This document shows, in pieces, positions 1-41,052 of a DNA stretch of 41,052 nucleotides. This DNA comes from Candidatus Bathyarchaeota archaeon. Lineage in GTDB: Archaea; Thermoproteota; Bathyarchaeia; 40CM-2-53-6. A program made the translations under genes and the position numbers. Each line of letters begins with the position of its first letter. Positions within the stretch are counted from its first letter, which is position 1. Under the pieces are notes generated by a model that was given only the letters and a program-made list of their open reading frames with translations, did not search any database and had not been told where the DNA came from. The stretch spans positions 1 to 41,052 of the forward strand of contig VBAX01000057.1 of assembly GCA_005883075.1 (NCBI GenBank). The letters run 5' to 3'.

Positions 1-200
1 TTGCTCGTTGAATAGTTGTATGGAGGCTCGCACGACGGACAATCGTAAAAAGAGGCGTCAGCATATCCTATACGGATCGTGATTCCTCGTCGAAGTTCCT
101 CAGAGTGCCTGGCAGTCCAAACCCCAGTCAACGCTTGGACAATGGTGCTCTTTCCATTGTCGACATGTCCAAGAGTGCCTATGTTGATTTCAGGCTGCAG
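1..200 (-). CDS. eif2g: Translation initiation factor aIF2 gamma subunit, N-terminal part (runs off window start)
   Basis: GTPase subunit of aIF2, which delivers initiator Met-tRNA to the small ribosomal subunit. Reading leftwards from 200, the frame gives [18 protein letters not shown], then [17 protein letters not shown] and a zinc-knuckle start (DCPSCE), a clear match to the aIF2-gamma G domain. The gene is cut by the window edge after about 66 codons. The frame is open up to a TGA at 300-302 but contains no ATG, GTG or TTG. The CTG at 200-198 sits exactly where homologues begin (before QPEVNIG) and lies 7 nt after an AGGTGA. The P-loop is unusual: the normal DHGKT is DNGKS here. The upstream same-strand neighbour is a RibD-type gene. 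Identity is near certain; the CTG start is inferred. Confidence 0.9.
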
Positions 201-207
201 GCTAATG

Positions 208-213
208 TCACCT
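208..213 (-). promoter_or_regulatory. Shine-Dalgarno site for the aIF2-gamma CTG start
   Basis: The minus strand reads AGGTGA, complementary to the anti-SD end of 16S rRNA, 7 nt before the CTG at 200-198. This spacing supports CTG as the real start, since no standard start codon exists in the frame. Confidence 0.55.
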
Positions 214-261
214 ATGACTGTAGGGTGCTCCGGAAGGATATACAGGCTTGCTTTATCGAGA

Positions 262-886
262 TCACTGTTTCGAGGGCTTGAGTTCTCTTGTTTGATTAGT
301 CAAGTCAAAGCTTCCTGTTTTGATCTCTCCGTCTCGCCGATATGTGGCTACGATAACGCCTGCGGTTTTTGAAAGAGGCCGGTATCGTGTCCACGCCAAA
401 AAGTCGCTTGCCATGTCCAATGGTAACAGGATATATTTTCAACCAGAACTCATCAACGAGATCGTGCTTTAGAAGAGTTTGGATAAGATCTGAACTACCG
501 TGAACCTGCAACTCAGGCCCGTCCTCTTTCTTAAGTTTCTCGATCTCTTCTGGGATGTTACCCGTGACGAGCGTGGAATTCTCCCAGTCAAGTTTCCTAA
601 GGGTTTTCGAGACGACGTATTTCCTAGCCTTGTTTAGCTTGTCCGCGAAAGGGTTGTCTTTTGCTTTCGGCCAATACCCTGCGAATATCTCGTAGGTCTT
701 CCGGCCAAGCAAGAGGTCGTATGGATGTCCCATCTGTCCACCCATGACCTTTTCCATAACACCATCCCAGTAGCCGAAAGACCATCCTCCATGCTTAAAA
801 TTGCCACTCGTATCCTCATCGGGTCCGCCTGGAGCCTGCATAACTCCATCAAGCGTTACAAATGACAACACGACTAATTTTCTGAT
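262..886 (-). CDS. RibD C-terminal/dihydrofolate-reductase-like protein, frameshifted near the 3' end
   Basis: Putative NADPH-dependent reductase of the RibD_C/DHFR-like family. The sequence shows [14 protein letters not shown] at the N-terminus, [15 protein letters not shown], an internal [12 protein letters not shown] and [14 protein letters not shown], in the family order. The reading frame then breaks at a five-T run (366-370 on the plus strand). The unshifted frame ends in basic nonsense at 305, while the +1 frame continues as [18 protein letters not shown], the expected family ending, and stops at 262-264. The family N-terminus ([13 protein letters not shown]) begins upstream of the first standard start (GTG, 871). 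The in-frame codon after a GGAGGA (894-899) with 7-nt spacing is ATC at 886. It is either a sequencing slip in a homopolymer or a decaying gene. Confidence 0.75.
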
Positions 887-999
887 GGTTCATTCCTCCA
901 ATATCTGGAGACCGTAATTGTCCTACAGGCAAAATTTAACCTTTGCAAGTTGACAGTATCCGGCGGCAGGATCCACTCCGGCAAGTACTAGCGGAGACC

Positions 1000-1212
1000 A
1001 TGGGTGTAAATCTACATTTGTCTAGGGCCTTCATACTCGCTCTGTTGACAATCGCCGTTATGTTCACGGCCATAGTTCTGATAGTTTGGGGAATCGTCCT
1101 GTCGTTTGGAGGGCCTGCAAACACTCTTCTCTACTTGTTCTTCTTCGGAGATGCTGGATTGCTCATCACGGTGATAGAGATCGCTCGAAGAAAGAAGAAA
1201 CAAGCAGGGTGA
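1000..1212 (+). CDS. Small two-helix membrane protein, unknown function
   Basis: A 70-residue protein starting MGVNLHLSRAF. There are two hydrophobic segments, about residues 8-33 and 38-57, separated by a short GGPAN turn, and a basic tail ending RRKKKQAG that would favour a cytoplasmic C-terminus. A longer frame begins at GTG 943, but its first 19 residues are polar and the ATG at 1000 sits directly before the hydrophobic part. It is followed 10 nt later by the glycosylase gene on the same strand. I do not recognise a family. Confidence 0.5.
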   Translation: MGVNLHLSRAFILALLTIAVMFTAIVLIVWGIVLSFGGPANTLLYLFFFGDAGLLITVIEIARRKKKQAG

Positions 1213-1222
1213 TGGTTGCGAA

Positions 1223-1801
1223 TTGGAAAAAACTACGCTTCGGAGGTGTCAGTGGGCTACTATGGGCGACAGCCCGCTCATGGTTCAGTACCACGATAAG
1301 GAATGGGGTGTCCCGGTGCACGATGACAGGACTCTGTTCGAATTTCTCGTATTGGAGGGCGCACAAGCAGGGCTCAGCTGGCAGACAGTTCTGAACAAAC
1401 GCGAAAACTACCGGAAGGCATTCCATGCCTTTCAGCCGGCGAAAATTGCCCGTTACAACAACAAGGACGCCCAGCGTCTTCTTCGCGATCCTGGAATCAT
1501 ACGTAACCGTCTCAAAGTCCAAGCCACGATTAACAACGCAAAACAAATCCTCCAATTACAAAGGGAATACGGTTCTTTTGACAAATACATCTGGCAGTTT
1601 GTTGGTGGCAAACCAGTCAAGCACAGATTCGAGTCGCTCGGCGAGATTCCTGCGACGACCAATGAATCCGATTCTATGAGCAAAGACCTACGCAAACGAG
1701 GCCTACGATTCGTCGGCCCAACAATCTGCTACGCATTCATGCAAGCCGTTGGAATGGTAAACGACCACACCACAAAATGCTTCAGGTATAACGCTCTCTA
1801 G
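1223..1801 (+). CDS. tag: DNA-3-methyladenine glycosylase I
   Basis: Base-excision repair enzyme that removes 3-methyladenine from alkylated DNA. The family signature is clear: N-terminal RCQWA, then YHDKEWGVP, DDRTLFEFLVLEGAQAGLSW, a central IIRNRLKVQATINNA and a C-terminal VNDHTTKCFRY. These hold the Cys and His residues that bind the structural zinc in the family, and the Glu/Trp pocket that holds the base. Length (192 aa) is normal. The start is TTG at 1223, shortly after the small membrane protein. The C-terminus is a little shorter than in many bacterial homologues. Such genes are widely exchanged between bacteria and archaea, so transfer is possible but not shown. Confidence 0.93.
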   Translation: MEKTTLRRCQWATMGDSPLMVQYHDKEWGVPVHDDRTLFEFLVLEGAQAGLSWQTVLNKRENYRKAFHAFQPAKIARYNNKDAQRLLRDPGIIRNRLKVQATINNAKQILQLQREYGSFDKYIWQFVGGKPVKHRFESLGEIPATTNESDSMSKDLRKRGLRFVGPTICYAFMQAVGMVNDHTTKCFRYNAL

Positions 1802-1881
1802 CCGAAGACTCTGATCGCATCATGCCCATGCTAGCGCGATGGAACGGTCCGGAACCCTTGAGAAATCACTTAACTAAAAGG

Positions 1882-1890
1882 TTAAATAAT
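1882..1890 (+). promoter_or_regulatory. TATA box upstream of the ArsR-family gene
   Basis: TTAAATAAT lies 24-32 nt before the ATG at 1914, the usual distance between an archaeal TATA box and the transcription start. This suggests a leaderless or nearly leaderless transcript for the ArsR/AHSA1 pair. Confidence 0.55.
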
Positions 1891-1913
1891 CTCCGAGCGC
1901 ATCCCTCCGATAG

Positions 1914-2249
1914 ATGGTTAGTCAAGCTAAGGTCGTCCTCGACCTGGACCAGGTCTTCGGGGCACTAGCCCACCCAATCCGGCGGGCCATCCTCGAGGAG
2001 CTATCGGTCGGCGACGCCACGGTCAGCGAACTGGCAGAACCTTACAAGGTGAGCCTGCCGGCGATATCGAAGCACCTGCGGGTCTTGGAAGATGCGGGAC
2101 TATTGCGGGTCGAGCCGGAAGGCCGGGTGCGCCGCTGCCAGATCGATGCGGCACCGCTAAGCGTGGCGTTCGGCTGGCTTACGCAATACCGGGTCCTGTG
2201 GGAGGATCGCCTCGCCCGACTGGCCAAACATCTAGAGGAAAAAGAATGA
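1914..2249 (+). CDS. ArsR-family winged-helix transcriptional regulator
   Basis: A 111-residue DNA-binding repressor. It shows the ArsR core: LDQVFGALAHPIRRAILEEL (helices 1-2), a recognition helix region VSLPAISKHLRVLEDAGL and the wing VRVEPEGRVRRC-like segment. It has no obvious metal-binding cysteine cluster, so it is probably not a metal sensor. The stop overlaps the ATG of the next gene (ATGA at 2246-2249), so the two are translationally coupled. ArsR regulators paired with AHSA1/SRPBCC proteins are a recurrent arrangement; the ligand is usually unknown. Third positions look more G/C-rich than in neighbouring genes, which may mark transfer. Confidence 0.9.
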   Translation: MVSQAKVVLDLDQVFGALAHPIRRAILEELSVGDATVSELAEPYKVSLPAISKHLRVLEDAGLLRVEPEGRVRRCQIDAAPLSVAFGWLTQYRVLWEDRLARLAKHLEEKE

Positions 2250-2749
2250 CAAGTAGAACAGAAGAAATGAGTCAAACCAGAAATCGGAACGAGCTAACAA
2301 TAGTACGGGTGTTCGATGCGCCCCGAGAGGCAGTATGGAAGGCGTGGACGGATCCTGAACGAGCAAAGCGATGGTGGGGACCCGAAGGCTTCACCGCACC
2401 CTTCATCAAGATCGACCTCCGAGTAGGCGGCAAGTACCTCTTCTGCATGCGATCGCCAGACGGCAAAGACTATTGCAGCACAGGTGTCTACCGGGAAATC
2501 ATTCCGTTCCAGCGGATAGTCTCCACAGACAGCTTCGCGGACGAGAAAGGGAACGTGGTTCCGGCCTCCCATTACGGGATGCCCTCGGACCTCCCAATGG
2601 AAATGCTAGTAACGGTGACGTTTGAAGAGGTTGGTGGGAAGACCCGGATGACGTTGCGGCACGTGGGCCTTCCGGCGGGCGAGCAGAGCAAGATGGCTGA
2701 AATGGGCTGGAACACATCGTTCGATAAACTGGCCAAAGCCCTCAAGTAA
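2246..2749 (+). CDS. SRPBCC / AHSA1-domain protein
   Basis: A 167-residue START-like fold protein of the activator-of-Hsp90 (AHSA1) type. Hallmarks are VRVFDAPREAVWKAWTDPE near residue 20, RWWGPEGF, the GGKYLFCMRSPDG strand and the C-terminal MAEMGWNTSFDKLA helix. These proteins form a deep hydrophobic cavity and probably bind a small lipophilic ligand; no enzyme activity can be deduced. The start is ATG 2246, overlapping the ArsR stop, rather than the longer in-frame GTG upstream inside arsR. It is cotranscribed with the ArsR regulator, which suggests that regulator and binding protein answer to the same compound. Confidence 0.9.
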   Translation: MTSRTEEMSQTRNRNELTIVRVFDAPREAVWKAWTDPERAKRWWGPEGFTAPFIKIDLRVGGKYLFCMRSPDGKDYCSTGVYREIIPFQRIVSTDSFADEKGNVVPASHYGMPSDLPMEMLVTVTFEEVGGKTRMTLRHVGLPAGEQSKMAEMGWNTSFDKLAKALK

Positions 2750-2764
2750 CACAAGATCCCAGCA

Positions 2765-2793
2765 CCCCTGACACGACCCCGTTGCGTCAGGGG
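2765..2793. terminator. Inverted repeat between the AHSA1 gene and kae1
   Basis: CCCCTGAC at 2765-2772 is perfectly complementary to GTCAGGGG at 2786-2793, giving an 8-bp GC-rich stem with a 13-nt loop. There is no T run after it, so termination is only a guess. It ends 8 nt before the kae1 GTG and could instead affect kae1 translation. Confidence 0.35.
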
Positions 2794-2801
2794 ACAGTCC
2801 A

Positions 2802-3818
2802 GTGAAGCAAGACCCTCGACTAGTACCCACTTTTTTCCTAGGAATAGAATCGACTGCTCACACCTTCGGGGCGAGCATGATCGACGATCAGGGTACCATA
2901 ATCACCAACGTGAACTCTACGTACCGGCCGCCGACTGGGATAGGAATCCATCCTAGAAAGGCGGCGGAGCATCACAACGAAGTCTCAAGTAGCGTAATCG
3001 AGAAAGCCCTCCAAGGCGTTGGAGAAAGAGTCTCTCCGGACGCCGTCTGTTATTCTGCGGGACCGGGTCTTGGACCCTGCCTCAGGATCGGAGCAACAAT
3101 CTCCAGAGCCTTGGCTCTTTACTTGGACAAGCCCCTCGTGCCCGTGCATCATGGCGTTGCTCACCTGGACCTGGCCATGGCTGCTGGAAGATCACATGAT
3201 CCCCTCGCAGTTCTAGTCTCGGGCGGCCATACGGCAATGGCTGTTCATCTGAACAAACGGTGGCGGATATACGGTGAAACCGAGGACATAACCCTGGGAA
3301 ATCTCCTGGACATGTTTGCCCGTGAGGCAAAGCTCCCGTCTCCGGGAGGAGTCGCCGTTGAGTCAAAAGCGAAAGAGGGTCAGACCCTTCTTGCTCTACC
3401 CTACACGGTGAAGGGAAACGATGTTGCCTACTCTGGATTGCTGACCGCTGCCATACGACTCCTAAAGGAAGGGAAGTCCTTGCCAGACATCTGTTTCTCG
3501 ATCCAAGAAGTCTCCTTCGCAATGCTATCAGAGGCAGTTGAGCGCAGCCTGGTTCAGACAAGGAAGAAAGAAGTCCTGCTTGCTGGAGGCGTGGCCGCGA
3601 ACCAGCGCCTTCGAGAAATGATCCAATTGGTCGCAGAGGATCACGGTGCAACATTTCATCCCGTTCCGATCGAGTACTCTGGAGATTGCGGCGCGCAGAT
3701 CGCTTGCTCGGGAAGACTTGCCTTCGAATCCGGTGTCACCGTCCCAGTCCCAGAAAGCTTTGTCAATCCGCGATGGCGTCTGGACGAGATTGAGGTTCCA
3801 TGGATTCCTCGACCTTAA
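2802..3818 (+). CDS. kae1: KEOPS subunit Kae1 (tRNA threonylcarbamoyladenosine synthase)
   Basis: Catalytic ASKHA-fold subunit of KEOPS, which transfers the threonylcarbamoyl group to A37 of ANN-decoding tRNAs (t6A). The sequence has the N-terminal FLGIESTAHTFGA, the metal-binding HHGVAH (H117 and H121), SGGHT at 140-144, YGETEDITLGNLLDMFAR, PGG and the C-terminal GGVAANQRLREM. Its 338 residues are the normal length for a stand-alone Kae1; it is not fused to Bud32 as in many euryarchaea. The start is GTG. Its 3' end overlaps bud32 by 19 bp, implying coupled synthesis of the two partners. Confidence 0.97.
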   Translation: MKQDPRLVPTFFLGIESTAHTFGASMIDDQGTIITNVNSTYRPPTGIGIHPRKAAEHHNEVSSSVIEKALQGVGERVSPDAVCYSAGPGLGPCLRIGATISRALALYLDKPLVPVHHGVAHLDLAMAAGRSHDPLAVLVSGGHTAMAVHLNKRWRIYGETEDITLGNLLDMFAREAKLPSPGGVAVESKAKEGQTLLALPYTVKGNDVAYSGLLTAAIRLLKEGKSLPDICFSIQEVSFAMLSEAVERSLVQTRKKEVLLAGGVAANQRLREMIQLVAEDHGATFHPVPIEYSGDCGAQIACSGRLAFESGVTVPVPESFVNPRWRLDEIEVPWIPRP

Positions 3819-4456
3819 TCCTCCAGCCGCTGCACCGCGGCGCTGAGGCAGATCTCTTTCTATCGCAGCTGCCCCCATGGAAAGTTGTAGTGAAGAGAAG
3901 AGTTCGAAAAGCCTACCGCCACGAAAAGCTGGACGCTAGCATCAGAAAAGAGAGAACCATCAGGGAGTCGTCCGCGATCCGAGATGGAAAGATCGCAGGA
4001 GCTAGGCTTCCTAGCATTCTCGGCCTCGACATCGAACGGTCTACAATCATCATGACGTTCATCGACGGACTGCTCGCCAGAAACATTCTTGATGGGATGA
4101 GTAATGCTCGTCGGCTCGCTCTTCTTGAGGAGCTGGGCAGACAAGTGGGCTTCCTCCATTCAGCAGGAATAACACACGGCGACCTGACTACATCAAACAT
4201 CATTCTACCAGCTGACGAGAAGCCGTTCATGGTAGACTTCGGAATGGCCCGCAAATCAACCGACCACGAAGACCACGGAAGCGATCTACACCTACTCCAA
4301 AGATCGTTGATTGCTACACATGCCCTCGACGCCGCAAGTTCGCTTAGAAGGGTTGCGAAGGGATATCGCGAGGTTGTTGGCGAGGAGATGGCGAAATCGA
4401 GCCTTCGAAAAGCCGCAGAGATTGCACGGAGAGGCAGATACTTCGCCATCCGATAA
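3800..4456 (+). CDS. bud32: KEOPS-associated kinase/ATPase Bud32
   Basis: Small atypical protein kinase of KEOPS, stimulating Kae1 and acting as an ATPase. The 218-residue protein has the glycine-poor nucleotide loop HRGAEADLF, the lysine strand VVVKRRVRKAYRH, the catalytic loop HGDLTTSNI (126-134) and the metal-binding DFGMA (146-150). The C-terminus ends with RRGRYFAIR, a variant of the basic tail that contacts tRNA and Kae1 in the family. The ATG at 3800 lies inside the kae1 3' end. The following rdgB-type gene begins inside the bud32 3' end, so the three genes form an overlapping cassette. Confidence 0.96.
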   Translation: MDSSTLILQPLHRGAEADLFLSQLPPWKVVVKRRVRKAYRHEKLDASIRKERTIRESSAIRDGKIAGARLPSILGLDIERSTIIMTFIDGLLARNILDGMSNARRLALLEELGRQVGFLHSAGITHGDLTTSNIILPADEKPFMVDFGMARKSTDHEDHGSDLHLLQRSLIATHALDAASSLRRVAKGYREVVGEEMAKSSLRKAAEIARRGRYFAIR

Positions 4457-5018
4457 ACGAACACTATGGTTCGTAACACAGAACCACCACAAGTACCAGG
4501 AAGCCCGCAGAATCCTCAACCCATTCGAGATAGAGATCCGCATGCTCGCTTCCCCGAAAACCGAGATCCAGAGCACCAGCCTTGGTGAAATAGCCAAGTT
4601 CGCGGCGCAAGAAGCAGCCAAGAAACACAATCGTACGATCTTGGTAGAAGACTCCGGGCTCTTCGTCAAAGTCCTCAACGGTTTTCCGGGCCCCTTCTCA
4701 TCATACGTCCATGCTACCATTGGAGTTGGAGGGCTCTTACACTTGATGAGCGGAGAGACGGGACGAGAGGCATATTTTCAGGCCTCCTTGGCTCTCGCAT
4801 CTCCTCGGGATTCGTCTCAAGAGTTCTCGGGAAAAGTGAACGGGACAATATCGCACAAGCCTGCTGGAAAGCAGGGCTTCGGGTTTGACCCAATATTCAT
4901 TCCAAAAGGCGCCCGGAAAACGTTCGCCCAAGGCGGAACCGAATTCAAGGACAAATATTCGCACCGAGCTTTCGCGTTCCGGAAGCTAGCTCTCTGGTAC
5001 ATCAAAACCAAAATCTAA
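4422..5018 (+). CDS. rdgB: XTP/dITP pyrophosphatase (HAM1/RdgB family)
   Basis: House-cleaning NTP pyrophosphatase that hydrolyses XTP/dITP/ITP to monophosphates. Motifs: LWFVTQNHHKYQEA (substrate-binding TxNxxK site, here TQNHHK), ILVEDSGLFV with the catalytic acidic residues, GFPGPFSSYV, KQGFGFDPIFIP and SHRAFAF. The frame extends upstream into bud32 to 4311. The most 3' standard start is TTG at 4422, giving 198 aa with a 15-residue lead before the conserved strand and a 35-bp overlap with bud32. No ATG or GTG lies closer to the conserved region, so the exact start is not certain. Confidence 0.93.
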   Translation: MHGEADTSPSDKRTLWFVTQNHHKYQEARRILNPFEIEIRMLASPKTEIQSTSLGEIAKFAAQEAAKKHNRTILVEDSGLFVKVLNGFPGPFSSYVHATIGVGGLLHLMSGETGREAYFQASLALASPRDSSQEFSGKVNGTISHKPAGKQGFGFDPIFIPKGARKTFAQGGTEFKDKYSHRAFAFRKLALWYIKTKI

Positions 5019-5050
5019 GCCCAGAATCATCGCGATTGCCAAGCGGAGCC

Positions 5051-5060
5051 CTAAAATAAC
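5051..5060 (+). promoter_or_regulatory. TATA box upstream of rpoE1
   Basis: CTAAAATAAC lies about 24-33 nt upstream of the ATG at 5084. This fits a leaderless transcript starting at or next to that ATG, and favours it over the GTG two codons upstream. Confidence 0.5.
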
Positions 5061-5083
5061 GCCTTCAGTCGCCTTCCGTGAAT

Positions 5084-5662
5084 ATGTTCCGCATAGTGAC
5101 AGTCGAGGACGTAGTACGTATTCCGCCTCAGAAATTCGGACAGCCCATCGACGAAGTCGCCCGTGAACAGATCAAGCTCAAGTACGAGAACTATGTGGAC
5201 GAGGAACTCGGCTACGTCATCCTAGTCACCGATGTTGATGTTGAGACAACCGGGAAAATTCTCCCCGGAGACGGCTCAACCCATCACAAATCCGTCTTCA
5301 AACTACTCACTTTCTTCCCCGAGCTCCATGAGGTTGTGGAGGGAGAGATCGTCGAAGTCACCGACTTCGGAGCATTCGTCAGAATAGGCCCTGAAGATGC
5401 TCTCCTACATGTGTCCCAGATCATGGACGATTTCATAACCTACGATGAGAAGCACGGTGTCCTCGCCGGACGCGAGAGTCACCGAAACCTAGGAAAGGGG
5501 AACATGGTCAGAGGACGAATAATCGCTGTCAGCTTCCCCCGAGGAGGCTCAGGAGGAAAAATCGGAATTACACTGCGCCAACCCTTTCTAGGAAGGATTG
5601 AGTGGATCGAAGAGGATCTCAAAGGGAAACCTCCGAAACTGGAGCGTAAAGCAGCAGCTTGA
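5084..5662 (+). CDS. rpoE1: DNA-directed RNA polymerase subunit E' (Rpo7)
   Basis: Stalk subunit of archaeal RNA polymerase, homologous to eukaryotic Rpb7. It begins MFRIVTVEDVVRIPP, carries the N-terminal RNP-like domain to about residue 80, then an S1 domain starting at GEIVEVTDFGAFVRIGP with LLHVSQI. With Rpo4 it forms the stalk that binds RNA and aids open-complex formation. A GTG two codons upstream (5078) is possible, but homologues begin at MF/MY and the TATA spacing fits 5084. Its stop overlaps the start of the Spt4-type gene (TTGA), a conserved archaeal pairing. Confidence 0.96.
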   Translation: MFRIVTVEDVVRIPPQKFGQPIDEVAREQIKLKYENYVDEELGYVILVTDVDVETTGKILPGDGSTHHKSVFKLLTFFPELHEVVEGEIVEVTDFGAFVRIGPEDALLHVSQIMDDFITYDEKHGVLAGRESHRNLGKGNMVRGRIIAVSFPRGGSGGKIGITLRQPFLGRIEWIEEDLKGKPPKLERKAAA

Positions 5663-5844
5663 CAGACAAAGCATGCAAGAACTGCCGCATGATTAGCGCA
5701 GGTCCCGTATGCCCCAACTGTAAATCCACCAACTTAAGCGATGATTGGACTGGCTTCGTCGTGGTGCTAGAACCAGCGGGTTCAGAAGTAGCCCGGCTCA
5801 TGCAGATCAAGGTCCCGGGAAAGTTCGCTATCAGAGTTCGATAG
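5659..5844 (+). CDS. spt4: Transcription elongation factor Spt4 (RpoE'')
   Basis: A 61-residue zinc protein that pairs with Spt5 to form the processivity factor on RNA polymerase. The zinc ligands are visible in KACKNC and GPVCPNC near the N-terminus, followed by the beta-sheet DDWTGFVVVLEP and the end GKFAIRV, all typical of archaeal Spt4. The start is TTG, sharing bases with the rpoE1 stop (TTGA, 5659-5662), so translation is coupled to rpoE1. Confidence 0.95.
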   Translation: MTDKACKNCRMISAGPVCPNCKSTNLSDDWTGFVVVLEPAGSEVARLMQIKVPGKFAIRVR

Positions 5845-5898
5845 AGTCGGACAGAACTAGTTGTAGCCACAGTGCTTATTGTGGAAAAATAGCCTAGT

Positions 5899-6135
5899 TC
5901 ATTTTGGCCCGTAATCTGTGAAGCTACAAGCCCCGCAAACCCACCGCTGGGTAGGTTGTTTGTGAGATGCCATAACTGAGCCGCACCGTGGACACTTCCG
6001 ATTCTTCAGTTTCGTAGTCGAGCCGGAAATCTCGTACAGCTCACTCCGCATCCGCAGCTTCTTTTGTTTCGGCTTTGCTGCAGCTGGTGCTGGCACCTTT
6101 GGCTGTGCCGGTGGCTTCGGCGGTGCTTGGGACAT
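5899..6135 (-). CDS. rps27ae: 30S ribosomal protein S27ae
   Basis: Small zinc-binding ribosomal protein (78 aa). The zinc ribbon is CPRC (C48, C51) and CGAC (C67, C70), with a central YEISGSTTKLKNRKC strand and the end FTDYGPK. Compared with typical archaeal S27ae (about 50-60 aa) it carries an N-terminal extension of about 22 residues rich in Pro, Ala and Lys. It is transcribed leftwards, divergent from L7Ae, and lies away from S24e (9779), its usual neighbour. Confidence 0.95.
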   Translation of the reverse strand: MSQAPPKPPAQPKVPAPAAAKPKQKKLRMRSELYEISGSTTKLKNRKCPRCGSVMASHKQPTQRWVCGACSFTDYGPK

Positions 6136-6159
6136 ATCTTTGTCGCATCAGACTCCGCG

Positions 6160-6204
6160 CCATATTTAGTGTTGTTTCCATCGCTGTCGAAACGTTCATA
6201 AAAG
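6160..6204. promoter_or_regulatory. Divergent promoter region for S27ae (-) and the L7Ae operon (+)
   Basis: On the minus strand CTAAATATG (about 6168-6160) sits about 26 nt before the S27ae ATG at 6135, a TATA box for a leaderless message. On the plus strand TTCATAAAAG (6195-6204) lies about 43 nt before the L7Ae ATG and is the best TATA candidate there. Both are read by eye. Confidence 0.45.
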
Positions 6205-6246
6205 CCGGGCATCGCCCAGCCTGCTGGCCGATGAGAGTGAGTCTGG

Positions 6247-6636
6247 ATGGCACAAAAATCCGTTTACGTACGATTCCAAGTTCCCAAAGAAGCCGTTGAC
6301 AAGGCCTATCAACTTCTACAAGTCGCGAAAGACACCGGAAAGCTCCGGAAAGGCACAAATGAATCGACAAAAGCAATAGAGCGAGGAATCGCCAAATTAG
6401 TCGTTATCGCAGAGGATGTTGAGCCCCCGCAAGTAGTGGCCCATTTACCAATCCTGTGCGAAGAGAGAAAGATCTCATACCTTTACGTTCCCAGCAAGCT
6501 TGAGCTAGGCAAATCCGCTGGACTGGATGTCGGCTCCGCCGCGATCTCAGTCGTAGAGCCAGGCGATGGCGCACAGTCTCTCAAGGATATCCTGAAGATA
6601 GTTGAGAATATCAGGAAGACCGGCGCGGGCAAGTGA
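6247..6636 (+). CDS. rpl7ae: Ribosomal protein L7Ae
   Basis: Kink-turn RNA-binding protein that belongs to the 50S subunit and also to C/D-box and H/ACA snoRNP-like particles and RNase P in archaea. The 129 residues include [15 protein letters not shown], the k-turn-contact loop, followed by [34 protein letters not shown] and an [11 protein letters not shown]-terminal strand. It is first gene of the L7Ae-S28e-L24e-Ndk cassette. Its stop overlaps the GTG of S28e (GTGA, 6633-6636). Confidence 0.97.
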
Positions 6637-6857
6637 GCAAGTCAAAAGACAGATCTGACGAACCACTCATCCCCGCCGAGGTCACACAGGTCATCGGTCG
6701 GACCGGGGTTACGGGAGAAGTTATTCAGGTTCGAGTCAGAGTTTTAGAAGGCCGAGACAAGGGACGAATTATCACTAGAAACGTCAAGGGACCCATCCGT
6801 CTCAACGACGTTCTCATGCTTCGAGAGACTGAGAGAGAAGCGAAAAAGATCAGGTAG
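6633..6857 (+). CDS. rps28e: 30S ribosomal protein S28e
   Basis: A 74-residue OB-fold protein near the mRNA exit of the small subunit. Characteristic stretches are [26 protein letters not shown], then [20 protein letters not shown] and the acidic/basic end [10 protein letters not shown], the near-invariant S28e terminus. The GTG start is coupled to the L7Ae stop. Ten bases separate its stop from the inferred ACG start of L24e. Confidence 0.96.
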
Positions 6858-6867
6858 GGCGTAAGCG

Positions 6868-7062
6868 ACGCCAAAGACGTTCAAGTGCTCTTTCTGCGGG
6901 AAGAACTTTCCAAACTCGACAGGCATAATGCATGTGAAGAATGACGGGACCATACTCTATTTCTGCTCGCGCAGATGCAGAGTCAGCACTCTGTCATTCA
7001 AGAGAGACTCTCGTAAGCTAAAGTGGACTGCTTACTATGGGAAGAGAGAGAAAGGACGCTGA
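6868..7062 (+). CDS. rpl24e: 50S ribosomal protein L24e (apparent ACG start)
   Basis: Zinc-binding large-subunit protein, 64 residues. It reads PKTFKCSFCGKNFPNSTG, then HVKNDGTILYFCSRRC and KLKWT, the L24e pattern, with zinc ligands C7, C10, C33 and C37. There is no ATG, GTG or TTG to start it: an in-frame TAA sits at 6862-6864, followed by GCG ACG CCA AAG ACG TTC AAG TGC. The first Cys codon is part of the zinc site, so the start must lie in this short stretch. The ACG at 6868 falls where homologues have ATG (MP.T..CSFCG). AGG and GGG stretches (6852-6859) could pair with the anti-SD. The gene lies in the standard L7Ae-S28e-L24e-Ndk order. Confidence 0.93.
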   Translation, partial: TPKTFKCSFCGKNFPNSTGIMHVKNDGTILYFCSRRCRVSTLSFKRDSRKLKWTAYYGKREKGR

Positions 7063-7481
7063 GCAGCCACTCTAACAACAGGACATTTGCTTTCCTCAAA
7101 CCTGAAGCTCTACAATCGAGGATTGCGGGGGAAGTTCTGTCAAGGCTAGAGAGGAAAGGATTCGCGATCAAACAGTTGCGCCTTCACAACATATCCAAGA
7201 AGGAGGCAGAGACCCTGTATGGCGTTCACAAGGGAAAGCCTTTCTTCCAAGAACTCGTCGACCACGTCACCTCTGGACCTGTTGTATTGATGATCCTCGA
7301 GGGCTCGAACGCGGTCGACGTTCTGCGCCGTGTTATCGGTGCCACGAATCCCCAAACCGCTGAGCCGGGAACCATCAGAGGAGACCTGTCCCTATCCATA
7401 ACCGCCAACATCATCCACGCATCCGACAGTCTCGAGAACGCGAAGAGAGAATCATCAATCTTCTTCCACGACGGAATATAG
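7059..7481 (+). CDS. ndk: Nucleoside diphosphate kinase
   Basis: Transfers the gamma phosphate between NTPs and NDPs through a phosphohistidine. Motifs: RTFAFLKPEAL at the N-terminus, VDHVTSGPVVLMILEG, VIGATNPQTAEPGTIRG and the active-site loop NIIHASDSLENAKRE containing the catalytic His. Homologues begin 2-6 residues before RTF. The CTG at 7059-7061, overlapping the L24e stop as CTGA, gives MSSHSNNRTFAF and 140 aa. The nearest standard start is GTG at 7023, which would add 12 residues (DCLLWEERERT) unlike the family and overlap L24e by 40 bp. CTG is preferred, with moderate confidence. Confidence 0.94.
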   Translation: MSSHSNNRTFAFLKPEALQSRIAGEVLSRLERKGFAIKQLRLHNISKKEAETLYGVHKGKPFFQELVDHVTSGPVVLMILEGSNAVDVLRRVIGATNPQTAEPGTIRGDLSLSITANIIHASDSLENAKRESSIFFHDGI

Positions 7482-7561
7482 CAACAAGCCGTCTTTCGAA
7501 GAAAATCATGGTTTAATACGGACAGTGGAAAACTGGAGGGCAAAATGGAGCCCTCCCAGAT

Positions 7562-9340
7562 ATGGCAATTCGTTCACCCATCGCAGTCGTTCTCGGGCAC
7601 GTAGACCATGGGAAGACCACGCTCCTCGACAAGATCAGAGGCACATCGGTAGCCGCCCGAGAACCCGGCCTGATCACTCAGTGGATCGGCGCCAGCCTCA
7701 TCCCAGCTCAAACCATCACTAGGATCTGCGGTCCACTCCTAACCAGGTTTAACCTCAAGATCGAAGTTCCAGGAATCCTCTTTATCGATACGCCGGGTCA
7801 CGAGACGTTCAGCAACCTGCGCAAGCGGGGAGGATCCGCTGCTGATGTCGCTGTCCTCGTCATCGATCTCACCAAAGGGATCGAGCCCCAAACCGTCGAA
7901 TCCTTGAATATCCTCAAGGCTCGCAAGACCCCTTTTCTGGTATGTTGCAACAAGATCGACGCGATACCAGGATGGAAGTCATCACCCGACGGCTCATTTC
8001 TCGCCAATACAGAACAACAAAGACCCGAAGTCTTGACAGATCTTGATAACAGAATATACACGATGATGGGAACCTTGTCCCGATACGGCTTCCGTGCCGA
8101 TCGTTTCGACAGGATCAAAGACTTCTCCAAAAACATCGCCCTCGTACCCTCGAGCGCCAAAACCGGAGAAGGACTGCCCGAACTGATGGCTATGCTGGTC
8201 GGACTCACCCAGATTTACATGAAAGGAGAACTAACAACCAGCGCAGGTCCCGCGGAAGGCACCGTTCTGGAGGTAAAGGAGGAACCTGGCCTCGGAGTCA
8301 CTATTGACGCCATGATCTACGACGGGACGATCAAGGTAGATGACGAAATAGTACTCGCTGGACGAAACGGTATCCTACGAACACGGGTCCGGGCTCTACT
8401 CGTGCCGAAACCCCTCGATGAGATCCGTGATCCCAGGGACAAGTTCAGCCATGTCGAATATGTCGATGCGGCTGCAGGAATCAAGATCGCAGCCCAAGGT
8501 CTCGATGATGCGATCGCAGGGTCTCCCATCTACGGAATAGATAACCCGTCGAAGCGCGCGGAACGAGAGAAGAGAGTACTCAGCGAGATAGAATCGGTGA
8601 AGGTCAGTACCGATCGAACGGGAGTCATCGTAAAAGCTGACGCCCTTGGTTCGCTAGAAGCGCTCACAACCTCCCTTGCCATCTCCAAGGTACCCGTACG
8701 TCTCGCAGACGTAGGCGAAATATCTAGACGAGACGTCGTCGAGGCTGACGTCGTTCGAGCGAAAGACCCGTACCTGGCCGCGATTCTCGGGTTCAACGTC
8801 AAGCTCCTGCCTGACGCAGAGCAAGAGATCAAGGAAACAGGAATACCAGTATTCAGGGGCGACATAATCTATCGCGTGTTAGAAGACTATTCGAGATGGG
8901 TCGAGGCTCAGAGAAGTGCAGGCGTTAAGGCCGAGATGGAGTTGCTTATCCGTCCGGGTAAGATGAAGATCCTCAAAGGATTCGTCTTCCGCAGAAACGA
9001 TCCTGCCATAGTTGGTGTTGAAATCCTTGAGGGGATTGTCAAACCGAAGTATCCAGTGATCAACAGCAGCGGGAAGCGCATCGGCATAGTCCTAAGGGTG
9101 CAGGACCAAGGGAAAGATGTAACGGAAGTGGGAAGGGGGAAACAGGTTGCAGTTTCCATCGACAAGCCGATCGTTGGCAGGCATATTTTCGAAGGAGACG
9201 TTCTCTATGTTGATGTTCCCGCAAAGCATGCGACGACCCTTTCTTCAAAGTTCAGAGACCACCTCTCATCGGGAGAGCTCGCATTACTTGACGAGCTAGC
9301 CAGTATCTCGGCAAAAAATGCCCTGGGAATTGTATCATGA
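7562..9340 (+). CDS. infB: Translation initiation factor aIF5B (IF-2 homologue)
   Basis: Ribosome-dependent GTPase promoting subunit joining and initiator-tRNA placement. The 592-residue protein has G1 VLGHVDHGKTTLLD at residues 10-23, G3 FIDTPGHETFSNL, G4 CCNKIDAIPGW and a SAKTGEG G5 loop. The beta-barrel domain II, domain III (TGVIVKADALGSLEAL) and the C-terminal domain (GFVFRRNDPAIVGVEI) follow in order. Length is normal for archaeal aIF5B. It follows ndk after 80 nt and precedes S6e. Its intact DHGKT P-loop contrasts with DNGKS in the aIF2-gamma of this window. Confidence 0.97.
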   Translation: MAIRSPIAVVLGHVDHGKTTLLDKIRGTSVAAREPGLITQWIGASLIPAQTITRICGPLLTRFNLKIEVPGILFIDTPGHETFSNLRKRGGSAADVAVLVIDLTKGIEPQTVESLNILKARKTPFLVCCNKIDAIPGWKSSPDGSFLANTEQQRPEVLTDLDNRIYTMMGTLSRYGFRADRFDRIKDFSKNIALVPSSAKTGEGLPELMAMLVGLTQIYMKGELTTSAGPAEGTVLEVKEEPGLGVTIDAMIYDGTIKVDDEIVLAGRNGILRTRVRALLVPKPLDEIRDPRDKFSHVEYVDAAAGIKIAAQGLDDAIAGSPIYGIDNPSKRAEREKRVLSEIESVKVSTDRTGVIVKADALGSLEALTTSLAISKVPVRLADVGEISRRDVVEADVVRAKDPYLAAILGFNVKLLPDAEQEIKETGIPVFRGDIIYRVLEDYSRWVEAQRSAGVKAEMELLIRPGKMKILKGFVFRRNDPAIVGVEILEGIVKPKYPVINSSGKRIGIVLRVQDQGKDVTEVGRGKQVAVSIDKPIVGRHIFEGDVLYVDVPAKHATTLSSKFRDHLSSGELALLDELASISAKNALGIVS

Positions 9341-9351
9341 CTCGAACGACG

Positions 9352-9360
9352 TTTATTAAC
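9352..9360 (+). promoter_or_regulatory. TATA-like box upstream of S6e
   Basis: TTTATTAAC lies about 45-53 nt before the S6e ATG at 9405, so a start about 25 nt downstream would leave a leader of roughly 20 nt. It suggests S6e-S24e can be transcribed apart from infB. Confidence 0.4.
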
Positions 9361-9404
9361 GGCCTCCGGGAGAGCCTGCCTCTAACGGAGTCCACTAACG
9401 AAAC

Positions 9405-9782
9405 ATGGCCAAGTTCCAGCTCATAGTATCGGATCCTGCGAGCAAGACCTCGAAAGCCGCAACAATCGAGGGAGCGAAGGCACAGGCGCTTGTCGGAAAA
9501 TCGATCGGGGATGAGGTCGATGGTAAGCTTCTCGGGATCGGAAACATGAAGCTCAAGATTACAGGTGGCACTGACAAGGACGGGATCCCAATGCGTTTCG
9601 ATATTCAGGGAGGGGCCAAGAAGAGAGCAATTCTTTCCGGGGGAGTAGGCTTCAAACCAAACGACCGGGGGGAAAGAAGGAGAAAGCTTGTTCGCGGACG
9701 CGTAGTTGGCGAAGACACTCTCCAAGTCAACAGCGTAGTTATGGGGGACGCAGCTCCGAAGCCGGTGGAGGCTAAGAATTGA
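9405..9782 (+). CDS. rps6e: 30S ribosomal protein S6e
   Basis: A 125-residue small-subunit protein. It shows the S6e core: MAKFQLIVSDPASKTSKAA, IGDEVDGKLLG, LKITGGTDKDGIPMRFDI and the basic GERRRKLVRGRVVGEDT. The usual order aIF5B-S6e is kept. Its stop overlaps the TTG of S24e (TTGA, 9779-9782). Confidence 0.97.
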   Translation: MAKFQLIVSDPASKTSKAATIEGAKAQALVGKSIGDEVDGKLLGIGNMKLKITGGTDKDGIPMRFDIQGGAKKRAILSGGVGFKPNDRGERRRKLVRGRVVGEDTLQVNSVVMGDAAPKPVEAKN

Positions 9783-10327
9783 GCGTCGAGATAATCGCCG
9801 AACACGTCAACCCGCTTCTAGGCCGAAAGGACGCAAAGCTGATCGTCCACCACGAAGGTTCTGGAACTCCCGACCGTTTGACCATTCGAAAGATCGCCTC
9901 CGATCACTTCAAGACTCAACAGGACAAGGTGTACGTTCGAAGCGTCCAAACCAGGACAGGGGGATCATCTGCCGTCTGCCAGGTCGAAATATACAATGAT
10001 TCGAAACTTGCCGACAAGATGGTTCCAGCTTACATAAAGAATAGAAATCTTCCGAAGGAACAGAGAGTCTCGAGAAAGAAGGGAGCGGAGGAAGAGAAGC
10101 CTGCCGCTGCAGCGCCCAAGCCAGCGGCTCCGGAAAAGAAAGCTGAGCCAGCTAAACCAGCCCCGGCTCCGGCAAAGGAGTCTAAACCGGCGCCTGCCAA
10201 GGAATCAAAGCCGGCCCCAGCCGAGACCAAGACTCCCGCGAAACCCGAAGGGAAGCCTGCTGCCAAGCCGGAATCAAAACCGGCCGCTAAGCCTCCTGCG
10301 AAGCCCGACGCCAAACCGAAAGCCTAG
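9779..10327 (+). CDS. rps24e: 30S ribosomal protein S24e with long Ala/Pro/Lys-rich tail
   Basis: The first ~100 residues are S24e: IIAEHVNPLLGRKDAKLIVHH, IRKIASDHFKTQQDKVYVRSV, YNDSKLADKMVPAYIKNR. After about residue 105 comes a low-complexity tail of nearly 80 residues made of Ala, Pro, Lys and Glu with repeats of AKESKPAP and KPAAKPESKPAAK type. Archaeal S24e is usually about 100-130 aa, so the tail is unusual; it is probably disordered and RNA- or partner-binding. The TTG start is coupled to the S6e stop. Confidence 0.93.
   Translation: MSVEIIAEHVNPLLGRKDAKLIVHHEGSGTPDRLTIRKIASDHFKTQQDKVYVRSVQTRTGGSSAVCQVEIYNDSKLADKMVPAYIKNRNLPKEQRVSRKKGAEEEKPAAAAPKPAAPEKKAEPAKPAPAPAKESKPAPAKESKPAPAETKTPAKPEGKPAAKPESKPAAKPPAKPDAKPKA
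10120..10320 (+). repeat. Degenerate short tandem repeats encoding the S24e tail
   Basis: The DNA consists of imperfect repeats of about 12-27 nt (variants of gccaaggaatcaaagccgg) that encode Ala/Pro/Lys/Glu units. They stay in frame with S24e up to its stop, so the array is coding and could expand or contract by slippage. Confidence 0.6.
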
Positions 10328-10637
10328 GACGGTTTCTCCGCGGAAGGCTATCTCGGGAAATCCCCCATTATCAGCCCTAATCTCGAATCAAAGCCCGCCA
10401 TTTCTAGAACATGATCTTCCACGCTGATTCCTAGGGGAACACACGGGGATCGAAAAAGGCCAGACAAGCCGATAATGCACCCGTCTCGAAAAAACAAGCC
10501 CGGAACCCCACCCAGACAAGAAGAGCATCTCGACAAGAAATTCCTATAACTTTTGCAGAGTCCTTGTGTTCGAGAGTGGCGACTAGGGAAGACGCTGAAG
10601 CAAGACTCGCCCAGGAAACCGCTCTCGGGGTTTCGAT
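10328..10637. other. Intergenic gap between S24e and the YchF-like gene; nothing clear
   Basis: A 310-bp stretch with no gene I can support. A TATA-like CCTATAACTTT near 10542-10552 is followed by a GTG at 10576 opening a 39-codon frame that runs antisense into the 3' end of the neighbouring gene. A 62-codon minus-strand frame (10348-10536) has no recognisable motif. Neither is convincing. Confidence 0.4.
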
Positions 10638-11840
10638 TTATGCCCTTTTCGCGGCGCTGACTATGCTTACGACGTCTTGCGCTTTGAGTACGTAGTTGTC
10701 GGATAGACGCATGCCGTTTCGAGCGTTGATACCGTACAGCATTTGTTCGCCTATTTCCGTATGGATTCTCAAGGCTAGCTCCTTGAGAGTAGTTCCGTTC
10801 GGAACCAGGTAGGCGTCTGGCAGAACATTCCCTGCGTGATCGCTGAACTTCTCAGGATTCTCAACCGGGTACACCACGATCATATTGAGGAGGGTCAGGA
10901 AGGCTGAGTTGATGCACGCCTGAACGCCAGTCGATCCGACCGGTTTCAGGACTTTTTCCCGGATCATTTCGAGAGCAGCCTTCTGCTCAGCGCTGACAGC
11001 ACTCACGCTAGGAACCCGGAAATCCGCGTCTCCAGGTTTGTACTCTATCAACCGTTTTTCTGCCGCTCTTCGCAGCGCTAGCTCTGCCTCAGCGGAAACT
11101 GGTATTGTCAGTTCCCCGGTCTGCTTTAGTCGACTGACATTCCCGACCGATGTTGGCAGGTCGATCTTGTTGGCGGCGAGCAGCAAGGGTTTCGCTTCTC
11201 TCCGGATGATATCAACAAGCTTCAACAAGTCTTCGCTAGTCCATCCGCTCGGTTTTCCCTTGAGGCCTGCTTTTTTGATCCCGTTCTCAGCCTGGCCTTT
11301 AGTGATCCCGAGTCCGCTGAGACGCTCAGAAACCAACGAGGCGGGATCCTCTCCAGCCATCTCGGTCTTTTTGGCCGTCTTTTCCCAGTCTTTTCCAACT
11401 ATCCTTAGCATCCACATCTTCAGTTCCATCTCGAGAAAGACTACGTCGTCAACAGGATTGTGGGCACCAGCCTCGGTGAGTTTGCCCTCGGAATCTGTTG
11501 AGCCAGAACCGTCAACTACGTGGATCAGCGCGTCCGCCCTTCTCAGCTCGTCGAGAAACTGGTTTCCAAGCCCTCTCCCCTCCGACGCGCCAGGTACAAG
11601 TCCTGGGAGGTCGATGATGTCTATCGGTATGAATCGTTCCCCATCGATGCATTTCGAGTTTCGGGGATTATCCTCGACTCCGAGCTCCGTGTGGACGCAC
11701 TTTGTCCTGAGGTAGGATATTCCGTGGTTTGGCTTGACCGTGGTGAATGGATAGTTTGCTATTGGAACCAGTGTTAGGGTTGCGGCGCTGAAGAATGTGC
11801 TTTTTCCCGCGTTGGGCTTGCCTACGATTCCGACCTGCAC
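10638..11840 (-). CDS. ychF: YchF/Ygr210-like GTPase with TGS domain
   Basis: OBG-family P-loop NTPase of the archaeal YchF branch (400 aa). G1 VGIVGKPNAGKSTFFSA starts at residue 3, G3 is DLPGLVPGASEGRGLGNQFL, and G4 is ANKIDLP, so it keeps the GTP-type NKxD rather than the NxxE of bacterial YchF. The C-terminal TGS region starts near AYLVPNGTTLKELALRIH and ends NYVLKAQDVVSIV. Such proteins bind ribosomes and are linked to translation or stress control, but the exact role is unsettled. The start is GTG at 11840. It lies 13 nt after the F420 reductase gene on the same strand. Confidence 0.93.
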   Translation of the reverse strand: MQVGIVGKPNAGKSTFFSAATLTLVPIANYPFTTVKPNHGISYLRTKCVHTELGVEDNPRNSKCIDGERFIPIDIIDLPGLVPGASEGRGLGNQFLDELRRADALIHVVDGSGSTDSEGKLTEAGAHNPVDDVVFLEMELKMWMLRIVGKDWEKTAKKTEMAGEDPASLVSERLSGLGITKGQAENGIKKAGLKGKPSGWTSEDLLKLVDIIRREAKPLLLAANKIDLPTSVGNVSRLKQTGELTIPVSAEAELALRRAAEKRLIEYKPGDADFRVPSVSAVSAEQKAALEMIREKVLKPVGSTGVQACINSAFLTLLNMIVVYPVENPEKFSDHAGNVLPDAYLVPNGTTLKELALRIHTEIGEQMLYGINARNGMRLSDNYVLKAQDVVSIVSAAKRA

Positions 11841-11853
11841 ACTAGACCACGAA

Positions 11854-12540
11854 TCATGACATTTGAGAAATACCGGTTATTCTTAGCCCGGCGTTCTTTA
11901 CTTTGTATCGGATATTGAGAGATACCAAGAGCGCGGTTATCTGCTCGATGGTCCGCGAGTTTTCAAGCGCGCCCGCATCGAAGCCGCGCGCTCCCCCGAG
12001 GCTTTTCACAAGATCAAGAACTATCCTCTTCGCATTCTCGTCGTTGGAGCATACGAGAACATCACACTCAACTGGCTTCGAAGGATCTTTCAGGAGTTCC
12101 GCGCTCACATTGTTGAAAGCAGTCACAACGCTGACCGTTTTCGGTACCACTGAGGCCGCGAGCTCTCCAGCCGATCCCGCCCAGACCCCGACGGTTCTAG
12201 TAGCGCGTCCCCCAACAGCGGTCTCAAGGGGTACTGACACGTTCACCAAGACTTGGCCAGGCTTGAAGCTGGGCTTGACAGTCTTCAAAGTCTCAAGTAA
12301 AGCTGTGAAAGGCACCGTTAGCACGATTACATCTGCTTGCAAGACAGCGTTCTCGTTGCTCAACCCTGACACGCGAACCGAACGTCTAGCGGTTTGAGTG
12401 ATCGTCTTCGCAGCTTCCGCCGCCCTATCCGGACTTCTAGAACCTACGATTACCTGGTGTCCAGCCATCGCCCATCGGAGGGCGAGACCGAACCCTTCTT
12501 CACCCGCTCCGCCGAGAACCGCTATCTTACGACTTTCCGT
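11854..12540 (-). CDS. fno: F420-dependent NADP reductase (apparent ACG start)
   Basis: Hydride transfer between reduced F420 and NADP+. The Rossmann motif is KIAVLGGAGEEGFGLALRW, followed by AGHQVIVGSRSPDRA (the Ser-Arg pair that binds the NADP phosphate) and a VIVLTVPF strand. The first standard start, ATG 12468, lies after the nucleotide-binding glycines, so it cannot be right. Upstream in frame the only codons before a TAG (12549-12547) are AGC CAG ACG GAA AGT CGT AAG ATA. The ACG at 12540, nine bases after GGAG, gives a 228-residue protein of normal family length. The start overlaps the malic enzyme 3' end by 19 bp. It implies F420 cofactor use in the organism. Confidence 0.92.
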   Translation of the reverse strand, partial: TESRKIAVLGGAGEEGFGLALRWAMAGHQVIVGSRSPDRAAEAAKTITQTARRSVRVSGLSNENAVLQADVIVLTVPFTALLETLKTVKPSFKPGQVLVNVSVPLETAVGGRATRTVGVWAGSAGELAASVVPKTVSVVTAFNNVSAELLKDPSKPVECDVLVCSNDENAKRIVLDLVKSLGGARGFDAGALENSRTIEQITALLVSLNIRYKVKNAGLRITGISQMS

Positions 12541-13895
12541 CTGGCTCTACTCCTTCCTGAACTATGAGGTAGAGGCTTGATGAGTCCCTTTCGCATAAGC
12601 AAATCCGTCGACTTTCGCGCATGACCGATGATCATCTTCGCCTTCTCGTAGAGCTCCCTCCGATTAGGCTTTAGCCTTGTCAGACCTTGTTTAACCGCTT
12701 CAGCCCCAACCGCAGCCGCCTCCCTCGGGAATACATCCCAGTCGCCCATACTCGGAAGAATCCTCTCCTCGTCAATACCTGTCTCCTCCGCGATATCGGC
12801 AAGCTCCTTAGCCGCTGCGATGCACATCTCGTCACTGATCATCTTAGCCCTAACGTCCAGAGTACCCCTGAAGATCCCGGGAAACCCGAGAGAGTTGTTC
12901 ACCTGGTTAGGAAAGTCGGATCGACCTGTAGCGACTATCTTTGCACCCGCCTCCTTCGCCTCCCAAGGCCAAACCTCAGGAATAGGATTGGCACACGCGA
13001 AAATGATCGAGTCATCCGCCATTGTAGAGATCAGTTCCTTCGGAATCACGCCAGGCCCCGGCGTGGACATTGCGATCAAAACATCCGCCCCCTTCACAGC
13101 CTCCCTAAGGCCGCCCGTGCGGCCCTCCGAGTCTGTTTTCAGAGCAATCTGCCATTTCGCATGGTATTCTTCCTCCAGCTCCGTGCGCTCGCGATTGAGG
13201 ATTCCTTTCCTGTCCACCATGATGATGTTTCCAGGCGAAACTCCTGCTTTCATGATCAAACGCGCGACCGCGATGTTCGCAGCCCCCGCCCCAAGCATGC
13301 AGATAGACGCGTTTCCGATCCTCTTACCGACAACCTTTAGCGCGTTGATGAGACCCGCACAGACCACCGTTCCCGTTCCCTGTTGATCGTCGTGCCACAC
13401 AGGAATCCGAAGGTCCACTCTCAACGCATCAAGAATGTCAAAGCATTTCGGTTGTGATATGTCCTCAAGATTGATCCCTCCGAAGGAGGGCTGCAACCAT
13501 CTAACAGTGTTCTCGATATCCTCGGGTCTTTTCGTGCCTAGACAGATCGGATAAGCGTCGACGCCCCCGAGATACTTGAACAGCAGGCTCTTTCCTTCCA
13601 TCACTGGAAGTCCAGCTTCGGGCCCAATGTCTCCAAGCCCAAGGACCCGAGTACCGTCGGTAACTATCGCGATACTGTTCCACTTGTTGGTATAGTCATA
13701 GACGCTATCTGGATTTTTCTGAATTTCCTTGCAAGGATCCGCAACTCCTGGGGTATACCAGATCGCGAAATCATCATAGGAGTCAACGGGAACCTTTGAC
13801 ACAATCTCGATTTTCCCTTGATAGAACGGATGATACTTCATTGCAAGTCTAGCGGGAGCATAAGCTCGTTTCAGCAGTGCTGTATCTTGAGCCAA
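12522..13895 (-). CDS. NAD(P)-dependent malic enzyme
   Basis: Oxidative decarboxylation of malate to pyruvate and CO2. The 457 residues show AIWYTPGVADPCKEI with the catalytic Tyr, VTDGTRVLGLGDIGPEAGLP, the substrate region WHDDQQGTGTVVCAGL, the dinucleotide-binding CMLGAGAANIAVARL, and FACANPIPEVWPWEA with NSLGFPGIFRG near the end. The start is TTG at 13895. This is the compact prokaryotic type without a phosphotransacetylase domain. Cotranscribed with the F420 reductase, it may supply NADPH and pyruvate; this metabolic link is inferred from position. Confidence 0.96.
   Translation of the reverse strand: MAQDTALLKRAYAPARLAMKYHPFYQGKIEIVSKVPVDSYDDFAIWYTPGVADPCKEIQKNPDSVYDYTNKWNSIAIVTDGTRVLGLGDIGPEAGLPVMEGKSLLFKYLGGVDAYPICLGTKRPEDIENTVRWLQPSFGGINLEDISQPKCFDILDALRVDLRIPVWHDDQQGTGTVVCAGLINALKVVGKRIGNASICMLGAGAANIAVARLIMKAGVSPGNIIMVDRKGILNRERTELEEEYHAKWQIALKTDSEGRTGGLREAVKGADVLIAMSTPGPGVIPKELISTMADDSIIFACANPIPEVWPWEAKEAGAKIVATGRSDFPNQVNNSLGFPGIFRGTLDVRAKMISDEMCIAAAKELADIAEETGIDEERILPSMGDWDVFPREAAAVGAEAVKQGLTRLKPNRRELYEKAKMIIGHARKSTDLLMRKGLIKPLPHSSGRSRARRKVVR
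12550..12553 (-). promoter_or_regulatory. Shine-Dalgarno site for the F420 reductase ACG start
   Basis: The minus strand reads GGAAGGAG ending at 12550, nine bases before the ACG at 12540-12538, inside the 3' end of the malic enzyme gene. It supports initiation at that ACG. Confidence 0.5.
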
Positions 13896-14020
13896 CCCCG
13901 ACTTGTCACTTCTTAGGAAAAACCCGTTCGCAACCTAGCCTGATTTAACGCTGTTGAAAGCAAAAATCCCCAGTAATCCTTATCAGGGATTCGCCCAGTC
14001 GAAGCGTCAGCGGAAAGGAT

Positions 14021-14515
14021 TTGTCGTATTCCCACCTAGCAAACCAGTGGAGAGAGAAAACCCCCGAGCTGAAGGAATGGCTACGTCTCTCCGTCGTTGG
14101 TTGGAGAAAGGAACCTGTGGTCAAACGAATTCCTTACCCTACACGTCTAGATCGAGCACGCCGATTGGGGTACAAAGCAAAACAAGGGATCGTGCTCGTC
14201 AGAGTGCGAGTGAGAAGAGGCGGCGCTAAGAAACCCCGTCCAATCTCGGGCAGACGACAAAAGGCCATGGGAGTATCGAAATTCACTAGGAGCATCTCCC
14301 TACAAAGAATAGCAGAAAAACGCGCCAACAGAAAGTACGTCAATCTAACTCTCCTCGACTCGTACTACCTATATTCAGACGGCATTCACCACTGGTACGA
14401 AGTCATTCTCGCGGACAAGAGTCATCCAGCGCTCATGGAATGGTCAAAGGAAAGACCCCACCGAGCTCCATCACCTCCAAAGATAGCGGTCGAGAAAGCC
14501 GTCGAAACCCGATAA
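14021..14515 (+). CDS. rpl15e: 50S ribosomal protein L15e
   Basis: A 164-residue basic large-subunit protein. The pattern is clear: MSYSHLANQWREKTPELKEW, KRIPYPTRLDRARRLGYKAKQG, RVRVRRGGAKKPRPISGRR and the YVNLTLLDSYYLYSDGIHHW region. The start is TTG, chosen because homologues begin MSYY/MSMYKY at this point. It stands alone, divergent from the malic enzyme and 42 nt before the prenyl synthase gene. Confidence 0.96.
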   Translation: MSYSHLANQWREKTPELKEWLRLSVVGWRKEPVVKRIPYPTRLDRARRLGYKAKQGIVLVRVRVRRGGAKKPRPISGRRQKAMGVSKFTRSISLQRIAEKRANRKYVNLTLLDSYYLYSDGIHHWYEVILADKSHPALMEWSKERPHRAPSPPKIAVEKAVETR

Positions 14516-14557
14516 ACAGCACGCCTAACTCGCCATTATCGACGTAAAGGTAAGCAG

Positions 14558-15568
14558 ATGACTCCAGACCCGCTGACCAGAATAGTCAAGATGGGTCGAA
14601 AGGTAGACCCGATAATCTTCGAGACATTGGCTCAAGCATCTTCCTCCAAGTTTCAATCCCCGGTGGCTTACCATTTCAGAACCGGCGGCAAGAGGATGCG
14701 AGCCACCCTTGTTCTTCTTGCCTGTGCCGCGTGCGGGGGCAGTATTGAAGATGGAATGAACCCCGCGGCCCTGGTCGAGATGATTCACAACTATTCGCTA
14801 GTGATGGATGATTTGATCGATCGAGGCGTTGTGAGAAGAGGCAAACCAACTGTGAGAGTCCAATTTGGAGACTCTATCGCCTTACTAGTTGCCATGCTAT
14901 ACCGAGAAGCCCTAGACGACCTGATCGAGAAATGCGTCTATCCGAAGAAGATTAGACGGGTCGCAGTCCAATCGATGAAGGACATCATCGAAGGGGAGAG
15001 ACTGGACCTCCTGCTCGAACAAGCTGGGAGGCAGGATCCTTATCTCAAAAGCCAACGTATTCTCAGCCCAAGCTTCTCACTCTACGTCGAAATGATGGGT
15101 AAGAAGACCGCGGCCCTCTTCAAGGCCGCTTCCCAAATAGGAGCATGTTCAGCACGAGCAAAATTCACGATCGTAAGGTCGTTAGGCGAATTCGGATGGA
15201 AGGCGGGGCTTGCATTTCAGATAATGGATGACGTGCTAGACATTTGTGGGCAAGAAACAGGGAAGGAGATTGGCAAAGACATCATTGAGCACAAGCTTGG
15301 AAACGCGGCAATATTGACGGCCCTCAGATACCTACCCCTAAGCAAAAGGTCCGAAATTCTCGCTACCTTGAGGTCGGAGAAAGTGTCACAAGCCATGATG
15401 ATGCGGGCGAGAGGGCTCGTTATGGAAACCCCAGCTGAGAAGGATTGTAGAGAAATTGCGGAAAAATACCTCAACGAAGCAAAGGGACATCTCTCCGTTC
15501 TGCGAAAATCCGTTTATCGAGACGGGTTGGCTACGCTTTCCGACGCGATCGTCTCGAGGACCTTCTAG
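14558..15568 (+). CDS. Polyprenyl (geranylgeranyl/farnesyl) diphosphate synthase
   Basis: Trans-prenyltransferase that condenses isopentenyl diphosphate with allylic diphosphates for archaeal lipids. The 336-residue protein has GGKRMR near residue 43-48, the first aspartate-rich motif DDLID at 84-88 (chain-length region just upstream: HNYSLVM) and the second DDVLD at 224-228. Residues just before the first motif are small or medium (Ser, Leu, Val), which does not settle product length. The gene ends convergently with isopentenyl phosphate kinase, overlapping it by 38 bp; the pair serves the same pathway. Confidence 0.94.
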   Translation: MTPDPLTRIVKMGRKVDPIIFETLAQASSSKFQSPVAYHFRTGGKRMRATLVLLACAACGGSIEDGMNPAALVEMIHNYSLVMDDLIDRGVVRRGKPTVRVQFGDSIALLVAMLYREALDDLIEKCVYPKKIRRVAVQSMKDIIEGERLDLLLEQAGRQDPYLKSQRILSPSFSLYVEMMGKKTAALFKAASQIGACSARAKFTIVRSLGEFGWKAGLAFQIMDDVLDICGQETGKEIGKDIIEHKLGNAAILTALRYLPLSKRSEILATLRSEKVSQAMMMRARGLVMETPAEKDCREIAEKYLNEAKGHLSVLRKSVYRDGLATLSDAIVSRTF

Positions 15569-16361
15569 ACCCACTCCAAGGCACAAATCTCGTCCCAGTT
15601 ATCCGATCCCCCTCAAGGATCTTTCCAAGAGTGTTCTTTTCTTTCAGGTTGAAAATGTAACACTCGCAACCATTCTTCGCCAGTTGAAGAGCCTGCCTAA
15701 CCTTCTCCCCCATACCACCAGTAGCATCACCGGAAGGGCCTCTTGACGCCCTCAATACCGAGCGGAAGTTCTCCGAAGTGACCTCGGCGATAAAAGTAGC
15801 ACTTGGAAAAGTCTTCGGATTCCGTGAGTATACTCCATCGACATCTGACCCCAGTAATACTCGGGAAGCTCCAAGTCTAAGTCCAACCAGAGAAGCGATG
15901 CGATCTCCGGAGAACACCTCGATACCTCGCGACTCGTCAAACACCAGATCCCCATGAAGCAACGGGACAAGCCGGGACTGCAACGCCTTTCGTATAGGGT
16001 CCAACATGATTCTCTTTACCTTGCCGTTGTCGAAGGCCACGAAACTCATCGGATGAAAGGGAACGGGGAGTTTGCCTCGCAACAGCAGGGATGCGCAAAT
16101 TATCCTCGTGAGCTGCCCCAGATAGAATTCAGTCTCCGAAATGGAACGAAGTTGAGATCGATTGCGAAGGCCCTTCCCCAAGCCAGATTCGGCGACAAAT
16201 GGGTGAGCGTATGAACCACCGCCATGAATAAGGATCAAGGGAAGATCGTAGTCTCTCAACTGATCAGCAACGCTCTGAATCGTAGAGATGTCCGGGGTGC
16301 ATTCTCTAGCCTTGTCGGTAATTGCCGACCCTCCAAGCTTCAGAATGGTAAGAGGCTGCAT
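15531..16361 (-). CDS. ipk: Isopentenyl phosphate kinase
   Basis: Phosphorylates isopentenyl phosphate to the diphosphate in the archaeal mevalonate pathway. The amino-acid kinase fold begins LTILKLGGSAITDK, followed by LIHGGGSYAH with the diagnostic catalytic His at residue 53. Further on come HPMSFVAFDNG, LLHGDLVFDESRG and VLLGSDVDGVYSRNP, then ATGGMGEKV. Length 276 aa. The C-terminal 20 residues are an Arg/Ser-rich tail produced where the frame overlaps the convergent prenyl synthase gene, probably a recent extension past the usual GTRFV end. Confidence 0.95.
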   Translation of the reverse strand: MQPLTILKLGGSAITDKARECTPDISTIQSVADQLRDYDLPLILIHGGGSYAHPFVAESGLGKGLRNRSQLRSISETEFYLGQLTRIICASLLLRGKLPVPFHPMSFVAFDNGKVKRIMLDPIRKALQSRLVPLLHGDLVFDESRGIEVFSGDRIASLVGLRLGASRVLLGSDVDGVYSRNPKTFPSATFIAEVTSENFRSVLRASRGPSGDATGGMGEKVRQALQLAKNGCECYIFNLKEKNTLGKILEGDRITGTRFVPWSGSRRSSRRSRRKA

Positions 16362-16383
16362 TCACCAAATTCCGAGCAAAGCT

Positions 16384-16392
16384 TGCTTTTAG
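16384..16392 (-). promoter_or_regulatory. TATA-like box for isopentenyl phosphate kinase
   Basis: The minus strand reads CTAAAAGCA about 25 nt before the ipk ATG at 16361, the standard archaeal spacing. The 78-bp gap it sits in also has to hold the promoter of the divergent signalling operon. Confidence 0.45.
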
Positions 16393-16439
16393 CCGCTTCG
16401 GGGTGACTTTGACATTGATTCAAGGGTAACACGCGACTT

Positions 16440-16706
16440 ATGGTTAACACTAGTGCTGATTTGACACGGAAGTCATTGTTGAACATCAACGATTCCTCGA
16501 ATGGCACACTCCTCCTGGAAGTCATTGAGGAACGGATAATCAGTTCACTGGGCGACAAGCCGAACAGTTCAATCAGCGAAATCGCAAAAGATCTAAGAGT
16601 CAATCGGTCAACAGCGTCGAAATACCTACACGTTCTCCGAGCAAAAAAGAAAGTCGCATTTCGACAAGTTGGACCGGTCAAACTCTGGTCGTTGGAGGAG
16701 CAATAA
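16440..16706 (+). CDS. Winged-helix DNA-binding protein, first gene of the KaiC island
   Basis: An 88-residue protein. Its C-terminal two thirds are a winged helix: IEERIISSLGDKPNSSISEIAKDLRVNRSTASKYLHVLRAKKKV, then a wing with FRQVGPVKLWSL. The first 30 residues are polar and probably a linker or dimer arm. The stop and the next start share a base (TAATG at 16704-16708), so it is coupled to the KaiC-like ATPase. It probably links the ATPase to transcription, perhaps of its own operon or the divergent ipk gene; that is inference. Confidence 0.8.
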   Translation: MVNTSADLTRKSLLNINDSSNGTLLLEVIEERIISSLGDKPNSSISEIAKDLRVNRSTASKYLHVLRAKKKVAFRQVGPVKLWSLEEQ

Positions 16707-17446
16707 TGGAAGTAAGAAGAGCAATCACCCCAAGCATCCAAGAGGCAGACGATAGAGTGCCCACCGGGATCTCGAGTCTAGACAAGATAATCGAAGGCGG
16801 GCTCAGGCGAGGCGACTGTGTTATCGTTGCCGGCCAACCCGGAACCGGCAAGACAACTCTCGGATTACAATTCCTGTACCATGGTGCAACCCGATGCGGG
16901 GAAAACGGTGTTTATGCGTCTGTAATAGAGAGCGGGGAGAAACTGAAACGTAACGGTTTGAGATTCGGATGGGACCTCAACCGACTCGAAGCAGAAAACA
17001 AGCTACGCCTCGTCTCTCTCCAATCAACGATGAAAGCTGGAGTTAGCACTGCACTTGAAACGGTTTTGGAAGCCTTGCACACTATGAACGCGAAGAGGCT
17101 TGTATTTGATTCTCTCTCAGCACTAATGACTGCGTTCGAGAGTAATGCCGAGGCCAGGAGCTTTCTCCACATCATGGTGAAATTCTTAGAGGCTGCGAAC
17201 TGCACAACGTTGATGATAAGTGAGGTCCCTTGGGGAAAGCAACAACTAGGGACCAACTTCGAAGAGTTCTTGGGAGATGGCCTCGTAATATTGGACGCAA
17301 GCTTCGACAATTCGAGAGTCCGTCGAAGAGTCTACATTCCAAAGATGAGAGGAACAGAGCACAGATTAGAAGGATATGACTACTACATAACAAGAGACGG
17401 CTTCTCTCTGGCACCGACCCCAATTCCCCCCGACAAGATACGATGA
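16706..17446 (+). CDS. KaiC-like RecA-superfamily ATPase (single domain)
   Basis: A 246-residue single KaiC/RadA-type ATPase module. PTGISSLDKIIEGGLRRG precedes Walker A GQPGTGKTT (43-51), with Walker B LVFDSLSAL and the KaiC-type middle RFGWDLNRLEAENKLRLV. The C-terminus (GTEHRLEGYDYYITRDGFSL) matches the end of archaeal KaiC-like proteins, where YxIT/G motifs pack on the next subunit. Such proteins are archaeal signal transducers that bind partner regulators in an ATP-dependent way. The adjoining winged-helix gene is its likely partner. Confidence 0.9.
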   Translation: MEVRRAITPSIQEADDRVPTGISSLDKIIEGGLRRGDCVIVAGQPGTGKTTLGLQFLYHGATRCGENGVYASVIESGEKLKRNGLRFGWDLNRLEAENKLRLVSLQSTMKAGVSTALETVLEALHTMNAKRLVFDSLSALMTAFESNAEARSFLHIMVKFLEAANCTTLMISEVPWGKQQLGTNFEEFLGDGLVILDASFDNSRVRRRVYIPKMRGTEHRLEGYDYYITRDGFSLAPTPIPPDKIR

Positions 17447-17513
17447 TCCAAAATAGGCAAACCAATGCTTCAGCCTTTTTCGTCGCCTTTCCAGGACGGT
17501 CGCGGACAATCAA

Positions 17514-18551
17514 ATGCCCCCGCTTAGGAGCGATCTCCTTGAGAAGCTCATCGGGTCGGAAACCAAAGCCGAGCTCCTGATGTATTTCCACGACAACCCC
17601 GACGCAACCGATACAATAGAGGGAATCGCGGCAAAAATCCGTCGAAGCCCAAAGGAAATCGAGCGCGACGTGTCAGATCTCGTCGAGCTAGGCTTGCTTC
17701 AAGAGGTGCGAGTCATCTCATTCAGCAAAGACCGAGATCAAGAGTTGCAGAAAGAGATCTCACAACGGCTCGTGTCTGCCGGCTCGTTCGAGGAGACATC
17801 AACCTCCGCGAATAGAGACCTGACAGGAGTCGCGATGATTGACTCGCTCTTACCCGAGGGTTATCCTTCGTCATCCGTCGTGCTTGTCATGGGAGATCCC
17901 GCAACGGGAAAAACAACTCTTCTGATCCAACTTGTCGCCGAGGCTTTGAAAAAAGGCCGGAACGTCGTCTACTCAGCATTAGACGATTTCCCGGACAGCA
18001 TCAGAGAGTCCATGAAACTAATGGGAATTAATCCGAGAGACTACGAGGTCGAAGGAAGAAGGAAACTAGTCTTCATAGACTGTTACTCGTTCCTCGTAGG
18101 CGTCAAAAGCCAGGAACAATATAGCGAAGATCCTCAACGCCTGTCTGACCTTAGTATCGTCGTGACGAAAGCCCTGTCCGAAGCTCGCGACTCTGGCAAC
18201 GTCCTGCTTGCGATGGACTCACTAACGACTCTCATCCAAAGAAGCGGAGTAAGGCCCTCATTCGATTTCTTGCATACCTTGATTGCGAAGATAAGGAGCA
18301 ACCGAGCAAGCTGTGTAACGTCACTTTCGAGAAAAGCATTTCATCCAGCCATAATCGCCGCGATACAAGACAAGGTTGACGGGGTAATTGAGATGAAGGT
18401 GGAAGACACAAAGGATGGATTAGCACGTTTCATTAGGGTTTCGAAAATGAAGGGGGCCCAACACATAACCACGTGGACTCCTTACAATCGAGACACCTCG
18501 ATGGGTCTGATTATCCCCTATGAAGAGTCCCGCGTGAAGAAATCAGTTTAG
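17514..18551 (+). CDS. Winged-helix/KaiC-like ATPase fusion protein
   Basis: A 345-residue fusion. Residues 1-70 form a winged helix (LLEKLIGSETKAELLMYF, then IRRSPKEIERDVSDLVELGLL). Residues 100-340 form a KaiC-like domain with Walker A GDPATGKTT (127-135) and Walker B VLLAMDSLTTL. The Walker A has Ala in place of the second Gly of the usual GxPGTGKT. Having the DNA-binding and ATPase parts in one chain mirrors the split pair just upstream, suggesting transcription control by ATP-driven assembly. It faces the next KaiC-like gene tail to tail with only 5 bp between stops. Confidence 0.85.
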   Translation: MPPLRSDLLEKLIGSETKAELLMYFHDNPDATDTIEGIAAKIRRSPKEIERDVSDLVELGLLQEVRVISFSKDRDQELQKEISQRLVSAGSFEETSTSANRDLTGVAMIDSLLPEGYPSSSVVLVMGDPATGKTTLLIQLVAEALKKGRNVVYSALDDFPDSIRESMKLMGINPRDYEVEGRRKLVFIDCYSFLVGVKSQEQYSEDPQRLSDLSIVVTKALSEARDSGNVLLAMDSLTTLIQRSGVRPSFDFLHTLIAKIRSNRASCVTSLSRKAFHPAIIAAIQDKVDGVIEMKVEDTKDGLARFIRVSKMKGAQHITTWTPYNRDTSMGLIIPYEESRVKKSV

Positions 18552-18556
18552 TTCTG

Positions 18557-19321
18557 TCACAGAACGCTTTCGCGTGGAAAGACTTCGATTCCTGTATCAG
18601 TAATTCTATACGGCCTCGGTTGGTTGTCTAGCGGAGTTTTGCGCATTTTTTCCACCTGGATCACTCGTAGTAGTGACTTACCGACCTGCAATTGCTGAAG
18701 AAGTATGACTCCGTGCGCGAGATACTCCTCGTAGTCGAGGGTCCTCTCGAAACCAGGCCTTCGAAGTTCGGTGGTAATCAAGCACGTAGCGCCAGTGTCT
18801 GCGAGGGCCTCCATAAGTTCAACCAAGGCGTTCCGTTGCGCAGCCAACCCTTCGTATTGAAAGACCAATGTTGTCACAGGGTCGACAACGATTCTCTTGG
18901 CCCCGATCTCCCGAACGCTCGTCTTAATCATCTCAATCAACGTTGCCATAGAGAACTCCTTTCGGCCGACGGTTAATTTTCCAACCTTAATCTCCGCGGG
19001 AAGATATCTGATCGGCGAAGCTTCGAGAAAAATTAGTTTCTTGTTATTCTCAAGATCCTGAAAATCCCAACCGAAGTCAAGCATTTCCTCGAAGACGTGC
19101 TGTTTGTTTTCGTCGAGGCTGACGTAGACTCCGGTTTCCTCGTAGTCCAAGATCCCATTGACGAGATACTGAGAGGATAGTATCGTCTTGCCAGTCCCGG
19201 GTCCTCCAGAAAGCAGAATCGTTCTGTTCTTAGGCAATCCACCTGTGAGCAACTTGTCTAGGCCAGGAATTCCGGTGGGAGTTCTAGAACTAGCGTTCGG
19301 ATTGCTCGAGGAGTCAGCCAA
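18557..19321 (-). CDS. KaiC-like RecA-superfamily ATPase (minus strand)
   Basis: A 254-residue KaiC-like protein. It has TPTGIPGLDKLLTGGLPKN, Walker A GGPGTGKT (39-46), YVSLDENKQHVFEEMLDFGWD and the Walker B strand KRIVVDPVTTLVF. The end RPYRITDTGIEVFP is the typical C-terminal motif. The start is TTG at 19321. It is convergent with the fusion gene and divergent from the zinc-rich gene at 19474, so it is expressed separately from its neighbours. Confidence 0.9.
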   Translation of the reverse strand: MADSSSNPNASSRTPTGIPGLDKLLTGGLPKNRTILLSGGPGTGKTILSSQYLVNGILDYEETGVYVSLDENKQHVFEEMLDFGWDFQDLENNKKLIFLEASPIRYLPAEIKVGKLTVGRKEFSMATLIEMIKTSVREIGAKRIVVDPVTTLVFQYEGLAAQRNALVELMEALADTGATCLITTELRRPGFERTLDYEEYLAHGVILLQQLQVGKSLLRVIQVEKMRKTPLDNQPRPYRITDTGIEVFPRESVL

Positions 19322-19473
19322 TAGTCTTCAAAAACGGGTTGAGTCAACTCGCAAACCATATTCGTTCTGATACGTCCCGTGTCTCGAACTAGATACAACT
19401 CCCGAATATCCATCAACAAGCGTCTCGCCTACTTAACTCCAGAGGCGCCTAAGAGGGGGTAGAGTCAACAGGA

Positions 19474-20484
19474 ATGACATCCAAAGACAGGCTTACCCTA
19501 TACCAGGATCAAGGCGTCCAGCTACTCCTAGGTAGATTCGTCAAAGGGGAAATTGTTGAACTCGTGCCCAGCTTTGATCTCGGCCAGACTGCTAGGTATC
19601 CCGAAGTGGAGGAAGTCGTTGATGGCGATACGACTGCCGCGAAGCAACTGGTTGAGAAACTTTGGGACGTGGGAATATTCAAACGCAAGTTCCATGAAAA
19701 AATCCTCGTTTGTCCGAGTTGCTTGTCCGCAAACGTCAGCAATGATTACGTTTGCCCCAATTGCAATTCAATTGACATAGAACGTAAGACTCTACTTGAG
19801 CACACAGCCTGTGGAACAATAGACAGCGTAGATAACTTTCTGGTCGAAGGGGGCCTTTATTGTCCCAAATGCAACAAGGAGCTAATCGAAGCCGGGGTGG
19901 ACTATCAAAAGCTTGGCGCTTGGTTTCAATGCTCTCAATGTGGGAAAAGGTCGGATCTGCCAAGTCCGATTCACAGATGCAGAAATTGCGGACACATTTT
20001 CACTATCAAAGACACAGGGTTCGTGAACGTCTACAGCTACCGTATCAGCGCTGATGCGGAAGAAGAATTCAAGCGGACCTTCCTCGTGATGAAGCCTATC
20101 GGCGCAACGCTTGAGGATTTCCAGTACAAAGTCGAGATGCCCGGCCAGGTTGCGGGCCGCTCAGGGGCCCTCCATAGATTTGACGCGGTTGCCTCAAAGG
20201 GCTCGTCGGAACTGGTTGTTCTCGACGTAATTGCTAGTGAACGGGAGATTGAAGAGACCCCCATCGCATCGCTCTACGCCAAAGTGTTTGACGTAAGTCC
20301 CACTCAAACGATCCTTGTGGCAATTCCAGCACTAACAGCGAAAGCAAAGAAGCTAGCGTCCCTATACAGAATCTCTGTAATCGAAGCGAGCGATTCGCAG
20401 CAGGCAGCAGACCTCCTAAAGGGACATTTTGGTTGGACCGGTCTGTCGGGCAACGAAGAATCGATAGATGACTTGCAATTGTAA
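19474..20484 (+). CDS. Zinc-rich TackOD1-like output-domain protein
   Basis: A 336-residue cytosolic protein with three parts. Residues 1-75 look like an alpha/beta receiver-side or winged domain without clear family. Residues 78-175 contain eleven cysteines, ten of them in five CxxC pairs (80/83, 94/97, 130/133, 153/156, 169/172), plus LEHTACGTID with C113. This resembles the thaumarchaeal output domain TackOD1, described in archaeal KaiC-linked signalling. Residues 210-310 (FDAVASKGSSELVVLDVI, then TILVAIPALTAKAKKLA) read like a restriction-endonuclease-type fold, without a confirmed active site. The TackOD1 assignment is from memory of the pattern, not a search. Confidence 0.6.
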   Translation: MTSKDRLTLYQDQGVQLLLGRFVKGEIVELVPSFDLGQTARYPEVEEVVDGDTTAAKQLVEKLWDVGIFKRKFHEKILVCPSCLSANVSNDYVCPNCNSIDIERKTLLEHTACGTIDSVDNFLVEGGLYCPKCNKELIEAGVDYQKLGAWFQCSQCGKRSDLPSPIHRCRNCGHIFTIKDTGFVNVYSYRISADAEEEFKRTFLVMKPIGATLEDFQYKVEMPGQVAGRSGALHRFDAVASKGSSELVVLDVIASEREIEETPIASLYAKVFDVSPTQTILVAIPALTAKAKKLASLYRISVIEASDSQQAADLLKGHFGWTGLSGNEESIDDLQL

Positions 20485-20557
20485 CCTAGTCACTACTAGC
20501 AGGGTTACATCAGTCTCAAGCCGAACAGCCACTTTGCGCTGGCTAAGTTGACTCGTC

Positions 20558-20755
20558 GTGCCACTGAAGGTCAAACCTGTCAAGCTTAGAGACAGCCTCT
20601 ACTTGCTAATCCCCGTGGATATTGCAAGATTGCTAGGGGTTGCTGCGTCGTCTCATTTTCAGCTGAGTTTGAACGAGAGTCAAGAGTCTGTCAGGCTCGT
20701 CTATGAGATGAGGAAAGACGAATCTCCGACGGAAGTCATTACCAAAGACGAATGA
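20558..20755 (+). CDS. AbrB/SpoVT-like swapped-hairpin DNA-binding protein
   Basis: A 65-residue protein starting at GTG. The sequence KPVKLRDSLYLLIPVDIARLLGVAASSHFQLSL fits the AbrB-type N-terminal fold (beta strand, helix after PxxIxxxLG, beta strand). The last 15 residues are acidic and polar. It is 26 nt upstream of the membrane sensor gene and probably in its operon. It could be a transcription regulator or an antitoxin-like binder; no toxin gene is adjacent, so regulation is more likely. Confidence 0.65.
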   Translation: MPLKVKPVKLRDSLYLLIPVDIARLLGVAASSHFQLSLNESQESVRLVYEMRKDESPTEVITKDE

Positions 20756-20781
20756 GGCGCTGAAAATTAGTTCATCAGATC

Positions 20782-22644
20782 TTGGACATGCTAGCGCTCG
20801 GCGCTTCTTGCATGGCCTTGCTCTTCACAATTCGAGCCAAGAAAACGTATTTTCTAGACTCGGTTTTCTTCATTATCGCGGCAAACATTGGCTTCATTCT
20901 GTTTCTCTCCGATACTGCGTCCTCAGATATTCTTAACAGATCTCCCAACCCATACCTCGACACCATTTTCATAACTTTTACTGCAATTTCGATCGGTTTC
21001 GCAAGTTACCTTTTGAAGGAAAGCGGTGGGAAAGGAGGATTCACGGAGCTTACATCGTTCCTCAAGAGGCTTCCGAGAGCATTACTCGCGTTCCTTTTCA
21101 TCTCAATAGGCTGGGCGACGGCCACTCTGATTTGGCGGCCGTTTACTGTGAACAACTTGATGGCCAATGGGGAGTCCATCTACTACTTTTCCTACGATAG
21201 CTGGTACATCCTAGTCAGCTCTTTGTTGCTGGCCTCGTTCATCGCACTTCCCGTATGGGCCTTTTACAGCCAGTCGAGACGAGTACAAGATCCGAAAGCT
21301 TCGAGTTCAATCAGGCTGATTAGTATCTGTTGGGCTTGTTTCGGTCTTATCACCTTCTTCCAACAAGCATTTGCGGGAGCTTTCGCCAGTTTGGTCAAGA
21401 GTTTCGGTATCATAGCAGACGGGGCATTATTCGTCCTCGTGTCCTTTGCTCTTAGAGAGCCCACCATCCTGAGTAGAATTGTCACCGGTGGTGAGATGAT
21501 CTTCCAAGCTGTAAGTTCGAGCACGGAAGAAGACACGGTGGTATTGTACAACACGGAATCTGACAGGAAAAGGCTCGTTGAAAGGTTCGTAGAAGATGGA
21601 CTAGCAACTGGACAAGAGCTAATCTTCTACGCGATCAAGTCAGAAGTCCCATTCTACAGAGCAATCCTAAAGGGAACTACAACGGATCATTCGCGACAAA
21701 GGAGTCCACAGATGATGATTCAGTCCATTGATTTCGGAATCGGCCAAGCGCTAAGTGATCTCGCCGTTCCTCCTGGATTTCACCGGACCAAGAGGGAACT
21801 GGTCGACCTTGGGGAATTGAGCCTGGACCAATGCAACCTGATAATATCCAAGGTCAAGTCCCTCGACAGTCTTCCCGGTCCTCGGCGCAGACCACGGATA
21901 TGGGCTCTCAATGTTGAAGAGGCACAATCTGGTACACTTGAGGCTCTGCGTGAAGCGAACCCTAAAGCTCGAATTCGCGACCTTGCACTTCAACAAGACA
22001 GTTTTTCGAAACTGCTCAATGCAAAGCATCAGGCACTTTCAAAAAGTAGAATCCTCCTCGAATACGATCCTACAAGTAGCTATGAAGATGCAATCCAGAA
22101 ATTTGCGCGAGAATTTCAAGCGAACGTCGAGCCAATTGCAATATTCACCAGCATGGGAAGTCCAACCTTTCGACAGTTTAGAGGGCAACATAACTTGCGA
22201 TTGTTCACCTTCAGTGCAAAAACGTCAACTCCTTCAAAGGTCTCTGAGGAGCATGTTCTGCTGCCTGAAAGGGATACCTCCTTACTCCTTGATGCAGTCG
22301 ATAAGCTGCTACAGGCGAATCATGGCCGTTTGGTCGGAATGGTCTTCGACGTGTTCACCGATTTGATCCTTTTTCAGGGATTCGAAAAGGGGTATGGCGT
22401 ATTGTCATCTGTTGTTGAGATGTCCGAGTCAGAATCCGCTTCAACACTTGTGCTGATTAACTTCACAGCTCTCGATGAGAGATCTCTGAACGGAATTAGA
22501 GGCCTTTTCAGATCACAAGCCAAGTACGACTTGGGTGGATTCAGAATGGTTCGCTCGGAGAGTACAGGATTTTCAAGCTTCGAAAGCAAGAAACCGACCG
22601 TCGAAGATGAGAGTCATGGTTCGGAGGGAAGATTGTCCAATTGA
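20782..22644 (+). CDS. Membrane sensor: multi-helix N-terminus, MEDS-like and DUF835-like domains
   Basis: A 620-residue protein. About seven hydrophobic helices occupy residues 3-225. A MEDS/DcmR-like sensor region follows (STEEDTVVLYNTESDRKRLVERFVEDGLATGQELIFYAI, about 250-290, to about 400). The C-terminal region 420-590 (SRILLEYDP, IAIFTSMGSPTFRQF, then LVGMVFDVFTDLILFQGFEKGYGVL) resembles DUF835, a degraded RecA-like domain of archaeal signalling proteins. Such chains are thought to pass a membrane signal to KaiC-like or winged-helix partners. The start is TTG (20782) with ATG two codons on. Its stop overlaps the NitrOD5-like gene (TTGA). Confidence 0.7.
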   Translation: MDMLALGASCMALLFTIRAKKTYFLDSVFFIIAANIGFILFLSDTASSDILNRSPNPYLDTIFITFTAISIGFASYLLKESGGKGGFTELTSFLKRLPRALLAFLFISIGWATATLIWRPFTVNNLMANGESIYYFSYDSWYILVSSLLLASFIALPVWAFYSQSRRVQDPKASSSIRLISICWACFGLITFFQQAFAGAFASLVKSFGIIADGALFVLVSFALREPTILSRIVTGGEMIFQAVSSSTEEDTVVLYNTESDRKRLVERFVEDGLATGQELIFYAIKSEVPFYRAILKGTTTDHSRQRSPQMMIQSIDFGIGQALSDLAVPPGFHRTKRELVDLGELSLDQCNLIISKVKSLDSLPGPRRRPRIWALNVEEAQSGTLEALREANPKARIRDLALQQDSFSKLLNAKHQALSKSRILLEYDPTSSYEDAIQKFAREFQANVEPIAIFTSMGSPTFRQFRGQHNLRLFTFSAKTSTPSKVSEEHVLLPERDTSLLLDAVDKLLQANHGRLVGMVFDVFTDLILFQGFEKGYGVLSSVVEMSESESASTLVLINFTALDERSLNGIRGLFRSQAKYDLGGFRMVRSESTGFSSFESKKPTVEDESHGSEGRLSN

Positions 22645-23018
22645 GCAGAACCCAGTCTTTCAGTCAGGTACTTCTTGACTGTGTAGACGAAGGACTATCC
22701 GTTCTCGGAAGTGAGCCTAGGCAGGCTGTCTATCAGTACCTTGCTACAATTCATTCGCTCGAACGGGATCAGATTCCCGACAAGGTCGATGAGTTCGCAG
22801 CTGGGCTGAAAAAGGCATTGGGTGGCGCGTCAAGAGTGATCGAGAGGCTCATCTTGAAGAGACTGTTTCTGAGGATAGGATCTACGTTCCGTGAGACCGC
22901 GGAACTGGAGTTCGCAGATTATGTGAGAGACGCTAAGCGGAGGTTTGAGATTACCTCAACGAAACATGGTGACCCCGTAGAAGGCCTTCGGTCAAAGAAG
23001 GGTCAGGTTACCGGTTAG
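22641..23018 (+). CDS. NitrOD5-like output-domain protein
   Basis: A 125-residue helical protein: VLLDCVDEGLSVLGSEPRQAVYQYLATIHSLERDQIPDKVDEFAAGL, then GASRVIERLILKRLF. This matches my memory of the NitrOD5 domain from Thaumarchaeota/TACK signalling proteins (EAxDEGLSxLGExxKQAIYxHLE type). Function is unknown beyond its repeated association with KaiC-like and MEDS proteins. The TTG start is coupled to the sensor stop (TTGA), so sensor and output are made together. The 3' end overlaps pth2 on the other strand by 27 bp. Confidence 0.65.
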   Translation: MSRTQSFSQVLLDCVDEGLSVLGSEPRQAVYQYLATIHSLERDQIPDKVDEFAAGLKKALGGASRVIERLILKRLFLRIGSTFRETAELEFADYVRDAKRRFEITSTKHGDPVEGLRSKKGQVTG

Positions 23019-23357
23019 AGAGTCGAGCAGATCGGCGGGAGCCGGCCCGAGTCCCAAACAGGTAATTGTTCCTGGAGGAACTTGTGTTAGTCCCCTATCC
23101 TTGACCAAGTGCACCGGAATTCCTTTGGATCTTCCCTTTCTCTCTAGCTCTAAAACACTGTCGAGGTCAGGGACTTTCAATGCGACCTTCATTTGCCCTT
23201 CCTCCATCCACAACTTCCACCAATCATGCAGATGGGTGCGTGCCTCTTCCGCAGCGGATACTGCAGCGTGCGCACACTGGACGGCCGCCTTTCCTCGTCC
23301 CATATCCAAATCCAATCTGACAACGAGCACCTGTTTGAAACGAAAACTCTCTGACAT
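22992..23357 (-). CDS. pth2: Peptidyl-tRNA hydrolase, archaeal/eukaryotic type (Pth2)
   Basis: Releases tRNA from peptidyl-tRNA that drops off the ribosome. The 121 residues show MGRGKAAVQCAHAAVSA (catalytic Lys/Gln/His region), MKVALKVPDLDSVLELERKG, HLVKDRGLTQVPPGT and TCLGLGPAPADLLDSLTGNLTLL, the near-invariant family ending. ATG start at 23357. It is convergent with the NitrOD5-like gene and divergent from the RNA-binding gene at 23425. Confidence 0.97.
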   Translation of the reverse strand: MSESFRFKQVLVVRLDLDMGRGKAAVQCAHAAVSAAEEARTHLHDWWKLWMEEGQMKVALKVPDLDSVLELERKGRSKGIPVHLVKDRGLTQVPPGTITCLGLGPAPADLLDSLTGNLTLL

Positions 23358-23424
23358 GACCCGTACAAAGTAGCATGTTATGGTATTTTAACGCGAAGGG
23401 GCGAACTCTACTAGTGGACCGGAA

Positions 23425-23898
23425 ATGGATTCGTCAGCGATGGCTTTTTCGGCCAAGATCTCCACCATTATCCATGCAACCGAAGACCCCGAAAGAGTTG
23501 CCACGGCAATACGAAACCTCTCGCTCGGCGAGATGCCAGTGGGCTCAACGGTGAATCGAGCGAAGGGGCATCACGGCAATGAAATCGTGACCATGGTATT
23601 CACTATAAGAAACGCGAAGAACGTTGAAGGCTTTCTCCGAAACATTTGGAACGGTCTATCCCAGTTAGATAGGACTGAGGTACACTCCAGTTTGAGCTCG
23701 AGAATTGATAATGCGGGAACTCTCTTCCTCCGGATTGACAAACAAGAAGCCCTAAAGGGAAGAATCCGTCTACAAGACACGGACCCGATCAAAATCGCGA
23801 TCTCATTCAGGACAATGTCACCGAAGGGCGTTGGATTTGTGGACAATATTCAGAAAAGGCTAGAAGAGATTCAATGCCGGAATAGATCTGATGTTTAG
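23425..23898 (+). CDS. Predicted RNA-binding, exosome-linked protein (COG1325/RNA_binding family)
   Basis: A 157-residue protein of the archaeal COG1325 family, long predicted to be an accessory exosome factor because of gene neighbourhood. It has AKISTIIHATEDPERVATAIRNL near the N-terminus, AKGHHGNEIVTMVFTIRN, and a ribosomal-L5-like alpha/beta pattern. The C-terminal half contains FLRIDKQEALKGRIRLQDTDPIKIAISF. It lies about 190 nt before proteasome alpha and the exosome genes on the same strand, which fits the prediction. Biochemical function is not established. Confidence 0.85.
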   Translation: MDSSAMAFSAKISTIIHATEDPERVATAIRNLSLGEMPVGSTVNRAKGHHGNEIVTMVFTIRNAKNVEGFLRNIWNGLSQLDRTEVHSSLSSRIDNAGTLFLRIDKQEALKGRIRLQDTDPIKIAISFRTMSPKGVGFVDNIQKRLEEIQCRNRSDV

Positions 23899-24091
23899 AC
23901 CCACACCCTATTATTCAAGCCCCCGGAATTGCGGTTTGGGGAATGACGAAGCCAGTCCCAGCTTGACCAAAAGGATGATGTCCTCAGCGACGGGCCGACC
24001 CCAAACATATCGCAACTTCGAGACATTGCCGCGAGAAAGGTTTTAGTACGCAGTCACCCGTGTCACCGCGATTTCAGCTAGGTGCAATAGT

Positions 24092-24841
24092 TTGTCCATG
24101 TTTGCAGTTCCCGGAGCTTACGACCGGGCGATAACCGTATTCTCTCCAGACGGGAGACTATTCCAAGTTGAATACGCGAGCGAAACGGTGAAGCGAGGGG
24201 CAACAGTCCTAGGCATCGCATCACCTGAAGGAGTTGTTCTTGCGGCCGAAGAGCGGGCGGGCTCCAAACTTCAGGATCTGTCCTTCATGTGGAAGATATT
24301 CCAAATTGATGATCACGTAGGGACCGCTGTCGCTGGTCTGAGCTGCGATGCCCATATTCTAGTCGACCAAGCAAGGATTTACGCACAAAGTAACAAGCTG
24401 ATGTATGACGAGCCAATCGATATCGAGATACTTACTCGGCGCATCGGGGAAATTAAGCAGCTTTACACTCAACATGCGGGTGTCCGGCCCTTTGGGATCT
24501 CGATGCTTTTTGGAGGAGTCGACAAGAAGGGTAGTAGATTATTCTGGACTGACCCCAGTGGGGCGTTCTTCGCTTACAGGGCCTGGGCAATCGGCGCGGG
24601 TGGAGATGCGGCTAATGAGATACTTGAAGCAGAGTATCGAGACAATCTGACAATGGATGAGGCTTTGTTGCTCGGAATGAAATGCATGACCAAAGTTTTG
24701 GAAGGAAAGGCGGAGCCCCAGAAAATACGGGTCGCGGTTATCCCGAGGGAGACGGGCAAATTCCAGAAACTCCCCGTCGAAGAGGTCGACAAGTACCTCC
24801 GAAAGCTGGATGCTGGTAAAAAGGCACCGGCTGGCAAATGA
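24092..24841 (+). CDS. psmA: 20S proteasome alpha subunit
   Basis: Forms the outer rings and gate of the archaeal 20S proteasome. The 249 residues begin MSMFAVPGAYDRAITVFSPDGRLFQVEYASE, the signature of alpha subunits including the gating YDR and the H0 helix. Later come CDAHILVDQARIYAQ, QLYTQHAGVRPFGISMLFGG and a basic tail. AGGTG at 24080-24084 lies 7 nt before the TTG at 24092, so TTG is preferred over the ATG at 24098. The stop overlaps the SBDS start (ATGA). Proteasome alpha ahead of SBDS and exosome genes is the conserved archaeal superoperon. Confidence 0.97.
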   Translation: MSMFAVPGAYDRAITVFSPDGRLFQVEYASETVKRGATVLGIASPEGVVLAAEERAGSKLQDLSFMWKIFQIDDHVGTAVAGLSCDAHILVDQARIYAQSNKLMYDEPIDIEILTRRIGEIKQLYTQHAGVRPFGISMLFGGVDKKGSRLFWTDPSGAFFAYRAWAIGAGGDAANEILEAEYRDNLTMDEALLLGMKCMTKVLEGKAEPQKIRVAVIPRETGKFQKLPVEEVDKYLRKLDAGKKAPAGK

Positions 24842-25527
24842 GTGACAAGTTCACAACGGCACGCCTATCCAAAGGCCAGGACCGTTTTGAGATCCTAGTC
24901 AAACCTCAACCAGCTCTCGACTACAAACTTGGAAAGCCAATCCCCCTTTCTCAAGTACTAATGATAGAGGAAGTGTACTCGGACTCAGGCAAAGGAACGA
25001 GGGCTTCAGAAGAGAAACTGCAGAAGCATTTCGGTACCATAGACCCGGTCAAAGTGGCGGAAGAAATCATGAAGTCCGGTGAGCTTCAGCTCACCACCGA
25101 CCAGCGTCGTCAGCTGAGTGACGAGAAGAGACGGCAAATAATATCGATAATTTCACGGAATGCTATCGACCCCCGAAGCGGGGCACCCCATCCGCCTCTA
25201 AGGATAGAGCAGGCTCTTGAACAGATTCGCATATCGATTGATCCCTACAAGAGCGCTGAAGAACAGGCAAAACAGGTCATAGAAGATCTCAGGCCGGTAC
25301 TTCCCATCAAGATGGAGCAGATGCGAATAGCCGTGAAGGTGTTTCCAGAGCACGCTGCAAGGGCCTATAATGCTTTCAAGAGCTTCGGCACGGTCACTCG
25401 CGAAGAATGGCAGGCAGACGGTGCCCTAGTAGCAGTTATAGAGATGCCCGCAGGCATGTATGGCTCGTTCACGGATAGAGTCAGCAAGATGACACAGGGA
25501 ACTATTCAGATGAAGGTCCTGACCTAG
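24838..25527 (+). CDS. sdo1: Ribosome maturation protein SBDS (Sdo1)
   Basis: Archaeal homologue of the Shwachman-Bodian-Diamond protein, which helps release aIF6 and mature the 50S subunit. The 229 residues have domain I (FTTARLSKGQDRFEILVKP, then QVLMIEEVYSDSGKGTRAS), domain II (LTTDQRRQLSDEKRRQIISIISRNAIDP, PHPPLRIEQAL) and domain III (PIKMEQMRIAVKVFPEHAARAY). Length and order are normal. ATG start coupled to psmA. Confidence 0.97.
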   Translation: MSDKFTTARLSKGQDRFEILVKPQPALDYKLGKPIPLSQVLMIEEVYSDSGKGTRASEEKLQKHFGTIDPVKVAEEIMKSGELQLTTDQRRQLSDEKRRQIISIISRNAIDPRSGAPHPPLRIEQALEQIRISIDPYKSAEEQAKQVIEDLRPVLPIKMEQMRIAVKVFPEHAARAYNAFKSFGTVTREEWQADGALVAVIEMPAGMYGSFTDRVSKMTQGTIQMKVLT

Positions 25528-25538
25528 AGGAAAACATA

Positions 25539-26252
25539 ATGGTAATTGTAGCAGAGCCAAAGCAAGTGGTAGCACCGGGCGAACTCCTCGCCGAGGGAGA
25601 CCATTTGCTCGGCGACAACTCGTTCAAGGTGGGAACTCGGATATATTCGGCCTGCATGGGAATCTTCGAGGTCGATGGCACCAGAGTCACCGTTGTCCCT
25701 CTCAAGGGTGGATATTTTCCGCGGGTAGGAGATCTCGTTGGTGGCAGAATCGTCGATGTAGGGCTTTCAGGCTGGTCGGTAGACATTCGCGCCCCGTATG
25801 AGGCCATGCTTCCCGCGTCCGAGACCCCAGGTCCAAGGGGACCTCGACGAAGAGATCTATCTGAGTCATTCGATGTCGGAGACATGGTTTTGTCTCAAGT
25901 CCTCGCCTTCGATAGAACGAGAGACCCACTTCTGACCGTAAAGGGTCCTGGGCTGGGCAAGATCTCCAATGGGAGAGTGGTGGAGATATCAGCTGCAAAA
26001 ATACCCCGTCTGATAGGAAGAAAAGGTTCAATGATCAGCATGCTGAAGAGAGAAACGGGTTGCCAGATAACCGTTGGACAGAATGGCGTGGTTATGGTCT
26101 GGGGCAAGTCTCCCGAGAACGAAAGGGTCGCAGTAGAAGCCATATACATGGTCGAACGTGAAGCTCATACAAGAGGATTAACAGACAGGATAAGAGAAAT
26201 GATCGCAAAATCAAACGTGGTAGGAGAAGTTGCCAGAACCCAAACAGCCTGA
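25539..26252 (+). CDS. rrp4: Exosome RNA-binding subunit Rrp4
   Basis: Cap subunit of the archaeal exosome that gathers RNA substrates. The N-terminal domain ([28 protein letters not shown]) is followed by an S1 domain ([20 protein letters not shown]) and a KH domain with [21 protein letters not shown]. The 237-residue length is typical. ATG start 11 nt after SBDS; the 3' end overlaps rrp41 by 23 bp. Confidence 0.97.
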
Positions 26253-26997
26253 AAAACTGATCGACGACAAGGGCATCCGAATAGACGGTCGTCGTCTTGA
26301 TCAGCTACGGCCTATAAAACTCGAAGTGGGAATACTCGACAAGGCCGATGGGTCCGCCTATATTGAACAGGGAAAGAACAAGATTCTCGTTGGAGTCTAC
26401 GGGCCTAGAGAAGCGCACCCGAAACACATCTCCCTTCCAGATCGTGCAGTCTTGAGGTGTAGATATCGGATGGCTCCGTTCTCCGTAGATGAACGAAAGA
26501 ATCCAGCACCCTCCAGAAGAGAGATGGAGCTCTCCAAGGTAATCCGAGAATCACTGGAGTCCGTGGTTCTGACAGATCTCTACCCGAGAACAACTATCGA
26601 CGTCTTCATCGAGGTCCTGCAGTCCGATGGTGGTTCTCGCTGCGCTGGAATTACCGCAGCGTCCCTAGCATTAGCCGATGCCGGAATCCCGATGAGAGAA
26701 CTGGTTGCCGCGTGTGCAGTCGGCAAGATTCAGGGACATATGGCATTGGACCTGTCCGATGCGGAAGACAAGTACGGTGAAGCTGACCTTCCAGTGGCAT
26801 GGGTGCCAAACGCAAACCTGGTCACCCTCCTCCAAATGGACGGAATTCTCACAACCGACGAGTTTGAGAAAGGACTCACGATGGCGCTAGACGCGTGCAA
26901 GACCATCCATGGCATGCAACAAGAAGCACTGAAGAAGAAATATCTGGTGATCAAAGAAGTAGCCGAGGAAAGAGAAGAAACCGAGGTAGTAGCCTAG
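26230..26997 (+). CDS. rrp41: Exosome catalytic subunit Rrp41
   Basis: RNase PH-type phosphorolytic 3'-5' exoribonuclease subunit of the exosome core. It shows [56 protein letters not shown] with RNA-binding arginines, and the catalytic acidic motif [16 protein letters not shown]. The start is TTG inside rrp4. The stop shares a base with the GTG of rrp42 (TAGTG). Confidence 0.97.
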
Positions 26998-27815
26998 TGT
27001 CATTCACTCCCCAGCTCCCGCCCGTCGCGAAGCTTGAACAAAAAACCGTGGTCGATCTCGTCGCAAACGGAAAGAGAATAGACGATAGACCAGCAGATAG
27101 TTACAGACCCCTAACCATACAAGTCGGTCTGATAGAGAAAGCTAACGGCTCAGCGCAAGTACACCTCGGCAAGTCAAAAGTCCTAGTCGGAGTCAAAGTC
27201 GAAACAGGAACACCTTTCCCCGACACCCCAGACGAAGGGGTACTAACCGTAAACGCCGAGCTTGGCCCTCTAGCATCCCCACTATTCGAGACAGGACCAC
27301 CGAGTGAACAAGCAATCGAACTAGCACGTGTCATCGACAGAGGAATCAGAGAGTCGAAGGCCGTGGACATGAAGTCGCTCGTCCTACTAAAAGGCAAGAA
27401 AGTCCAGGTAGTCTTTGTAGACATATACATTCTGGATCACGACGGCAATCTGATTGACGCAGCATCCATCGCGGCTCTCGCGGCCCTTGCGAGCGTAAAG
27501 ATGTTGAAGGCGGAGCTTAAGGGCGACGAAGTCGTATACAAGCCCGGGCTTCATCCCCTACCTCTCAACAACCATCCAGTTGCAGTCACCTTCGCAAAGG
27601 TTGGCAAGACAATCGTTGTAGATCCCGTACTCGAGGAAGAGCAGGTCATGAACGCGAGGCTAACAGTCACCATAGAGAAGAACGGCAACATTTGCGCCAT
27701 GCAAAAAGGGGGCCTATCAGGCTTCACGCAAGACGAACTGAAAACAGTGGTGCACTTGGCCGTTCAGAAGGCGGCTGAGAATCGGGCGAAGATATTGGCA
27801 GCGGCGAAGGGCTAA
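26997..27815 (+). CDS. rrp42: Exosome structural subunit Rrp42
   Basis: RNase PH-fold partner of Rrp41; catalytically silent itself but it completes the hexameric ring. From GTG 26997 it is 272 aa: [80 protein letters not shown]. It lacks the DxxxxD acidic pair of Rrp41, as expected. A frame extends further upstream into rrp41, but the first residues there are not family-like. The stop overlaps the L37Ae ATG (TAATG). Confidence 0.96.
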   Translation: MSFTPQLPPVAKLEQKTVVDLVANGKRIDDRPADSYRPLTIQVGLIEKANGSAQVHLGKSKVLVGVKVETGTPFPDTPDEGVLTVNAELGPLASPLFETGPPSEQAIELARVIDRGIRESKAVDMKSLVLLKGKKVQVVFVDIYILDHDGNLIDAASIAALAALASVKMLKAELKGDEVVYKPGLHPLPLNNHPVAVTFAKVGKTIVVDPVLEEEQVMNARLTVTIEKNGNICAMQKGGLSGFTQDELKTVVHLAVQKAAENRAKILAAAKG

Positions 27816-28282
27816 TGGGAAAGAAGATCGGGCTCGCCGGGGGCTTCAGCGCCCGGTACGGAACAGTCACCCGTCGACAGTACGTAGAGATAGTCACCGG
27901 ACTTAGAGGAAAGCATGAGTGTCCGAGATGCATGTTTAGAACCGTCAAGAGATGGAGCGTTGGCGTTTGGCACTGCAGAAAATGCGGATACAAATTTGCG
28001 GGAGGGGCATACACACCCCGAACGAAGCTCGGCGAGATTGCCGCACGAGCCACAAGAGGTCTTATGAGCCCTTCAACACTTTCAACCGAGCTCGACAGCC
28101 TTCGAGCAGGCGCCAAAGTAGCGGTTACAGTGGTACCCCAGGTCAAAAAAACGCGGACTAGGAGAAAGAAGGTAGTAGCTCCTGAGGCCGAAAAGAAAGC
28201 TGAGGAAGGCCAGATCGAGGACTCGCAACCAGCCCCAATCGCAGATGCTGAGGCAGCGGACCAGCCCGTCGAGAACGCATAG
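27815..28282 (+). CDS. rpl37ae: 50S ribosomal protein L37Ae with C-terminal extension
   Basis: Zinc-ribbon protein of the large subunit. GGFSARYGTVTRRQYVEI is followed by zinc ligands C36/C39 (CPRC) and C54/C57 (CRKC) and then KFAGGAYTP, the normal end of the family. The chain continues for about 85 more residues. First comes a helical stretch (TKLGEIAARATRGLM), then basic TRRKK and acidic/Ala-rich segments. Typical archaeal L37Ae is 70-90 aa, so the tail is an unusual extension. It sits in the exosome superoperon as in other archaea. Confidence 0.94.
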   Translation: MGKKIGLAGGFSARYGTVTRRQYVEIVTGLRGKHECPRCMFRTVKRWSVGVWHCRKCGYKFAGGAYTPRTKLGEIAARATRGLMSPSTLSTELDSLRAGAKVAVTVVPQVKKTRTRRKKVVAPEAEKKAEEGQIEDSQPAPIADAEAADQPVENA

Positions 28283-28586
28283 AGAATCAGAAATCCTACT
28301 ATCGATAGATTTTCCCTCACCAAAGATAGCGCGAACTATTTTCTCGTCGGTGGTCCCTGAGACTCAGCAAGCTCCAGGCTATCGATCATTCACCGAACTA
28401 GAGGCCAACGGACGCGCGCTGATAATGCGTATTCAGGCGCAGGATCTGGTTGCCTTGCGAGCTGCGTCGAATTCCTTCCTGCGTTTCATCGCTGCTAGTT
28501 TTAGGGCGATCGAAGTTGTTGCACCCTTTTATAGGACCCGCCAAGTTCCCAGTCGCCCGGCGCACAAACTTGAGCGAAGAAGTTGA
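28275..28586 (+). CDS. pcc1: KEOPS subunit Pcc1
   Basis: Small dimerising subunit of KEOPS that binds Kae1 and tRNA. The core ILLSIDFPSPKIARTIFSSVVPE, LEANGRALIMRIQAQDLVALRAASNSFLRFI matches Pcc1 well. The rest (about 20 residues) is basic and non-conserved. The start is unclear. An ATG at 28245 lies 38 bp inside L37Ae and would add 10 odd residues. After the L37Ae stop there is no standard start before the core; ACG at 28275 would give the expected short lead. The 3' end overlaps prefoldin beta. Together with Kae1 and Bud32 near 3-4 kb, three KEOPS subunits lie in this window. Confidence 0.85.
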   Translation, partial: THRESEILLSIDFPSPKIARTIFSSVVPETQQAPGYRSFTELEANGRALIMRIQAQDLVALRAASNSFLRFIAASFRAIEVVAPFYRTRQVPSRPAHKLERRS

Positions 28587-28938
28587 ACTTCCACCGCAAT
28601 TGCAAGAACAGTTGGCCAGACTGCAGCAACTTCAGCAGACATTACAGGCTGTGACGTCACAGAAACAGCAGCTCGAGATAGAGCTTTCAGAGACGGATAG
28701 AGCGCTCGCCGAGCTCGACAAGATTACGGATCAGACCCCTGTTTACAAGAGCGTAGGCAGCCTCCTGTTGAAGTCCGAAAGACAGACAGTTCTTTCGGAA
28801 CTAAAGGAGAGGAAGGAGTTGCTGGGAACGCGAATAACGGTCTTGGGAAGGCAGGAGGAGCGCACGAAAGAAAGGATGAAAGAGCTTCAAACTAAGCTCC
28901 AGGAGAAGCTCCGCCCTGCAAGTGCCGCGGCCAGCTAA
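28570..28938 (+). CDS. pfdB: Prefoldin beta subunit
   Basis: Chaperone subunit of hexameric prefoldin that hands unfolded proteins to the thermosome. From TTG 28570 it is 122 aa: a coiled coil (LQEQLARLQQLQQTLQAVTSQKQQLEIE), the hairpin with DQTPVYKSVGSLLLKSERQTVLSEL, and a second coil ending in Ala/Ser. That is the normal beta-type layout. A longer upstream frame reaches back into pcc1 but is not family-like. The 3' end overlaps the DHH gene by 17 bp. Confidence 0.95.
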   Translation: MSEEVELPPQLQEQLARLQQLQQTLQAVTSQKQQLEIELSETDRALAELDKITDQTPVYKSVGSLLLKSERQTVLSELKERKELLGTRITVLGRQEERTKERMKELQTKLQEKLRPASAAAS

Positions 28939-29980
28939 AAGCCGGCCCGTGTCGACGATTCCTGTTAAGGCCAAGACGACTTGGAAAGGATTTCTCCGGT
29001 CGCTTCTAACCTCTGCTCGCCTGGCGGATCACATCGTTCTCTTATGCCATCAGAACGCAGACCCGGATGCAGTCTGCTCGGCCTTCGCTCTACAAGCTCT
29101 TCTGCACAAGCTAGCACCGGGAACTAGGGCCACGATAGCATGTCCTGAAGGAATCAGCGCTCCCACAAGGCAGTTAATGGAAAACCTCGGTATCTCGACG
29201 CCTGATCAGAGGATTCCGGCTGATGCTGATTTGGCGGTGCTTGTTGACACCAACTCGCTTGATCAGCTTGGAAGAGCGTCGGGCACTCTCCTGAAAATGG
29301 AATACGGTCTGATAGTTGTCGATCATCATCATCCGCATCCTGATACTGTGAAGCTGGCAAGTCAGATGATTGTTGACGAGTCTGCTGCTGCTGCCGCGGA
29401 GGTTGTCTTCCGGTTGTTCGAGGCTTCTAATGAAGAACTGGAACGAATGGTGGCGACTGCTTTGATGGCGGCGATTTTTGTAGAAACAAAGCATTTCTTG
29501 CTTGCGAGAGAGTCCACATTTGAGGTTGCGGCCAAGCTTGTTAAAGCTGGAGCTGACCCGCGTCGTCTCGCTGGAATGTTGAGTTCCCCGATGAACCGTT
29601 CGGAGAGAGTTGCTCGCCTGAGGGCTGCAGAGCGATCGAATGTTACCATGCTCGGGAACTGGATCGTCGTTACATCGCAACTTGGCTCGTATCAGTCTTC
29701 AGCGGCGCGGGCCTTTCTGTCGTTGGGCGCGCACGTGGCGTTTGTTGCGGGAGAAGTGAAGGATAAGATACGGGTCAACATGCGGGCAACGGAAGATTTC
29801 TACGAAAAAACCGGCGCACATTTGGCAAGGGATCTTGCGATTCCTTTGGGGAAGCTGTTAGGTGGAGTTGGTGGGGGGCATCCGACTGCTGCAGGATTAA
29901 CGGCCTCTGGGACAGTGGACGATGTTTTGATCGCTTGCGTGAATCGTCTCAGAGAGTCTGTCGGTTCGCTCCAGACCTAA
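28922..29980 (+). CDS. DHH-family phosphoesterase (NrnA-like)
   Basis: Manganese-dependent phosphoesterase of the DHH/DHHA1 superfamily, 352 aa. Motifs: IVLLCHQNADPDAVCSAFAL (metal-binding His and Asp), LAVLVDTNSLDQLG, the name motif VVDHHHPHPD and the C-terminal DHHA1 signature GGVGGGHPTAAGLTASG. Relatives cleave nanoRNA, pAp or cyclic dinucleotides; the substrate here cannot be read off. GTG start inside prefoldin beta. From here to about 32.4 kb the coding strand is noticeably G/T-rich compared with the upstream superoperon. Confidence 0.92.
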   Translation: MPRPAKSRPVSTIPVKAKTTWKGFLRSLLTSARLADHIVLLCHQNADPDAVCSAFALQALLHKLAPGTRATIACPEGISAPTRQLMENLGISTPDQRIPADADLAVLVDTNSLDQLGRASGTLLKMEYGLIVVDHHHPHPDTVKLASQMIVDESAAAAAEVVFRLFEASNEELERMVATALMAAIFVETKHFLLARESTFEVAAKLVKAGADPRRLAGMLSSPMNRSERVARLRAAERSNVTMLGNWIVVTSQLGSYQSSAARAFLSLGAHVAFVAGEVKDKIRVNMRATEDFYEKTGAHLARDLAIPLGKLLGGVGGGHPTAAGLTASGTVDDVLIACVNRLRESVGSLQT

Positions 29981-30004
29981 AATAGCGCGGACGCTTATCG
30001 TATC

Positions 30005-30012
30005 ATTATAGA
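30005..30012 (+). promoter_or_regulatory. TATA-like box before the ECF transporter operon
   Basis: ATTATAGA lies about 29-36 nt upstream of the TTG at 30041, in the only gap (60 bp) before ecfA1. AGGAGTGA (30023-30030) and AGGAGA (30033-30038) are possible ribosome-binding sites for that TTG. Confidence 0.4.
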
Positions 30013-30040
30013 GTACTAACTCAGGAGTGAGTAGGAGATT

Positions 30041-30907
30041 TTGGCTGGAACTCAAGGGGAGATCGTTGCCGCTCATAGCTTGGGGTTCCAATACGCCGGT
30101 TCCACTTCGAAAGCTCTCGACGATGTCAATATTGTTATTCGTCAGGGAGAGTTCCTGCTTCTTACGGGCCCGAGTGGTTGTGGAAAGACTACTCTCTGCC
30201 GATGTCTCAACGGTCTTATCCCTAATTTCCACCCTGGAGAGATGTTTGGGGAGCTCTTGGTCGACGGGGTCAGTGTCGCTGCCGAGACGACTAGTGAGCT
30301 TTCTCGGAAAGTTGGCTACGTCTTTCAGAATCCGGAGAACCAGCTTTTCGCATTGACGGTGGAGAAGGATGTGGCTTTTGGACCTGAGAACCTTGGCTTG
30401 ACGAGGGAGGAGATTAGGGGTCGGGTTGACTGGGCCATGGATGCGGCTGGGACAGTTGCGCTCAAGGATCTCGCGCCGTACGAGTTGTCGGGGGGGCAGC
30501 AGCAACGAGTTGCCTTGGCCGGGGTATTGGCGATGAAGCCGAGCGTGATCGTTCTGGACGAGCCGACGTCGTTTTTGGATCCGCGGACTGCTGAGGAGAT
30601 TATGAGTGCGGTGGACGATCTCCGGAGGGAGAATGGGATCACGGTTATCGTTGTTGAGCACCGGTTGGATCTGGTGGGGAGGTATGCGGAGCGTATCGTG
30701 GTTATGGATCACGGAAGGATTGTGGCGGATGGAAAGGTTGAGGATGTTCTCGATTCGGAGTTTGACCGTTTGAGCAGGTTGGGGATTGGTCTTCCAAAGG
30801 TGAGTCTTCTCTGGTCACTGCTCAAGAGAGATGGGCTGGTCTCCGAACGTCTTCCAACACACGTCGAGTCTGCTGTTAAGATGCTGTCCGAGAGGCTCCG
30901 CAACTGA
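30041..30907 (+). CDS. ecfA1: ECF transporter ATP-binding protein EcfA1 (CbiO-like)
   Basis: Energy-coupling ATPase of an ECF-type vitamin/metal importer, 288 aa. VAAHSLGFQYAG precedes Walker A LTGPSGCGKTTLCRCLNGLIP. Then come the Q-loop GYVFQNPENQLFALTVEKDVAFGPENLGL typical of ECF ATPases, the signature LSGGQQQRVALAG and Walker B VIVLDEPTSFLD. The TTG start is preceded by GGAGTGA and AGGAG stretches. It ends CTGA, shared with the EcfA2 start. No substrate-specific S component is in the window, so the cargo is unknown; it may serve several S proteins encoded elsewhere. Confidence 0.95.
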   Translation: MAGTQGEIVAAHSLGFQYAGSTSKALDDVNIVIRQGEFLLLTGPSGCGKTTLCRCLNGLIPNFHPGEMFGELLVDGVSVAAETTSELSRKVGYVFQNPENQLFALTVEKDVAFGPENLGLTREEIRGRVDWAMDAAGTVALKDLAPYELSGGQQQRVALAGVLAMKPSVIVLDEPTSFLDPRTAEEIMSAVDDLRRENGITVIVVEHRLDLVGRYAERIVVMDHGRIVADGKVEDVLDSEFDRLSRLGIGLPKVSLLWSLLKRDGLVSERLPTHVESAVKMLSERLRN

Positions 30908-31746
30908 TCCTTGTCGAGAAGGTCTCGTTCACGTATCCTTCCGGTCAACTGGCGCTCAACTCTGTCGATTTGAAGATCGACAGCGGCGATTTTCTGGCGA
31001 TTATGGGGGAGAACGGTGCCGGGAAGACTACGCTGGCGAAGCAGTTGAATGGTCTGTTGAAACCGACTCTGGGGAGGGTGACGGTCGATGGAGATGACAC
31101 AACGAAGAAGAGCGTTGCTCAACTGTCTAGAAAGGTTGGGATTGTGTTTCAGAATCCCGATCATCTCCTTTTCTCGGAAACAGTTAGGGAGGAGGTTGGG
31201 TTTGCTTTGAAGAACTTCGGCTTCGAGCCTGGTGTGATAGTGAAACAGGTGGAGAGGACCCTTGAGGCTTTTGATCTCGCTCATTACGTGGATATCTCCC
31301 CATTCTTGTTGAGTGGCGGGGAGAGGAAGAGGGTGGCCTTGGCCGCGGTGTTGGCCTGGGAGCCGGACTATCTGATCCTGGACGAGCCTACGATCGGGCA
31401 GGATTACCAGCAGAAGGAGCGGCTGCGCAACTTCATTCTGCAGCTCAACTCACAGGGGAAGGCCGTGGTTATGGTGACTCATGATGTGGAGTTTGTGGCA
31501 GAGTGCAACCCAAAGGTCGTTCTAATGTCGAACGGGAAGGTCTTGGCTCAGGGACAAGCGGACGAGATCTTGTCCGATGATGGTTTGATCGAGAAGGCCT
31601 CGCTAGTTAAGCCTCAGATGGCCAAGTTGTTCAGCCAGTTAGACGGTTTTGGCTTTCCACGAGACGTTGTTGACGTTCACAGGGCGAAGATGCTGTTGGA
31701 GGAGAAGTTGTTGGAGGTGAAGGTTCGTGTCGCTCAGAGTTCTTAA
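30904..31746 (+). CDS. ecfA2: ECF transporter ATP-binding protein EcfA2 (apparent CTG start)
   Basis: Second ATPase of the module, 280 aa from [25 protein letters not shown], Walker [20 protein letters not shown]-loop [28 protein letters not shown], signature [17 protein letters not shown] and Walker [12 protein letters not shown]. The only standard start in frame is TTG 30970, which would delete the first two conserved strands. Upstream the frame is closed by TAA at 30877-30879, and CTG is the only NTG between. CTG overlaps the ecfA1 stop as CTGA, and GAGAGG lies 8 nt before it. Confidence 0.94.
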
Positions 31747-32503
31747 TGGATTCAAGTTCTCAAGCCTCAAGACCCCGGTTCACCGGCTGGACCCGAGGGC
31801 AAAATTCCTCTTGGTAATCGGAATCATCGTGCCTTCGCTCCTGTTCACCAACATCTACCTTCTATCTGCATTGTTGCTCGTGCAGGTTCCGCTGCTCATG
31901 GTTGGCCGTGTTACGAGGCGGTGGGTTCAATCTCTGAGAGCAGGCGTGTTCCTCTCGGCCTTGATCTTTGTCGTGAACTTCTTCACGGGACCGTTGGTGA
32001 ATGCTGTGGCATTGACCCTCCGGTTTCTCCTGTTGATGACTACTTTCAGCTTCTTCTTTATGACCACCTCCCCTGATGATCTCGGGTTGGCGATTGACAA
32101 GGTCGGCTTCATTCGGTGGCTCTCCCGTCGTTGGCTGGGCTATCCGAACGCGCTGTCGTTTACTTTCACGACCGCTGTGCGGCTTGTGCCCACGATGGCG
32201 GTGGACGCGCAGACAGTGGTGGATGCGCAGCGGTCAAGGGGGCTGGAGCTGGACAAGGGAAACCTGTTGAAGCGGGTCCGGAACTATATTCCGATACTTA
32301 TTCCTCTTCTGTTGATCGCAATTAGGAGAAGCCTTGAGCTGGCGGAAGCGCTCGAGGCGCGCGGGTTTCCCGGAAAAGAGGGCCGAACCTCGCTGTTCGA
32401 ACTACAATTCAAGCCTGTAGATTATCTGCTCTTGGGAATATCCCTGGCGGGGATTGTACTGTCTTTCTGGGTCTTCTTCCACTACCACGTCCCAACGATC
32501 TAG
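31727..32503 (+). CDS. ecfT: ECF transporter transmembrane protein EcfT (CbiQ-like)
   Basis: Membrane scaffold that couples the EcfA dimer to an S component. The 258 residues hold several hydrophobic helices (first at [23 protein letters not shown]). The two coupling helices contain the Ala-Arg-Gly type motifs DAQRSRG and LEARGFPG that dock on the ATPases. GTG start inside ecfA2 (20-bp overlap), with the EcfA1-EcfA2-EcfT order usual for the group. Confidence 0.93.
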
Positions 32504-32788
32504 AGAAAAGAGCCACAGGAAAATCCTGCTCTTGCGTCGCGAGGCGCTCTGTGCAAGACCCCCCCGTTTAGAGGAGAAAATTCGCTGTCTGCCAGCGATT
32601 ATGGGCGAGACAGGCGGTTCAGGGCAAAGACCATGCTTGGATCGCATGCCGTTTTAACGGGTCGTCAAGAAGGGTTTGCTATGCATTTTAGCGACGAGGC
32701 GCCAGATTCGAAGACAGGGCTGATAATAGGTGATTTGACATCGAGGCGATTCTCAGGCCACGAAGGGCGGGGCACAGGAAAAAAGACC

Positions 32789-32822
32789 ACCCCCGGGGGT
32801 CGAGAAAAGCATGCTTTTTTTT
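32789..32822 (+). terminator. Tandem palindromes with T run, terminator-like
   Basis: ACCCCCGGGGGT (32789-32800) and AAAAGCATGCTTTT (32805-32818) are perfect palindromes in a row, and eight T residues cover 32815-32822. Palindrome plus T run fits transcription termination on the plus strand, about 290 bp after ecfT. Either palindrome could also be a protein-binding site. Confidence 0.45.
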
Positions 32823-32960
32823 CGGAAGCGGAGGAGTCTTCAGGAAACAAACTAGTGTGAACTGACTGTTTCCAGGAAGGGGCAATGCCGAAAAGCGTGA
32901 CCGGTTCTCGCCGCTACCGTTGATAGGCGCCACGGGTACGCTTTCAGTGAAATAGGCTTG

Positions 32961-32970
32961 TTATCTATAG
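32961..32970 (+). promoter_or_regulatory. TATA box upstream of the tandem-RAM gene
   Basis: TTATCTATAG lies 21-30 nt before the ATG at 32991, matching an archaeal promoter with a very short or absent leader. Confidence 0.5.
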
Positions 32971-32990
32971 GGGTCTTACGGTAGAAAAAA

Positions 32991-33512
32991 ATGGCAAGAA
33001 ATGATCAGACAGGGTACATATTCGCTAAATGCAAAGGAGACCGTGCACACATCATTTCCCAGATCCAGCGTATCCCTACTGTCGAATCCGCTACACCAGT
33101 GACGGGCAGATTCGATCTTGTGATCAAGCTGCGAACCAACGAGCCGACGAAGGCTTTCACCACTATGGAGAAGATCAGGAGCATCCCAAGTATCACAAAC
33201 ACTCAGACAACGATATCCTTCGAGAGCATTATCAACAGCTCAAACCGAGGAGACAACGATAGCCCGCTGGCATTCGCCCTCTTGAAGGTCAGAGGCAGCT
33301 TCGATACGATCTTGCGAAAACTGAAGACGATCCCGAACTTTGCAGAGGCACACGTCATACCTGGAGCGTTCGACATACTGGCGGCTTTCAGGGCTGACAG
33401 CTCCGAGGAGCTTCTGAAAAAGTCCGTTGAGAAGATAGGCAGCATCAACGGAATCACAGCCAGCGAGACCCTCATATCCTACAACCTGCCCGAAAAGTTC
33501 GGACGGTTCTAA
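32991..33512 (+). CDS. Lrp/AsnC-type ligand-binding protein with two RAM domains and no HTH
   Basis: A 173-residue protein formed by two copies of the Lrp effector (RAM) domain. Copy 1 (about 8-80) reads GYIFAKCKGDRAHIISQIQRIPTVESATPVTGRFDLVIKL. Copy 2 (about 92-165) reads FALLKVRGSFDTILRKLKTIPNFAEAHVIPGAFDILAAF. There is no DNA-binding helix-turn-helix. Stand-alone RAM proteins bind amino acids and can modulate full-length Lrp regulators. The gene sits upstream of a peptide-type transporter on the same strand, so an amino-acid sensing role is plausible but unproven. Confidence 0.85.
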   Translation: MARNDQTGYIFAKCKGDRAHIISQIQRIPTVESATPVTGRFDLVIKLRTNEPTKAFTTMEKIRSIPSITNTQTTISFESIINSSNRGDNDSPLAFALLKVRGSFDTILRKLKTIPNFAEAHVIPGAFDILAAFRADSSEELLKKSVEKIGSINGITASETLISYNLPEKFGRF

Positions 33513-33543
33513 ACCCAGAGCATCGAACACTCCAGACACCTCC

Positions 33544-33549
33544 TTTTTT
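33544..33549 (+). terminator. T-rich terminator after the tandem-RAM gene
   Basis: Six T residues in CCTTTTTTC, 32 bp after the stop at 33512. Archaeal RNA polymerase can stop at such T runs without a hairpin. Confidence 0.35.
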
Positions 33550-33710
33550 CTTCGACGAAACCTAGCGAAAGCCATGAGCGGGTGGCCGAATCTTGCACTT
33601 CTAGGTCGCTGGCTCTACTGAGGAAGACCATAGTTGGTTTGGATCTCCCAGACCGAGTAGAAGATGACGTTCCCTGCGGAGAACGATGCGGGCTTGGATA
33701 TCCAACGCGA

Positions 33711-33779
33711 TTTTCCCTATAATGCCCATTCACTACCGTTCCATAGGTACCGTAGCCATAAGGCAGCTTTTTCCCTATA
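33711..33779 (+). repeat. Repeated box TTTTCCCTATA upstream of the transporter operon
   Basis: Identical 11-bp copies at 33711-33721 and 33769-33779, start-to-start distance 58 bp, both ending in a TATA-like CCTATA. They could be two promoters or a pair of operators. The second lies about 56-66 bp before the TTG of the binding-protein gene. Confidence 0.45.
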
Positions 33780-33834
33780 TGACTAGGGCAAGAATAACAC
33801 TGATAAGCCGGTTTTTTGCACGGTCGGAATCAAC

Positions 33835-35616
33835 TTGACCCAAGAGAAAGTCTCGACAGGTGGTTCTTCACTCAGCAAGCTGAAGCAGGGAAAGTACATC
33901 CTCGCGATCCTCATAATAATAATCGTTGTAGGCGCAGCCGTGACTGCTGTCTTCTTTCTTCCCAAGGCCGCTGCGCTTAAGGTAGACGTTGGTGCAGGTC
34001 CTCGAATCCGATTCTTGGGCTTTAACGTTCAGACTCCACCGAAGGACCCAAACGGTGTCGCCATCTCTTCCGATAAGTACGTGAAGGTCCGCCAGGCAAT
34101 CGCCTATGCAGTCGACCGAGACTCGATTAATACCAATGTATTCTTGGGCTTGGCGACCCCCATCTACAGCATGATACCCCCGTCTATGCCGTACTCTCAA
34201 GCAGTCTTCAAGACAAAGTATGGTGCTACACCAAACGTGACTCTGGCACAAAATCTGCTGTCTGCCGCCGGATACAACTCTAGCAAGAATGGGAAGCTCT
34301 ACATTGATCTATGGTACAACAGCGACGGTCACTACGGAGACACGGAACCGTCGGTCGCCCTTGTCGTAAAGACGAGTATTGAGAAGACTGGGATGATTAC
34401 CGTATCTCTGAAATCAGAACCTTGGGCAGCCTATAGAGGAGACCTCGCCAAAGGCAGCTTCTCCTTTTATCTTCTGGGTTGGTATCCTGACTATTTGGAT
34501 GCCGACGACTACGCCGCCCCGTTCTTCGGAACTAGCGGCGCGATCGGTCAAGGGTCGTTTTACAGCAACGCCACGATGGATAACTGGCTCAAGCTAGAAG
34601 CGGGAACTACCAGCGATAACCTGAGAGCGGGAAACTTCACAAACATTCAGAACAAGTCCGCAATTGATGTCCCCTACATTCCTCTCTGGCAACAGACCGC
34701 GGACATTGAATACAAATCCGACATAACAGGAGTCTACCTGCACCCCGTGTCCTTCAAGTACTTCGTAATGAGCAAACCCGGAACAACACAGCTCAATGTA
34801 GGAACAACAGATTCAGTTGTGTGTCTTGACCCTGCCTGCGCATACGACTACTACTCAATTGAGGTGATTAACCAAGTATTCGACACACTGCTAGTCTATT
34901 CTCCCACAAACGCGAGCCTTCTCCCTGGACTAGCGACTCAGGTTCCAACGGTAGCGAACGGGGGAATCTCTCCCGATGCTATGAACTATACCTACCATCT
35001 GCGTCAGGGTGTAAAGTTCACGGATGGAAGCTCGTTCAACGCCACTGTTATGAAGTGGTCGATCGAGCGTGCAATGGGCCTAGGAGACCCTAGCCCGAGC
35101 AACCCGTACTATGGTGGCGGCCTCTATGAGGGAAGCGCGGGGTTCTTGCTTTTCGACTCCGCAAATCTTGGACACATCAACTACTCAACCGGGCCGGGAG
35201 GAGAGACCAACGCAAACATAACCGTCGTCGACCCCTACACCATCAGGTTCCACCTGAAACAGTCGACTGCGTTCTTCAACGAGATAATGGCGTTCTCAGT
35301 GGCTGCACCAGTATCAATGAAGTCGTACCTGAAGGACAAGCCTCAGCCTGACGACCAGAGTCACATAGTCGGAACCGGCCCCTACATGGTAAGCGGTTAC
35401 ACCGTTGACAAACAGGTTGTACTTCAGCAGAACCCCAACTACTATCTTCCAGGCATATACTCCGGGTACGGAATCTCCACGATACCAATAATCAGCCAGA
35501 TCACAATTACCCACTACTCGGATGCGACCGGCCTGAAGAACGCGCTTGTCAGCGGCCAGATCGACATGGCTTATCGAACACTGAATCCAACAGACGTGAA
35601 GTCTCTCCAGCACTGA
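33835..35616 (+). CDS. Circularly permuted SBP_bac_5-type substrate-binding protein
   Basis: Extracellular binding protein of a peptide/nickel-type ABC transporter, 593 aa from TTG. Residues 21-43 form a membrane anchor. Residues 48-314 carry what is normally the C-terminal half of the family: IRFLGFNVQTPP, VRQAIAYAVDRD (85-96), LAQNLLSAAGYN, SFYLLGWYPDYLDADDY and VPYIPLWQ. Residues 315-593 carry what is normally the N-terminal half: LNVGTTDSVVCLDPACAYDYYS, VFDTLLVYSP, YTYHLRQGVKFTDG, VGTGPYMVSGY, VVLQQNPNYY and GQIDMAYRTL, ending SLQH. In normal proteins the GEIDxAxRTL segment directly precedes the IRYxxFN segment, so the order here is a clean circular permutation. Total length is normal and the frame is intact. 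Confidence 0.88.
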   Translation: MTQEKVSTGGSSLSKLKQGKYILAILIIIIVVGAAVTAVFFLPKAAALKVDVGAGPRIRFLGFNVQTPPKDPNGVAISSDKYVKVRQAIAYAVDRDSINTNVFLGLATPIYSMIPPSMPYSQAVFKTKYGATPNVTLAQNLLSAAGYNSSKNGKLYIDLWYNSDGHYGDTEPSVALVVKTSIEKTGMITVSLKSEPWAAYRGDLAKGSFSFYLLGWYPDYLDADDYAAPFFGTSGAIGQGSFYSNATMDNWLKLEAGTTSDNLRAGNFTNIQNKSAIDVPYIPLWQQTADIEYKSDITGVYLHPVSFKYFVMSKPGTTQLNVGTTDSVVCLDPACAYDYYSIEVINQVFDTLLVYSPTNASLLPGLATQVPTVANGGISPDAMNYTYHLRQGVKFTDGSSFNATVMKWSIERAMGLGDPSPSNPYYGGGLYEGSAGFLLFDSANLGHINYSTGPGGETNANITVVDPYTIRFHLKQSTAFFNEIMAFSVAAPVSMKSYLKDKPQPDDQSHIVGTGPYMVSGYTVDKQVVLQQNPNYYLPGIYSGYGISTIPIISQITITHYSDATGLKNALVSGQIDMAYRTLNPTDVKSLQH

Positions 35617-35735
35617 GACAAGATCCAGAAGACCGCTCCGGAGAAGTATCGGCCCGGAGAGGCAGAGACTTCCCACCGGCGGCTCGCCCTCTAACTCTTT
35701 AATTTTGATCTAATGTCTCCGGTATAACGAGTCAG

Positions 35736-36764
35736 TTGCCCAAAAGCGGGTCTCTTGCGGCCTATGCACTCACCCGTCTCTTTCTATCATTGCCAATGCT
35801 GCTCATACTTCTCACGATCGTTTTCGCAGTCCTAAGAGTCATACCCGGCGACCCCATTGCAGCACTTTTCGCGGGCCGCGCCCCGCCAGACGTTGTGGCG
35901 CAGACCAGACACCAGCTAGGCTTAGACTTGCCCTATTGGCAACAATACATCTTCTATCTCGGACAAATTTTCACAGGAAACTTTGGCACCTCCATCGGCG
36001 AGAACTACCACGGAAAGAGCGTGCTGGCAATTATCTTGGACAAGTTGCCCGCCACAGTAGAGTTGGCAATTGGTGCGATGATAGTCGCCTCGATTATCGG
36101 AATTGCCGCGGGAGTTGTATCGGGGACTAATCGCGACAAGCCCTCGGACGTTGCACTACGACTCTATGGAACGATCATCTTCGTCATTCCCGTCTTCTGG
36201 CTGGGCCAGATCCTGCAACTCATATTCGCTGTAGACCTTGGATGGTTTCCAGCCCAGCTGCGATTTTCGGGTCTTCCATTTCCGAACCAAGTCACTGGAT
36301 TGTACACGGTTGACTCACTATTACAAGGTAGACTAGACATGTTCCTCGTGGCGTTGCAGCACCTAGTCCTCCCATCTCTAACGCTTGGCCTGGTTCTCAG
36401 CGGCTTCTTTACGAAGACCGTAAGGGCGAATCTTCTTCGAACCGTAAATGCGGACTACGTCGAGGCAGCGAGGGCCAGAGGCATTCCTGAGGGTAGGATA
36501 ATCTCTCGTTATGCTTTCAAGAACGCGCTTATTCCTGTGGTTACAGTCCTCGGCCTTCAATTCGCGATACTATTCGCTGGCGCAGTGCTCACTGAAAGAA
36601 CGTTTTCCTGGGATGGAATGGGAATGTTGCTTCTCAAAAGCATCGACTCAGCAGATTATCCTATGATTCAAGGGGTCATAGTGGTGTACGCGCTCATCAT
36701 CGTAGGACTCTCTGTAATAATCGATGTTATCAACGGTCTCATCGATCCGAGGGTGCGATACTGA
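35736..36764 (+). CDS. ABC transporter permease, DppB/OppB type
   Basis: Inner permease of the dipeptide/oligopeptide/nickel family, 342 aa. The N-terminal helix (AYALTRLFLSLPMLLILLTIVFAVLRVIPGDP) and the NFGTSI segment mark the OppB group. The coupling EAA loop is DYVEAARARGIPEGRIISRYAFKNALIP and the end is DPRVRY. TTG start 119 nt after the binding-protein gene. The stop overlaps the candidate CTG start of the next permease (CTGA). Confidence 0.95.
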   Translation: MPKSGSLAAYALTRLFLSLPMLLILLTIVFAVLRVIPGDPIAALFAGRAPPDVVAQTRHQLGLDLPYWQQYIFYLGQIFTGNFGTSIGENYHGKSVLAIILDKLPATVELAIGAMIVASIIGIAAGVVSGTNRDKPSDVALRLYGTIIFVIPVFWLGQILQLIFAVDLGWFPAQLRFSGLPFPNQVTGLYTVDSLLQGRLDMFLVALQHLVLPSLTLGLVLSGFFTKTVRANLLRTVNADYVEAARARGIPEGRIISRYAFKNALIPVVTVLGLQFAILFAGAVLTERTFSWDGMGMLLLKSIDSADYPMIQGVIVVYALIIVGLSVIIDVINGLIDPRVRY

Positions 36765-37687
36765 AACCACGACTCAAACTACGTGAAGCATTACTCTCAA
36801 TCTTGGAGTGGCTTCACTCCCGCCTCGTTCGGCCGTTCCGTCCGTTAATCAGGGAAAGGCACACACTGCCCGGAATACTCTCTTGGATAGGTCTCGGAAC
36901 GCTGATAGCGTTTATTCTCGTTGGAATCTTTGGGCCGGTCCTAGTTTCCATTGACCAAACAAAGGCCCTCGCCTATCCCATCCTCCTACCACCGAGTCTC
37001 CAACACGTGATGGGGACCGATGGTATTGGAAGAGACGTTTTCGCCCGCGTCATATGGGGCACTCGGACGTCGCTCATGATCATGGCGATCGGAGCTCTTC
37101 TCGCCCTCGTAGTAGGTTTCCCCATAGGACTCCTGTCGGGTTTTGTTGGGGGCAAGGTTGACCGTGTTTTGGTACTGGTTATGGATTCGGTCTACGCCTT
37201 CCCAGGCTTATTGCTTGCCGCCCTCATCGCTGCAGTCATTGGCAAGGGAATTTTCAACATAGGGATTGCTATTACGGTAATCTACATTCCTCTCTATTTT
37301 CGCGTGACGAGAAATCAGACCTTGTCGACTAGGGAAGAGCTCTACGTCGAGGCTGGCCGAGCACTTGGTGCAAGATCTTGGACGATCATGCTGTCGTATA
37401 TTGCATACAACGTTGTCATAGTTATCCCTGTCATATTCTCCTTGAGCGCGGCGGACACCATCCTTACAGCGGCAGGGCTCAGCTATCTCGGCCTAGGTTT
37501 GGAAATTGACATACCAGGAGACTGGGGACGAGACCTCAGCGATGCCCAAAGATTTCTCGGCTCAGGCATTTGGTGGACGTCCCTTTTCCCCGGACTCATG
37601 ATAATTCTTCTCACAGTAGGCCTGAGTTTCCTGGGAGAGGGACTAAACGATATCATTAACCCGCTCCTCAAGAAGGAGAGAGCCTGA
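36761..37687 (+). CDS. ABC transporter permease, DppC/OppC type
   Basis: Partner permease, about 294-308 aa. It has LLPPSLQHVMGTDGIGRDVFARVIWGTRTSL (the DxxGRD signature of the OppC group), VGFPIGLLSGFVGG, the EAA loop LYVEAGRALGARSW and GLSYLGLGLEIDIPGDWGRDL. The frame is open back to CTG 36761, which overlaps the oppB stop (CTGA) behind GAGGGTG and gives a basic N-terminal lead (KPRLKLREAL). The first standard start is TTG 36803, leaving a 38-nt gap. Either is possible; the coupling favours CTG. Confidence 0.94.
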   Translation: MKPRLKLREALLSILEWLHSRLVRPFRPLIRERHTLPGILSWIGLGTLIAFILVGIFGPVLVSIDQTKALAYPILLPPSLQHVMGTDGIGRDVFARVIWGTRTSLMIMAIGALLALVVGFPIGLLSGFVGGKVDRVLVLVMDSVYAFPGLLLAALIAAVIGKGIFNIGIAITVIYIPLYFRVTRNQTLSTREELYVEAGRALGARSWTIMLSYIAYNVVIVIPVIFSLSAADTILTAAGLSYLGLGLEIDIPGDWGRDLSDAQRFLGSGIWWTSLFPGLMIILLTVGLSFLGEGLNDIINPLLKKERA

Positions 37688-37688
37688 T

Positions 37689-38645
37689 ACGGAGCCTCTG
37701 CTCGAAATAGAGAATCTCTCCGTCCGCTACTCGACGAGACGAGGTCAAGTCGGAGCCCTCGACCAAATCCATCTAATCGTGCGGAAGGGAGAGACTCTGG
37801 GAGTAGTTGGCGAAACGGGTTGCGGGAAATCGACATTGGGGAAAGCGATTCTCGGAATCCTTCCCGTAGGGACCCAGGTGGAAGGGAAGATCCTGTTTCG
37901 CGGCAGGGACCTCACTATGCTAACCAATCAAATGTATCGACGGTTGCGAGGCGAGGAAATCGCCCTGATCTTCCAAGACCCTATGACCAGGCTCAACCCT
38001 CTCATGACCGTTCAAGACCACTTCATAGAGGAGATTCAAGCACACGAACCCGTCTCCTCAACCGAGGCCAGGACACGAGCCCGCGAAGCGCTCATTTCAA
38101 TGGGAATCCACGAGGCACGGATCAGAAACTATCCTCACGAGTTCTCCGGAGGAATGCGCCAGCGCATCATGATCGCCTTAGCTCTAGTTCTAAAGCCCTC
38201 GCTGCTTATCGCTGACGAGCCTACAACTTCTCTTGATGTTATTGTTGAGGCCCAGATTCTTGAGATTCTCCAAGATCTCAAACAAGCCTACAGCATGTCT
38301 CTTTTGCTCATCACACACAATCTTGGAATTGTCGCCGAAGTCTGTGATCGTGTCGCGGTCCTATACGCCGGAAAACTCGTCGAGCTGGGTTCCGTCCGGG
38401 ACATTTTTCACAAGCCGCTCCATCCTTACACACAGGGCCTTCTCTCATCGATCATACATCTAGAAACAAAGGAGCTGCATTCGATTGAGGGAAGTCCTCC
38501 AGATCTGATAGCGCCACCATCAGGTTGCCGCTTCCACCCGCGATGCTCATTTGCTCAATCGATCTGTATGGAGAAGGTTCCCCCGCTGGTCGAGTTCGAG
38601 CCTGGACATTTTGCCGCGTGTCATTTCGGAGACAAGTTCTTATGA
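37689..38645 (+). CDS. ABC transporter ATP-binding protein, DppD/OppD type (apparent ACG or CTG start)
   Basis: Transport ATPase of the operon. EPLLEIENLSVRYSTRRGQVGAL leads to Walker A GETGCGKSTLGKAILG, the signature EFSGGMRQRIMIA, Walker B LLIADEPTTSLD and the C-terminal cysteine cluster [15 protein letters not shown], which binds an iron-sulfur cluster in some relatives. The first standard start, GTG 37779, would remove the first 30 residues including the A-loop strand. In frame a TAA lies at 37644-37646. Between it and the conserved region the only candidates are ACG 37689 (11 nt after the GGAG of AAGGAG) and CTG 37698. I list the ACG. Confidence 0.93.
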   Translation, partial: TEPLLEIENLSVRYSTRRGQVGALDQIHLIVRKGETLGVVGETGCGKSTLGKAILGILPVGTQVEGKILFRGRDLTMLTNQMYRRLRGEEIALIFQDPMTRLNPLMTVQDHFIEEIQAHEPVSSTEARTRAREALISMGIHEARIRNYPHEFSGGMRQRIMIALALVLKPSLLIADEPTTSLDVIVEAQILEILQDLKQAYSMSLLLITHNLGIVAEVCDRVAVLYAGKLVELGSVRDIFHKPLHPYTQGLLSSIIHLETKELHSIEGSPPDLIAPPSGCRFHPRCSFAQSICMEKVPPLVEFEPGHFAACHFGDKFL

Positions 38646-39949
38646 GCGCTCCAGTGGTCGCGGTTCAGGGCGAGCCGGCCAACGAGCTGCTCAGGCTCGA
38701 CAATCTTAAGGTCCATTTTCCCGTGAAGTTGCCTTTCATCCAGCGCCTCCTGCAGAGAGAGGAGGCTGTCGTCCACGCTGTTGATGGCGTCTCGTTTGGA
38801 ATTCGTGCCGGAGAGATATTGGGCCTTGTCGGCGAGAGCGGCTGCGGGAAGTCCACGGTAGGTAGGTCATGTGTCAGGCTGATCAAACCCACATCGGGCC
38901 GGATTTTCTTCGCAGGTCAAAATATCACAAAGCTCGGTGGGGAGAATCTGCGGGCCTTGAGGAGGAGGATTCAGATCATATTCCAGGATCCTCACGCATC
39001 GCTTACCCCGGCTATGACGATCGGGCGCGGAATTGGGCATCCTCTCTGGATTCACCGCTCTGCTTTTGGCCCCCAAAAGTCGGGCTCTGAGGCGTTCGGG
39101 CAATGGGTTCGACAACGAGTGTTGAATACGATGAGAGAAGTCGGGCTTACGCCAGAAGAGCAGCTGTACGACAAATTTCCGGGTGATCTGAGTGGAGGCC
39201 AGAAGCAGCGTGCTGTGATCGCGCGAGCGTTGATTCTGGAACCGAACCTGTTGGTAGTGGATGAGGGAGTGTCCATGCTTGACATGTCGATCAGGGCTAA
39301 GGTGCTGGAGCTGATGCTTGACCTCAAGCGCCGACATGGTTTGACCTATCTCTTCATCACTCATGATCTGGCAACTGCGAAGTTCATCTGCGATCGAATA
39401 GCGATCATGTACATGGGTAGGATTGTTGAAATCGGCCCGGCTAGGGAGATCTATGCGGATCCCAAGCATCCGTATACCAAGGCATTGCTCCAAGTCATCC
39501 CGATACCTGATCCGGACAAAAGAAAGGAGAAGGTCTTGCCGAGGGGTGAAGTGCCGGACGCTGTTCATCCGCCAGCCGGATGCAGGTTTCACCCGAGATG
39601 CCCAGCTGTTCTCGCCACTTGTGGCTGGGAGGGCCGCGACTTCGTTGATTTTCTGGATGAGCACCTGTCCGACCCGAAAAGAGCGGGTGATGACGAGAGT
39701 ATTGTAGGGCCTATCGAGGGCTGGCATGCAGACGGCCTGGTCGCCAGCCTGGAGGCCAAGCCGATGAGTGTTGAGAAAGCAGTTGAAAGGGTCGAGACTA
39801 TTCTCGCAGAGGCCCCTGTGGCGATGACTCAGGCCATCGAATCCGTATCCGCGCAGAAGAGAACAGTGATGGTTCGTTTCCACCCGCCAAACCAGTTGCG
39901 CCAGACGCAAGTTCAGGATAGGCTCGTGGAGTGCCTTCTCTACCAATAG
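38642..39949 (+). CDS. ABC transporter ATP-binding protein, DppF/OppF type, with C-terminal extension
   Basis: Second transport ATPase, 435 aa from ATG 38642 (ATGA overlap with oppD). [14 protein letters not shown], Walker [15 protein letters not shown]-loop [13 protein letters not shown], signature [16 protein letters not shown] and the cysteine-containing [15 protein letters not shown]. Walker B reads [14 protein letters not shown], so the usual DEPVSALD has Gly for Pro and Met for Ala. The last ~110 residues after the cysteine cluster ([16 protein letters not shown], then [13 protein letters not shown]) are longer than in most OppF proteins. Third positions are G/T-rich, unlike the C/A-rich oppB-oppC-oppD, hinting at a different origin. 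Confidence 0.94.
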
Positions 39950-40097
39950 CTAGCGGTCGCAGTCCGAGTGGTGCCTAGGTTGTGGCAACTCTCTCACGCA
40001 GGAAGATAGAGAGCTGGTCCCAAAGGACAAGCGCTCTCTGAGCGGACGCAAAGTAAAATATCGAGATCCAAAGCTCCTCTCACCAGGTAGTTACCCT
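39950..40097 (+). other. Gap before the M50 protease; open in frame and encodes a CxxC
   Basis: The protease frame is open upstream to a TAG at 39951-39953. Its 48 extra codons include WCLGCGNSL and a basic stretch but no ATG, GTG or TTG in frame. It may be untranslated leader or, if an unusual start is used, an N-terminal zinc-knuckle extension. Confidence 0.4.
40085..40090 (+). promoter_or_regulatory. Shine-Dalgarno-like site for the M50 protease CTG start
   Basis: AGGTAG ends 7 nt before the CTG at 40098-40100, the same spacing as in the aIF2-gamma case. Confidence 0.35.
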
Positions 40098-40739
40098 CTG
40101 TCGTCACAATTCAGCTCTGGAGAAATCCTTTCCATCATCGTCGCCTGGATCGTGCTCTCTGTCGCAATCACTTACCAAAAGCTTGTTGGTCTACTGACAG
40201 GAGCAGGCAGTCTTGATGTTGTGATAGCCGGCTTTGTCGCCACGGCGACTGGATTCATCCTTCACGAAATGGGACACAAGTTTGTCGCGATACGACGGGG
40301 ATATCTCGCCCATTTCCGTCTCTGGATCTGGGGACTTGTTCTCACCATATCCATTGTAACCATCTCGGGCGGAGGACTCGTCTTCGGCGCTCCAGGAGCG
40401 GTTTACATTTCCCCTTCCGCAGCTGGGTTCTACGGGTACAATTCAAGTCGAGGAACTAGCGATCCGGAAGAGGACAATATGATAATCTCGGCAGCTGGAC
40501 CGGGAATCAATCTTGGATTCGCCATCTTTTTCTTGGTCGTGTTGTTTTCTGTTCCAGTTGGCTTCCTCTATACAGTTGCCCTTTTTGGGCTCTTGCTTAA
40601 CGTGGGACTTGGATCCTTCAACATGCTGCCAGTCCCTCCCCTAGACGGCTCGAAGATCTTCCGGAAGAGCGTCCCAGTCGCACTTGCAATAGCCCTTCCA
40701 TTGTGGGCGATGTTCATAACCTTCAACTTCATCATATAG
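40098..40739 (+). CDS. M50-family (site-2 protease type) membrane metalloprotease
   Basis: Intramembrane zinc protease of the S2P/SpoIVFB type, about 213 aa from CTG 40098. The zinc-binding HEMGH is at residues 56-60, followed by VAIRRGYLAHFRLW. ISAAGPGINLGFAIFF is the family's conserved glycine/asparagine helix and FNMLPVPPLDG supplies the third zinc ligand. The first standard start (GTG 40152) would cut the first membrane helix (ILSIIVAWIVLSVAI) in half, so the protein must begin upstream. CTG 40098 after AGGTAG is the best candidate. Substrates are unknown; archaeal members are poorly studied. Confidence 0.88.
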   Translation: MSSQFSSGEILSIIVAWIVLSVAITYQKLVGLLTGAGSLDVVIAGFVATATGFILHEMGHKFVAIRRGYLAHFRLWIWGLVLTISIVTISGGGLVFGAPGAVYISPSAAGFYGYNSSRGTSDPEEDNMIISAAGPGINLGFAIFFLVVLFSVPVGFLYTVALFGLLLNVGLGSFNMLPVPPLDGSKIFRKSVPVALAIALPLWAMFITFNFII

Positions 40740-40778
40740 AAGAGGATCAGCACTCACTGCAAAGCCTTTCCCATTCTA

Positions 40779-41052
40779 TTAGGTCGTCTTTTCCGCGGTC
40801 TGAAGCGCTTCAATAGCTTGACGAACTTCTTCTACTGACGCGCCATCCTCGAGTGTCGAAAGATCTCCGATCGGGCCCCCGGCGGCGACCGCTTTGATGA
40901 CTCGTCGCATGATTTTGCCGCTCCTCGTTTTTGGGAGAAGACGAGCGAAATAGATGGATTCAGGGGTCGCGATAGGACCGATCATCCTCCGGACATGTTG
41001 CTTCAATTCCTCAGAGAGATGATTGGAGGGATTAGCCACATTTCTCAACGTC
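40779..41052 (-). CDS. acs: Acetyl-CoA synthetase, C-terminal part (runs off window end)
   Basis: AMP-forming acyl/acetyl-CoA synthetase fragment of about 91 codons. [41 protein letters not shown] contains the catalytic lysine motif (SGKIMRR), whose Lys forms the adenylate and is often regulated by acetylation. The sequence then gives [15 protein letters not shown], the usual end. The 5' part lies beyond the window. It is convergent with the M50 gene, 39 bp apart. Confidence 0.95.

Follow-up and report, generated by a model that had tools for sequence, protein, structure and literature searches.

A binding-protein gene with its halves in reversed order

The stretch of DNA that we analysed (the window; 41,052 nucleotides) contains an SBP_bac_5 gene that is read as a single uninterrupted frame of 593 codons, from a TTG start codon at 33835 to a stop codon at 35614–35616 (Table 1). 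The Pfam profile of the family (PF00496) matches the 593-amino-acid protein in two stretches that come in reversed order (E 3.1e-72), and the score of 244 bits, against a curated cut-off of 32.4, establishes homology to the family. Searched alone, residues 48–316 match profile positions 194–365 (E 1.8e-33) and residues 317–593 match positions 5–183 (E 3.6e-37); each half thus passes Pfam SBP_bac_5 separately, and the canonical N-to-C order of SBP_bac_5/cluster C proteins is not met. In an alignment to PDB entry 4gl8, residues 82–252 correspond to chain positions 302–462 and residues 319–538 to positions 33–230; the PDB relatives, among the matches listed, are proteins of the OppA/DppA/NikA type, with E values down to 6e-32. 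An earlier note, made without database searches, had proposed swapped SBP_bac_5 halves within one uninterrupted frame of this length. The Pfam, split-half and PDB alignments confirm this, and the domain search rules out the usual order, which would have refuted it. Because the scores are far past chance level and the same order is found in independent assemblies, the reversal does not reflect chance.

We name the segments of the canonical chain A-B-C, where A is the first half (LNVGTTDS to AYRTLNP), B runs from IRFLGFN to LLSAAGYN, and C runs from LYIDLWYNSDG to FKYFVM. In these terms the window protein reads anchor-B-C-A, and SKPGTTQ is the linker from C to A. Segment B, which canonically starts lobe 2 directly past the hinge, here comes after the anchor; segment C supplies the remainder of lobe 2 and the canonical C-terminal end; and segment A, canonically N-terminal (lobe 1), is now C-terminal and ends AYRTLNPTDVKSLQH. 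The alignment runs unbroken across the new junction in four B-C-A proteins and in many proteins with a second permuted order, C-A-B, described below. Judged by these profile matches, the window protein is a homologous topological variant of SBP_bac_5 and not a canonical member.

Table 1. Features of the permuted gene and its operon (window positions).
Feature	Position	Strand	Basis and remarks
Promoter-like element AAGAATAACACTGATAAGC	33790–33808	+	DNA alignment; conserved upstream of B-C-A and C-A-B relatives
Permuted SBP_bac_5 gene	33835–35616	+	593 codons
Leader MTQ... and N-terminal transmembrane anchor	33835–33975	+	Residues 1–47, helix 19–40; hydropathy, model helix, leader kept in both permutation types
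Segment B	33976–34284	+	Residues 48–150; segment profiles; DppA residue 265 aligns near residue 59
Segment C	34285–34770	+	Residues 151–312; segment profiles; Pfam positions to 365
New junction SKPGTTQ	34771–34791	+	Residues 313–319; old C-terminus joined to old N-terminus
Segment A	34792–35613	+	Residues 320–593; Pfam positions 5–183; segment profiles
DppB/OppB-type permease	35736–36764	+	NCBIfam; syntenic in relatives
DppC/OppC-type permease	36803–37687	+	NCBIfam; synteny
DppD/OppD-type ATPase	37779–38645	+	NCBIfam; synteny; listed start probably too late
DppF/OppF-type ATPase	38525–39949	+	NCBIfam; synteny; listed start probably too early

The surroundings of the gene are those of a Dpp/Opp-type importer. 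Specifically, DppB-C-D-F lie directly downstream and provide the expected permease and ATPase context, the order binding protein-DppB-C-D-F is kept in relatives with enough flanking DNA, and DppB identity between members of the window clade, B-C-A and C-A-B alike, is 52–93%. On this synteny, the permuted gene holds the binding-protein position of an ordinary Dpp/Opp-type operon. Upstream, in most genes of the genus, whether B-C-A or C-A-B, an element close to AATAACACTCATAAG lies ~30–60 bases before the start, and most share a leader starting MTQ or MAQ; we infer that the copy in the window acts as a promoter. As far as these comparisons go, the front of the gene stayed in place while the domain behind it rotated. 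Farther out, the window encodes an energy-coupling-factor transporter module of two ATPases and a CbiQ-like T component (30041–32503), just upstream of the gene a stand-alone protein that carries two Lrp/AsnC ligand-binding (RAM) domains and lacks a recognisable helix-turn-helix (32991–33512), and downstream of the operon a small M50-type (site-2 protease-like) membrane protein (40152–40739).

Conservation of the permuted order

The source genome is a draft metagenome-assembled genome (MAG) of 147 contigs that is 87.6% complete, and a misassembly between tandem canonical binding-protein genes therefore had to be weighed. However, the identical order and junction occur in other MAGs at 60–84% identity: full-length B-C-A orthologues are found in three of them (L002/L031, 84%; L003/L032, 78%; L004/L033, 60%), and a fourth holds a truncated orthologue (L009/L038, 81%). 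These named orthologues of the window clade are all from MAGs; a permuted relative (L129) lies within a single-contig genome of 1.83 Mb. Between the window gene and L031, synonymous sites are close to saturation and amino-acid changes are few, with a dN/dS of 0.064 overall and of 0.016 over residues 300–335, which span the new junction. We give this ratio for the L031 pair only; synonymous sites are saturated in the remaining pairs. The orthologues and these ratios argue that the B-C-A order has long been maintained by selection. A protein search found no second binding-protein copy in the genome or the window, so that the gene is the single copy found; no duplication remnant was detected beside it at 33513–33834 or 35617–35735, and a repeat search around it returned short chance pairs only. 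The independent orthologues, the purifying selection and the single-contig relative lead us to reject misassembly, which the earlier note had listed as a refuter and for which practically no room is left. It is also conceivable that the chain is permuted but that its transport function was lost, the protein now being a sensor or adhesin, as permutation could upset docking to the permease and transport data are lacking. We give this little credence: in relatives whose flanks are long enough to tell, the gene sits in the binding-protein slot of a DppB-C-D-F operon, the protein is under strong constraint, and the permease genes are conserved alongside it.

The hinge and the position of the anchor

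Because the AlphaFold models are weak and there is no experiment, we infer the folded topology from the sequence and from what holds for the family. The model of the window protein has a mean pLDDT of 55.5 and a pTM of 0.47, with segments B and C modelled best, and that of a C-A-B relative has a mean pLDDT of 42.7 and a pTM of 0.33; the low confidence is probably due to alignments limited to 12–13 sequences. In a Foldseek search with the low-confidence window model, the top matches are all OppA/DppA-type (cluster C) proteins, with E about 1e-13. They align over only ~255 columns, or half the protein, as expected when a sequential aligner is given a permuted chain.

Segment B starts at the equivalent of the crossover between the lobes: DppA residue 265, which we take to be the domain boundary of DppA, pairs with residue ~59 of the window protein. 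Cluster C proteins shut over their ligand in the manner of a Venus flytrap, and a scoop motif of the permease enters the cleft (PMC12136057). In AliD, lobe 1 consists of residues 29–296 and 583–617 and lobe 2 of residues 297–582 (PMC11192437), which places both termini in lobe 1. In AliC of pneumococcus, the hinge loop that joins lobe 1 to lobe 2 (residues 290–294) mediates dimerisation by domain swapping (PMC11192437), an instance of the family tolerating an opened hinge. Unlike the rearrangement in the window protein, the AliC swap takes place between two unpermuted chains and leaves the gene order unchanged. With the old termini linked by seven residues and the chain opened at the inter-lobe crossover, the rearrangement would be structurally mild.

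We infer that the anchor enters the window protein at the hinge and not at lobe 1, and that it enters lobe 2 in those C-A-B proteins that have an N-terminal anchor; such shifts might alter lobe dynamics or docking. In other C-A-B proteins and in some with a split A segment (see below), the N-terminus is signal-like instead and a membrane helix lies at the C-terminus. At the level of sequence, several proposals of the earlier note are borne out, namely that this SBP_bac_5 protein is circularly permuted, that its new termini lie at the lobe hinge and that its anchor has shifted to the hinge side; its further proposal, that the old termini are fused by a short 'PGTT' linker, holds as well, as SKPGTTQ contains this motif.

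Permuted relatives in other archaea

The same genus contains proteins with the order anchor-C-A-B in one frame (L005, L006, L007 and L008), and this form is also present in two labelled Euryarchaeota (L034, L037) and in L087 and L089–L095. These C-A-B relatives, congeners included, occupy the same operon position as the window protein and have a homologous promoter and anchor. We surveyed archaeal genomes, leaving bacterial genomes outside the scope, with a profile of the C-to-A junction, which is present only in permuted or tandem proteins; it was run on 398 Thermoproteota genomes and on 200 genomes of the class of L034 (labelled Euryarchaeota). At least 58 of the 398 Thermoproteota genomes gave junction-spanning matches, with individual loci inspected for part of these only, and permuted SBP_bac_5 proteins were also found in the class of L034. 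Typing of L056–L115 with separate A, B and C profiles gave 23 C-A-B, 13 split-A (A2-B-C-A1), 5 B-C-A and 1 split-C (C2-A-B-C1) proteins, a tally that includes a few repeats of loci already analysed; the further loci inspected, L129 among them, were permuted without exception (20 of 20). The window protein belongs to a larger set of archaeal permutants and is not singular, which is the sole amendment to the original observation.

Archaeal permutants are cut at about five points: inside A, near A-profile position 205; at the A/B hinge, as in the window protein; directly past the first strand of B, in L069, L077 and L078, whose C-terminal tails end in an FLGFNF-like strand; at the B/C boundary; and inside C. 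In addition, L113 and L115 (~2252 and ~2368 amino acids), from two genomes, are single frames with at least two complete A-B-C units in tandem, likely with extra domains. Their copies are old and divergent, and such frames indicate that in-frame duplication happens. By these counts, rearrangement of the chain of this archaeal binding protein is a recurring evolutionary event in a soil archaeon and its relatives, not a one-off.

In proteins of the split-A class (L066–L085), ~100 extra residues follow A1 and precede the C-terminal membrane helix; they probably form a beta-rich stalk domain. The binding-protein genes of L075, L096, L098 and L030 are in two frames or interrupted by stops, reflecting either sequencing errors or decaying copies.

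Number of origins and path of the rearrangement

When topology is mapped on a tree built from 96 rotated sequences, 10 changes of label are required, and permuted groups are scattered among the canonical ones at about seven separate positions. This suggests about seven separate origins of permutation; the branches are long, and individual placements are uncertain. If instead one ancient permutation lay behind all permuted forms, the interspersed canonical forms would be reversions. Such a history would suit the clustering of topology on the tree and the age of the permuted groups, but it is unlikely given that the cut points differ among groups, that permuted and canonical groups interleave on well-supported branches, and that the PDB relatives listed show the canonical order. 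Within the window clade, four B-C-A and 14 C-A-B proteins form one clade with 100/100 support, and its sister is canonical. The binding-protein tree groups the C-A-B forms with weak support (82/84) and leaves the order of B-C-A and C-A-B unresolved. This, and the existence of tandem A-B-C-A-B-C frames in other archaea, would allow each form to have arisen on its own from a tandem or overlapping intermediate common to both. However, the DppB tree nests B-C-A operons among C-A-B operons and rejects C-A-B as one clade (AU p 0.022), suggesting that B-C-A came from an already permuted C-A-B ancestor. With moderate confidence, we place C-A-B between A-B-C and B-C-A on the likeliest path to the window protein; independent derivation from a shared intermediate is the less probable course, though a possibility that we cannot dismiss.

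We hold with high confidence that the gene encodes a cluster C binding protein whose circular permutation is natural and genuine, and that this protein is the membrane-tethered receptor of a Dpp/Opp-type importer, DppBCDF, its fold, binding and transport being inferred. This reading rests on the reversed segments, on their conservation in independent genomes, on purifying selection, on the operon around the gene and on the set of archaeal cut points. The permuted chain would fold into the usual two-lobed Venus flytrap, the old N- and C-termini, both in lobe 1, being bridged by the seven-residue linker; the chain would be opened at the crossover between the lobes, and the tether would be shifted from lobe 1 to the inter-lobe hinge. 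Most likely, the extracellular part was duplicated in tandem and in frame while promoter, leader and anchor stayed fixed ahead of it; a front deletion and a back truncation would then have followed, and the window lineage probably passed through a C-A-B form on the way. Duplication followed by trimming, as proposed in the earlier note, is therefore still a likely route, although one such event from the canonical form may not suffice, given the suggested C-A-B ancestor. More broadly, we lean towards the view that archaeal tethered cluster C binding proteins are a hot spot of circular permutation, in which rotations of the extracellular domain would have recurred, at about five cut points and even twice in one lineage, with promoter and anchor fixed; the tether would thereby have moved between lobe 1, hinge and lobe 2, with the same permease still served.

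Relation to known binding proteins

Canonical cluster C proteins (PF00496; OppA, DppA, NikA) are homologous to the window protein across the extracellular part and have the same operon partners; they differ from it in the order A-B-C rather than B-C-A, and in an anchor at lobe 1 rather than at the hinge. None of the 60 PDB chains listed spans a C-to-A junction, and full-text searches of open-licence literature brought up no permutant among cluster C or archaeal binding proteins, in agreement with the earlier note, which knew of no described permuted member of the family. A permutant from another cluster has been described: TpMglB-2 of Treponema pallidum ('Type Ic / Cluster Bc') is a permuted cluster B binding protein, and its authors proposed that permutation suits tethering (PMC4990184). 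Both it and the window protein are naturally circularly permuted, membrane-tethered binding proteins of ABC importers. Unlike the window protein, TpMglB-2 has a cluster B (sugar) fold, its cut point is a different one, with N-lobe strands moved to the C-terminus, one topology is represented, and it is bacterial. The window protein thus shares with it circular permutation, but not the cluster B fold or MglB homology, as SBP_bac_5 is the only Pfam family that it matches and its PDB relatives, among those listed, are of the OppA/DppA/NikA type.

With the window protein, a known family gains a new topological variant; the larger finding is that permutation recurs across archaea. Circular permutations in nature are commonly regarded as rare, old events, recognised when distant families are compared. 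Here, the canonical, B-C-A and C-A-B forms share one operon context and both permuted forms occur in one genus, so that the path of topology change can be traced in close relatives. One receptor family with its anchor at different points of the body also provides a direct test of the idea, put forward for TpMglB-2, that permutation adapts a binding protein to tethering. Routine domain searches label the permutants plain SBP_bac_5, which hides the phenomenon in annotation.
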